DNA of 46,530 nt from Candidatus Nitrosopumilus sp. (GTDB lineage Archaea > Thermoproteota > Nitrososphaeria > Nitrososphaerales > Nitrosopumilaceae). The stretch lies in assembly GCF_028278985.1 (NCBI RefSeq), contig NZ_JANQTA010000007.1:1-46530 (forward strand), read 5' to 3'. The position numbers were made by a program, and so were the translations under genes. How positions within the stretch are numbered: position 1 is the stretch's first letter; each line of letters opens with the position of its first letter. The notes under the pieces were generated by a model. It saw nothing but the letters and a program-made list of their open reading frames with translations, was not told the origin of the DNA and did no database searches. Below, one piece after another: positions 1-46,530 of the stretch.

Positions 1-324
1 GACCTTACAGAAACACTCGAGTTTGTTGACGATATCGACAGAACAATCTCAGTCGACCTTACAGAAACCATTGAATTCGTAGACAACGTAGAGAGAACAC
101 TCACAGTTGACCTTACAGAAACACTCGAGTTTGTTGATGACATTAACAGAAACATCCCAGTCACATTAACCGAAACACTCGAGTTTGTTGACGATATCGA
201 CAGAACATTCACAGTAGACCTTACAGAAACACTCGAGTTTGTTGACGATATCGACAGAACATTCACAGTCAACCTTACAGAAACAATCGAGTTTGTAGAC
301 AACGTAGAGAGAACACTAATTGCA
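1..324 (+). repeat. Six in-frame 54-bp tandem repeats
   Basis: Units start at 1, 55, 109, 163, 217 and 271, each exactly 54 bp (18 codons). A degenerate seventh (325-378) and perhaps eighth copy decay into unique sequence. Units 1, 4 and 5 are nearly identical in DNA, sharing an XhoI-type CTCGAG and an EcoRV-type GATATC. Units 2 and 6 form a second subtype (EFVDNVERT). Codons end in C or G more often here than in neighbouring genes. The array continues beyond the left edge. Confidence 0.93.
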
Positions 325-2646
325 TCAATTTCACTTGTAGAAACTTTGAGCTTAATTGATAATGTTGATACAGAACATGATGCAACAACTACACTAATTG
401 AAACTCTTACATTTACAGCAAGTGCTACTGGATTAGCAAATCTAGGTATTGATCAAATCTTAATTGAAGATGACCAACCAGCTGTAGCTATCACTGATGA
501 TAATAAAGAATTAGTAATTACATCTACAGATATTGCACTTGAGACAATTGAATTAGTTAATGCCGATGATGTAGTAATGAACTATACTCTAGTTCAAACT
601 GGAAATACCGTTACAATTGATAATGGTTGGACTGCATCATCTGATCTTGATGCAAGTGTAACATCCTTTGATGTAGAAGTTACAGTTGCTGATTCCACCG
701 TAGTTACAGGACCTACTGGTTGGAACGGATTATTGAACTTACCAACATTAACTTCTGTGGCTCCTGCTGATACAAGCGATGTAACATATGATGATGTCAC
801 TTCTATTGAAATTGGTCTTTCTGCAGATGAACTAACATTTGATGAGCCAATTAGAATTGAGTTTAAGGGTGATGGTGGTGATAAGGGATTTGTGGCATTC
901 TTCAAACGTGCAGGTGATTCTACTGTAACATTTATCGATAAGACTTGTGATGCTGATAATCTAGCTACTGTTGATGCACAACTTGGAACTTCAGATCAAT
1001 GTAAAATTGATGATGGTACTGATCTAATCGTATGGACTACCCACTTTACATCATTTGGTGATGCAAGAAGTAGCAGATCTAGTAGCTCTGGTGATAGTGG
1101 TTCTAGTAGCTCTGGAGGTTCCGGTGGCGGTAGCGGCGGTGGCGGCGGTGGCGGCGCCAGCAGTGGATTTGCAGGAATCTTGGAGACTCCATTGTCAATT
1201 AATGAAGTATCATATGACAAATGTGACGAAAACATGGTAAGAATTCTTGTATCTAGCGATGCAGAGTTACCCCCAACTGTTACATTATACACTGCAAAAC
1301 TTGGAACTGTACAAGCAACATTAGCTGAATCACAACCATTTGCTGAAAGTAACCAAATTACAAATATTGACAAATATGTCTATGAAGCACCTTTGGCAGA
1401 AGACGAATTGTTCTTTACTGTTAGAGTTACTGAAATAGGAACTGATGGTCAACAAAATACTGTACAAACAATAATTCATGCAGATGAATGTTCTGAGTCA
1501 ATTACTGTTGTAGATGCTCCAACAGATGAACAAGAAATTACAATCGATAGACCAAGAATATTTGATACCAAATTCCAAATTGGTTCAGGTGAAAAACAAA
1601 AGAGTTCCATTGAATCTGTATTATATCTAGACAAGCAAGATCTTACTGTTTCAGCAATTGTTGATAGCAAATCATTACTAAAACGTGTTGAACTTAGAAC
1701 AGTTCCATTAGGCGAATTAGATCAAAACTATATTGCAATGAGAATGAATGTTACTGCAATAGATGTATCTAATACATCATACATTGTTACAGCAACATTA
1801 CCATCATACTTTATGGTTGAACCTGGTCTCAAATACTGGATTCATGTTCTTGATGACGAAGGCTATACTGTTGATTCTAGACCATATGAAATTGGAGTAA
1901 AACCAACTAAATTATCAAATGTTTCAGTAGAAATGGATGTTCCAACAGTAAAGGCAGCAGGATCTTCAATTACTTCAGAAGTCTATGTATTTACTAACAA
2001 TGCACCAGCATACGGTAAAGTATCATTAATTGCTGATGGAAAAGTTGTATCAGAAAGAGCACAATTCTTTGATCTTGGCCAAACTAAGGTTACCTTTGAT
2101 TGGAATGTTCCAGAGTCTGACTCATACTCTAGAAATGAATTACAAGGAAAAGTAGAATTGTATGATTCTAGTATCAGTACTTCATCAGCAGTAATTCATA
2201 GTCATCCAAAGACACTATCAATGCCAGCATCTGAATTGGCATCACTTGGATTAATTGAGATTGATGGACAATTGATTGCAGAGCCAGCATTATTGTATTC
2301 ATCTAATTCTGATGATAACATGCAATTCCGTATCACGGATCCACAAGGCCAATGTGTTATTGGTGGAACCGATGATTGTACAATTAATGAAAGCACTAAG
2401 GATAATCGTGGAGGTCTAACTAGTATCATGTATGGTGATCAAGTTCTCAGAGTAAGATACAGTGGAGCAGAGAATGCACTAGAAAGATTCTCAATTACAT
2501 CTATTGATCCAATTACCCAACCATGGACAGTCACATTAGAAACAACTGATGAAAGCATGTTACAAGAAGCACATGCAACATCTGAACCAATTGTCAAAGT
2601 GAAATACAGATATCACTCTGAAACAATAACTGTATTCTCAAATTAA
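1..2646 (+). CDS. Large repeat-bearing cell-surface protein (5' end outside window)
   Basis: The reading frame is open from the first base, so this is the C-terminal 881 residues of a longer protein; the first in-frame ATG (346) lies inside the repeat region and is probably not the true start. The visible order is: 18-residue repeats of the type DLTETLEFVDDIDRT (1-324, degenerate to about 400), a Thr/Val/Asp-rich beta-type region, a Ser/Gly linker (about 1066-1170), then a long region resembling stacked Ig-like beta domains. The stretch ending IVWTTHFTSF before the linker resembles the end of a ZU5-like module. Cysteines are few and no C-terminal membrane anchor is seen. Composition (acidic, Thr/Ser-rich, repetitive) fits an exported S-layer-associated or adhesive protein. 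Export is inferred, since any signal peptide is outside the window. The specific function is unknown. Confidence 0.7.
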   Translation, partial: DLTETLEFVDDIDRTISVDLTETIEFVDNVERTLTVDLTETLEFVDDINRNIPVTLTETLEFVDDIDRTFTVDLTETLEFVDDIDRTFTVNLTETIEFVDNVERTLIASISLVETLSLIDNVDTEHDATTTLIETLTFTASATGLANLGIDQILIEDDQPAVAITDDNKELVITSTDIALETIELVNADDVVMNYTLVQTGNTVTIDNGWTASSDLDASVTSFDVEVTVADSTVVTGPTGWNGLLNLPTLTSVAPADTSDVTYDDVTSIEIGLSADELTFDEPIRIEFKGDGGDKGFVAFFKRAGDSTVTFIDKTCDADNLATVDAQLGTSDQCKIDDGTDLIVWTTHFTSFGDARSSRSSSSGDSGSSSSGGSGGGSGGGGGGGASSGFAGILETPLSINEVSYDKCDENMVRILVSSDAELPPTVTLYTAKLGTVQATLAESQPFAESNQITNIDKYVYEAPLAEDELFFTVRVTEIGTDGQQNTVQTIIHADECSESITVVDAPTDEQEITIDRPRIFDTKFQIGSGEKQKSSIESVLYLDKQDLTVSAIVDSKSLLKRVELRTVPLGELDQNYIAMRMNVTAIDVSNTSYIVTATLPSYFMVEPGLKYWIHVLDDEGYTVDSRPYEIGVKPTKLSNVSVEMDVPTVKAAGSSITSEVYVFTNNAPAYGKVSLIADGKVVSERAQFFDLGQTKVTFDWNVPESDSYSRNELQGKVELYDSSISTSSAVIHSHPKTLSMPASELASLGLIEIDGQLIAEPALLYSSNSDDNMQFRITDPQGQCVIGGTDDCTINESTKDNRGGLTSIMYGDQVLRVRYSGAENALERFSITSIDPITQPWTVTLETTDESMLQEAHATSEPIVKVKYRYHSETITVFSN
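1066..1170 (+). repeat. Ser/Gly low-complexity linker in the surface protein
   Basis: A run of Ser and Gly codons moves from Ser-rich to nearly pure Gly (GGC/GGT), a strikingly GC-rich patch in AT-rich DNA. It separates two folded-looking regions and probably acts as a flexible hinge. Its antisense reads as poly-proline, which creates a spurious reverse reading frame. Confidence 0.85.
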
Positions 2647-2650
2647 TTTT

Positions 2651-4108
2651 TTATGGATAAGAAATTGAATCTACAATAGTTGAATCTAAATCAGATATTT
2701 TGATTCTTTTTTGTTCCATACTATCTCGCATTCTAATTGTAACAGTATCATCTTCTAATGTTTGATGATCTACGGTAATTGCAAATGGAGATCCAATTTC
2801 GTCTAATCTTCTATATCTTCTACCAATGGCACCTGAATGATCCAAAAATGCATCACACTTTCTTTTAATTTGAAGATAAATCTCATCGGTTTTTTCTTTC
2901 AACCCATCTTTTTTTACTAAAGATAACATTCCTACATGAACTGGTGACAAGTATGGTTTTAGCGCTAAAACAATTCGCTCGTGCTCTTTGTCATCCTTCA
3001 AACTATGTTCTAAAATTGTGTACAAACTTCTATCAATCCCCATTGAAATTTCAAAAACATGTGGAAGTACTTTCTCATCATTATCCATCACTTCAAATTT
3101 CTCCTTACTTTTCTTAGCGTGACTAGACAAGTCATAATCTGATCTATAGTTACATGCAACCAATTCAAGCCAACCTATCGTAGTCTCAACCTCAAAATCA
3201 AAAGCAACTTCAGCATAGAATGCCTTTTCTTTATCACCTAATTTCCTAAACCTGCTTTTTTCAACATCAATTCCTGTTTTTTCATAAAACTCCATTAAAA
3301 TTCCAAGATAGTATGCAACAAACTTGTTAGGAACAGTTCCAGATTCAATGGCCTCTTTGCAGGTCATTGAAATTGGGTTTCCATCTGTTTGGATTCGAAT
3401 AACTGTATTTTCTATTTCAGAAAATCTATCCATTACATCTAATTTTCCTGGATTGCAAAAAACTTCAATTTCTGCCTGGTAAAATTCTCTTAATCGTAGT
3501 AAACTCTGTCTTGGCGCAATTTCATTTCTAAAACTTTTTCCTACTTGCGCAATTCCTAATGGCAATTTACCTCTCATAGTTTTAAACAATCTTGGAAAAT
3601 CAACAAAGATTGATTGACATGTTTCTGGTCTAAGATATGCTTCTTCTTCTTCAGGACCAATTCCTACTTTAAACATCATATTGAAATTTTTAGTTTTATC
3701 AAAATCCCCTTTGCACTTTGGACATTTGATATTGTTTTGAGTAATTGCATTATCAAATTCTTCTAAATCTGCGCTTTCTGGTATTTCAATTTGAGCGATG
3801 TCTGCAATTGTCTTGTCTGCTCTGAATGTGGAATTACATTTTTTGCATTTTATGATAGGATCTGCAAAGTTACCCAAGTGTCCTGATGCTTCAAAGACTG
3901 ATTTTGACATTATCTGCGAACCATCAATTTCTAACATTCCATCTCTTCTGATTAATTCTCTTCGCCATAATTCTAAGAACTTGTTTTTCAAACTAACACC
4001 AGATGGTCCATATTCCCAAAATCCTGCTTGAGCATCTGCATATACCTCACAACTTGGAAAATAAAATCCACGCTCAAGTGCAAGTTTCATTACTGCCTCA
4101 TAATCCAT
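2651..4108 (-). CDS. glyS: Glycyl-tRNA synthetase (class II, alpha2 type)
   Basis: Charges tRNA-Gly with glycine in the cytoplasm. Seen: N-terminal FYFPSCEVYADAQAGFWEYGP typical of archaeal/eukaryotic GlyRS, two CxxC pairs (CKKC near residue 87 and CPKC near 129) in the insertion, class II motif 2 (FRNEIAPRQSLLRLREF), motif 3 (FEISMGIDRS) and a C-terminal anticodon-binding domain. Length of 485 residues is slightly short for the family. The frame can start at 4126 (MLGEIK...), but that stretch contains GGAGAG at 4115-4120, six bases before the ATG at 4108, so I chose 4108. It ends four bases after the convergent surface-protein gene. nfo lies upstream on the same strand. Confidence 0.95.
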   Translation of the reverse strand: MDYEAVMKLALERGFYFPSCEVYADAQAGFWEYGPSGVSLKNKFLELWRRELIRRDGMLEIDGSQIMSKSVFEASGHLGNFADPIIKCKKCNSTFRADKTIADIAQIEIPESADLEEFDNAITQNNIKCPKCKGDFDKTKNFNMMFKVGIGPEEEEAYLRPETCQSIFVDFPRLFKTMRGKLPLGIAQVGKSFRNEIAPRQSLLRLREFYQAEIEVFCNPGKLDVMDRFSEIENTVIRIQTDGNPISMTCKEAIESGTVPNKFVAYYLGILMEFYEKTGIDVEKSRFRKLGDKEKAFYAEVAFDFEVETTIGWLELVACNYRSDYDLSSHAKKSKEKFEVMDNDEKVLPHVFEISMGIDRSLYTILEHSLKDDKEHERIVLALKPYLSPVHVGMLSLVKKDGLKEKTDEIYLQIKRKCDAFLDHSGAIGRRYRRLDEIGSPFAITVDHQTLEDDTVTIRMRDSMEQKRIKISDLDSTIVDSISYP

Positions 4109-4114
4109 CTTAAT

Positions 4115-4120
4115 CTCTCC
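4115..4120 (-). promoter_or_regulatory. Shine-Dalgarno site deciding the glyS start
   Basis: GGAGAG on the minus strand, six bases before the ATG at 4108. It lies inside the longer frame that opens at 4126, so it argues for the downstream start. Confidence 0.6.
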
Positions 4121-4141
4121 TAACATTCATTGAATAAATTT

Positions 4142-4981
4142 CTACGCAAAATCCTTTGCAATTCTAACATTCTCAAAGTCATCTCTCTCATCATCAATTG
4201 GAGTTTCTAAAATTATTGGGATTTTTTTCTTATTGGCAAACTTTACAACTGATGAAATTCCTTTTTCACCAATTCCTCCTAAACCTAAATGATAGTGTCT
4301 ATCTAAATTACAACCCAACTCTCCTCTAGCATCATTAAGATGAAGAATTTTAAGATTCTTTAAACCAACATATTTGTCAAATTCCTCAAATGTTTCTTTA
4401 ACATTTTTTTCTGTTCTTAGATCATATCCTGCAACAAATGCATGGCACGTGTCTAAGCATACACCAAATTTCTTTGATGGTTTTAGTTGTTTGAAAATTT
4501 CTCCTAGTTGTTTAAAATCAGATCCAACAGAGTTTTTTTGCCCAGCTGTATTTTCTAGTAAAATCATTACATCGTTTTTTGTTTTTCCTGCTTCAGTTAA
4601 TCCTTTAACTAATCTTTCAATTCCTCCTTCTTCTCCAGTTCCTAAATGACTTCCGAGGTGAGTAACTAAATATGGAATTCCTAGTTGTGCACATCTTTCA
4701 ACTTCGTTAATCAGAGTTTTAAGAGATTTTTCAAAACCATCTTTTTTTGGAGTTGCAAGATTTGGCAAGTATGGCATATGTGCACAAATTGCTAGTCTGT
4801 CAATCTTACTTTCCTTTAATTTTGATTTGAAATTATCAATATCTTTTGCAGTTAGAGGTTTTGCATGCCATCCTCTTGGATTGCGCGTGAAAATTTGAAA
4901 AGCAGTGCATTCTCTTTCAACTGCATTATCAACTGCCATGTCAATTGAACCTGAAATTGATACATGACAACCAACTTTCAT
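4142..4981 (-). CDS. nfo: Endonuclease IV (AP endonuclease)
   Basis: Cleaves DNA 5' of abasic sites in base-excision repair. The 279-residue sequence is full length for the TIM-barrel family. Metal-ligand motifs are present in order: GCHVSISGS at the N-terminus, ILLENTAGQ, GVCLDTCHAF, HLNDARGELG followed by RHYHLGLG, and the C-terminal IILETP. A TATA-like box (5003-5010) sits about 26 bases before the ATG with no Shine-Dalgarno, suggesting a leaderless transcript. It is divergent from priL, and glyS follows 33 bases downstream, so the two may be co-transcribed. Confidence 0.96.
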   Translation of the reverse strand: MKVGCHVSISGSIDMAVDNAVERECTAFQIFTRNPRGWHAKPLTAKDIDNFKSKLKESKIDRLAICAHMPYLPNLATPKKDGFEKSLKTLINEVERCAQLGIPYLVTHLGSHLGTGEEGGIERLVKGLTEAGKTKNDVMILLENTAGQKNSVGSDFKQLGEIFKQLKPSKKFGVCLDTCHAFVAGYDLRTEKNVKETFEEFDKYVGLKNLKILHLNDARGELGCNLDRHYHLGLGGIGEKGISSVVKFANKKKIPIILETPIDDERDDFENVRIAKDFA

Positions 4982-5002
4982 ACTCTAAATTTCTTAAAAC
5001 AT

Positions 5003-5010
5003 AATTTAAA
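5003..5010 (-). promoter_or_regulatory. TATA-like box for nfo
   Basis: TTTAAATT on the minus strand, centred about 25.5 bases before the nfo ATG. The spacing leaves essentially no 5' UTR. A second AT-rich element (5036-5044) about 25 bases before the priL ATG could serve the divergent gene. Confidence 0.5.
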
Positions 5011-5064
5011 CCTCCATTGCCAGTTTAAAACCAGATTTTTATGTAAACTACGTAACTTACTAGT

Positions 5065-6090
5065 ATGCTAGCATTAGGACAAGATGAAATTGCAAAATAT
5101 CCCTTCTTAGCTGATGCGGGTCAATATCTTAAAGATAAAGGATTCACTCTTGAGCAGTTTGGCTCTGATCCGGATCTTAAGAATTTGATTGATAAAGCAT
5201 ATGATCGAATTCAGGTAGCAGCTGATGGTAAAATCTACAAATCCGATCTAATAGGAGATCAAGTTTCAAAAGAGGCTGCTTTACCCAGAGAAGTTTTCTC
5301 CTTTCTGTTGGCAATTGTCTTGCTAAAACTAAGTGGTATGCATACTTTGATCAAACGTTTTGCACTTGCAGAAGCAAGGCGTGCAGAAAAATATCTTGAA
5401 AAAGACTTGGCAAATATTTCAGATGAATCAAAAAAACAATTAGCAATACGAGTCATTAATGATCTTTTTTCAGTTCAAGTAGAAAAAATTGATGAGCACT
5501 TTGTAATACCAGTTTCCGATTATCTTAAACATTCAATTAATTTTCATGAAAGAGAATGGAAATTAATTAATCGACATGTAGAAGCTGGACAAGTGTTTTT
5601 AACTCCTCATGAAACAGTTAGATTAATTCGAAAAGAATTAGGAACTTACATCAATTCAAAAATTATTAATGCAAAAACTCCAACAATGATTCCAGGATTT
5701 GAGGATTCGGTTCAAAAACTTGTTTCATTATCAAAAAAATTCTCAACATTTACTGTAACTACTGGGGAATATCCACCTTGCATAAAACACGCAATTGAAG
5801 TTCTAGAAAAGGGAGAAAATCTACCACATTCAGGAAGGTTTATGCTTGCAACATTTTTGTTATCAAAAGGTCAATCTGTTGAACAAATTGCTCCGTTATT
5901 CAAAAATGCCCCTGATTATAATGAGCGTGTCACTTTGTATCAATTAAATCATTTAGCAGGTAGTTCTGGAAGTGCAACAAAATACTCTTGTCCTTCATGT
6001 GAGAAATTAAAAACACAAAGTTTGTGTTTTGCAATACCAGAATGTGACAACATCATAAGCCCATTACAATTTGGAAAGAAAAGAAAATGA
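5065..6090 (+). CDS. priL: DNA primase large subunit PriL
   Basis: Non-catalytic, iron-sulfur subunit of the archaeal/eukaryotic-type primase that makes RNA primers for replication. The 341 residues have an alpha-helical N-terminal half and the conserved C-terminal 4Fe-4S domain. Candidate cluster cysteines are C238 (YPPC), C309, C312, C321 and C327 near the end, with the family motif PHSGRFMLATFL between them. It overlaps priS by four bases (ATGA), so the two subunits are almost certainly translationally coupled and made in matched amounts. Confidence 0.95.
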   Translation: MLALGQDEIAKYPFLADAGQYLKDKGFTLEQFGSDPDLKNLIDKAYDRIQVAADGKIYKSDLIGDQVSKEAALPREVFSFLLAIVLLKLSGMHTLIKRFALAEARRAEKYLEKDLANISDESKKQLAIRVINDLFSVQVEKIDEHFVIPVSDYLKHSINFHEREWKLINRHVEAGQVFLTPHETVRLIRKELGTYINSKIINAKTPTMIPGFEDSVQKLVSLSKKFSTFTVTTGEYPPCIKHAIEVLEKGENLPHSGRFMLATFLLSKGQSVEQIAPLFKNAPDYNERVTLYQLNHLAGSSGSATKYSCPSCEKLKTQSLCFAIPECDNIISPLQFGKKRK

Positions 6091-7208
6091 ATGAATCGGA
6101 CATAAAATTTGTTGAAAGTTCATTCAAAAAATATTATTTTAATCATTTTGATTTGATTAAAGTTCCTGAGAGGACATCTGAAAGGGAATTTGGATATCAA
6201 AAATTTAATTCTGGAATGGTTAGACACATTTCCATTAAGGATGACAAAGAACTGCATCTTTTACTAATGCAAAATATTCCATCTGACGTCTACTGCTCTA
6301 ATGCCTATTATACATTCCCCAATTTACCAATGAATGAAAAAGATTGGAAAGAAGCTGATCTGATTTTTGATATTGATGCAAAGGATCTTCAATTAGAATG
6401 TAGAAATGATCATACTGTTTCAATATGTAGTGACTGTAATAAAATTTCCAAAAACTTTCAACATTGTGATAAATGTAATTCATCAAAATTAGAAAAAAAA
6501 TCCTTGCCATGCAAAACTTGTATCGATGCATCAAAAAGTGAAGCTAAAAAATTATCTAATATTCTTATTGAAGATTTCTTAATTCCAAAAGAAAACATTC
6601 AGATTTTTTTTTCTGGGAACGAGGGATTTCACGTATACGTTTACAATTCTCAATTTCAAGAAATTGGTTCACGAGAACGTTCAGAATTAGCTGATTATTT
6701 TATGCTTAATGGAGTTATTCCTGAAACATTTGGTATGAAAAAATTCAAGCCTAATCGTTCATCTTTTCCTGATTTTAATGAGAAAGGATGGAGAGGAAGA
6801 TTTTCAAAAGAAGTGTTTGGAACAAAATCTAAACGCTCAAAAATCATCTCTGAATTATTAGCTAATGGTTATTCTACTTTTCAACAAACCATTGATAATG
6901 TTTCAGAAAAAATTGGTGTAAAAATTGATCCAAACGTTACCATGGATATTCATAGAATCTTCAGACTACCTGGCTCCATAAACAGTAAAAGTGGATTTAC
7001 AAAAATTTTTTGCAAAGATTTGGCAAAATTTGATGCATATCAAGATGCTGTTTTTCTAAATGAAGAATCTGTTGAAGTCCTAGCTAATTGTCCTATTGAA
7101 TTTAGACTAAAAAACAAAAAATTTGGCCCATTCAATAATGAAAAAGTAACTGTCCCAACTTATGCTGCTGTATACATGATTTGCAAAAAACTAGCAACCA
7201 TTGCTTAA
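6087..7208 (+). CDS. priS: DNA primase small (catalytic) subunit PriS
   Basis: Catalytic primase subunit with the AEP/primase fold. Seen: the metal-binding motif I, DLIFDIDAKD (about residues 91-100), a Cys-rich zinc module (CSDC, CDKC, then CKTC) soon after it, the motif FSGNEGFHVYV carrying the conserved His, and MDIHRIFRLPGSINSKSG, a typical C-terminal primase motif. At 373 residues it is full length. It overlaps the end of priL by ATGA, as expected for the PriSL heterodimer. Confidence 0.95.
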   Translation: MNESDIKFVESSFKKYYFNHFDLIKVPERTSEREFGYQKFNSGMVRHISIKDDKELHLLLMQNIPSDVYCSNAYYTFPNLPMNEKDWKEADLIFDIDAKDLQLECRNDHTVSICSDCNKISKNFQHCDKCNSSKLEKKSLPCKTCIDASKSEAKKLSNILIEDFLIPKENIQIFFSGNEGFHVYVYNSQFQEIGSRERSELADYFMLNGVIPETFGMKKFKPNRSSFPDFNEKGWRGRFSKEVFGTKSKRSKIISELLANGYSTFQQTIDNVSEKIGVKIDPNVTMDIHRIFRLPGSINSKSGFTKIFCKDLAKFDAYQDAVFLNEESVEVLANCPIEFRLKNKKFGPFNNEKVTVPTYAAVYMICKKLATIA

Positions 7209-7249
7209 TTTTGCTGGTAAGACATTAATTTACCAAATCACAAGAAAAT

Positions 7250-10108
7250 TTGATTTTGTATAGCGCCTCTACTGACAAGCAAGCTCCACCTCCTGATGCT
7301 GGAAAATTCATTCGATTAGGAATTGTGGCTATAATTGGAATTGTGATCTTTGCTATTGTTGGCAATCAGGCAGTAATTTTATCAATGAATTTTACTGAAT
7401 TTGGGGATCAATTCACTAAACCTCTCTATTACACACTTGTCTCAACAATTATCCTAGCTGCGGTTGCTTTAGTTAGGGTAAATGTTGCTGGACGATCTTC
7501 TATCTTTTGGTATGCAATTAACACCGCTATAGGATTCCTCTCAAGAGGTGGTCAACAAAATATCTCAAGCAGTATTCCAAGTTTTAGAGATTACAAACTT
7601 TCTGGTTCACAATTTGTAATTTGGCAGTTTACCAAAATTTTACTATTTGGTGCATTCTTTGCAAATATCATGTTTGGATTTGCTGCTATGGCATTCATTG
7701 ATGGAAATACAATGGGAATTGAAAATGTTCCAAAATTGTTTACATTACCATTTGTAACTCCGGAAACTAATCCAAACTATGCATCTGAAAATGTTGTTCC
7801 AATGATTCCTGCTTTGATAGTTTTACTTCCACCAATTCTTGCTGCCATTGGATTACGATTAGTTTTGTATGTGGGAATCCATAGAATTATTGATGTCATT
7901 ACTTCTTTCTTGAAAGATTCCAATGAAGGAAAACCACGTTATTTGAATTATGTTTCTACAATTGAAGGAATGATTGGTATCGGAGTTTTGTGGGCTGGAT
8001 TTAACTTATTCTTTACAGATCAAATTGACTACAATACAAGATACCTAATTGGTGGAACTCTTGTAATTGGTTTTGCATTGATTGCATTTTCTGTTGTTGA
8101 TAGAATTCGTGCACGTGTGTTAACACACATGTTCAAAAGAGATGTCTACATTCGTTTCTTGACAATTATAGCAATTGCAATAATTGTTGCAGGAGTTGTT
8201 TCTGTAAACAACAGTATTGCAGATGCAAAGAAAATTGAATTTCTAGGACCTTATACTGCACAACAAATTGGGGTTAATAGATATCTGGGTGAGCTAAATA
8301 ATATTCAAGAAAATACACATGATGTACAACTTACTTCTGTCTCTCCTAACAATATCAATAATTATGTTAAACAAAATAGTGATGTTTTAGATGTAATCCG
8401 TGTATGGGATTGGGAGGCTGCATTTGCAAAGCTCAAGCCTGAAATCGGTTTAATCCCATATGTTGACTTTGAAGATAACGACATTTTACGTTTCAATAAT
8501 ACTCTGTATTGGACAGCATCCATGAAACCAATCCTACCAACATCTGTTAGCCTTGAAAACAGATGGTATAATGAGCATCTGGTATATACTCATGTGCCTG
8601 ATGGCTTCTTAACTCTTGAAGCAACAGATGGTCAAATTGTAGATAGCTCTCAATTTTTCAAACAGAGGGAAATTTACTATGGTGAAGGAGGCTTATTTGA
8701 GCAAACATGGTCTGGATATCCAACCTCGCGTTCTGAAAGTGCAGAACTTGGTGGTGCATCATATTCAGGTCTAGGCGGTCTTGATGTATCTCCTCCATTA
8801 AGTTGGATCTTTGAACCAAACTTTTTGCTTTCATTCCCATCTGAATCAGTCCACATTATGAGATACAAAGATGTCAATGATCGAATGGAAATTCTTTATC
8901 CATACTTTTTGTATGATCTATTTGGCCAAGAATTAGATTCTCTTCCAGTAACTGATGGAACTAACTCCTACTGGCTAGTTCCTCTAATTATTGGATTTGA
9001 TACTAGTGATGTTCCTTGGTCCGTAGGTAATCCGTATTTACGATTAGTTGGTTATGCCTTAATTGATTCTTACAACGGTGATATTCAGTTACTCAAAACT
9101 GGTGATGATTTCTTTACAGAAATGTTCTCTAGTCAGTATTCTGAGCAATTCCAACCAATGCCTGCATGGTTAGAGGAACAAATCAGATATCCAGTTGAAT
9201 TGTTTAATTGGAAAACTGAAATGTATAATATTTACCACGTTACTAATGTTGAAACTTTCATTCAAGCAAATGAATTCTATGAAATCCCACGTGGCTTAGA
9301 TACCTATTATGTAGAAGCAAAACCTCCAGGATTTGATCAAACAGAATTCTTAGGTTTGCTGTCTCTTGAATTGAGAGGCTCTCAAGGTAGAAACTTAGCA
9401 GGATATATGGTAGTTGAAAATGATCTTACAAATCTTGGAAATCTCCAATTCTATGAAGTTCCATTAAACTCTACTACAAAATTAATTGGTCCTACAGCTG
9501 TTAGAGAAGCATTAGATAGAGATCCTGAATTTGCTCAATTGAAAACATTACTGAGAAATCCAAGAATTGGAGATAATATTTTGTATCGTGTTGGTGATCA
9601 TGACATTTACTTTATTCCAGTTTATACAGCTGGTGCAGGAGGAGTAGTTGCCCAATTAGGAACCATTGCTGCAGTTGGCGCTGCATTTAATGGCGAATAC
9701 TTTGTTGGTCTTGGAGATACTCAAGAAGAAGCATTTGAAGCCTATCTCAAGAAAGTCTCAGGAGTAGCTCCAACTATTACTACACCTGATAGTGACTATG
9801 TAGAATTAGTTCGTGATGATAGGATTGACATTATCAAATCAGTATTTAGAGAAAATGATATCTCTATAGCTGAACCTACATCAATTCAAGTTCCAGTTTC
9901 ATTTAACGAAGGACAAATGTTCTTCTTTACTGAAAAAGAACAAGAAGAAACTGAGGCATTCCTGGCTGCATTTATTGATGACTTTGTAAAACCACGAAGT
10001 GACAGAGTTTTCATGTGGCAAGATGAAAATAACCTCAACATTGGAACTGTATATGTAAAAGATGGAATTGCTGAAATGCATTACATTTCCATAGAGGTTG
10101 GAAGCTAA
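7250..10108 (+). CDS. UPF0182 family multi-spanning membrane protein with large external domain
   Basis: A 952-residue protein starting at TTG. The first third holds about seven hydrophobic segments (roughly residues 20-43, 62-84, 120-148, 185-210, 237-255, 265-287 and 300-322). The rest, about 630 residues, is soluble, mixed alpha/beta and aromatic-rich, with motifs such as GEGGLFEQTW and ILYPYFLYD typical of UPF0182 (COG1615). The family is known from bacteria and archaea but its function is not established. The soluble part probably faces outside. The next gene starts at the base after the stop, so the two are likely one transcript. There is no clear Shine-Dalgarno or strong TATA at the start. 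Confidence 0.8.
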   Translation: MILYSASTDKQAPPPDAGKFIRLGIVAIIGIVIFAIVGNQAVILSMNFTEFGDQFTKPLYYTLVSTIILAAVALVRVNVAGRSSIFWYAINTAIGFLSRGGQQNISSSIPSFRDYKLSGSQFVIWQFTKILLFGAFFANIMFGFAAMAFIDGNTMGIENVPKLFTLPFVTPETNPNYASENVVPMIPALIVLLPPILAAIGLRLVLYVGIHRIIDVITSFLKDSNEGKPRYLNYVSTIEGMIGIGVLWAGFNLFFTDQIDYNTRYLIGGTLVIGFALIAFSVVDRIRARVLTHMFKRDVYIRFLTIIAIAIIVAGVVSVNNSIADAKKIEFLGPYTAQQIGVNRYLGELNNIQENTHDVQLTSVSPNNINNYVKQNSDVLDVIRVWDWEAAFAKLKPEIGLIPYVDFEDNDILRFNNTLYWTASMKPILPTSVSLENRWYNEHLVYTHVPDGFLTLEATDGQIVDSSQFFKQREIYYGEGGLFEQTWSGYPTSRSESAELGGASYSGLGGLDVSPPLSWIFEPNFLLSFPSESVHIMRYKDVNDRMEILYPYFLYDLFGQELDSLPVTDGTNSYWLVPLIIGFDTSDVPWSVGNPYLRLVGYALIDSYNGDIQLLKTGDDFFTEMFSSQYSEQFQPMPAWLEEQIRYPVELFNWKTEMYNIYHVTNVETFIQANEFYEIPRGLDTYYVEAKPPGFDQTEFLGLLSLELRGSQGRNLAGYMVVENDLTNLGNLQFYEVPLNSTTKLIGPTAVREALDRDPEFAQLKTLLRNPRIGDNILYRVGDHDIYFIPVYTAGAGGVVAQLGTIAAVGAAFNGEYFVGLGDTQEEAFEAYLKKVSGVAPTITTPDSDYVELVRDDRIDIIKSVFRENDISIAEPTSIQVPVSFNEGQMFFFTEKEQEETEAFLAAFIDDFVKPRSDRVFMWQDENNLNIGTVYVKDGIAEMHYISIEVGS

Positions 10109-10651
10109 TTGCTTCTAGTTGTAGACAATGGTTCTGTTTTTACTAAAAATTTAATTAATTTTTTGGATAAAAACCAAATTTCTTTTGAAAAAATGTCTCC
10201 AACTACAATAAATCTTAATTCCCTCTCAGAATTTGATTCATTCATTTTATCTGGAAGACGAAAAAATGAAAAAAAAACTAATGAAATTAATTCAAAAATT
10301 ATTATGCATGCATTAGAAAATAATTCAAAACTACTGGGGATTTGTTATGGGGCTGAAATTCTTGCACTCACTTTGGGTGGAACAATCAAAAAATGTAATT
10401 CATTACAAAAAGGAGAGGAAACTGTATCAATATTTAAAGAAAATTCTATATCAAATAACTCACTAGATGTTTTTGAAAGTCATAGTTATGAAATATCAAA
10501 ATTACCAAATTCATTATTACCTTTAGGTAAATCTAGTAATTGTCAATATGAAGTCATTCAACATCAAAATGGACTAATTTTTGGTACTCAATTCCATCCT
10601 GAAATGAGTACAGATGGTCAAGAATTGATTCAAAAATTTTGTTCTCTTTGA
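10109..10651 (+). CDS. Class I glutamine amidotransferase, GMP synthase subunit A-like
   Basis: Class I GATases release ammonia from glutamine for a partner synthetase. The nucleophile C79 (GICYGAE) and the His163-Glu165 pair (FHPE) are present, and the 180-residue length fits archaeal GuaAa, the separate amidotransferase subunit of GMP synthase. Overall layout (N-terminal VVDNGS, mid LGGTIKK, SHSYE) resembles GuaAa. However, the usual GHQ after the nucleophile is GAE here, and no synthetase subunit is adjacent. It starts with TTG immediately after the UPF0182 stop. GuaAa is the best guess; an orphan GATase with another partner is possible. Confidence 0.65.
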   Translation: MLLVVDNGSVFTKNLINFLDKNQISFEKMSPTTINLNSLSEFDSFILSGRRKNEKKTNEINSKIIMHALENNSKLLGICYGAEILALTLGGTIKKCNSLQKGEETVSIFKENSISNNSLDVFESHSYEISKLPNSLLPLGKSSNCQYEVIQHQNGLIFGTQFHPEMSTDGQELIQKFCSL

Positions 10652-10685
10652 TTGATTTTAATTACTGTTTGTTAGGATTAAATTC

Positions 10686-11648
10686 ATGGAAGAAGAGAAT
10701 CATGAACTATTACTACCTCTAGTTCAGGAGGAAAATATCTGTCTACCTTTACCAATCAATGTTGTTTCAAAATATTGGAACATAGAGCTTCCCATTGCTG
10801 AAGCTATTGAAACCTCTAAACGATATTCTGGATTTAATGGGAGTGTGCTGATTGAAGGAATAGAATCAGCTGAAAGGCATGGATTGAATTGTAAAATCTT
10901 ACGTTCATCTTTACAAGAACTTAAAAAAATAATTGTTGCAGGAATTCCCCCTATTGTAATACTTCCAGGAATTCCTGAAATTACTCAACATGCATCCGTG
11001 ATTACCGGCTTTGATGAAGAAGAAAAAACAATTTTCCATTATGTTCAACAAGGAACTACTGAAGGAGAACAACAAGAAGGTGCAATTCCTCAAGATGTAT
11101 TTGACAAAGAATGGTCTCAAGAAGGAAGAATATTGATTGTATTGGCACCAAATGATATAATATCTCCAATATCTTTTGAAAACGAAAATAGTAATCAATC
11201 TAATCGACTTTGTTTTGATTCAGAAAGAAAGATGATTTTAAAGAATCAAGAAGAAGCCCTATCTCTATTAAAACAAGCAATTGTATTAGACAGTAAAAAC
11301 TCAAATGCATTCTATCAATTGGGGGCATTGTTTAATGAACAAAATTCTACTGAATGTATCAAATATTATGAAGAATGTCTAAAAATCAATAGCAGATCAT
11401 ATCTATCTTATAATGGATTAGGTAATTTTCATCTAAAAACTAATCAATTTGAAAAAGCAACAGATTTCTATACTAAAGCAATTAAAATAGATTCAAAAAG
11501 ATCTGCCAAAATTTACAAAAATCGTGCATATCTTCTTGACAAATTAGGAAAAAGTTCAGATGCAAAAACTGATCTACAAAATTATCTCAAATTTTTTCCA
11601 AAAGCTCCAGATCGTGGAGTAATTGAGCAAGCCATACGTGAATTGTAA
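10686..11648 (+). CDS. C39-like cysteine-peptidase domain fused to TPR repeats
   Basis: 320 residues in two parts. Residues 1-155 resemble the papain-like C39 fold: Cys19 after QEENI, His102 in QHASVITGFD, with hydrophobic strands between. The usual Asp-Pro of the third catalytic position is not evident (FHYVQQG instead), so activity is uncertain. Residues about 190-320 form at least three TPR units (NAFYQLGALF, SYNGLGNFHL, IYKNRAYLL) that would bind a partner. There is no signal peptide or membrane segment, so it is probably cytoplasmic and unlike the C39 domains of bacteriocin exporters. An AT-rich box (about 10655-10663) lies 27 bases before the ATG. The stop abuts the 3' end of tRNA-Gly. 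Confidence 0.65.
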   Translation: MEEENHELLLPLVQEENICLPLPINVVSKYWNIELPIAEAIETSKRYSGFNGSVLIEGIESAERHGLNCKILRSSLQELKKIIVAGIPPIVILPGIPEITQHASVITGFDEEEKTIFHYVQQGTTEGEQQEGAIPQDVFDKEWSQEGRILIVLAPNDIISPISFENENSNQSNRLCFDSERKMILKNQEEALSLLKQAIVLDSKNSNAFYQLGALFNEQNSTECIKYYEECLKINSRSYLSYNGLGNFHLKTNQFEKATDFYTKAIKIDSKRSAKIYKNRAYLLDKLGKSSDAKTDLQNYLKFFPKAPDRGVIEQAIREL

Positions 11649-11722
11649 TGCGGAATACGGGATTTGAACCCGTGGCCTTCAGCTTGGGAAGCTGACGTCA
11701 TACCAGACTAAACTAATTCCGC
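11649..11722 (-). tRNA. tRNA-Gly (CCC)
   Basis: Folds as a complete cloverleaf. The acceptor GCGGAAT pairs with ATTCCGC, followed by discriminator A at 11649. The anticodon stem TCAGC/GCTGA encloses a loop with anticodon CCC. The T-arm ACGGG/CCCGT has the TTCAAAT loop. There is no intron and no encoded CCA. Its 3' end directly abuts the stop codon of the opposite-strand upstream gene. Confidence 0.93.
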
Positions 11723-11745
11723 TAACTCAATTTTATTAATTATGA

Positions 11746-11753
11746 TTAAATAT
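11746..11753. promoter_or_regulatory. TATA-like box placed for two divergent genes
   Basis: TTAAATAT is centred about 27.5 bases from the 5' end of tRNA-Gly (minus strand) and about 24.5 bases from the ATG of the zinc-ribbon gene (plus strand). It reads as an AT-rich box in either direction. Only about 51 bases separate the two genes, so one box may serve both. Confidence 0.4.
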
Positions 11754-11773
11754 CTTAATTGAGAACTTGTATT

Positions 11774-11947
11774 ATGGATGCACGATGTCCTGAATGTGAA
11801 AAAGTTGCAATTTTAGATGATGCAATTACAAAAGTAAAATGCCCTCATTGTAATTTTGAAGCAGACTATGACTCCTATTTAGAAATCATGAAAGATCAGG
11901 CCGTTAACATGGCATCTGATTATATCCCTGATAGGCCTGGACTTTAA
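11774..11947 (+). CDS. Small zinc-ribbon protein
   Basis: 57 residues from the ATG at 11774; an in-frame TTG at 11759 would add five residues, but the ATG is better placed relative to the TATA-like box. Two pairs, CPEC and CPHC about 20 residues apart, make a single zinc ribbon. The tail (DYIPDRPGL) is polar. It resembles LysW-type or other mini zinc ribbons, but the LysW C-terminal Glu signature (EDWGE) is absent, so I do not call it LysW. Its stop is directly adjacent to the stop of a second, convergent zinc protein. Confidence 0.75.
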   Translation: MDARCPECEKVAILDDAITKVKCPHCNFEADYDSYLEIMKDQAVNMASDYIPDRPGL

Positions 11948-12079
11948 TTACCAATAATTTCCTTTATCAGAACAATCCAAGTGAGCACCACAATTTGGAC
12001 AGAACATATGACATGCTTGCATATCTACCATCTCTTTTTCACATCTAGGACATGTGATGCTTTCCTTCATGCCTATCAT
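11948..12079 (-). CDS. 43-residue zinc-binding microprotein
   Basis: A short minus-strand frame, ATG at 12079, TAA at 11948-11950. The protein holds CPRC (residues 10-13), an isolated Cys23-His24, CPNCG (27-31) and Cys36. The two CPxC pairs 14 residues apart form a classic zinc-ribbon knuckle set. A start at the second Met (12070) is also possible. It ends in NYW. The regular cysteine pattern and exact fit between the flanking genes support a real gene. I recognise the zinc-ribbon type but no specific function. Confidence 0.7.
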   Translation of the reverse strand: MIGMKESITCPRCEKEMVDMQACHMFCPNCGAHLDCSDKGNYW

Positions 12080-12144
12080 AATGAATTCTGATTTAAAAAT
12101 AATGTCCAAAGGTTAATTAGTCGTTCAACTTTTTTTGGGAATAC

Positions 12145-12555
12145 TTGGCAAACTTCAAGTTAACAATATCGGACATTAAAGGAAAATCTATTACAAAAGA
12201 ACTCAAAGATAGCGATGCTAATCCATTATTAGGATTAGAATTGGGTAAGGAAGCTGATGCAACAATTGTTGGTTTAAGTGGAAAATTAAAACTCACTGGT
12301 GGTAGTGATAAGTCTGGAGTTCCAATGAGAAATGATATTCATGGTTCTGCTAGACAATATGTTCTATTATCAAAAGGAGTAGGATTACAGGATGCTGAAG
12401 CTGGCCAAAGAGTTAGAAAGTTAATGAGAGGTAATACAATTTCTGAAGAAATTTATCAAGTAAATTGTAAATTTGATGGTGAATTACCCGTAGATGAAGC
12501 TCCTGCTGAAGAAGCAGAAAACTCTGAAGAAAAATCTGATGAGAAAAAAGAATAA
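12145..12555 (+). CDS. rps6e: 30S ribosomal protein S6e
   Basis: 136 residues matching archaeal/eukaryotic S6e: MANFKLTISDIKGKSITKE at the N-terminus, GKLKLTGGSDKSGVPM and RKLMRGNTISEEIYQVNCK in the core. The C-terminus is an acidic Glu/Ala tail (DEAPAEEAENSEEKS) in place of the long basic eukaryotic extension. The start is TTG at 12145, preceded by GGGA. It is followed 31 bases later by aIF2 gamma, a pairing common in archaea. Confidence 0.95.
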   Translation: MANFKLTISDIKGKSITKELKDSDANPLLGLELGKEADATIVGLSGKLKLTGGSDKSGVPMRNDIHGSARQYVLLSKGVGLQDAEAGQRVRKLMRGNTISEEIYQVNCKFDGELPVDEAPAEEAENSEEKSDEKKE

Positions 12556-12586
12556 CTTAACATATAACGATTCTACATTTTGACTA

Positions 12587-13849
12587 ATGCATTGGAGAGA
12601 AACACTTCCTGATTGGTATGTAAAAAAATATGGTTATCAACCTTGTATCAATATTGGTACCGCAGGTCATGTTGATCACGGAAAAACTACTCTAATTCAA
12701 GCACTAACTGGTTCTTGGACAAGTGTTCACAGTCAAGAATTAAAACGTGGAATTACCATCAGAGTAGGTTATTCAGATGCTGCTTTTTACAAATGTAAAA
12801 AATGTGAAGAACCATTATGTTATTCAACTACTCCAAAATGCAATAACTGTGGTAAAGAAAGTGAATTATCTAGGGTTGTAAGTTTTGTAGATAGTCCCGG
12901 CCATGAAAGTTTAATGGCAAATATGCTTTCAGGTTCTGCATTAATGGATGGTGCACTCCTATTAGTTGCATCAAACGAAAAAGTTCCAAGACCTCAAACA
13001 AAAGAACATATTTTAGCACTTCAAACTTTAGGAATTCAACAAATTGTTATTGTTCAAAACAAAGTTGATCTATTAGATTACAAGGAAGCTGTTTCAAATT
13101 ATCAAGATATTTCTAAATTTGTTAAAGGCACCCATGCCTCAAAGGCTCCAGTAATTCCTATTTCTGCTCAATCTGGACTAAACATTGATGCATTAATTGG
13201 TGCAATAGAGAATACAATCAAAACTCCGGAACGTGATGAGAAGAAAGAAACTGTAATGCATGTTTTACGTTCTTTTGATGTAAATAAACCAGGAACTAAA
13301 CTTAAAGAAATCAAAGGTGGTGTAATTGGAGGAAGTTTAACACAAGGTGTTTTTAATGTTGGAGATGAAATTGAAATTAAACCAGGAATTCTAAACGAAA
13401 AAAAGAAATCTTATGAACCATTACAAACTGAAATTACTTCATTAGGAACTGCAGCAGGCATTGTAGACTCTGTAAAACCTGGAGGATTAGTTGCAATTGG
13501 TACAAAACTTGATCCTGCTATGACTAGAAGTGATTCCTTTATTGGCTCAGTTATTGGAAAACCAGGAACACTTCCTGAAAATTCTACTAGTCTTAAACTT
13601 GAAGTTAATCTATTTGATTCTGCAGTGGGTACTACTGAAGATATCAAAGTTCAACCTATCCAATCAGGAGAATTATTAAGACTTAACATAGGCACAGCTC
13701 CAGTTCTTGGAAAAGTTACAAAGGTAAAATCTAAAAATATTGAACTTGAACTACGAAGACCTGCATGCATCTTTAAAGGTGGAAATGTCGCAATTAGTAG
13801 AAGAATTACTGAAAGATGGCGTTTAATTGGTGCGGGTATAGTTGGTTGA
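12587..13849 (+). CDS. eif2g: Translation initiation factor aIF2 gamma subunit
   Basis: GTPase subunit of the heterotrimer that delivers initiator Met-tRNA to the small ribosomal subunit. Seen: P-loop GHVDHGKTT (residues 27-35), switch region with a zinc knuckle (C70, C73, C85, C88, plus C78), DSPGHE at 102-107, NKVD for guanine, and the two C-terminal beta-barrels. At 420 residues it is full length. It lies downstream of S6e, and its last eight bases overlap the PIN-domain gene. The alpha subunit is also in this window (17034-17828). Confidence 0.97.
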   Translation: MHWRETLPDWYVKKYGYQPCINIGTAGHVDHGKTTLIQALTGSWTSVHSQELKRGITIRVGYSDAAFYKCKKCEEPLCYSTTPKCNNCGKESELSRVVSFVDSPGHESLMANMLSGSALMDGALLLVASNEKVPRPQTKEHILALQTLGIQQIVIVQNKVDLLDYKEAVSNYQDISKFVKGTHASKAPVIPISAQSGLNIDALIGAIENTIKTPERDEKKETVMHVLRSFDVNKPGTKLKEIKGGVIGGSLTQGVFNVGDEIEIKPGILNEKKKSYEPLQTEITSLGTAAGIVDSVKPGGLVAIGTKLDPAMTRSDSFIGSVIGKPGTLPENSTSLKLEVNLFDSAVGTTEDIKVQPIQSGELLRLNIGTAPVLGKVTKVKSKNIELELRRPACIFKGGNVAISRRITERWRLIGAGIVG

Positions 13850-14210
13850 AGTTATTTGTGATACTAGTTTTCTGATTCATTTATCAACACATAGAATTAT
13901 CAATATAGATAATATTGAAATGGATATTGGTCAAATCACTTTTCTGGTACCTAATGTTGTAATTGAAGAATTAAAAAATTTAGAAAAAAATCCATCAAAA
14001 AAATTTGAAATTTCACAAACTATGAAATATATTAAAAATTTTAAAACTATTGAAATTAATGGAACTTTTGCTGATAAAGAAATAATTAATTATGTAAAAA
14101 AAAATAATATGATTGTTGCAACAATGGATAGAGAATTAAAAAACAAAATTAAATTATTTGGTAATTCAATTATTTCATTTTCTAAAAATAAAATTATTTT
14201 AGAATCTTAG
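13842..14210 (+). CDS. PIN-domain protein, Fcf1/Utp23-like archaeal type
   Basis: A 122-residue PIN nuclease fold with the complete acidic set: D7 (CDTSFL), E42/E43 (VVIEELKN), D78 and D96 (ATMDRELK). It starts at TTG and overlaps the aIF2 gamma gene by eight bases. This position after aIF2 gamma recurs in archaea for COG1412-type proteins related to rRNA-processing Fcf1/Utp23, so a role in rRNA or RNA processing is more likely than a VapC toxin. No antitoxin gene is adjacent. The gene is notably more AT-rich than aIF2 gamma. Confidence 0.82.
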   Translation: MVEVICDTSFLIHLSTHRIINIDNIEMDIGQITFLVPNVVIEELKNLEKNPSKKFEISQTMKYIKNFKTIEINGTFADKEIINYVKKNNMIVATMDRELKNKIKLFGNSIISFSKNKIILES

Positions 14211-14244
14211 AAAAATTTAACTTTAAGTAGAAACAATAGAAATT

Positions 14245-14697
14245 ATGTCACCTTTAATTTTAGAAACAAGTTCTTTTGAGAATGAAGGTGTCATTCCAAG
14301 AAAATTTGGATATAAGGAAGGAAATTTTAGTCCTGCTTTAAAATTTCAGAATATTCCTGAAGGAACAAAATCTTTGGTGTTAATAATGGATGATCCTGAT
14401 GCTATGGGTGCTGTTGGAAAAGTTTGGGTACATTGGGTTGTTTGGAATATACACCCAAATGATGAATTTCAAGAGAATTCAATTCCTTCTCATTGTTTAG
14501 AAGGAAAAACTGATTTTGGTGATAATGGATATGGTGGTCCTGCTCCCCCAGATAAAGAGCATACGTACCTTTTCAAACTTTATGCATTAAGTTCTGAAAT
14601 TGATGCTAAAATAGATTCATCAAAAAATGAAATTGAAGAATTAATGAAGGATAAAATTCTTGAAACAGCAATTCTAAAAGGAAGATTTGCACCATAA
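14245..14697 (+). CDS. YbhB/YbcL family PEBP protein
   Basis: 150 residues of the phosphatidylethanolamine-binding / Raf-kinase-inhibitor-like family. Family motifs are clear: SSFENEGVIPRKFGY, FSPALKFQNIP, LVLIMDDPDA, VHWVVWNI and GYGGPAPPDKEHTYLFKLYAL. The ligand and role in archaea are not established. There is no signal peptide, so it is probably cytoplasmic. AT-rich AAATTTAAC at about 14213 lies 27-31 bases before the ATG. Confidence 0.93.
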   Translation: MSPLILETSSFENEGVIPRKFGYKEGNFSPALKFQNIPEGTKSLVLIMDDPDAMGAVGKVWVHWVVWNIHPNDEFQENSIPSHCLEGKTDFGDNGYGGPAPPDKEHTYLFKLYALSSEIDAKIDSSKNEIEELMKDKILETAILKGRFAP

Positions 14698-14745
14698 CAA
14701 GTATTATGTAAAAAGAATAATAACCTACAACTTTAACCTCGAGTA

Positions 14746-16872
14746 TTGAATTCCTCCAAACTTCTCTCCATAGGAAATTATGATTTACGTTTACACCATC
14801 TATTAATTATTGGAATTCTGGTATTGTCATTTACAATCTCTTTTTTATTACGTTCTCAGCCAATTGAACATGGTTTTGAATTAAACGAGTTTGATCCCTT
14901 TTTCAATTACAGAGCAACTCAATATATTGTTGATAATGGAATTGATGCATATTTTAATTGGAATGATGATCTTAGTTGGTATCCTCATGGAAGAAATATT
15001 TCTGCATCATCTCAAATTTTATTACATCTAACAGCTGCATCTACTTATTCTATTTTTGGTGGTAATTCATCTTTGTATGATTTTACAATAATGTTTCCAG
15101 TAATTTTTGGCTCACTTACATCCATAGCAATTTTTGCTCTTGTTAGGGTTATCGGTGGAACTACTGCAGGCCTAATTTCTGCAATGTTATTTTCAGTTTC
15201 CCTACCTATATTGATTAGAAGTCCAATTGGATGGTTTAAGTCAGAACCACTTGGATTGTTTTTTTCAATTTTAGCTGTTTATCTTCTTTTGAGTGGATTA
15301 AATTCTAAAAATAAGAAAGTTGCATTTTCAAAACTATTGTCTGCAGGAATCCTGACAACGTTTTCAATTTCTGCTTGGGGCGGAAATCAATTTTTCATCA
15401 TTCCTATTGGAATATTTTTTATTGTTCTTCCATTTATGAGAAAAGATCACAAATTCCTAATTTGGGCAGTTCCTACATTTTCATTTACTACTCTTTTGGT
15501 TTCATTAGGATTTGAACGTGGAATAATAGATGCGTCATCATTTGGAGGTATCTTCTTACTTGTAACAACATCATTTTTAATTATTTGTACATTAATCCAA
15601 AATTTTAGCTCTAAAAATAAAACAAGAAATGCTTTGTTATTCTTAATTGCATTTTTAATTGTTGGAAGTAGCATTTTTGTTCTAAATTCTTCATTAGATC
15701 TTTTACCCAAACCTAGTCATAGGTATCTAAACGCTATAAATCCATTTTTAACAACTACAGATCCCTTAGTTGATTCTGTTTCAGAACATGCAACTACAAC
15801 TTTGGCACAATCATTCATGTTTAATTCTGTATTGATAATATTTGGTGGGATTGGTGTATGGTTGCTCATTAAAAATCTACATAATCCTAATCAAAATTTT
15901 ATTTCTAATGATATGTTGTCTTTTACATTAATTTTTGGACTTGTAGGAATTTATGTTAGTTCTACTTTTCTTAGATTGGAACTTTTTGCATCTATTTCAG
16001 TAATTATATTGTCCTCATTAGGAATTTCATTTCTAATACAACAATTTTTTGGAACAAATCAGAAACATAAATCAGATATTAAAAAACCAATAAAATTTAT
16101 TTTTGCTGGGGGAATAATCTTTCTCTTAACTGTTCCATTAGTTTATCCTCCTAATTCAAATGCAATAGCGCTAACACAATCACCTCCTACAATTCTGAAT
16201 GGTGGTACCGTTTCTCCTATGGTAACAAATGATTGGCATGAAACCCTACTTTGGATTAAAAGCAATACTAACAAAAATGCGGTTGTTGCATCATGGTGGG
16301 ATTATGGGTATTGGATTCAAACTTTAGGTGAAAGAGCTACACTGGCAGATAACTCAACATTGAATACAAAGATCATCCAAAATATCGCAAAAATGTTACT
16401 TAGTTCACCTGATGATGCATGGAACTCACTTAATACTATGCAAGCTGATTATGTCGTAATTTTTGTTTCAGCTAGTCAACTTAATCTCGAGTCTACACAA
16501 CTTTACACACTAGGTGGAGGTGGCGATGAATCTAAAAAACAATGGTTTATGAGAATAGGCGGTTTTGATGAAACTAAATTTGTATATTCAGACGGTCTTA
16601 GCGGAACTAATCTATTTTGGGAACAAACTTTACTAGGAAAAATGATTCCATATTCAATTTTAGGTTATGTTCATCCAAATAATCTTGGACAACAATCCGA
16701 ATCTTATGTGCCTGGCTTTGTGGGAATTTATGAAAAAGATGTCAAACTTGATTCAGATGACGAGCCATTGAAACTTGTTCATGCATCACCTGGATTTTAT
16801 AAAGATGAACCTGGACACAAATTGGTTGTCTTGGTTTATGAAATCAACAAAAATTATACTCCAACAAAATAA
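14746..16872 (+). CDS. aglB: Dolichyl-phosphooligosaccharide-protein glycotransferase (STT3/AglB)
   Basis: Membrane oligosaccharyltransferase that transfers lipid-linked glycan to Asn in secreted proteins, here probably including S-layer and surface proteins. Seen: N-terminal ELNEFDPFFNYRATQYI with the first catalytic acidic motif, about a dozen hydrophobic segments over the first 475 residues, then the soluble domain with WWDYGYW (about residue 517), the sequon-recognition motif. At 708 residues it is a compact AglB. It starts at TTG. Its end is four bases from the convergent nop10. Confidence 0.95.
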   Translation: MNSSKLLSIGNYDLRLHHLLIIGILVLSFTISFLLRSQPIEHGFELNEFDPFFNYRATQYIVDNGIDAYFNWNDDLSWYPHGRNISASSQILLHLTAASTYSIFGGNSSLYDFTIMFPVIFGSLTSIAIFALVRVIGGTTAGLISAMLFSVSLPILIRSPIGWFKSEPLGLFFSILAVYLLLSGLNSKNKKVAFSKLLSAGILTTFSISAWGGNQFFIIPIGIFFIVLPFMRKDHKFLIWAVPTFSFTTLLVSLGFERGIIDASSFGGIFLLVTTSFLIICTLIQNFSSKNKTRNALLFLIAFLIVGSSIFVLNSSLDLLPKPSHRYLNAINPFLTTTDPLVDSVSEHATTTLAQSFMFNSVLIIFGGIGVWLLIKNLHNPNQNFISNDMLSFTLIFGLVGIYVSSTFLRLELFASISVIILSSLGISFLIQQFFGTNQKHKSDIKKPIKFIFAGGIIFLLTVPLVYPPNSNAIALTQSPPTILNGGTVSPMVTNDWHETLLWIKSNTNKNAVVASWWDYGYWIQTLGERATLADNSTLNTKIIQNIAKMLLSSPDDAWNSLNTMQADYVVIFVSASQLNLESTQLYTLGGGGDESKKQWFMRIGGFDETKFVYSDGLSGTNLFWEQTLLGKMIPYSILGYVHPNNLGQQSESYVPGFVGIYEKDVKLDSDDEPLKLVHASPGFYKDEPGHKLVVLVYEINKNYTPTK

Positions 16873-16876
16873 TTTA

Positions 16877-17032
16877 CTAAGAATATCGATCTGCTAGTCT
16901 ATATCTCATGTATTTGTCATCTGGAGAAAATTTTGCTGGATGTGCTGAAATAGTTTGATCATCACATTTTGAACACGACATTTTGAGCGTGTATTGATTG
17001 CATTTGGAACATTTCCTTAATTGAAATTTCAA
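16877..17032 (-). CDS. nop10: H/ACA RNP protein Nop10
   Basis: A 51-residue protein beginning MKFQLRKCSKCNQYTLK and ending PAKFSPDDKYMRYRLADRYS, the signature layout of archaeal Nop10. The zinc-binding cysteines C8, C11, C20 and C23 are present. Nop10 joins L7Ae, Gar1 and Cbf5 in RNA-guided pseudouridylation. The start is TTG at 17032, one base after the stop of aIF2 alpha. The aIF2 alpha-nop10 pair is conserved in archaea. Confidence 0.93.
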   Translation of the reverse strand: MKFQLRKCSKCNQYTLKMSCSKCDDQTISAHPAKFSPDDKYMRYRLADRYS

Positions 17033-17033
17033 A

Positions 17034-17828
17034 TTAATCTTCTCTTGTTTTCTTTGATTCTTCTCTAGTAAAACTAAATGTTCCTTTTTTCTTTTCTATG
17101 ATGGATTGAATTTCTGCAATTATGGGTTTAAGCGATTTCTCTGCAGATTTAAAATCTTCAGAAGTAATTGATAATCTGTATTTTGGTGCTCCTAGATAAG
17201 TAATATCAATAGTAGAATCTTTTGTTGCATCCAATAATGTTTTCTTAATTATTTCAACTCCATCTGATTTACTATTTGTAATTTCCATAATTCCCCGAAT
17301 TTCTACTGATGGTAATTTTATTTTAGAACAAATTTCTTCAATTACAGTAGCAGTTTTCTTTGGAATTTTGAGTTCTTTTACAGAATCAATTCCATTTCTT
17401 CCAATTTCAAGAAATGCATCATAAACAGAATCATATTTAGAGTATAATCCGTCTTCTAGTTTTTCAATGTCTGAATCACTGAGTTTTGCTTTTTCTTTAA
17501 GGTTTTGCAGTAGGGTTTTTCCTTTTTCAAATTTTTTTACTTCTTTGAGTTTTTGTTTTTTCTGATCATTTGAAACTTGTTTTAAAGATAAATCAATGTC
17601 TCCTCTGTCTGGATTGACTTTTTTTACAAGGAGAACTTTTTTCTCTCCATCTTTTACAAATTTGTTAACTGAACGAATCCACCCTGGAGCAATCTCTGAA
17701 ATATGTAAAAATCCTTGAACATCATCATATTCATCTAATGTGACATATGCTCCATGATCCATCACTTTGGAAACAGTTGCAAGAACAATTTCTCCTTGTT
17801 CTGGCATTTCTTGAATTTCAGTAGACAT
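17034..17828 (-). CDS. eif2a: Translation initiation factor aIF2 alpha subunit
   Basis: 264 residues: an N-terminal S1 domain (MPEQGEIVLATVSKVMDHGAYVTLDEY, then GFLHISEIAPGWIRSV), a helical middle domain and the C-terminal alpha/beta domain that contacts aIF2 gamma. SEIA and GWIRSV are hallmark segments. The eukaryotic regulatory Ser51 region has no direct equivalent that I can assert. It precedes nop10 by one base. A TATA-like stretch lies about 27 bases upstream of the ATG, and AGGAG about 12 bases upstream. The S27e gene usual upstream in other archaea is absent; cobO takes that place. Confidence 0.96.
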   Translation of the reverse strand: MSTEIQEMPEQGEIVLATVSKVMDHGAYVTLDEYDDVQGFLHISEIAPGWIRSVNKFVKDGEKKVLLVKKVNPDRGDIDLSLKQVSNDQKKQKLKEVKKFEKGKTLLQNLKEKAKLSDSDIEKLEDGLYSKYDSVYDAFLEIGRNGIDSVKELKIPKKTATVIEEICSKIKLPSVEIRGIMEITNSKSDGVEIIKKTLLDATKDSTIDITYLGAPKYRLSITSEDFKSAEKSLKPIIAEIQSIIEKKKGTFSFTREESKKTRED

Positions 17829-17868
17829 TTCTTCTAAAACTCCTATCTGTGTAAATTAATGTTGCTGG

Positions 17869-18399
17869 CTAGAAATCAATTCCTTTTTTTGCTTTGATTC
17901 CTTTCTGAAAAGGATGTTTAATTTCCTTCATTTCTGTGACTAGATCAGCAATTTCAATAATCTCCTCCTTGGCATAATTGCCTGTGAGTACAAGATCTAC
18001 AAATTTAGGCTTGTTTTTTATCAAATTTATCACATCTTTAACATCAATCAAGCCTAGATTAACTGCATAATTGATTTCATCTAAAATTACAATATCATAT
18101 TTTTCAGATTGAATTTTTTCATTGCTAATTTTTATGGCTTCTTTTGCTATTTTTTCATGATCTTCTTTTGGACTTTTATCATCAATTATTCCAACAAATC
18201 CTTTTCCAACTGCAACCATCTCAAAATTTGGTTCTAGTTTTTTTGATGAATCCATTTCTCCATAATGCCATGAACCTTTGATAAATTGTATCATGCAAAT
18301 CTTCTCTTCATAACCAGATGCACGTAATGCTAAACCTAATGCTGCAGTTGTTTTTCCTTTACCCTTTCCAGTGTAAATAATAGTTAGGCCATTAACCAT
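17869..18399 (-). CDS. cobO: Cob(I)yrinic acid a,c-diamide adenosyltransferase (CobO/BtuR type)
   Basis: Adds the adenosyl group from ATP to cobalt in coenzyme B12 synthesis. The N-terminal P-loop YTGKGKGKTTAALGLALRA (about residues 9-27) is diagnostic of the CobA/CobO/BtuR family, as are FIKGSWHYGE and the late DIVILDEINYAVNLGL. At 176 residues it is full length. It is divergent from cbiA with an 87-base spacer and lies next to the rest of the cobalamin cluster. Confidence 0.95.
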   Translation of the reverse strand: MVNGLTIIYTGKGKGKTTAALGLALRASGYEEKICMIQFIKGSWHYGEMDSSKKLEPNFEMVAVGKGFVGIIDDKSPKEDHEKIAKEAIKISNEKIQSEKYDIVILDEINYAVNLGLIDVKDVINLIKNKPKFVDLVLTGNYAKEEIIEIADLVTEMKEIKHPFQKGIKAKKGIDF

Positions 18400-18452
18400 A
18401 ATACTCTCTTCATTTCTCTTACTAAAAACATTCAGTATTCTTCAAATACATC

Positions 18453-18461
18453 AATTTAAAT
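18453..18461 (+). promoter_or_regulatory. TATA-like box for cbiA
   Basis: AATTTAAAT centred about 30 bases before the TTG start of cbiA, in the spacer shared with divergent cobO. I see no convincing cobalamin riboswitch in this short spacer. Confidence 0.35.
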
Positions 18462-18486
18462 AAAAAAATCATGGTTATCATGCAAA

Positions 18487-19839
18487 TTGAAAATACCTAG
18501 GATTGTTATTGCAGGTGCAACAAGTGGTGTAGGAAAAACATCTATTACGTGCTCAATAATTTACGCACTAAAGAAAAAAGGATTTTCTGTTCAACCGTTC
18601 AAGGTGGGCCCTGATTATATTGATCCAAGTTATCTATCCAGTATCTCAATCAACGATGCTTTCAATTTAGACGTCTGGTTAATGGGAAAAAATAATCTAC
18701 TATCCAGTTTCATTTCAAATTCTAAATCAAATGTATCTGTAATTGAAGGTGTAATGGGATATTATGATGGATTTGGTGGGGATTCAAACTATGCAAGTAC
18801 TCATCATGTATCATCAATTACAAAATCACCTACTATCTTGATACTTGATGCAAGTAAAACTGCTCGTTCAATTGCTGCGACAGCAATCGGATTTCAGAAG
18901 TTTCACCGAAATTCCAGAATATCAGGCATAATTCTCAACAAAATAGGTAGTAAAAAACATGAAAATCTCTGCAGAGAGGCTTTACAAATGACAAAACTAC
19001 CAATATTAGGAGTTATTCCAAAAGATCCATCTCTAAGTTTAGAATCCCGACATCTTGGATTGTACTCTACATTAGAAAAGAAAACTCTATACAAAAAAAT
19101 TGAACGTATTTCAAAAATTATTTCAAAAAATATTGATATCAATAAAATTATTAAAATCTCAAAAAATACTTCTGATTTTTTTACAAAACCAAATCATATT
19201 AATAAAAAACCAAAAATTACTATTGGAGTAGCTCTAGACACATCATTTAATTTCTATTATCAGGATAATCTCAAAGCACTTCAAAGAGAAGGAGCTAAAT
19301 TGAAATTTTTTAGTCCCGTAAATGATAAAAAAATTCCAATATGTGATGGTTTGTACATTGGAGGTGGATTTCCAGAAATTTTAGGTTCTAAATTAGCAAA
19401 AAATCAAACTATGAAAAAACTTGTTAAAAAACTAGCAGAAGATAATCTTCCTATTTATGCTGAATGTGGAGGACTGATGTATTTGACAAAATCTATTTCT
19501 TCTGAAAATAGAAATTACAAAATGGTAGGTTTGTTTGATGCTGAAACCATAATGACCAAAAAAATGAAATTAAATTATACTAAAGGAAAAATCACAAAAT
19601 CAATCATTTCAAATAATTCACATAATCTCCAAGGACATGAGTTTCATTATTCTAAACTAGATTCGGTTTCTTCAGATTCAAAATTTGCATTTGAATTAGA
19701 AATTGGAGATGGCATTAAAAATCATAAAGATGGATTGATTGTAAATAATTGTCTTGCATCATATGGTCATCTCTATTTTGATAGTTCAAACTATGCTGAA
19801 ATTTTTGTTAAAAATTGTATGAAATATTCAAGAAGTTGA
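18487..19839 (+). CDS. cbiA: Cobyrinic acid a,c-diamide synthase
   Basis: ATP- and glutamine-dependent amidation of the a and c carboxylates of cobyrinic acid. The N-terminal synthetase domain opens with the P-loop GATSGVGKTS (10-19) and KVGPDYIDP. The C-terminal GATase domain carries the nucleophile in YAECGGLMYL (Cys about 326) and a late His in GHLYFDSS. At 450 residues it is typical for CbiA and shorter than CobB. The start is TTG. The last 12 bases overlap convergent cbiC. The middle part (about 200-250) is very Lys/Ile/Asn-rich and less conserved. Confidence 0.95.
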   Translation: MKIPRIVIAGATSGVGKTSITCSIIYALKKKGFSVQPFKVGPDYIDPSYLSSISINDAFNLDVWLMGKNNLLSSFISNSKSNVSVIEGVMGYYDGFGGDSNYASTHHVSSITKSPTILILDASKTARSIAATAIGFQKFHRNSRISGIILNKIGSKKHENLCREALQMTKLPILGVIPKDPSLSLESRHLGLYSTLEKKTLYKKIERISKIISKNIDINKIIKISKNTSDFFTKPNHINKKPKITIGVALDTSFNFYYQDNLKALQREGAKLKFFSPVNDKKIPICDGLYIGGGFPEILGSKLAKNQTMKKLVKKLAEDNLPIYAECGGLMYLTKSISSENRNYKMVGLFDAETIMTKKMKLNYTKGKITKSIISNNSHNLQGHEFHYSKLDSVSSDSKFAFELEIGDGIKNHKDGLIVNNCLASYGHLYFDSSNYAEIFVKNCMKYSRS

Positions 19840-20469
19840 TTCTGCTCTAATTAGCTTGAATATTGCATTAATTATTGCTGAAGCTGATGAACTTCCTCCT
19901 TTTCGGCCAAAATTTGTAATAAATGGTGCTTCTTCTAATTTTGAGAGTTCTTCTTTAGATTCTGCTGCACAAATGAAGCCCACAGGAATACCTATGATTA
20001 ATGCAGGCTTGACAATTCCCTCTTTCACCATCTTTATGACTTCTTGCAAGGCTGTAGGTGCATTGCCTATGGCTACAATTCCCCCATCGATTTCTGATTT
20101 TGCTGCTCTCATAGATACCTGAGACCTTGTTTTTCCTTCTTTTTTTGCCAATTCCATAATTTCAGGCTTGGAAATATTGCAAATAATCTCATTTCCAAAA
20201 TCTTTTGGATTTTGTTTGTTTAAACCTCCAATTACTCCATTAACATCTACAACAATACTGCATCCATTTTTCAAAGCATTCATTCCACTTTCAATAGCAT
20301 CTTTGTGGAAAATTATTTTATTTTTATCAGCAAAATCAAAATCTGCTGTAGAATGAATAATTCTTCGAACTATTGGCCATTCTTTTTCATTATATGGATG
20401 TGAACCAATTTCATCTTCAATCATTTGCATACTTGCATCTTCAATAGATTGGCCTTTCTTAGTTTGCAT
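19828..20469 (-). CDS. cbiC: Cobalt-precorrin-8 methylmutase
   Basis: Moves the methyl group from C11 to C12 to give cobyrinic acid. Family motifs: the catalytic His39 in RRIIHSTADFDFA, then GCSIVVDVNGVIGGLN, TRSQVSMRAA, IVAIGNAPTAL and GIPVGFICAAESKEEL. From the ATG at 20469 the protein has 213 residues. A longer frame opens at 20493, but GAGAGGT at 20475-20481, five bases before 20469, favours the shorter start. It overlaps the end of cbiX by 11 bases and is last in the cbiD-cbiG-cbiX-cbiC operon. Confidence 0.95.
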   Translation of the reverse strand: MQTKKGQSIEDASMQMIEDEIGSHPYNEKEWPIVRRIIHSTADFDFADKNKIIFHKDAIESGMNALKNGCSIVVDVNGVIGGLNKQNPKDFGNEIICNISKPEIMELAKKEGKTRSQVSMRAAKSEIDGGIVAIGNAPTALQEVIKMVKEGIVKPALIIGIPVGFICAAESKEELSKLEEAPFITNFGRKGGSSSASAIINAIFKLIRAESTS

Positions 20470-21211
20470 TTTCAACCTCTCTGGCTCTTTCAATAACTAA
20501 GTTAATTATATTTTCATCAGTTCCAATATGTTTTGTAACGAATGTGTCTTTCAAGTTTGAATCTTTAAGTGCTGGAATCAAATTAGTGTTGATATCAGTT
20601 TTTACATGTGCACCCTCATGTAAGAAATAAAATACGATTATTAGCACTTTAGGTTCATCCTTTTCACATTTTTTAATTCCTTCAAAAATATCTGGTTGCT
20701 CAATCTCTAACCAGCATCTGCTAACATTTCTATATTCATTTACTAATCCATTTAAGATATAGTCTAATGACATTTGTGCATTAGGATCTTTACTACCATG
20801 ACCAATAATCAGTACATCAACATCTTTTTTATCTAATTGTATATTATTTTCTTTCATTGTACTTGAAATTCTATTTTCAACAATATCTACCAAAGTTTTA
20901 TGCATACTCATTGGTTTTGTAACTAAAAATTTCACATCTGTATCTTTTTGTAATTTCATTACATCTGTAACTGCAATTTTCACTTTTTTTCCTGGATACA
21001 AAAAATATGGGACTATTGTTAATGAATCAATATTTTGCTTGAGACATTTTGAAATTCCATCTTCAATAAATGGTGGTTCTACTTCTAAAAAGCAATAATC
21101 TGTAAAAATATAATTGCCTCTAGCCTTGATTTCCGCACAAATTGTCTCTAATTCTTCAGATGCCTCTCTTTGTCTACTTCCTCTGTCAATAAGTAATAGT
21201 CCACGCTTCAA
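20459..21211 (-). CDS. cbiX: Two-domain CbiX-type sirohydrochlorin cobaltochelatase
   Basis: Inserts cobalt into sirohydrochlorin early in the anaerobic B12 route. The 250 residues are a duplication of the chelatase half-domain. The C-terminal half keeps both metal-site histidines: H138 in LIIGHGSKDP, and H202 in HEGAHVKTD (H198 is also there). The N-terminal half has D9 in LIDRGSRQ and K76 in YPGKKVKI at the matching places, so it probably no longer binds metal. It starts at TTG, overlapping the cbiG stop as TTGA. Confidence 0.9.
   Translation of the reverse strand: MKRGLLLIDRGSRQREASEELETICAEIKARGNYIFTDYCFLEVEPPFIEDGISKCLKQNIDSLTIVPYFLYPGKKVKIAVTDVMKLQKDTDVKFLVTKPMSMHKTLVDIVENRISSTMKENNIQLDKKDVDVLIIGHGSKDPNAQMSLDYILNGLVNEYRNVSRCWLEIEQPDIFEGIKKCEKDEPKVLIIVFYFLHEGAHVKTDINTNLIPALKDSNLKDTFVTKHIGTDENIINLVIERAREVENAN
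20475..20481 (-). promoter_or_regulatory. Shine-Dalgarno site for cbiC inside cbiX
   Basis: GAGAGGT on the minus strand, five bases before the ATG at 20469 and within the last codons of cbiX. It decides the cbiC start and implies coupled translation. Confidence 0.6.
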
Positions 21212-22260
21212 TTCTGTATTCTCGCTATAGCTATAGTCAAATTTGGAGGGAATTTCTGCTTTTCTACGATTAATTTCCCATTAGACACTAGAATTGCTGC
21301 AGCTTCTGAAACACTGGCAGTTCCTTCAAAGGCTTTTACTGTATCAGAAGGATTTGGGGCTGTAATTTTTGACAATTCTTCTCTTTCAATATATTGAACT
21401 GGAATATTGATCTCTTTTCCAGCATCAATTAATCCTTGAACATCTTGAGGTTTTTTAATTGAAACCAATTTTGCAATCGATTTAGAACTTAGTCTAAATT
21501 TTTTTAAACAAATTTCTATACCTTCCAATATTGTTTCTTTAGATGTATCCCAATGCAAACCAATTCCAATAACTAAACTTGGTGGTCTGTAGATGACCGA
21601 TTCTCTTGAAATTTCATCTCCAATAATTTTATCTGAAATAATCAAATTTGCCTTTGATTTTGATTTTTCTAATTCTTCCATAGTTGAATAAAGAGTGACA
21701 TTTTTTGGCAATTCCTTATACCATTCTTTATCTCCCACTTCTTGAAAAACACCTATTGGTTCACCATTTACCATATGTGCACTAATTCTCGTTACTACTG
21801 AATCATCATCAATCTTCCATCCAAAATTTCTTCCAACTAAATCTACTGCAATTGTTTTGTTTACATCTGCAGCAGTAGTGATAACGGCCTGTGCTCGTAA
21901 TTTTCCAGCAATCTCTTGTGTTAGTTCATTTGCACCACCAATATGTCCAGATAATACACTAATTACAAAATTTGTTTTATCGTCAATTACAATTATTGCA
22001 GGATCTGTTTTCTTGTCTTTAAGATGTGGAGCAATTAATCGTATTACTGCACCTAGAGAAAATAAGCAGATTAGACCATCGCTGCTCTTGAATAATTCTA
22101 CAATTTTTTCAGATGTAGGCTCAGAATACCATGTAATTGATGAATTTTCATTAGCAAATTTTTCCGGTGCAAATATTTCCCATTTGGGAAAAAATTCTTT
22201 TAATTTCTGCCCAATATTTATTCCATTTTTTGTAATAGCAAGAACGGATATTTTTTCCAT
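21208..22260 (-). CDS. cbiG: Cobalt-precorrin-5A hydrolase
   Basis: Opens the ring-A delta-lactone of cobalt-precorrin-5A, releasing acetaldehyde. The N-terminal domain has the CbiG signature FSLGAVIRLIAPHL, then VISVLSGHIGGANELT. The C-terminal domain contains GIGLHWDTSKETI, a variant of the usual GIG-C segment, and ends with NPSDTVKAFEGTASVSEAAA and a KQKFPPNLTIAIARI tail. At 350 residues it is full length. It follows cbiD by 31 bases and overlaps cbiX by four. Confidence 0.95.
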   Translation of the reverse strand: MEKISVLAITKNGINIGQKLKEFFPKWEIFAPEKFANENSSITWYSEPTSEKIVELFKSSDGLICLFSLGAVIRLIAPHLKDKKTDPAIIVIDDKTNFVISVLSGHIGGANELTQEIAGKLRAQAVITTAADVNKTIAVDLVGRNFGWKIDDDSVVTRISAHMVNGEPIGVFQEVGDKEWYKELPKNVTLYSTMEELEKSKSKANLIISDKIIGDEISRESVIYRPPSLVIGIGLHWDTSKETILEGIEICLKKFRLSSKSIAKLVSIKKPQDVQGLIDAGKEINIPVQYIEREELSKITAPNPSDTVKAFEGTASVSEAAAILVSNGKLIVEKQKFPPNLTIAIARIQN

Positions 22261-22291
22261 ATCAAAACCCTTGTTATTTTAATAAAATACC

Positions 22292-23377
22292 TTACTCTTT
22301 GGGCTCTCTAGCCAAAATATTTCCTTCAAAATCAAACAGTATGACATCTATGGGAACCTTTTTCTCACTATGATTTCTCATATGTCTGTAAACTTCGCTA
22401 CAAATTAAATCAAAAAATCCTGTAATCTTATTTTCTTGAATAATTTCTGAAACATGTCTTGCGGTGTTTGCTTTTTTGATTGCTTCTATGACTTTGTCAT
22501 TTGCATTAGCTTTTTTAGCTATTTCTGCAAGAAAATTCATATCTACTTTAGAACCTTTTACATGAGTTTGTTTAACTCCAGCAGCCATTTTTGCAAGTTT
22601 ACCAATAAACCCAACAACAAATGCTTTTTTGATATTTTTCTTTCCACATTGTTGAATAGTGTATCCTGAAAAATCACCCATTTGAACAAAGCAATGTTCT
22701 GGAAGTTCAACAATTTTTTTTGCAAAATCTTCACTTCGTCCTCCAGTTGTTAAAACAACTGTATCATTACCCATTGCAATTGAAACATCAAGATTCTGTC
22801 TAATGGATGCAGCATATGATGCAGTTGAAAATGGAATTACAATTCCACTTGTTCCTAAAATTGAAATTCCATTCTTAATCCCGATTCTTGGATTGTCAGT
22901 TTTTGGTCCTAATTCTCTGCCTTTTGGAACAGATATTACAACTCTAATTCCTTTCTCCTTTAGAATTTCACTTCCAATCTCTCTTAGATTTTCAGTGATC
23001 ATTTTTTTTGGAACTGGATTTATTGCTGGTTTGTTGATTTCTAGGCCTAATCCGGGCTTGGTAACTATCCCTACCCCTTCTCCTCCATCAATTTCAATAT
23101 CATTTTTGTTTTCAGTAAAAGATAATTCAACAATAATTTCAGCACCATGAGTAACATCAGGATCATCTCCTCCATCTTTAATTACAGAACATTTTGCTTT
23201 GTTTTCATCAAAATTACAATTGTTTACAGGAATTTGTATGGTGGTCCTTTTAGGTAAAGTGATTTCAATTTCTTTGATTTCTTTTTGATTAATTATTGCC
23301 AGTAGTGAGGCTTTTGATGCAGCAGTTGCTGAGCTTCCAGTTGTATAACCTGTTCTTAATTTTTTTTCTTCAGCCAC
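22292..23377 (-). CDS. cbiD: Cobalt-precorrin-5B C(1)-methyltransferase
   Basis: SAM-dependent methylation at C1 of the corrin ring. It begins (GTG start) with LRTGYTTGSSATAASKAS, the CbiD hallmark, followed by DGGDDPDVTHGAEI, GVGIVTKPGL and VVLTTGGRSEDFA. At 361 residues it is full length. It heads the operon cbiD-cbiG-cbiX-cbiC. MetK, which makes the SAM it uses, is encoded nearby (24308-25474). Confidence 0.96.
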   Translation of the reverse strand: MAEEKKLRTGYTTGSSATAASKASLLAIINQKEIKEIEITLPKRTTIQIPVNNCNFDENKAKCSVIKDGGDDPDVTHGAEIIVELSFTENKNDIEIDGGEGVGIVTKPGLGLEINKPAINPVPKKMITENLREIGSEILKEKGIRVVISVPKGRELGPKTDNPRIGIKNGISILGTSGIVIPFSTASYAASIRQNLDVSIAMGNDTVVLTTGGRSEDFAKKIVELPEHCFVQMGDFSGYTIQQCGKKNIKKAFVVGFIGKLAKMAAGVKQTHVKGSKVDMNFLAEIAKKANANDKVIEAIKKANTARHVSEIIQENKITGFFDLICSEVYRHMRNHSEKKVPIDVILFDFEGNILAREPKE

Positions 23378-23432
23378 AAATAGATGTATACAATTACTGT
23401 ATTAACTCTTGTTTGTTCTTTTTCTGAATAGA

Positions 23433-23440
23433 TTTAAAAT
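23433..23440 (+). promoter_or_regulatory. TATA-like box for the atypical SDR gene
   Basis: TTTAAAAT centred about 25.5 bases before the GTG at 23462. There is no Shine-Dalgarno, so the transcript is probably leaderless. Confidence 0.5.
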
Positions 23441-23461
23441 AAAAAACTGTTTCAAATTGAT

Positions 23462-24331
23462 GTGGAAAAACCTCTTCAAATAGTTATTACAGGAGCTACC
23501 GGATTTGTTGCAAAAAATCTACGAAAATATTTGTCAGAATCCAATGTACACTTGATTTCCATATCTAGAAAAAATTTCAAAGCTTTCAAAAATGAAACTA
23601 AAATCATTTCTAAAACATATTCTGAAAAATCTTTACTTCCCAAAATTATCAATTCTGATGCTCTTGTCCATCTGGTTGGAATTGGAAAACAATCTTCAAC
23701 AGAATCTTTTGATTCAATTAATGTTAACCTTACACAGAACATGGTAAATTTAACAATAAAAGCCAAAATCAAAAAACTAGTTTTTTTGAGTGGATTGGGG
23801 GTTTCACCATATTCATCAACTGAATATTTTATATCAAAACTAAATGCTGAAAATCATATAAGAAATTCTCCAATAAATTTTACAATTTTTCGTCCATCCT
23901 ATATTGTTGGAAAAGATGATCTTTTTACAAAATATCTTAAAAAATGCATAAAAGATAAAATGATTCAAATTCCTGGCTCTGGAAAATATCAAATTCAGCC
24001 TGTTTACATTAACGATGTTACAAAATTGATTTTTACTTCCATTAAAGAAGAAAAATTTAGGAAAAAAATTATTGATCTTGTAGGACCCGATATCATTACT
24101 TTTGAAAAATATGTTAAACTCTTTCTAAAACATTCTAAAACAAAAATTTCCTATATTGATTTAGAAAAATCGTACAATCTTGCTATTAGAAATTCAAAAT
24201 TTGATTATAGTGTTGATGATTTGAATATTCTAGTAGGTAATTTCGTTGGAAATCATAAAAAACTAAGCAAACTATCTAATGGTAAATTTCAATCAGTTAT
24301 TCAATTGTTAAAGACCGGCGCCTTGCTTTAG
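23462..24331 (+). CDS. Atypical short-chain dehydrogenase (NDUFA9/NmrA-like NAD(P)-binding protein)
   Basis: 289 residues with an N-terminal Rossmann motif [12 protein letters not shown] (the third Gly of GxxGxxG is Ala17), strand-end DALVHLVGI and [10 protein letters not shown], and a YFISK (YxxxK) motif, followed by [14 protein letters not shown]. This layout fits the extended atypical SDRs related to complex I NDUFA9 or sugar-nucleotide epimerases. The substrate cannot be told. The start is GTG. The 3' end overlaps convergent metK by 24 bases. Lys-rich, AT-rich codon use resembles its neighbours. Confidence 0.82.
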
Positions 24332-25474
24332 TGCATCAGCTTTGTCTGTTTTTTCCCAACTAAATTCTGGTTCATTTCTTCCAAAATGACCATAAGAAGC
24401 TGTTTTTTTGTAAATTGGTCTTTTCAAATCTAATGTTGAAATAATTCCAGATGGTTTCATATCAAAATTCTTTCTAACCAAGTCTTCAATCTGATTTTCT
24501 GGAATCTTATTTGTACCAAAAGTGTTTACGTATAATGATACTGGTTCTGCTACTCCAATAGCATATGCCAATTGCACTTCACATCTATCAGCTAATTCTG
24601 CTGCAACCAAATTTTTTGCAATGTATCTGCACATGTAACATGCTGATCTATCTACTTTGGATGGATCTTTTCCAGAGAAAGCTCCTCCACCATGTCTTCC
24701 AAATCCACCATAAGTATCGACAATAATTTTTCTTCCAGTTAATCCTGCATCTCCATGAGGACCACCAATAACAAATTTTCCAGTAGGGTTGATGTGAACT
24801 TTAATTTCATCATTCCAAAGTTCTCCTAAAACAGGTTTGATTACTTTATCCAGAATTTCTCTTTCAATTTCTTCTTGAGAGATTTCTGGGGCGTGTTGGG
24901 TTGATACAACAACTGTTTCAATCCTAGTTGGTTTGTTATCTTCATATCTTACAGAAACTTGTGATTTTCCATCTGGTCTAACCCATGGTAATGTGCCATC
25001 CCTTCTTACTTGAGATAATTTTTGAATTAGTTTATGTGCAAGTAAAATTGGCATTGGCATAAGTTCTTTAGTTTCATTTGTTGCATAACCAAACATTAAT
25101 CCTTGATCTCCAGCTCCTTGTTCTTTTTCTTCAGTAGCTGTCACCCCTTGACTGATATCTGGACTCTGTGAATGTAATCTTAGATTTACATGACAGGAAT
25201 CAGCGTCAAACATTAACTCTTTGTTATCATAACCAATCTCTCTTATTGTTTTTCTAATTAATTCCTCTTGAGCATTTTTATCTAAATTAGCTTTTGATGT
25301 TACTTCACCTGATACCGCAACAAAGTCTGTTGTTACCATTGTTTCAACTGCTACTCTGGAATCAGGATCTTGTCTAAGAAATTCATCTAGAAATGCATCT
25401 GAAATATTATCACAAACTTTGTCTGGATGACCTTCGGTAACTGATTCTGAAGTAAACAAGAAATTATTTGTCAT
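24308..25474 (-). CDS. metK: S-adenosylmethionine synthetase, bacterial/eukaryotic type
   Basis: Makes SAM from ATP and methionine. The sequence is the bacterial/eukaryotic MetK, not the divergent archaeal [69 protein letters not shown] and [11 protein letters not shown] are all present. From the ATG at 25474 there are 388 residues. A GTG three codons upstream is possible, but GGGTGA at 25480-25485, five bases before 25474, supports the ATG. It lies 15 bases downstream of the LSm gene, probably in one operon. Confidence 0.96.
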
Positions 25475-25479
25475 AAAAA

Positions 25480-25485
25480 TCACCC
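25480..25485 (-). promoter_or_regulatory. Shine-Dalgarno site deciding the metK start
   Basis: GGGTGA on the minus strand, five bases before the ATG at 25474. It overlaps the alternative GTG start. Confidence 0.5.
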
Positions 25486-25488
25486 ATA

Positions 25489-25734
25489 CTAGAGTTCATT
25501 TTCTAGTTTGATAAACAACACATTGTTGCCTCTTACAATAACTCTACCATAATTTGCAATGGTTTTACCTTCGTGTAATTCTTCGGCATCAGTCATGATC
25601 AAATTCATGTATGAATCAACATTATCCATTTTACCTTTGTATTCAACTTCGTTTTTCAGTCTAACTGTAACTTTCTTCTTTGTACTTTTTTGAAGAGTTG
25701 TTAAAGGTCTTTTTGCGCTACTTGATTGAGACAC
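25489..25734 (-). CDS. LSm (Sm-like) RNA-binding protein
   Basis: An 81-residue Sm fold: Sm1 motif [26 protein letters not shown] and Sm2 motif [17 protein letters not shown]. Archaeal LSm proteins form heptameric rings that bind U-rich RNA. A basic, Ser-rich N-terminal tail of about 18 residues precedes the fold. The start is GTG. It is upstream of metK and divergent from the RadB-like gene. Confidence 0.94.
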
Positions 25735-25841
25735 TAATTATTCACTTGATTTGCAACTTTGTTCTCTAGAATAAAAGCCTTACCTCGTATTTTTAATTCA
25801 AAATTCCTTAAATTTTTTCTTGTTTTTCTAATAATTATCAC

Positions 25842-26495
25842 ATGATTTCAACTGGAATTCAAAAATTGGACAAACTTTTGTCAGGTGGAATTTCTCATGG
25901 AATAATAGTAGATGTTTTTGGAGCAAACAGTACAGGAAAAACTCAATTTTTACTCCAATTATGTATTTCATGTATTAGAAATGGTGGAAAAGTATTGTAT
26001 GTTGATACAACAGGAAATTTTAGGCCTGAGCGAATAATTGAGTTACAAAAAAAATTTTATTTAGATTCGGTTTCCCTAAAACAAATTTCTGTTTCTAGAG
26101 TTACAAACACACATGAACAAATTAATTCACTAACAAATTTTGATAAAAATTATTCGTTGATTCTTATTGACAATATCACAGATCTGTTTTCCTATGAATA
26201 TCAAAAAGAAGAATCAATTTATGAAAAAAATTCAATATTTATGAAATACATGAATAGTTTAGCAAAATTCTCTTCCACCACTAATGTTCCTATAGTTGTC
26301 ACAAATATGGTTAGAACAATTGATGGAAAAGAAATTGAAAATATGAAAACAGCAATTAGTCCTTTTACACATGTAAAAATTCATTTATTAAAAAAACCAA
26401 AGTTTTATTCTGGAATTGTAAATTGGGCTTTAAATCAAAATTCATTTCATTATAAAATACACGAATTAGGATTATCAGATGCTGAAGATATTTAA
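25842..26495 (+). CDS. radB: RadB-like RecA-superfamily ATPase
   Basis: 217 residues covering only the RecA-type ATPase core, starting MISTGIQKLDKLLSGGISHG. Walker A is GANSTGKT (27-34) and the Walker B strand is SLILIDNITDLF. There is no N-terminal helix-hairpin-helix domain, so it is not RadA. RadB-type paralogues assist recombination, though the KaiC-like families share this core. An AT-rich TTAAATTT at about 25808-25815 lies 30 bases before the ATG. Lhr follows, and with RPA the region is rich in DNA-transaction genes. Confidence 0.8.
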   Translation: MISTGIQKLDKLLSGGISHGIIVDVFGANSTGKTQFLLQLCISCIRNGGKVLYVDTTGNFRPERIIELQKKFYLDSVSLKQISVSRVTNTHEQINSLTNFDKNYSLILIDNITDLFSYEYQKEESIYEKNSIFMKYMNSLAKFSSTTNVPIVVTNMVRTIDGKEIENMKTAISPFTHVKIHLLKKPKFYSGIVNWALNQNSFHYKIHELGLSDAEDI

Positions 26496-26517
26496 CATGC
26501 TAATCTAAAGATTAACA

Positions 26518-26637
26518 ATGGCTGGAATTTTTGATTCTATTCCAATAATTACAGTTGCTTTATTTGCACTTGGCTTAGTCGGTGTAATTGTTTATGAAAG
26601 ATCACGTTCAAACTCAACAGAAGAATCAGATTCTTGA
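26518..26637 (+). CDS. 39-residue single-span membrane microprotein overlapping lhr
   Basis: ATG at 26518, TGA at 26635-26637. The protein starts MAGIFDS, then has one hydrophobic segment (about residues 8-25, IPIITVALFALGLVGVIV), a YERSR positive patch and an acidic Ser-rich tail (SNSTEESDS). The distribution of charges fits an N-out/C-in single-span membrane protein. It begins 22 bases after the RadB-like stop, and its last 44 bases overlap the start of lhr in another frame. It is short, so chance is possible, but the start, span and tail are coherent. Confidence 0.5.
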   Translation: MAGIFDSIPIITVALFALGLVGVIVYERSRSNSTEESDS

Positions 26638-29332
26638 TTCCTTATTTGGAAATTTTGGATTTTCAAAACTAACTGAAATTCAACATAAGGCTTCTCCTAA
26701 AATTTTACAAAAAAAAGATTGTTTAGTAATTGCTCCTACCGGTTCAGGAAAAACAGAATGTTCTGTAATTCCAATCTTTTCATTATTAAAAAATTCTAAA
26801 AAATCTGGAAAAATAAAGGCACTTTACATTACACCATTGCGTGCATTGAATCGAGATGTGTTTAGAAGAATTACAAAATATGCTCATTCAAATGATTTAA
26901 CAATTCAAATTCGACATGGTGATACATCACAAAAGGATAGAAAGAAAATCACCGAAAATCCACCAGATGTTCTTATTACAACTCCTGAAACATTAGTAAT
27001 TTTACTAACTCAAATCAAAATGTTAGATGCATTATCTGAACTAGAGTGGATTATTGTAGATGAAGTTCATGAATTATTGTCTAGTGAGCGTGGATCTCAG
27101 CTTTCTCTAAGTATGGAGCGTCTGGAATTTAATTCAAAATTTCCTCTAACAAAAATTGGATTATCTGCCACTGTGGGTAATTTTGATGAAGCGGCAAAAT
27201 TTGTTGTGGGTACGAAAAGAACTTGTGAAATTATTCGAGATACATCTGTTCGAAAATATGATGTTGAGATAAAATTTGTAGATGGAACTATTTCTGATGT
27301 AGCCCAAAGTATTGTTGACTATGTTTCTGAATTAGATCTAGACTCGCCAATTCTATTATTTACAAACACTCGTGGAGAGTCAGAGTTTTTAGCATCTATT
27401 TTGAAAGAAAAATCTCCAATCCCTATTGAACTACATCACGGTTCTTTATCTAAAGAAGTTCGAGAAGAAACTGAATTATCTTTACGTGAGGGAAAACAAG
27501 GGATTGTAGTATGTACTTCTTCACTTGAATTGGGATTAGATATTGGTTCAGTTGAATTAGTTATTCATTATGGCTCACCAAGACAAGTTTCAAAATTTGT
27601 ACAAAGAATTGGTAGAAGTAGACATAACCGTGATGCTTCTGCCCAAGGACTGATTATCACAAATAATTCTGATGATGAATTTGAGGCACAGGCAATTCTT
27701 AATCGAATTCAAGAGGGGTCAATTGAGGAACAAAAAATCCATGATGGATCATTAGATGTTCTTGCTCATCATTTGGTGGGTTTAACCATGCAGATTGGAG
27801 AAATGCAAGTTGATGATGCATTTAATCTAGTTACAAAAGCATTTCCTTTTAGAAATTTAAAAATAAATGAATTAATTGACGTTCTGGATTTACTTGATTC
27901 TAACTATTTGATATTTTTTGATAGAACTAAAATGACTTTTTGGAAGAAAGGACGTTCCTTCAAATATTATTTTGAGAACCTCTCTACAATTCCCGATATT
28001 TTAAAATTCAAAGTTTTTGATAGTGTTGGGAAAAAAATTATCGGTTCATTAGATCAACGATTTGTTGGAGATTATGGTGATTCTGGAAATATTTTCGTCT
28101 TGAAAGGCTCACAATGGAGAATTCTTAATGTTGATGAAAAATCCTTTACAGTCAACGTTGAACCATTTCGAGGAGGAGGAATTACAGTTCCATATTGGGA
28201 GGGTGAAAACATTCCAATTGACTACAAGACTGCTAGAAAAGTTGGTCAATTTCGAACAAAAGTCAAAAATGGTTCAATCAAATTATCCAACAAACTAATT
28301 ACAAGTCTGCAATTTGATCAAATTCCTGATGAGGATCATTTTATCATTGAATCAAATCGTTCACAGGGTTCAATTGTAATTCATTCATGTTTTGGCACAA
28401 AAATTAATTCTACATTATCTACATTATTGTCTTCCATACTATCTTCATTGTTGGGTTCAATTGTTGATTCTCGTTCTGATGCATATAGAATTGTATTGTC
28501 ATCTAGATCTAGAATTGTCGAAAAAATATTCCTTGATGTCTTAAAAGATGAATATGATTTATTTTCAATTGTAAGTGCTTCACTTGCAGGTACTCATAAT
28601 GTAAACTGGAGAACATGGTGTGTTGCAAAAAAATTTGGTATAGTAGGACGTGGAGCAATTTATGAAAGAAAATCTGCCAGATTTCTGTATGAGAGATATT
28701 CAAAAACTTCTCTTGTACAGGAAGCATTGCGAGAACTTTTTCATGATAAATATGATTTAGAAAATTGTGAAAAATTACTAAACGATATCAGAGAGGATAA
28801 AATTAGCATTCAATGGATTGAAGTAGATAAATTCTCAAAGCTTGCAGAACCGATTTTAGATCATACTGCAAAATATTATTCATCACCTGCAAATCTAGAC
28901 AAAGGTATTCTTGATCTAGTAAAATCTCGATTAGGAAAAACGAAACATCGTTTAATTTGTGCTAGATGTGGAAAATGGGAACGTGTTGTTGAGACAAATG
29001 AGGTTTCAAAATTAATTTGTCCCTATTGTAAGGGGAGACAGATTACTGCAACATTCTATTCGGATTATGATTTACCAAAAATTATACGAAAAAAACATGA
29101 GGGCAAAAAACTCACATCTGATGAGAAACACAAGTTTGATCGTGCCTGGAAAGTGTCTTCTTTAATAGAAAATTTTGGAAAAACCGCAATTGTTGTAATG
29201 TCTGGATATGGTGTAGGCGCAGATACTGCTGCACGAATCCTACGTAATATGGTTGATGAAGAACATCTCTTCAAACAAATCTATGAAGCTGAACGACAAT
29301 ATGTTGTCACTAGAGGTTTTTGGGATTCTTAA
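26594..29332 (+). CDS. lhr: Lhr-type DEAD/DEAH superfamily 2 helicase
   Basis: An ATP-dependent DNA/RNA helicase linked to repair and recombination restart. From the ATG at 26594 (an in-frame TTG lies two codons upstream) there are 912 residues. Seen: a Q-motif (LTEIQ), Walker A APTGSGKTE (48-56), VDEVHELLSSERGSQL, LSATVGN, the second RecA domain ending FVQRIGRSRHNR, the Lhr winged-helix/beta regions, and a C-terminal zinc site (CARC, then CPYC about 20 residues later, near residue 790). The zinc site and a C-terminal helical tail follow the core. It shares a palindromic TTAA stop with convergent rpa. Confidence 0.93.
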   Translation: MKDHVQTQQKNQILDSLFGNFGFSKLTEIQHKASPKILQKKDCLVIAPTGSGKTECSVIPIFSLLKNSKKSGKIKALYITPLRALNRDVFRRITKYAHSNDLTIQIRHGDTSQKDRKKITENPPDVLITTPETLVILLTQIKMLDALSELEWIIVDEVHELLSSERGSQLSLSMERLEFNSKFPLTKIGLSATVGNFDEAAKFVVGTKRTCEIIRDTSVRKYDVEIKFVDGTISDVAQSIVDYVSELDLDSPILLFTNTRGESEFLASILKEKSPIPIELHHGSLSKEVREETELSLREGKQGIVVCTSSLELGLDIGSVELVIHYGSPRQVSKFVQRIGRSRHNRDASAQGLIITNNSDDEFEAQAILNRIQEGSIEEQKIHDGSLDVLAHHLVGLTMQIGEMQVDDAFNLVTKAFPFRNLKINELIDVLDLLDSNYLIFFDRTKMTFWKKGRSFKYYFENLSTIPDILKFKVFDSVGKKIIGSLDQRFVGDYGDSGNIFVLKGSQWRILNVDEKSFTVNVEPFRGGGITVPYWEGENIPIDYKTARKVGQFRTKVKNGSIKLSNKLITSLQFDQIPDEDHFIIESNRSQGSIVIHSCFGTKINSTLSTLLSSILSSLLGSIVDSRSDAYRIVLSSRSRIVEKIFLDVLKDEYDLFSIVSASLAGTHNVNWRTWCVAKKFGIVGRGAIYERKSARFLYERYSKTSLVQEALRELFHDKYDLENCEKLLNDIREDKISIQWIEVDKFSKLAEPILDHTAKYYSSPANLDKGILDLVKSRLGKTKHRLICARCGKWERVVETNEVSKLICPYCKGRQITATFYSDYDLPKIIRKKHEGKKLTSDEKHKFDRAWKVSSLIENFGKTAIVVMSGYGVGADTAARILRNMVDEEHLFKQIYEAERQYVVTRGFWDS

Positions 29333-30738
29333 TTCTTCTTTGTAATTTTTGAAAACGAAGTTAAGAATAATTCAATTCTACCTTCTAATCCTGCTTTTGC
29401 ATTAAGACCAGTAATTGAAATTATTTCTCCCAATTCACATTTGTCAATTAATCTGGCTTGATTTCTCCAACCTTTAACCCAAATTTGACCAGTATCATCT
29501 TCCACAAACATCTCTGATAGTGCAATTGATTCCCCAGACTTTGTTTGCACTTCTCTTCTTTCTGGTACCTTTAAGATAATAGCTTCTATACAATAACTCT
29601 GATCAACTTTTACATCATTAATTTTTGTACGAATCTTTGAAAGTGTTGGAATTGATTCATCATTATCTAATTTTCTTACAAATGAATTATCATCTAATGT
29701 AATTGAATTTCCATAAACTTTTGATGGCATACATTCAATCACATCTCCTTCTGCACAAATTGAAGTAGAATTTGAAAAGTCACTGATATTGAACAATTTT
29801 CTATTATTGTCTACTCCAAGAATCATATTCTTTCCATTTTCAGTAGGAGTGATAGAAAGAATTCGAGTTACTATTGGTTCTGCTTCTTTTCCCCCTTCTA
29901 TATCAATTATAGTTGCATCATTTCCATGAATCTCTAATCCTTGATTTCCGTTCTTCACTCTGACACCTAATAATTTAACTTTAGCATTCTGAGAAATCAT
30001 ATTGGGAATTGATGATTCGTCTTTTCCCCAAAGGACTACTCTCATTGCAGAATTATCTTTTCCTTTTAGCCGCATTCTAAGTGCTTTTCCAGGTTGACCT
30101 CGTGAGTTTGTGAATTCCATTCCGCTAATAACGCCATCAATTGTGCCTGAAATTACAATGTCTTTTTGTCCTTCTTGTAATTCACTAATGTCTTTGGTGA
30201 TAGTTTCAATTGATGGAATCTCACTTGAGGAATCTGTTGTTTCAATATTTGAACCTGAACCAATATTTATTGTTGGAGAACCATCAAGATCTGATTTTAC
30301 ATATGCTTTGATAATTTTTATCAAATCTCCTGGTTTTAGATCCTCAATTCCTGGGAGATTTGCTTTTTCATCCCATAGTTTTACACTGGCAGTTGAATTT
30401 GAATCATAAACTGTCATAGTTCTTAAGTAAAATGGTGAACCATCTTTTCTAGAAAATTGTTTGGCTGGAGACAAGTTCAAAACTCTTGTTTCTAAAGAAA
30501 TTTCTTTTGCACCAGCATACAGATCTTTTAATCCTAGTTCTACTTTGAGGGGTTCTGATAAACTCAGTCCATAATCAGATGCAATAAGAAATAGAGCTCC
30601 TTGGTCAGTGAGATAACCTGCACCAATTTTTTCTTTCTTCAAATTTATTTGATCTTGTATGTCTTCTTTAGACAGTTCTGGTTTTTGTTCAATTAATTTA
30701 TTGATTAAATTTTCTAATTCTGACAATTTAATCTTCAT
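29329..30738 (-). CDS. rpa: Replication protein A-like ssDNA-binding protein (three OB folds)
   Basis: 469 residues. A helical N-terminal segment (about 1-65) is followed by three OB folds: around VNLSPAKQF/VKLWDEKANLPGIEDLKPGD, around MRLKGKDNSAMRVVLWGKDESSI, and a C-terminal fold around MFVEDDTGQIWVKGWRNQA. The repeated V-LW motif is typical of archaeal RPA. It binds single-stranded DNA in replication and repair. No zinc finger is evident in the last OB. It converges with lhr, sharing a TTAA stop. Confidence 0.9.
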   Translation of the reverse strand: MKIKLSELENLINKLIEQKPELSKEDIQDQINLKKEKIGAGYLTDQGALFLIASDYGLSLSEPLKVELGLKDLYAGAKEISLETRVLNLSPAKQFSRKDGSPFYLRTMTVYDSNSTASVKLWDEKANLPGIEDLKPGDLIKIIKAYVKSDLDGSPTINIGSGSNIETTDSSSEIPSIETITKDISELQEGQKDIVISGTIDGVISGMEFTNSRGQPGKALRMRLKGKDNSAMRVVLWGKDESSIPNMISQNAKVKLLGVRVKNGNQGLEIHGNDATIIDIEGGKEAEPIVTRILSITPTENGKNMILGVDNNRKLFNISDFSNSTSICAEGDVIECMPSKVYGNSITLDDNSFVRKLDNDESIPTLSKIRTKINDVKVDQSYCIEAIILKVPERREVQTKSGESIALSEMFVEDDTGQIWVKGWRNQARLIDKCELGEIISITGLNAKAGLEGRIELFLTSFSKITKKN

Positions 30739-30938
30739 AGAAATATTCTATTAATAAAAATTTCATTGAGTTTTAAAAAACTATTTTCAAATCTTTGATC
30801 GCATTTTTTTCCAATTTTCTTTCTAAAAATCAATATTATTTTTTCATAGTCACATTTTCACTCTCCAATCAATGTTTTTTTTAAAATTGAGACAAATTAC
30901 CTCATTAAGTAAATTAGTAAGAAGATCGCAGTTTCCTT
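30739..30938. other. 200-base divergent promoter spacer
   Basis: One of the longest gene-free stretches in the window, between rpa (minus) and the ABC ATPase (plus). It is very AT-rich with several T and A runs. I see no convincing coding frame, RNA fold or repeat, only AT-rich stretches that could hold promoters for both sides. Confidence 0.5.
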
Positions 30939-31877
30939 ATGTCTTGTATTGAGGTAAGCCGTTTATCAAAATCATATGGATCTATCTCTGCCGTTAACAA
31001 AATTGAACTATCCGTTGAATCTGGACAAGTATTTGGATTTCTTGGTCCTAACGGTGCTGGAAAATCTACAACTATCAAGCTATTGACTACGCTAATTCCA
31101 CCTACATCAGGCTCAATGTGCATTCTTGGAATTGATGCAGTCAATAACCCCCTTCAAATTCGTCATAAAATCGGAGTAGTACTTCAACAACCTAGTTACG
31201 AGCCTACTCTCTCTGTTGAGAAATCCCTTGACAAGTATGGAATGATGTGGAATGTTCCTAAAATTGAAAGAAAAAAGAGACTTGAGCAACTTCTTGTAGA
31301 TTTTGATTTGAAAGAAATTCGAAAAAAACGAAATGAAGATCTTTCTATAGGACAACGAAGACGTGTTCAGGTTGCAAGAGAGTTTATGCATGATATGGAA
31401 CTTTTATTTTTAGATGAACCAACTGTTGGTCTAGATCCAAATGCAAGACGAAATCTTTTAGATTATTTGAAAAATAAAGTTAAGACAGGTTTAACAATTT
31501 TTTATACTACTCATATTTTATCTGAAGCTGAATATCTTTGTGATAAAATTGCAATTATAGATAAAGGAAAAATTATAACTGTTGATACTCCAGATGGTTT
31601 AAAATCAAAATTTGGCAATGAAAAAACTATTAAAATTCATCTAAATGAAGAAAGAAAAGAAATCATCTCATTTCTATCAAATATTGAAGATTGTAAAATT
31701 GATTTTGATAATGGAACAAATATTATTATTCATTCGGAAAAATCTGAATACATATTATTACAAATTTTGAAAATTTTGAATGATGAAGGAATAGAAATAG
31801 AGGATTTATCTGCAGTGCCAACAAATCTTGAAGACATATTTCTAAAAATGGTAAGAGAAAATGCATCCGATAATTAG
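30939..31877 (+). CDS. ABC-2 type exporter, ATP-binding subunit
   Basis: 312 residues. Walker A GPNGAGKST, Q-loop VVLQQPSYEPTLS, signature LSIGQRRRVQVARE (LSIGQ for LSGGQ), Walker B LLFLDEPTVGLDP and switch His in TTHILSEAEYLC. A C-terminal accessory domain of about 90 residues ends TNLEDIFLKMV. This is the DrrA/NatA-like subfamily that pairs with ABC-2 permeases for export. It overlaps the permease gene by 17 bases. The substrate is unknown. Confidence 0.95.
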   Translation: MSCIEVSRLSKSYGSISAVNKIELSVESGQVFGFLGPNGAGKSTTIKLLTTLIPPTSGSMCILGIDAVNNPLQIRHKIGVVLQQPSYEPTLSVEKSLDKYGMMWNVPKIERKKRLEQLLVDFDLKEIRKKRNEDLSIGQRRRVQVAREFMHDMELLFLDEPTVGLDPNARRNLLDYLKNKVKTGLTIFYTTHILSEAEYLCDKIAIIDKGKIITVDTPDGLKSKFGNEKTIKIHLNEERKEIISFLSNIEDCKIDFDNGTNIIIHSEKSEYILLQILKILNDEGIEIEDLSAVPTNLEDIFLKMVRENASDN

Positions 31878-32622
31878 ATTAGTAAATAGAAATCTCACAA
31901 TTTCTCTAAATCCTGGATTTTTAATATGGCAAGTAATTTTTCCACTAATCTACATTTTTGTTGCAGGATTTGCTTATGCACCTCTAATACAAAATGTACC
32001 ATTAGGTGCTAGAGACTTAGATTATCCTGCTTTTCTTGCATCGGGTATGATTGGATTTAACATAATGAATAGTACTCTTGTATCTGGAATAATAATTTGG
32101 AATGATAGACGTCATGGAATGTTTGAACAAATAATGTCTGGTCCCTTTACCAGAAGTCATTACATTCTTAGCAATATTTGTACAATAGGAATTGTTGGAC
32201 TGGTTAGTGCATCTTTAATTGCCTTAGTAGGCTATCCTGTATTTTTTGATTCAATTGAATTTTCACTAATTACTATACCCTTGATTGTTTTCGGTGCAAT
32301 CACTGGTTCAGTTTTATTTGGTTCCCTAGCTTCCATTATTTCGACAAGATTACGCTCAAGTGAAGGATTCAATGTAATTATCAATACTGTTTTTCTATTT
32401 TTTGCATTTGTAAGTACAGCATTTTATCCAGCAGAAGGTGCACCAGAACCTTTACGTTCAGCTTTCTATCTGAATCCCTTGACTTATCTGGTTGATGTGA
32501 TTCGAGCAGGAATCTTTGGTACATTTACAGAATTTGTATTTTATGAAATGATTGTTCTTTTAGCAATGGCTGCTGGATTGTTTATAATAGCATCTAAATT
32601 ATTAACAAAACTTGATTTCTAA
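31861..32622 (+). CDS. ABC-2 type exporter, permease subunit
   Basis: 253 residues with about six hydrophobic segments, beginning after IIRLVNRNLTISLNPGF with WQVIFPLIYIFVAGFAYAP. The family motif STAFYPAEGAPEPLRSAFYLNPLTYLVDVIRAGIF appears late, as in DrrB/NodJ-like permeases. It overlaps and pairs with the preceding ATPase. Its substrate is likely a lipid, glycan or drug-like compound; nothing in the sequence decides. Confidence 0.92.
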   Translation: MHPIIRLVNRNLTISLNPGFLIWQVIFPLIYIFVAGFAYAPLIQNVPLGARDLDYPAFLASGMIGFNIMNSTLVSGIIIWNDRRHGMFEQIMSGPFTRSHYILSNICTIGIVGLVSASLIALVGYPVFFDSIEFSLITIPLIVFGAITGSVLFGSLASIISTRLRSSEGFNVIINTVFLFFAFVSTAFYPAEGAPEPLRSAFYLNPLTYLVDVIRAGIFGTFTEFVFYEMIVLLAMAAGLFIIASKLLTKLDF

Positions 32623-32650
32623 TCCCTTCTTTAATTGAATTTTGATAAAG

Positions 32651-32723
32651 TAGCCCGAGGCAGATTCGAACTGCCGTCACGGGCTCCAAAGGCCCATATG
32701 CTTGACCTCTACACTATCGGGCT
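32651..32723 (-). tRNA. tRNA-Gln (TTG)
   Basis: Complete cloverleaf: acceptor AGCCCGA pairs with TCGGGCT, followed by discriminator A at 32651. The anticodon stem TGGGC/GCCCG (one wobble pair) holds the loop CTTTGGA, giving anticodon TTG. The T-arm GCAG.TTCGAAT.CTGC is intact. There is no intron and no encoded CCA. The first pair is A1-U72, the identity feature used by GatDE, which is encoded at 39480-42676. Confidence 0.93.
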
Positions 32724-32779
32724 GCTAATCAAAATTCACTAATTCCCTTAATGAACTTTGATTTAGTCTAATTCTGAAG

Positions 32780-33805
32780 TTATTGATTTATAATTTTGAC
32801 TAACAGTTCTATAGGACTATCCATAGAATTTACAATTTTTTTTATTCGTTTTTTATGACTTGTATCAGGCCTGTCAAATATCCTATTCATATGTCTAGCA
32901 ATTTTGGTTGGATTTGTTTCTCTTTTCAACATCTTTTTTTGAACTAAATAATTTTCAATAATGTTTGGAATAGCATTGTATGAAATTGTAGGTACACCTA
33001 ATAATGTAGATTCTGCAGTCATTGTACCTCCAGATCCAATAAAAACATCTGTTTTTTCTAGAAGTTGTTTTCCATCATATGACATTTTGATAATTTTTGC
33101 AGAATTTCCACAAATTTTTTTAAATTGCTCAATTTGTTTTGGGTATCTTCCTAAAATTAGAATATTTTCATTTTTAAATTCTGAAATAATTTTCTTTATA
33201 ATTGGAATAATAATATCTGATTTAGAAGTGTATGCAGCTTGTTCTTCCTCAATTCTTATTAAAATATTTTTTTTCTTTTTTGTAAATGGGATTCTATTTT
33301 GATTTTTCATTTTTCTTTTGATAGTTACAGCAGCATCAATTGCATTATATTGAATAATATTTTTTTCATTAATTCCATATTTTGAGAATTCTTTTTTTTG
33401 AATCATTTTTGGTATTAGTAATTTTTGAATTAGTGGTAATGTCAATCTCATTACTGCATCTGCATGGGGTGAATCGCAAAAAGCAATGTGTTTTATTCCT
33501 AAACCAAATGAAATCCGTGCAGCTTCTGGTGAACAATAACTTATAACAAGATCTGGAGAGAATTTTTTTATTTTACTATATAGTCCAGACATTCTTTTGA
33601 TACTTTCATTTAATTTCTCATTTCTATCGCCTCCTCCGTGTCTTCCAACCACTGAAATTTTGAAATCTCGTATTTTCGCAATTCTTATGACTTCACGATA
33701 TTCTCTTGAAGTGCATAAAATCTCATGTTTTTTGCCTAGCTTTTCAATTATTGGCTCCGAAAACAACAATTGCTTTGGAGTTAGAATATCTATCCAAATT
33801 TTCAA
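32780..33805 (-). CDS. DUF354 family protein, GT-B-like fold
   Basis: 341 residues. Typical DUF354 segments: MKIWIDILTPKQLLFSEPII at the N-terminus, GRHGGG, IKKFSPDLVISYCSPEAAR, AFCDSPHADAV, and a C-terminal half with FIGSGGTMTAESTLLGVPTISYN. That last motif resembles the sugar-nucleotide-binding part of GT-B glycosyltransferases and UDP-GlcNAc 2-epimerases, so a role in surface glycan synthesis is plausible. It is divergent from the dehydrogenase-like gene at 33869. The protein is strikingly Lys/Ile-rich. Confidence 0.82.
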   Translation of the reverse strand: MKIWIDILTPKQLLFSEPIIEKLGKKHEILCTSREYREVIRIAKIRDFKISVVGRHGGGDRNEKLNESIKRMSGLYSKIKKFSPDLVISYCSPEAARISFGLGIKHIAFCDSPHADAVMRLTLPLIQKLLIPKMIQKKEFSKYGINEKNIIQYNAIDAAVTIKRKMKNQNRIPFTKKKKNILIRIEEEQAAYTSKSDIIIPIIKKIISEFKNENILILGRYPKQIEQFKKICGNSAKIIKMSYDGKQLLEKTDVFIGSGGTMTAESTLLGVPTISYNAIPNIIENYLVQKKMLKRETNPTKIARHMNRIFDRPDTSHKKRIKKIVNSMDSPIELLVKIINQ

Positions 33806-33868
33806 TTATTCTTCTAAATTGGGTAACTTCAATAAGTTTTTCTTACTCCAATACATAGGCGAAGTATA

Positions 33869-35008
33869 ATGGGGGGAGCAAAAGTGGTTGTTTATGGATT
33901 AAGTACTGAAGGATATGCAATTGCATCTCAAATGGCAATCAAAGGAGCAGATGTCTACATAATAGACGAATCAACTCCTTCTGCAATCTCTTTAAAGGCT
34001 GAAATTGCCAAAACTTATCCAAATGTTTCTTCTCTAAAAGAAGACGAACCATTGTTAGCAATGGAGCCAATTGATGTTGCAATCTCAAAAGCTCAATATC
34101 TTTTCTTTACCCCTAGACTCAGAAAAACTGGCCAAGACATCAAAACTGAAATTCACTCAAAATTCAAAGATGCTGTTTCTTCATTAAAAAAGAAAAGTGC
34201 TGTGGTTTTTACATTACCAACTGGGTTTGGTGGAAATAATGAAAATATCTCTTTACTAGAACATGTAACTGGTCTTGAAGTAGGAAAACAAATTTCCTAC
34301 TTCTATTATCCATTAGAAGATCCTAATCAACAACCAAAAATCATTGGATCATTTAATGGAAAAGAAGATTCAACACTTGCTGAATTATTAACTACTGGGA
34401 AAAAAGAGAAGAAATTTGTTGCAATATCTTCATCAGAACATTTTCATGCAATTGATGTTCTTTCAAGATTTTCTAGCCTATGTAGTGTTTTAGAAGTTTG
34501 CAAATACGCTCAAGATGATATTACAAAAAATGATTTGTCTTCAGATGATTTCCAAAACATCTTTTTAGATAAAATGGTTGGTGGTCTGTTTGATCTTAAG
34601 TCTCTAGGCTCATCTTTTGAAGGTGCTAATACTTTGATGTATTTGATTAATGGAAGTGTCAAAGGAATTGATGGATATATCAAACGTTTAATTGATGAAA
34701 TTCGTTCTACATTAAAGAAAAATGATCTAAAAGCTAGTAGAACTAAGATTGCATTATCATGGACTCTAGATCAACATTCAATGCGTGGTGACAAAATTGA
34801 AATGCTACAAAATCTAACATCTAGGTTACGAGATTATATTGGAGATGTCGAAGCTTATGAAGATCCAAACTTTGATCTCTTCCATTCAGATAAAACAACA
34901 ATTGTGGTAGCTTGCTCTCAAACCGATTTTGATCATATTGAAAAAACAAAACAAGATTCTGATTTAATTATAGTTAAAGCAAATCCTTTGTGTGAAACTA
35001 TACAATAA
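33869..35008 (+). CDS. Nucleotide-sugar-dehydrogenase-like protein lacking a visible catalytic Cys motif
   Basis: 379 residues laid out like UDP-glucose/GDP-mannose dehydrogenases. An N-terminal Rossmann fold has VVVYGLSTEGYAIASQMAIKGADVYIIDE. A TPR-like dinucleotide segment (FFTPRLRKTGQDIKTEI) and VVFTLPTGFGGN follow. The C-terminal domain has IALSWTLDQHSMRGDKIEML (about residues 292-312), matching the GLAxKPxTDDxRxSP region. The active-site motif GGxCxPKD is not visible: the matching area reads SLGSSFEGANTLMYL. The only mid-protein cysteines lie in LCSVLEVCKYA. It may be a degenerate dehydrogenase or an NAD-binding scaffold. It is divergent from the DUF354 gene and precedes grpE. Confidence 0.65.
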   Translation: MGGAKVVVYGLSTEGYAIASQMAIKGADVYIIDESTPSAISLKAEIAKTYPNVSSLKEDEPLLAMEPIDVAISKAQYLFFTPRLRKTGQDIKTEIHSKFKDAVSSLKKKSAVVFTLPTGFGGNNENISLLEHVTGLEVGKQISYFYYPLEDPNQQPKIIGSFNGKEDSTLAELLTTGKKEKKFVAISSSEHFHAIDVLSRFSSLCSVLEVCKYAQDDITKNDLSSDDFQNIFLDKMVGGLFDLKSLGSSFEGANTLMYLINGSVKGIDGYIKRLIDEIRSTLKKNDLKASRTKIALSWTLDQHSMRGDKIEMLQNLTSRLRDYIGDVEAYEDPNFDLFHSDKTTIVVACSQTDFDHIEKTKQDSDLIIVKANPLCETIQ

Positions 35009-35011
35009 TAA

Positions 35012-35019
35012 TTTAAATT
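35012..35019 (+). promoter_or_regulatory. TATA-like box for the grpE-dnaK-dnaJ operon
   Basis: TTTAAATT centred about 26.5 bases before the grpE ATG. There is no Shine-Dalgarno, so the operon's first message is probably leaderless. No CIRCE-type inverted repeat is visible, so bacterial HrcA control is unlikely. Confidence 0.5.
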
Positions 35020-35041
35020 AGCTTTTAAAAAAATTCAGACT

Positions 35042-35593
35042 ATGACTGAAGAAGAAAATTCTGATGAAATTCCAGTTAATGTTGTTTCAAATGAAAATAG
35101 TGATGATAATAAACTCCAATCTTCTGAAAATGATTGTGATGAAATATCAAAAGAATTAGAGTCTGTAAAAGAAAAAAACTCAGAATACGAAGAAAAACTT
35201 AAACATGTTTTGGCAGATTTTCAAAATCTTTCAAAAAAAACTCAGTCAGATATTGAAAACGGTGTTAATGCAAAAGTTGATGATTTTATTTTAGATTTCT
35301 TAAAAATTTATGATGATTTTGTTAGAGCAAAGCAAGTGTTTACCGAAAGTAATGTTGAAGCTGAAGGATTAGATGGGATTCTGAAAAATATGGATTCTTT
35401 GCTTCTAAAATATCAAATCAAGCCCATTGATGCACTGGGAGAAATTTTTGATCCAAATTATCATGAAGCTATATCTGTTATCAATGATAGTGACCTGGAT
35501 GATGGCACTATTACTAAGGAGATCAGGAAAGGATATATTTCTCAAACTAGGGTCATAAGACCAACATTAGTAGAAATTTCAAAAAAAGGATGA
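35042..35593 (+). CDS. grpE: GrpE nucleotide-exchange factor
   Basis: 183 residues. An acidic, disordered N-terminus (MTEEENSDEIP...) leads into a long coiled coil (about 40-85, KELESVKEKNSEYEEKLKHVLADFQNL). The beta domain ends with FDPNYHEAISVIND and a GYISQTRVIRPTLVEIS segment, the GrpE signature. It releases ADP from DnaK. It is first in the grpE-dnaK-dnaJ operon, with dnaK six bases downstream. Confidence 0.95.
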   Translation: MTEEENSDEIPVNVVSNENSDDNKLQSSENDCDEISKELESVKEKNSEYEEKLKHVLADFQNLSKKTQSDIENGVNAKVDDFILDFLKIYDDFVRAKQVFTESNVEAEGLDGILKNMDSLLLKYQIKPIDALGEIFDPNYHEAISVINDSDLDDGTITKEIRKGYISQTRVIRPTLVEISKKG

Positions 35594-35599
35594 TAAAAT

Positions 35600-37486
35600 A
35601 TGGCTAAAGTTATAGGAATTGATTTAGGAACTAGTAATTCTGCTGCAGCAGTAATGATGGGTGGGAAACCAACTATTATTCCAGCTGCTGAAGGTGCTAC
35701 GGTAGGTGGAAAGGCATTCCCCTCTGTTGTAGCATTTTCTAAGGAAGGTGAGTTACTAGTTGGCGAACCAGCAAGAAGACAAGCTGTTACTAATCCTGAT
35801 AATACAATTGTAGCAGCTAAAAGAAAAATGGGTTCTGATCACGTTTTTAAAATTCAAGACAAAGATTACAAACCACAACAAATCTCAGCATATATTTTAC
35901 AAAAAATCAAAAAAGATGCAGAAGCATTTGTTGGAGAAGCTGTGGAAAAAGCTGTCATTACTGTTCCTGCATATTTTGATGATAATCAACGTCAAGCAAC
36001 AAAAGATGCTGGTACTATTGCAGGTTTGGATGTTGTAAGAATAATTAATGAACCTACTGCTGCATCTCTTGCATTTGGATTAGACAAAGCAAAAGAAGAC
36101 ATGAAAATTTTGGTTTTTGACTTTGGTGGAGGTACTTTAGATGTAACAATTATGGAAATGGGTGGAGGTGTATTTGAAGTAATGAGTACATCTGGTGATA
36201 CTCAATTAGGTGGTACTGATATGGATAAGGTCATTATTGATTACATTGTAGATGAATTCAAGAAAAAAGAAGGTGTTGATTTAACACAAGATTCTACTGC
36301 AATGACAAGAATCAGAGAAGCAGCAGAAAAAGCCAAAATTGAATTATCTACAGTTATGGAAACTGATGTTAATTTACCATTTATTGCACATGATCCTTCA
36401 AGTGGAGCAAAAAATCTAGAATTAAGAATTACTAGAGCAAAACTTGATGAATTAATTGGGCCAATCGTTGACCGCTGTAAGCCTTCTATTCTTAAAGCAT
36501 TAGAAGATGCAAAACTATCTCCATCAGACGTACACAAAATTGTGATGGTTGGAGGTCCGACTAGAATTCCTTTGGTACAGAAATTTGTTAGTGAAGTTAT
36601 CGGAAAAACAGCAGAATCTGGTGTTGATCCTATGGAAGCAGTTGCTATGGGTGCTGCCATTCAGGCTGGTATTATTGCAGGTGATGTTGCAAGTGATATT
36701 GTATTACTTGATGTAACGCCTTTAACTTTGGGTATTGAGACCTTAGGAGGAGTAAGAGAGCCTCTTATAGAAAGAAATACCACAATTCCTACTTCTAAAA
36801 GTAAAGTATTCACTACAGCAGCTGATAATCAAACTGCTGTAACAATTCACGTTGTTCAAGGTGAACGCCCAATGGCTACAGATAACGTTTCTTTGGGGAG
36901 CTTCAATCTAACTGATTTACCACCTGCACCACGTGGGGTTCCACAAATTGAAGTTAAATTTGACATTGATGCAAATGGAATCATTAATGTAACTGCAAAA
37001 GATCTTGGAACTCAAAAGGAAGCAAAGATTACAATTGAATCTTCTTCAAAACTTTCTGAAGAAGAAATTGAAAAACTAAAAGAAGATGCAGAAAAATTCT
37101 CTGATGAAGACAATAAAAAGAAAGAAAAAATTGATCTTAAGAATGAAGCTGAAAGTTATATCTACACTACAGAAAAATTAGTTAATCATGATTTGAAAGA
37201 TAAAATTTCTCAAGAACAAGGAATCAAAGTAACTGATGCAGTAAAAGAGGTCAAAGAAGTTCTTGATAGAGAACCTGAAGAATTAAAACCAAAACTAGAA
37301 GCCTTACAAACTCTTGTTAATGAAATTACAACTGAACTTTACAAAAATGCATCCCCTCCACCTGGTACTGAAGGACAAGCAGGTGCTGAAGGACAAGCAG
37401 GTGCTGAAGGACAAGCAGGTGCTGAAGGACAACAGTCTAGTGAACAAACATCTGAATCTTCTTCTAATGAGAACAAGACCAACTGA
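35600..37486 (+). CDS. dnaK: Hsp70 chaperone DnaK
   Basis: 628 residues. The ATPase domain has [52 protein letters not shown] and [10 protein letters not shown]. The substrate domain begins [16 protein letters not shown], followed by the helical lid and a Gly/Ala/Glu/Gln repeat tail (GAEGQA). The N-terminal lobe lacks the roughly 24-residue insertion of Gram-negative DnaK (short form, as in Firmicutes and archaea). Archaeal hsp70 is generally regarded as acquired from bacteria. GGATGAT before the start may serve as ribosome site. Confidence 0.97.
37364..37435 (+). repeat. Four 18-bp tandem repeats in the dnaK tail
   Basis: Units at 37364, 37382, 37400 and 37418 encode G-T/A-E-G-Q-A (the last ends QQ). 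The central two are identical in DNA. Such tails are variable in Hsp70s, and the copy number may vary by slippage without shifting the frame. Confidence 0.92.
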
Positions 37487-37532
37487 TTTTTCTAATTCCT
37501 TAACTAATATTCTAATGATATAGTGATGATAT

Positions 37533-38618
37533 ATGGCTGCAAAACGTGATTATTACGAAGTTTTAGGAGTTTCAAAAACTTCTTCAGCTGATGAAATAAA
37601 AAAACAGTATAGAAAATTAGCATTAAAATTTCATCCAGATAGAAATAATTCTTCTGAAGCTGGAGAACATTTTAAAGAAATCTCTGAAGCTTATGCAGTA
37701 TTATCTGATACCGAAAAAAGACAAATTTATGATCAGCATGGTCATGCTGGAGTAGACGGAAGATATAGCAATGAAGATATCTTTCAAGGTGCACGTGGAG
37801 ATTTTAGCGATATTTTTGGTCAAGGTGGGGGTGGTTTCGAATCAATTTTTGAATCAATCTTCGGTCGTGGCGGAGGAGGTTTTGGATTTAATCAACAACG
37901 GGGTTCTGACATTCTATATGAGACATCTGTATCCTTAGAAGATGTTCTTCACGGAAAACAAATGGAAATTGAATTACAAAAACAAATTGAATGTGATACC
38001 TGTCATGGTTCAGGATGTAAACCTGGGACAAATAAGAAGACTTGTGGAGCTTGTAATGGTCAAGGACAAGTAAGACAAACTAGGAATATGGGGTTTGCAT
38101 CCTTTGTCACTGCAGCTCCTTGTTCATCATGCAGAGGTCAAGGATCAATCATTGAAACACCATGTGAAGAATGTAAAGGACGAGGAAAGAAAAAGGGCTC
38201 CAAGACAGTTACATTTGAGATTCCACCAGGAATAGACTCTGGAGATTATACTGTTCCTAATGAAGGAAATGAAATTCCAAATGGATCAAATGGTGATCTT
38301 ATTGTACGAGTTAGAGTTCAATCTCATTCTCAATTCAAACGAGATGGTAAAGACATCTTTTATGATCATGATGTATCTATGGTAGATGCTGCTTTGGGTT
38401 GTGATATTGTTGTGCCTACATTGCAAGGTACAGAAAAGATTAAGGTTGATTCTGGTAGCCAGCCTAACACCATAATAAAATTAAAAGGAAAAGGGGTTCC
38501 TCATATCAATTCTAGAGGTAAAGGAGATCAGTATGTTAGGATTGTAGTTAACGTTCCTAGAAAGCTCAACAAACATCAAAAAAACCTTCTTGATGAATTC
38601 CAAAAATCTTCAGAGTAG
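37533..38618 (+). CDS. dnaJ: Hsp40 co-chaperone DnaJ (type I)
   Basis: 361 residues. A J domain with the HPD motif (KFHPDRNN) and a G/F-rich linker ([22 protein letters not shown]) come first. Four CxxCxGxG-type zinc repeats follow ([31 protein letters not shown] form), then the two substrate-binding beta domains. It stimulates DnaK ATPase and presents substrates. It follows dnaK by 46 bases, with GTGATGAT just upstream. Confidence 0.97.
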
Positions 38619-38626
38619 ATCAAATT

Positions 38627-39166
38627 ATGAAAATTGCATTAGATGTTGATGGAGTTCTTGCCGATGTAATTGTTTCTTGGTTAGAACATAATAACAAAAT
38701 TCGTAGTGAAATTTTAAAACATGAAATTACTGATTGGAATTTTTGGAAAAAATTTAACATTAATCAATATGATTTTTATGCTGAATTAAGCAAATGTTGG
38801 GAAAATTGGTCAAACATCCCACCCACAGAAACAAAATTATCTGATTTTACCAAGAAAATTTCCCAATTTGGACAAGTAGATATTGTTACTGCTAGAGAAC
38901 GCTCAACTGATTCTTTTGTAAAAAATTGGCTTAAACATCATGATATTGTTTATGAAAATTATGTTTCTGTAGTTAGCGGACCAATGAAAGCTGATTTGAA
39001 TTATGATGTATTTATTGACGATTCTCCTCTAAATGCTATGAAAATTTTACAAAATCAAAAAAGAATTTTTCTTTATGACCAACCATGGAATCAAAATATT
39101 GTTGATAAGAGAATTAATAGAATTTCAAATCTATCTCAAGTCATTAACCAATTTAATCAGAAATAA
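38627..39166 (+). CDS. HAD-superfamily 5'-nucleotidase-like phosphatase
   Basis: 179 residues with the HAD catalytic motif ALDVDGVLAD (D6 nucleophile, D8), motif II in DIVTARERS, a Lys in PMKADLNYD and motif IV FIDDSPLNA. The short cap and overall pattern fit the 5'(3')-deoxyribonucleotidase (NT5C) family; the true substrate is undecided. It begins eight bases after dnaJ, so it may be read through from the chaperone operon. Its last 14 bases overlap a convergent small gene. Confidence 0.82.
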   Translation: MKIALDVDGVLADVIVSWLEHNNKIRSEILKHEITDWNFWKKFNINQYDFYAELSKCWENWSNIPPTETKLSDFTKKISQFGQVDIVTARERSTDSFVKNWLKHHDIVYENYVSVVSGPMKADLNYDVFIDDSPLNAMKILQNQKRIFLYDQPWNQNIVDKRINRISNLSQVINQFNQK

Positions 39167-39353
39167 ATTTTCTAATATTGATTTGATGCCCACTTCTTAC
39201 ATGATTTGCATGTGTAGTTTTTAGCAATTCACCAATTTTATCTTCATTGTAAAATTTGATATTATATCGTCCTAGAACTTTTTTACAATTTGTGCAATAT
39301 ACTTCTCGAAATTCCATTTTTTCACTTTTCTTATCCACTTTATTTTCCAGCAT
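39153..39353 (-). CDS. Small Cys/His protein, putative single zinc site
   Basis: 66 residues from the ATG at 39353 (MLENKVDK...). Alternatives are MEFREV at 39317 and a TTG at 39380. It has CTNCKK, followed by HANHVRSGH about 27 residues later, a CxxC-HxxH/H arrangement that could hold one zinc. An AT-rich TAAAATTTT about 30 bases before 39353 supports that start. I do not recognise a named family. It overlaps the 3' end of the convergent HAD gene by 14 bases, and its promoter region runs toward the divergent tRNA-Leu. Confidence 0.6.
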   Translation of the reverse strand: MLENKVDKKSEKMEFREVYCTNCKKVLGRYNIKFYNEDKIGELLKTTHANHVRSGHQINIRKFISD

Positions 39354-39391
39354 AATAAAGAAACTTATGCTAGATCTCAAAATTTTACGAT

Positions 39392-39476
39392 GCGGGAGTC
39401 GCCCAGCCTGGTCAACGGCGTAAGGTTCAGATCCTTATCTCTTAGGAGTTCGTGGGTTCGAATCCCACTTCCCGCA
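39392..39476 (+). tRNA. tRNA-Leu (CAG)
   Basis: A class II tRNA of 85 bases. Acceptor GCGGGAG pairs with TTCCCGC (one G-T pair), discriminator A at 39476. Anticodon stem TAAGG/CCTTA has loop TTCAGAT, anticodon CAG. A long variable arm (about 39443-39456) pairs CTC with GAG. The T-arm GTGGG/CCCAC has loop TTCGAAT. There is no intron and no encoded CCA. It ends three bases before the stop of convergent gatE. Confidence 0.94.
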
Positions 39477-39479
39477 TTA

Positions 39480-41378
39480 TTACAATTTTTTTTGAATACT
39501 TTTCATTAAAATTCTGTTTACAGTTTCACCTGATGCTTTTCCTCTTAATTCTTTCATGACTATTCCCATTAGAGGACCTATAGCTCGTTCTTTTTGATTT
39601 TTTATCAATTGATGATTTTTATCAACTATTTCTTGAATAATTTTTTCTAAATCTGATTCATCAACTGTTTCAATTGATGATGCCTTCATTGCTTCTTCAA
39701 TAGTATTTGATTTTCCAGACATTATGCCCTCAAATATGATTTCGATTGATTCTTTTGCAATTTTACCTTTCTCTAAAAATTCAAATGTTTTTACAATTTC
39801 TTGATTTTTTAATAATTCAGAATCTAGTCCATTTCTTTCCAAATTTGTAATTGTTGAACAAAATACTGATGCTACAAATGTTGGATTTACCTTTGATTTT
39901 TCTACAATTTTTTCAAACAAATTAATGTATTTTGAATCAAAAATTTGTTCCGCTAATTGTAAGTTCAAATCATATTTTGTTTGTAATTCTTTTAATGATT
40001 CATCCCATGATTTTGGAACATTCTTTTTTGATTCCTCTAATTCATCCTGAGAAATAATAATTGGAGGAATATCAGTTTCAGGGTACATTCTAGCTGCACC
40101 AGGCCTTGGGCGAAGAAACTTTGTTTGGCCTTCTTGCGTAGCTAATCTTGTATCAATAGGTATCCCATGATTTTTGATATGTTCTATTCTTAGAATAATT
40201 TGATCTATAATGATTTTCATTTTTTCTTCTGGACAAGCTAAAATAAGAAATCCATCATTTTCCTTAATCTTCATGAATTCTTTGAGATTTTCTATGTCTG
40301 TTGACTCTACACCATAATTTGGAAGCTCATCGGAGTGAAATACACCTCCAATTCCAAAAAATCTAACCAATTCTGCTATTTCTTTTCCCAAACGAATTCC
40401 CTCATATGGTGAAAAACCAAATAATCCGGCCAAATTTTTAAATGAAATTCCCACTATTCTCTGCTTTTTCTTTATAGCATTCTGAATAATCTTTGAATTA
40501 CATTTTGAAAATAATTCAGTAAGATCTTTTCTATCCTCATTTTCATTATGAGTCCATTTTCTTGTTTGGAGTTCTTTAGAAATTATTAACAATCCGTGTT
40601 GTCTCATTGCTTCATATTCTACAACTTTTTGTAATTGATCTAATTGTTGGACACCTTTAACTTCGATAACAACTCCGCCTTCTCGAATTGAAACATTAAC
40701 ATCTTGTCTAATTGATCCTAATCCCCGTCTAACTTTTTTTGTACTTCTAAGAATTCTTCCTAATGCTAATGCAATTTTTCTAATATTTTTAGGATCCACT
40801 TCAAATGGCTCTGTAGCAATTTCAACTAATGGAATTCCTAATCTCTCTAATCCAAATTTTCTAACAGATCCTTTATCGCCTAAATTTTTTGCAGCATCTT
40901 CTTCAAGACAAATTGATTGGATGCCAATTTTATTTTCTTCAGTTTCAAAACTCCCTCCTTGAGAAATAAGCATGGTTCTTTGAAAACCGGTAGTATTTGA
41001 ACCGTCTACAACGGTTTTTCTCATTGGATAAATTTCACTAAATATCTCTGAATTTAGTGCTGAAGCTATCACTAATGCAATTTTTTTTGCATCTACATCT
41101 AATTCATGGGGAGGTTCTTCATCTTGTTCAACAAGACAACTACTTTCTGGATTTGCGTAATACACAATAGATTTTGATTTTGATTTTTCAAATAATGCGG
41201 CTGGATCATATTCTCCAAGCTCACTTTTTGCAGCTCTTAATTTTCTCTGGAATTTAATTGAATATTCTTCTGTTTCAATTGGTTCACAATCACAAAATAA
41301 CTTCTTGTTAGTAGCTAACTGTTGATGAATTTCTAATCCTACTTTGACTCCTAAATCGTTTGGTGTAATTTCAGTCAT
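39480..41378 (-). CDS. gatE: Glu-tRNA(Gln) amidotransferase subunit E
   Basis: The archaea-specific kinase/amidotransferase subunit that converts Glu-tRNA(Gln) to Gln-tRNA(Gln). 632 residues: N-terminal GVKVGLEIHQQLAT (GatB/E cradle), GSIRQDVNVSIREGGVVIEVKGVQQL, an AspRS-like insertion in the middle, RPRPGAARMYPETDIPP, and a C-terminal YqeY-like tail ending GKASGETVNRILMKSI. CTAGGAAAG precedes the ATG. It follows gatD by eight bases. Its tRNA substrate lies at 32651-32723. Confidence 0.97.
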   Translation of the reverse strand: MTEITPNDLGVKVGLEIHQQLATNKKLFCDCEPIETEEYSIKFQRKLRAAKSELGEYDPAALFEKSKSKSIVYYANPESSCLVEQDEEPPHELDVDAKKIALVIASALNSEIFSEIYPMRKTVVDGSNTTGFQRTMLISQGGSFETEENKIGIQSICLEEDAAKNLGDKGSVRKFGLERLGIPLVEIATEPFEVDPKNIRKIALALGRILRSTKKVRRGLGSIRQDVNVSIREGGVVIEVKGVQQLDQLQKVVEYEAMRQHGLLIISKELQTRKWTHNENEDRKDLTELFSKCNSKIIQNAIKKKQRIVGISFKNLAGLFGFSPYEGIRLGKEIAELVRFFGIGGVFHSDELPNYGVESTDIENLKEFMKIKENDGFLILACPEEKMKIIIDQIILRIEHIKNHGIPIDTRLATQEGQTKFLRPRPGAARMYPETDIPPIIISQDELEESKKNVPKSWDESLKELQTKYDLNLQLAEQIFDSKYINLFEKIVEKSKVNPTFVASVFCSTITNLERNGLDSELLKNQEIVKTFEFLEKGKIAKESIEIIFEGIMSGKSNTIEEAMKASSIETVDESDLEKIIQEIVDKNHQLIKNQKERAIGPLMGIVMKELRGKASGETVNRILMKSIQKKL

Positions 41379-41386
41379 TTTCTTTC

Positions 41387-42676
41387 CTAGTTAGTTAATT
41401 CAGAAGCAATGTTTTCAAGCATAATTTCCTTTATTTCATTAGAATTTTCATAATTACCTAACACCCACATTGCTTTGACTAATGCAACTTCTGGAATCAT
41501 ATTTTCAAGAGGAATTATGCCTAAATTTAACAAATCTCTTCCACTTTCATAGACAGTCATTCTTACTCTACCATCAATACATTGTGATGTCATACCTAAG
41601 AAAATCCCTTTTTCTTTAGCTTTTTTGATAGATTCGTACATCACTTTTCCAACATGGCCTAGACCTGTTCCTTCAAAAATAATTCCACTTATTCCAGAAT
41701 CGATAATCTGCTCTAGAATTTTAGGATCATACCCAGGATGATATTTCACTAAAACAACTTTTGTATTTAATTTTATTTTTGGCTCAAAGTCTTTTGTAGA
41801 AAAGAAATCTTTCTTCATGTTTTTTTGAATTTGTTCTTCTGCAATTATAAATGCAGGATTATCTCCTATTGTTTGAAATGCTCCTCTTTTACTCGTATGA
41901 TTTTTTCTCACTCTTGTTCCAATATGACAAGCTATCGTATTGTCATTTTCATCTTGATGCATTACAATGTAAACTCCTCTTGTTTTAGTTTCTGTAATGA
42001 ATTTTGTTGCTCCGATTAAATTCAGTGCTGCATCAGATGATGCTCTGTCAGAAGATCTTTGTGAGCCAACCAGTATTATTGGAATAGGAAAACCTGTTAA
42101 TGCAAATGATAAAAATGACGATGTGTAATGCATAGTATCTGTTCCATGTGCTACAATAATTCCAGCATAATCTGATTTTTCAAATTCTTTAATCTTGTTT
42201 GCAATTTCCAACCAATTTTCTGGCATTATGTTTTCTGAATATTCTGATAAGAGAACTTCTGCATCAATGTTGGCAATTTCAGAAAGTTCTGGAACTGATG
42301 AATTTAATTCTTGAGCAGTTAAAACTGGAGTTACTGCTCCTGTTCTATAATCAACTTTACTTGCAATTGTTCCACCTGTCGAAAGTAACAATATTTTTGG
42401 CAATCCTTCTTTTTTCGTAATTTCTTCAGAAGTTTGAGTGATTTTTTCAGCGGTTTGATTTTTTTCTATTTTTTCAATTCTCACAATTTCTAAACCAATA
42501 TTGTATCCACTTTTGAGTTTAATCACGATGTGTTGATCATCGCTATGCTCATATCTAGGCATGATTATGCCTGAATAAGTGATATCAGAATGAATCTTTA
42601 CAGAATCTCCAACTATGATGTTATTTGATTTTAAAAATTCTAATGATTTTCCTTCATACCCTCTATATTCTGACAT
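41387..42676 (-). CDS. gatD: Glu-tRNA(Gln) amidotransferase subunit D
   Basis: The asparaginase-like subunit that supplies ammonia to GatE. 429 residues: an N-terminal small barrel (about 1-80, HSDITYSGIIMPRYEHSDDQHIVIKLKSGYN), then the type I/II asparaginase domain with LSTGGTIASKVDYRTGAV (catalytic Thr), VAHGTDTMHYTSSFLSF and GSQRSSDRASSDA. A TATA-like element (42697-42707) is centred 26 bases before the ATG, near the end of the cdc48 gene. It is in an operon with gatE. Confidence 0.97.
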   Translation of the reverse strand: MSEYRGYEGKSLEFLKSNNIIVGDSVKIHSDITYSGIIMPRYEHSDDQHIVIKLKSGYNIGLEIVRIEKIEKNQTAEKITQTSEEITKKEGLPKILLLSTGGTIASKVDYRTGAVTPVLTAQELNSSVPELSEIANIDAEVLLSEYSENIMPENWLEIANKIKEFEKSDYAGIIVAHGTDTMHYTSSFLSFALTGFPIPIILVGSQRSSDRASSDAALNLIGATKFITETKTRGVYIVMHQDENDNTIACHIGTRVRKNHTSKRGAFQTIGDNPAFIIAEEQIQKNMKKDFFSTKDFEPKIKLNTKVVLVKYHPGYDPKILEQIIDSGISGIIFEGTGLGHVGKVMYESIKKAKEKGIFLGMTSQCIDGRVRMTVYESGRDLLNLGIIPLENMIPEVALVKAMWVLGNYENSNEIKEIMLENIASELTN

Positions 42677-42696
42677 TTATGAGGAATAGATTTGCT

Positions 42697-42707
42697 ATTT
42701 TATTAAA
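42697..42707 (-). promoter_or_regulatory. TATA-like box for gatDE
   Basis: An AT-only element centred about 26 bases before the gatD ATG, lying between the cdc48 stop and gatD. It suggests gatDE has its own promoter and is not merely read through from cdc48. Confidence 0.45.
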
Positions 42708-42708
42708 A

Positions 42709-44877
42709 CTACCTGTAATAAGATGCTACTAATTTTTCGCCCATCTTGAGGTCTTTTTGTTCTCTTACTTTCTTTACTGCTTCCTCAAAGTGTTTCATAG
42801 TAACTTTAGCATCAATACTGCTTTTCTCTACGTCTTTGACATCTGGATGTTTATCTAAGAATTCATGAATTACTAATGAAACTGCTGTATTTGCAATGGA
42901 TGATGTATCTGCACCACTCATTCCATCGGTAATTTCTGCAATCTTTTCCATATCTACATCATCACCAATTGGAATCTTTTCTGCGTTAATTTCCAAGATA
43001 CGCTTTCTGCTGTCTTTGTCTGGATTTGGAACTTGGATAATCTTGTCAAATCTACCTGGTCTTAACAAAGCTGGATCAATCATATCTGCTCTATTAGTTG
43101 CAGCCAAAACTACAACGCCATGCATGTTTTCCATTCCGTCTAATTCTGTAAGTAATTGACTCACAACTCTCTCAGTAACAGCTGTTTCTCCGCCTGCACC
43201 TCTAATTGGTGCAATTGAATCAATTTCATCAAAGAAAACTACACATGGTGCTGATTGACGTGCTCTCTTGAAAATTTCTCTAATGCCTCTTTCTGATTCT
43301 CCAACCCATTTTGAAAGTAATTCAGGACCTCTTACTGAAACAAAGTTTGCCTCACTTTGTGTTGCAACTGCTTTAGCAAGTAGAGTCTTACCAGTACCAC
43401 TAGGGCCGTGAAGTAAAATTCCTCTTGGCATACTATGACCTAATTTATCATAAAGACCAGGATATTTCATTGGCCATTCTACTGCTTCTTGTAATTCTCG
43501 TTTTACTTCTTCTAAACCGCCTACTTCATCCCATTTAACATCAGGATTTTCAATGAATACTTCTCTCATACCAGAAGGTGTTACCTCAATGAGAGCTTTA
43601 GTAAAGTCTTCATGATTTACTATCAATTTGTCAAGTGTCTCTGGTGGAATTTTTTCCTCTTCTAAATTAAGAATTGGTAATAATCTTCTCAAACATTTCA
43701 TTGCAGCTTCCTTACACAAGTATTCTAAGTCGGCACCAACATATCCATGACTAATTCCTGAAATTTTATCAATATTTACGTCATCAGATAATGGCATGTT
43801 TCTACTGTGAATTGCAAGAATGTCTTTTCGACCTTTTTTATCTGGAACTTTAATCTCAATTTCTCTATCAAATCTTCCTGGCCTTCTTAGTGCAGGATCA
43901 ATTGCATTTGGTCTATTTGTTGCAGAAATTACAATTACTTTGCCTCTTGCTTCAAGGCCATCCATTAGAGACAACATTTGAGATACAACTCTTCTTTCAA
44001 CCTCACCAGTAACTTCTTCTCTTTTTGGTGCAATAGAGTCAATTTCATCTACAAAAATTATTGATGGAGCTTTTTCTCTTGCTTCTTTGAAAATTTCTCT
44101 TAGTCTGGCTTCACTTTCACCATAGAATTTACTCATAATTTCTGGACCAGAGATACTAATGAAATGTGCATTACTTTCATTTGCAACTGCTTTAGCAAGT
44201 AATGTCTTACCTGTACCAGGAGGACCATAAAGTAAAACTCCTTTTGGTGCTTCAATTCCCAATTTTTCAAAAATCTCAGGATGTCTTAATGGTAATTCAA
44301 TCATTTCTCTAACTTTCTTAATCTCATCTGTCAATCCACCAATGTCTTCGTATGTTACTTGAGGAACGCCACGTAATGTTTCTCCTTTTTCAGCAATATG
44401 GAAAACTGTTTTTTGAGTAACTAGAACAGCGTCAGCTGCTGGGGTTACTCCAATTACTTGAAATGTTAATCGGCCACCAAAGTATGGAACCATTACATTA
44501 TCTCCCTTGATTAGTGGAACACTTTCTAAAGCATCAGCAAGATATCTCTCATCAATTGGAGGGATTGCTTCAAGTGGTGCAACTACAACTTTTTCAGCTG
44601 CAACTGCTTTAATTTTTCTAACAGAAATAGTATCTCCAATTGCAATTCCAGAATTATTTCTGCCTAATCCATCAATTCTGATAATTCCTTTACCTTCATC
44701 AGATGGATAAAGTGGTAGACATTTTGCAACTGTTCGTCTTTTACCTTTAATTTCAATAACATCGCCTGTAGAGGCATTTAGAGTATCCATTGAATCATAA
44801 TCAATTCTAGCAACACCCCTTCCTACATCTCTAGTATATGCTTCTAGAACTTTAAGAGAAAGGGCATTTTGACTCAT
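42709..44877 (-). CDS. cdc48: Cdc48/VAT-type AAA+ ATPase
   Basis: 722 residues. The N-terminal double-psi-barrel domain (to about 180) starts [21 protein letters not shown]. Two AAA modules follow: GPPGTGKT with [12 protein letters not shown], and GPSGTGKT with [16 protein letters not shown] segments ([21 protein letters not shown] and [20 protein letters not shown]) are intact. It unfolds proteins, probably for the 20S proteasome. The C-terminus ends SYYR, which fits the HbYX proteasome-docking motif. A TATA-like box is 26 bases upstream. Confidence 0.97.
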
Positions 44878-44898
44878 ACAGAAAAGCCCTCTGTCTAA

Positions 44899-44907
44899 TT
44901 TTTATAT
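44899..44907 (-). promoter_or_regulatory. TATA-like box for cdc48
   Basis: ATATAAAAA on the minus strand, centred about 26 bases before the cdc48 ATG. There is no Shine-Dalgarno site, so the transcript is probably leaderless. Confidence 0.55.
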
Positions 44908-44964
44908 CTTTGTGGTAATTTTGCCAAATTACAGTAAAGCCAACCTAGGAATCTAATCACAAGC

Positions 44965-44972
44965 TTAAAATT
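44965..44972 (+). promoter_or_regulatory. TATA-like box for rpl2
   Basis: TTAAAATT centred about 28.5 bases before the TTG start of rpl2, consistent with its own promoter outside a ribosomal operon. Confidence 0.45.
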
Positions 44973-44996
44973 CTCTGAGCGTCGGAAACGATCAAC

Positions 44997-45731
44997 TTGG
45001 GTAAGAGACCACTAGTAAGAAGAAGAGGCCGTGGAGGCAATCAGTTTAGATCTACTTCTACTGGAAAAGTAGGTTCCAAGGCAAATTACCCACGTTTTCC
45101 ATTATCTGAACAGCATGAAGGAAAAATCATAGATCTTATTCATGAACGTGGAAGAGATGCACCTTTGGCAAAAATTCGTTTTGAAGATGGTTCAATCTCA
45201 TTTGTTCCAGCAATTTTGGGTGCAAAAGTTGGTGAAACATTACATTTTGGATTAAAATCAAAAATTGAACAGGGAAATGTTATCAGTATTCAGAATATTC
45301 CCGATGGAACTATTGTTTGTAATATTGAAAAACACTTTGGCGATGGCGGAGCCATTGTTAAATCAGCAGGAACTAACGCAACTATTTTCTCACATGGAGA
45401 AGAAGGTGTTACAGTAAAATTACCATCTGGAAGATTTGCAACACTAAATCCAAAAAACAGAGCAATGATAGGAACTCTTGCTGGTGGCGGTGTTAGTGAA
45501 AGACCATTTATGAGTGCCGGTGGAAAATGGAGAAACTTTAAAGCTAAAGGTAAGAAATATCCAATTGTTAGAGGTGTTGCTCAAGCAGCTTATGTTCACC
45601 CTCATGGTGGTGGTCGTCATCAACACGTTGGTCAAAGTTCTACTGTTTCAAGAGATGCTCCTCCTGGTGCAAAGGTTGGAAGTATTGCAGCTAGAAAGAC
45701 CGGTAGAGCTAGAATTAAAGAAAGAAAGTAA
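44997..45731 (+). CDS. rpl2: 50S ribosomal protein L2
   Basis: 244 residues of archaeal L2: GKRPLVRRRGRGGNQFRS at the N-terminus, VKLPSGRFATLNPKNRAMIG and GGGVSERPFMSAGGKWRNFKAKGKKYP in the core, and AYVHPHGGGRHQHVGQSSTVSRDAPPGAKVG at the C-terminus, including the conserved peptidyl-transferase-region His. It starts at TTG with its own TATA-like box. It stands alone, between divergent cdc48 and an acylphosphatase gene, away from any S10-type ribosomal cluster in this window. Confidence 0.97.
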   Translation: MGKRPLVRRRGRGGNQFRSTSTGKVGSKANYPRFPLSEQHEGKIIDLIHERGRDAPLAKIRFEDGSISFVPAILGAKVGETLHFGLKSKIEQGNVISIQNIPDGTIVCNIEKHFGDGGAIVKSAGTNATIFSHGEEGVTVKLPSGRFATLNPKNRAMIGTLAGGGVSERPFMSAGGKWRNFKAKGKKYPIVRGVAQAAYVHPHGGGRHQHVGQSSTVSRDAPPGAKVGSIAARKTGRARIKERK

Positions 45732-45776
45732 CTTTCTAACCTAAAATTGATTAATAGCTCGTAAAAAGATATTCTA

Positions 45777-46055
45777 TTGACTAACCAAAGAATCCACATT
45801 TTTGTTACTGGAAAGGTGCAGGGTGTGTTTTTTCGCCAAGCTCTAAAAGTCATGGCTAAAAAAAATGATGTATTTGGTTGGGTAAAAAATCTGAAAGATG
45901 GTAGAGTTGAAGCCATTTTAGAAGGAAACCAGGAAAAAGTTAGTAGACTAATTGAATGGGCACATGGAGGTCCTGCTAATGCGAGAGTTGAAGATGTTGA
46001 AATCCGAAACGAGGACTTTACTGGAGAATTCTCAAAATTTGATGTTTTGTACTAG
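45777..46055 (+). CDS. acyP: Acylphosphatase
   Basis: Hydrolyses the carboxyl-phosphate bond of small acylphosphates. 92 residues with the signature KVQGVFFRQ (catalytic Arg20) and GWVKNLKDGRVEAILEG (catalytic Asn38). It starts at TTG and follows rpl2 by 45 bases. It shares a palindromic CTAG stop with the convergent downstream gene. Confidence 0.95.
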   Translation: MTNQRIHIFVTGKVQGVFFRQALKVMAKKNDVFGWVKNLKDGRVEAILEGNQEKVSRLIEWAHGGPANARVEDVEIRNEDFTGEFSKFDVLY

Positions 46056-46384
46056 TGAATTTCTTCATATGCTTCTTTGATAATATCACCAAATTCAGAA
46101 ATTGATTGTTCTTTTTTTATTTCAATTATTTGAACAGGAATTTTTCTACTTTTTTGAATTTTGATAATTACTCCATCCCTCTCAGGTTGAACATCAGCAA
46201 ACCATCTAAAAGTCATTGATTTACAAAAAACTACTCTGTGCATTCTTACATCTTCAACTACATTTTCTCCTAACGAAAAACAAAATTCTCTAATTTTATC
46301 AAAAAATGGTAACACTTGGACAGGAATTTGTTTTTTAAAGTCTTCATAAGTTCTCTTGTTTCCAAAAGAAATCATTCCTTCCAT
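46052..46384 (-). CDS. DUF5655-like protein
   Basis: 110 residues with YEDFKKQIPVQVLPFFDKIREFC, HRVVFCKSMTFRWFADVQPERDGVIIKI and a C-terminal helix (FGDIIKEAYEEIH), resembling DUF5655 proteins. The function is unknown. ATG at 46384 is favoured because a TATA-like box lies 25.5 bases upstream; a second Met at 46375 is possible. It lies 30 bases beyond the SRP RNA on the same strand. Confidence 0.7.
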   Translation of the reverse strand: MEGMISFGNKRTYEDFKKQIPVQVLPFFDKIREFCFSLGENVVEDVRMHRVVFCKSMTFRWFADVQPERDGVIIKIQKSRKIPVQIIEIKKEQSISEFGDIIKEAYEEIH

Positions 46385-46405
46385 ATTGTTGTAAACTATG
46401 TTTAG

Positions 46406-46413
46406 AGTATAAA
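46406..46413 (-). promoter_or_regulatory. TATA-like box for the DUF5655-like gene, abutting the SRP RNA 3' end
   Basis: TTTATACT on the minus strand, centred 25.5 bases before the ATG at 46384. It begins right after the likely 3' end of the SRP RNA, so it may be both the RNA's T-rich end region and the next gene's promoter. Confidence 0.45.
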
Positions 46414-46530
46414 GGTAGTAGATCTGCTGGTTCCAGTCTAGACGAATAGCCCCATTTCAAGGCGTACAAGATCCGCCACGTTGACGAGGAAGCGTGGATG
46501 CTCCACCTTAGGATTGCTCCCTCCCGGACC
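46414..46530 (-). ncRNA. SRP (7S) RNA, 3' part, running off the right edge
   Basis: Read on the minus strand, the sequence opens with GGTCCGGGAGGGAGCAATCC, which matches SRP helix 8: a GNRA tetraloop (GGGA) closed by C-G, then the conserved AGCA of the asymmetric bulge. It continues with a long helix 5-type strand and ends GGAACCAGCAGATCTACTACC, as archaeal SRP RNAs do at helix 1, followed by a T-rich stretch. There is no coding frame across it. The 5' half lies outside the window, so base pairing cannot be completed here. Other structured RNAs seem less likely. Confidence 0.72.

Follow-up and report, generated by a model that had tools for sequence, protein, structure and literature searches.

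The question raised by this locus is what a protein does that appears to have the fold of a nucleotide-sugar dehydrogenase of the UGDH type but lacks its catalytic residues. The gene (33869..35008, plus strand) lies in a 46,530-nucleotide stretch of DNA from Candidatus Nitrosopumilus sp., hereafter the window, and encodes a Cys-less, UGDH-like protein of 379 residues with an ATG start. The analysis established by computation to which family it belongs, what fold it is predicted to have, that the catalytic set is lost, how conservation is distributed, and which genes surround it.

Homology and Predicted Fold

The protein gave no Pfam or NCBIfam match above cut-off; none of PF03721, PF00984, and PF03720 was listed for it at the Pfam gathering cut-off, and PF03721 matched only one of 28 family members (E 0.2). 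This 28-member set was obtained by leaving out sequences shorter than 330 residues or at least 80% identical to a kept member. The closest 80 loci retained for the protein were mainly Nitrosopumilus and Nitrosarchaeum records. A phmmer search of the PDB with the single sequence returned weak, unrelated matches only, and the profile of the 28 members reached two sequences only, 4r16 (UDP-ManNAcA dehydrogenase, E 0.0052) and an NDP-GalNAcA dehydrogenase (E 0.07). When profiles were compared with each other, the family matched 10 archaeal UGDHs with probability 97 and E 1e-10, though only over residues 1-212. Because hhalign found nothing between the C-terminal halves, similarity to UGDH was undetectable by sequence in that half and the match there comes from the predicted fold alone; for the same reason, C-domain positions relative to UGDH are uncertain and the MAFFT columns there are untrustworthy. 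The original prediction that both the NAD-binding and the C-terminal halves follow UGDH thus stood by profile and fold for the former and by predicted fold only for the latter.

The AlphaFold2 model, built with the 28 family members, had a pLDDT of 90.0 and a pTM of 0.88. In a Foldseek comparison with the PDB, the best 50 rows were all UGDH-type enzymes, with a best E-value of about 1e-10 and TM-scores by query length of around 0.52-0.66 (0.66 for 4r16). VIA-align, which re-examined the matches already found by Foldseek, aligned 355 residues with 4r16, the P. horikoshii UDP-ManNAc dehydrogenase (Z 23.7, rmsd 4.0 Å); ranks 1-40 of its best 50 were UGDH-type, and the first other enzyme had a Z of 14.4. 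The dehydrogenase fold proposed earlier was therefore borne out by UGDH-type matches over the whole length, and the protein is predicted to adopt the three-domain Rossmann - helical - Rossmann fold of UGDH. Its likeness to 4r16 consists of this fold over residues 4-376 and the profile similarity of the N-terminal half, at 15% identity over the structural alignment, whereas the Cys, Lys, Asn, and PE-motif Glu are missing from the window protein and its NAD loop is altered.

Two other assignments were rejected. Beta-hydroxyacid dehydrogenases carry a catalytic Lys on the central helix; they reached a Z of only 14.4 over 237-242 residues, and the Lys is absent from 54/54 family members. An artefact of sequencing or reading frame was set aside because the matches listed contain no internal stops and dozens of genomes have close orthologues. 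In one single-contig genome the family protein is encoded in two overlapping pieces (G174:C1:126810-127938), probably as a result of a local frameshift.

Loss of the Catalytic Positions

Residue counts refer to a 54-member set from the window's order and other orders of the class, with four duplicate loci left out; three of its sequences (L182, L183, and L184) hardly differ from one another, and L181 is truncated. The UGDH alignment comprised those 10 of 23 UGDH loci that passed the motif patterns of the script, the other 13 not thereby being shown to be Cys-less. Comparison UGDHs had the Cys and Lys in 16/16, the Asn in 11/16, and the PE-motif Glu in 13/16; that the last two vary even among UGDHs counts against the pseudoenzyme reading discussed below.

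The catalytic Cys, Lys, Asn, and Glu of UGDH each have a role in the 6-dehydrogenase reaction. As had been noticed originally for the window protein, the catalytic motif is missing: GGxCxP was found in none of the 54 family members, and the segment that holds GGxCxPKD in UGDH (34505..34633, plus strand) shows an alignment gap at the Cys column. A catalytic Cys hidden elsewhere in this segment was rejected, since the window protein has no Cys in residues 213-348 and the 17/54 members that do have one there carry it at positions that vary and always lie outside the motif. The Glu of the UGDH AExxK motif was kept in 54/54 members (E190...H193; 34436..34447, plus strand) and the Lys was replaced in all of them, by His in 25, Tyr in 21, Phe in 6, Leu in 1, and Cys in 1. 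Replacement was equally complete (54/54 in each case) for the Asn four positions after the catalytic Lys and for the PE-motif Glu, which follows a conserved Pro. The NAD loop is degenerate (GLSTEGY, residues 10-16; 33896..33916, plus strand), the second Gly of GxGxxG being Ser in 48 and Thr in 6 of the 54 members, with Glu14 present in 53/54. With the Cys, Lys, Asn, and PE-motif Glu gone, the UGDH reaction should not run in the usual way, and judged from its sequence the protein should be unable to perform it.

Conserved Positions and the Ligand Cleft

Conservation in the family is concentrated at other sites. D33-E34, at the end of strand 2 (33965..33970, plus strand), was found as Asp in 54/54 and Glu in 52/54 members, at what we take to be the ribose-binding position of Rossmann folds. 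A P82-[KR]-x-[RK] motif, PRLR in the window protein (34112..34123, plus strand), lies near the UGDH VPTP loop, with P82 and a Lys or Arg at 83 in 54/54 members and a Lys or Arg at 85 in 52/54. The C-domain contains a W298-x-x-D301...R306 motif (WTLDQHSMR; 34760..34786, plus strand), in which Trp, Asp, and Arg were present in 53/54, 49/54, and 46/54 members, respectively. C349, at the end of a C-domain strand (34913..34915, plus strand), is the sole strongly conserved Cys (49/53 members) and lies outside the segment that carries the UGDH Cys.

The 20 most conserved positions include G10, S12, E14, D33, E34, P82, P117, P148, E190, W298, D301, and C349. Ten of these 20 fall at most three residues after a predicted strand, vs. 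2.06 expected, and in a circular-shift test the observed mean was reached by 3 of 379 shifts, the observed one included. In a two-Rossmann fold, the loops after strands line the ligand cleft; the concentration of conservation after strands therefore suggests that the ligand cleft is under constraint.

Gene Neighborhood

In the window, the gene is divergent from a DUF354 gene (32780..33805, minus strand). The original prediction had credited this neighbor with a GT-like motif; its DUF354 membership was confirmed (E 1.6e-43), but its GT-B-type matches (LpxB, PseG, Epimerase_2) were all below cut-off. Downstream lie grpE (35042..35593, plus strand; PF01025, 4.6e-39), dnaK (35600..37486, plus strand; PF00012, 1.7e-217), and dnaJ (37533..38618, plus strand; PF00226, PF00684, PF01556). 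ARAGORN placed a tRNA-Gln (anticodon ttg; 32650-32723, minus strand) between DUF354 and an ABC-2 permease-like gene. The latter and an ABC transporter ATPase-like gene, both named by eye, form a pair just upstream (30939-32622) that is retained in several Nitrosopumilus-type loci.

The window locus has no 3-dehydrogenase, acetyltransferase, or GT4 neighbors; the corresponding compact sugar cluster lies on contig C30 of the same genome (L256, G000:C30, 8030-10927) and contains a GT4 gene, a small membrane-protein-like ORF, an acetyltransferase gene, a Trm112-like gene, and an oxidoreductase gene resembling UDP-GlcNAc 3-dehydrogenase. A class IV aminotransferase-like gene lies together with these on C30, its domain having been observed in a relative. 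The Trm112-like gene is an odd member of a sugar cluster.

The context of glycan synthesis proposed for the protein was upheld, with much plainer signs of it in other lineages than in the window. We compared 48 family loci, picked for diversity rather than at random, phylogenetically non-independent and in some cases cut by contig ends, with true UGDH loci of the same order as a control (20 loci, reduced to 19 because L302 gave no UGDH call; several cut by contig ends). Within four genes, a Gfo/Idh oxidoreductase resembling 3-dehydrogenases was present at 27/48 family loci (adjoining in 23), DUF354 at 22/48 (adjoining in 19), a hexapeptide acetyltransferase at 18, a GT4 transferase at 12, and a Trm112-like gene at 9; the corresponding counts at the 19 true UGDH loci were 0, 1, 0, 0, and 2. 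The best NCBIfam model for the oxidoreductase was archaeal UDP-GlcNAc 3-dehydrogenase, at 251-266 bits for three proteins, below the cut-off of 450. At 10/48 loci, in taxonomic families f1, f2, and f3, grpE-dnaK directly followed the gene, and in f2 the gene preceded grpE-dnaK-dnaJ at three loci. At one f2 locus (L116), the upstream neighbors, as read by eye, were a riboflavin-type reductase-like gene and other non-glycan genes.

Distribution and Relation to True UGDH

The protein was found in 56/61 genomes when the window's own genome and 60 relatives were searched, and in 42/42 of those of good quality (completeness of 90% or more, contamination of 5% or less). In a sample of the class it was detected at E<=0.001 in 281/300 genomes and in 211/213 of good quality, the weakest best E-value among these matches being 1.1e-11; within taxonomic family f68, 0/11 genomes had a match. 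True UGDH, searched with PF03721 at E<=0.001, was found in 30/61 genomes (24/42 of good quality), and above the PF03721 cut-off in 23/61. The window's genome has one true UGDH with the Cys motif, on contig C19. At the same threshold true UGDH was undetected in 18/42 good-quality genomes, although all 42 carry the protein. That UGDH went undetected in so many carriers argues that the protein is not simply a UGDH regulator: a UGDH-dependent regulator was rejected because UGDH is patchy and the protein is not, and the original suggestion of a regulatory paralogue, taken as one that regulates UGDH, was not supported.

Class-wide, the protein was found in 281, DUF354 in 273, and the oxidoreductase in 253 of 300 genomes, at thresholds that differ (E<=0.001, E<=1e-10, and E<=1e-60, respectively); with this difference in thresholds, the protein is retained in ammonia-oxidizing archaea no less widely than the enzymes of the pathway. 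By eye, we counted at least 13 genomes with the protein in which no close oxidoreductase (E<=1e-60) and no DUF354 (E<=1e-10) was detected. Among them are five g2 genomes (family f2), one of which is single-contig and 99% complete, and three small g134 genomes; some of the others may reflect assembly gaps. Two f2/g2 genomes do hold an oxidoreductase, at 33% identity. These carriers with no partner detected argue against an obligate subunit of the 3-dehydrogenase or of DUF354, and they point either to a function wider than this pair or to a third partner.

Cys-Less Relatives Outside the Class

Outside the class, 43 genomes gave matches, of which 17 matches were inspected together with one second match in the window's taxonomic family. 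Of these 18 weaker matches, 11 lacked the motif and 7 had the Cys. The Cys-less relatives in the phylum, of about 390-470 residues, formed two groups and one single protein; they have no GGxCxP, have lost the Lys, and have kept the Glu of AExxK. An oxidoreductase was the immediate neighbor in 13/14 of their loci, and the fourteenth had DUF354 and a Trm112-like gene alongside. Unlike the window protein, 4/4 relatives tested were above the PF03721 cut-off.

The first group has about 440-470 residues. Its two tested members were above the cut-offs of PF03721 and PF03720 and just below that of PF00984, and one member scored 176.7 against 189.8 on the general nucleotide-sugar dehydrogenase model. 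Sugar-phosphate mutase and nucleotidyltransferase genes precede the gene in this group (by Pfam at one locus, by eye at others). In the second group, of about 393-411 residues, the NAD site no longer has its first Gly or the strand-2 Asp. One relative group keeps parts of the NAD loop. Two second-group proteins of 393 residues from another class (L287, 7268-8446; L288, 7111-8289) adjoin GT4, DUF354, and 3-dehydrogenase genes, and a GrpE gene lies a few genes away in this group (Pfam, one locus). In an unrooted tree, UGDHs and the Cys-less L271 were set apart from the other Cys-less groups with a support of 72, which leaves one vs. several losses undecided; a single origin of these relatives with the window family is weakly supported by this tree.

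Possible Role of the Protein

The evidence leans toward a scaffold or pseudoenzyme, one half of the original suggestion of a scaffold or a new reaction. We tentatively regard the protein, at close to even chances, as a UGDH-derived ligand-binding pseudoenzyme that serves the synthesis of UDP-HexNAc glycan precursors; its ligand, partner, regulation, and lack of activity are what we infer. The ancestor would have been a nucleotide-sugar 6-dehydrogenase of the UDP-GlcNAc/UDP-ManNAc dehydrogenase type. Since the fold and a constrained cleft between the two Rossmann domains appear to have been retained, the protein most likely still binds a nucleotide-type ligand, the candidates being sugar nucleotides of the UDP-HexNAc type, adenine nucleotides, or both. 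It most likely works in UDP-GlcNAc-derived glycan precursor synthesis, in the place that WbpA has in Wbp-type pathways, where it would assist neighboring enzymes without catalysis of its own or regulate them in response to a ligand, with the Gfo/Idh-type UDP-HexNAc 3-dehydrogenase and/or DUF354 as candidate partners.

In the Wbp pathways as outlined in PMC10622841, the 6-dehydrogenase WbpA precedes a 3-dehydrogenase, an aminotransferase, an acetyltransferase, and a 2-epimerase, and is the UDP-GlcNAc 6-dehydrogenase of the UDP-ManNAc3NAcA pathway. The likeness lies in the slot of the gene, which in many lineages is beside 3-dehydrogenase-like, acetyltransferase, and DUF354 genes. WbpA, however, is an active NAD-dependent dehydrogenase, whereas the window protein is devoid of the catalytic set; no WbpE-type aminotransferase was identified adjoining the gene, although some clusters hold a class IV aminotransferase-like gene, and for the 2-epimerase role DUF354 is only putative. 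A 2015 study predicted DUF354 to be a glycosyltransferase, yet with very few catalytic residues conserved (PMC4520260), which makes the role of DUF354 itself doubtful.

Table 1 of a 2025 glycoproteomics paper (PMC12153357) lists, for N. piranensis and Ns. viennensis, homologues of Agl17 (acetyltransferase), Agl19 (oxidoreductase), and AglH (GT4); cluster partners of our gene belong to these three families. The N. piranensis locus tags given there (Agl17 RS03125, Agl19 RS03135, AglH RS03115) are spaced in a way that suggests the same cluster or gene order. In that paper, homologues of the Agl18 aminotransferase and the Agl21 2-epimerase are at other loci, and none of the Table 1 entries compared was recognized as our protein; its section 13 reports no definitive N-glycosylation for Np. 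piranensis, which counts against our reading, as does the location of the sugar cluster on a separate contig in the window's genome. The S-layer of the marine ammonia oxidizer N. maritimus, in the account of PMC11153153, is glycan-decorated (17 glycans per monomer) and binds ammonium, the chemical structure of the glycan being unresolved in that study. In the open-access literature searched, we found no description of a Cys-lacking archaeal UGDH or of a UGDH pseudoenzyme.

A further argument against a pseudoenzyme is that the near-invariant D33, E190, W298, and C349, together with H/Y193, would equally suit a changed chemistry. The protein could then be an active enzyme, a cysteine-independent sugar-nucleotide oxidoreductase or epimerase that works through the His or Tyr at the old Lys position (46/54 members), possibly with C349 (49/53), D301, and E14 as helpers. 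Several near-invariant positions shared class-wide and clustered after strands fit such a rebuilt site, and binding of a dinucleotide by D33-E34 together with the basic P-[KR]-x-[RK] motif is still conceivable. We nevertheless consider this new reaction somewhat unlikely, though the main rival: the second Gly of GxGxxG is gone in 54/54 members, with Glu14 within the loop; His and Tyr are not interchangeable as bases, and 8/54 members have Phe, Leu, or Cys instead; C349 lies outside the UGDH Cys segment; and in one group of relatives the first Gly has disappeared along with the strand-2 Asp, as would be expected of non-catalytic proteins. That the catalysis of a true nucleotide-sugar dehydrogenase persists, with its Cys supplied by another segment, we hold to be very improbable. 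C349, the one strongly conserved Cys, does follow a C-domain strand, but 54/54 members have also lost the catalytic Lys, Asn, and Glu, and residues 213-348 of the window protein contain no Cys.

Neither the pseudoenzyme nor a new reaction explains the carriers in which neither main partner was detected, and such genomes, in which the protein is kept with 3-dehydrogenase and DUF354 undetected, would suit a role outside glycan synthesis, e.g., as a nucleotide-responsive factor of the grpE-dnaK-dnaJ region, with the glycan neighborhood as an ancestral leftover. The grpE-dnaK genes that directly follow at 10/48 loci in f1, f2, and f3 point the same way, as does a lineage of another class with grpE (one locus tested) and dnaK (two others, by eye) a few genes off. 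Co-location with chaperone genes is, however, often functionally meaningless, and the 3-dehydrogenase-like neighbor turns up repeatedly, in deep lineages as well as next to the Cys-less relatives, so that we judge this role improbable.

For the Thermoproteota as a whole, it is possible, if rather doubtful, that the widespread Cys-less homologues beside a UDP-HexNAc 3-dehydrogenase are non-catalytic effectors, or a new cysteine-independent enzyme, of lipid-linked glycan synthesis. A protein that has no curated family annotation, was detected in almost every genome sampled from the class, and has lost its active site is a defined target. If it is a pseudoenzyme, a whole lineage would have turned a dehydrogenase into a partner protein; if it is active, it would carry out a new sugar-nucleotide reaction.
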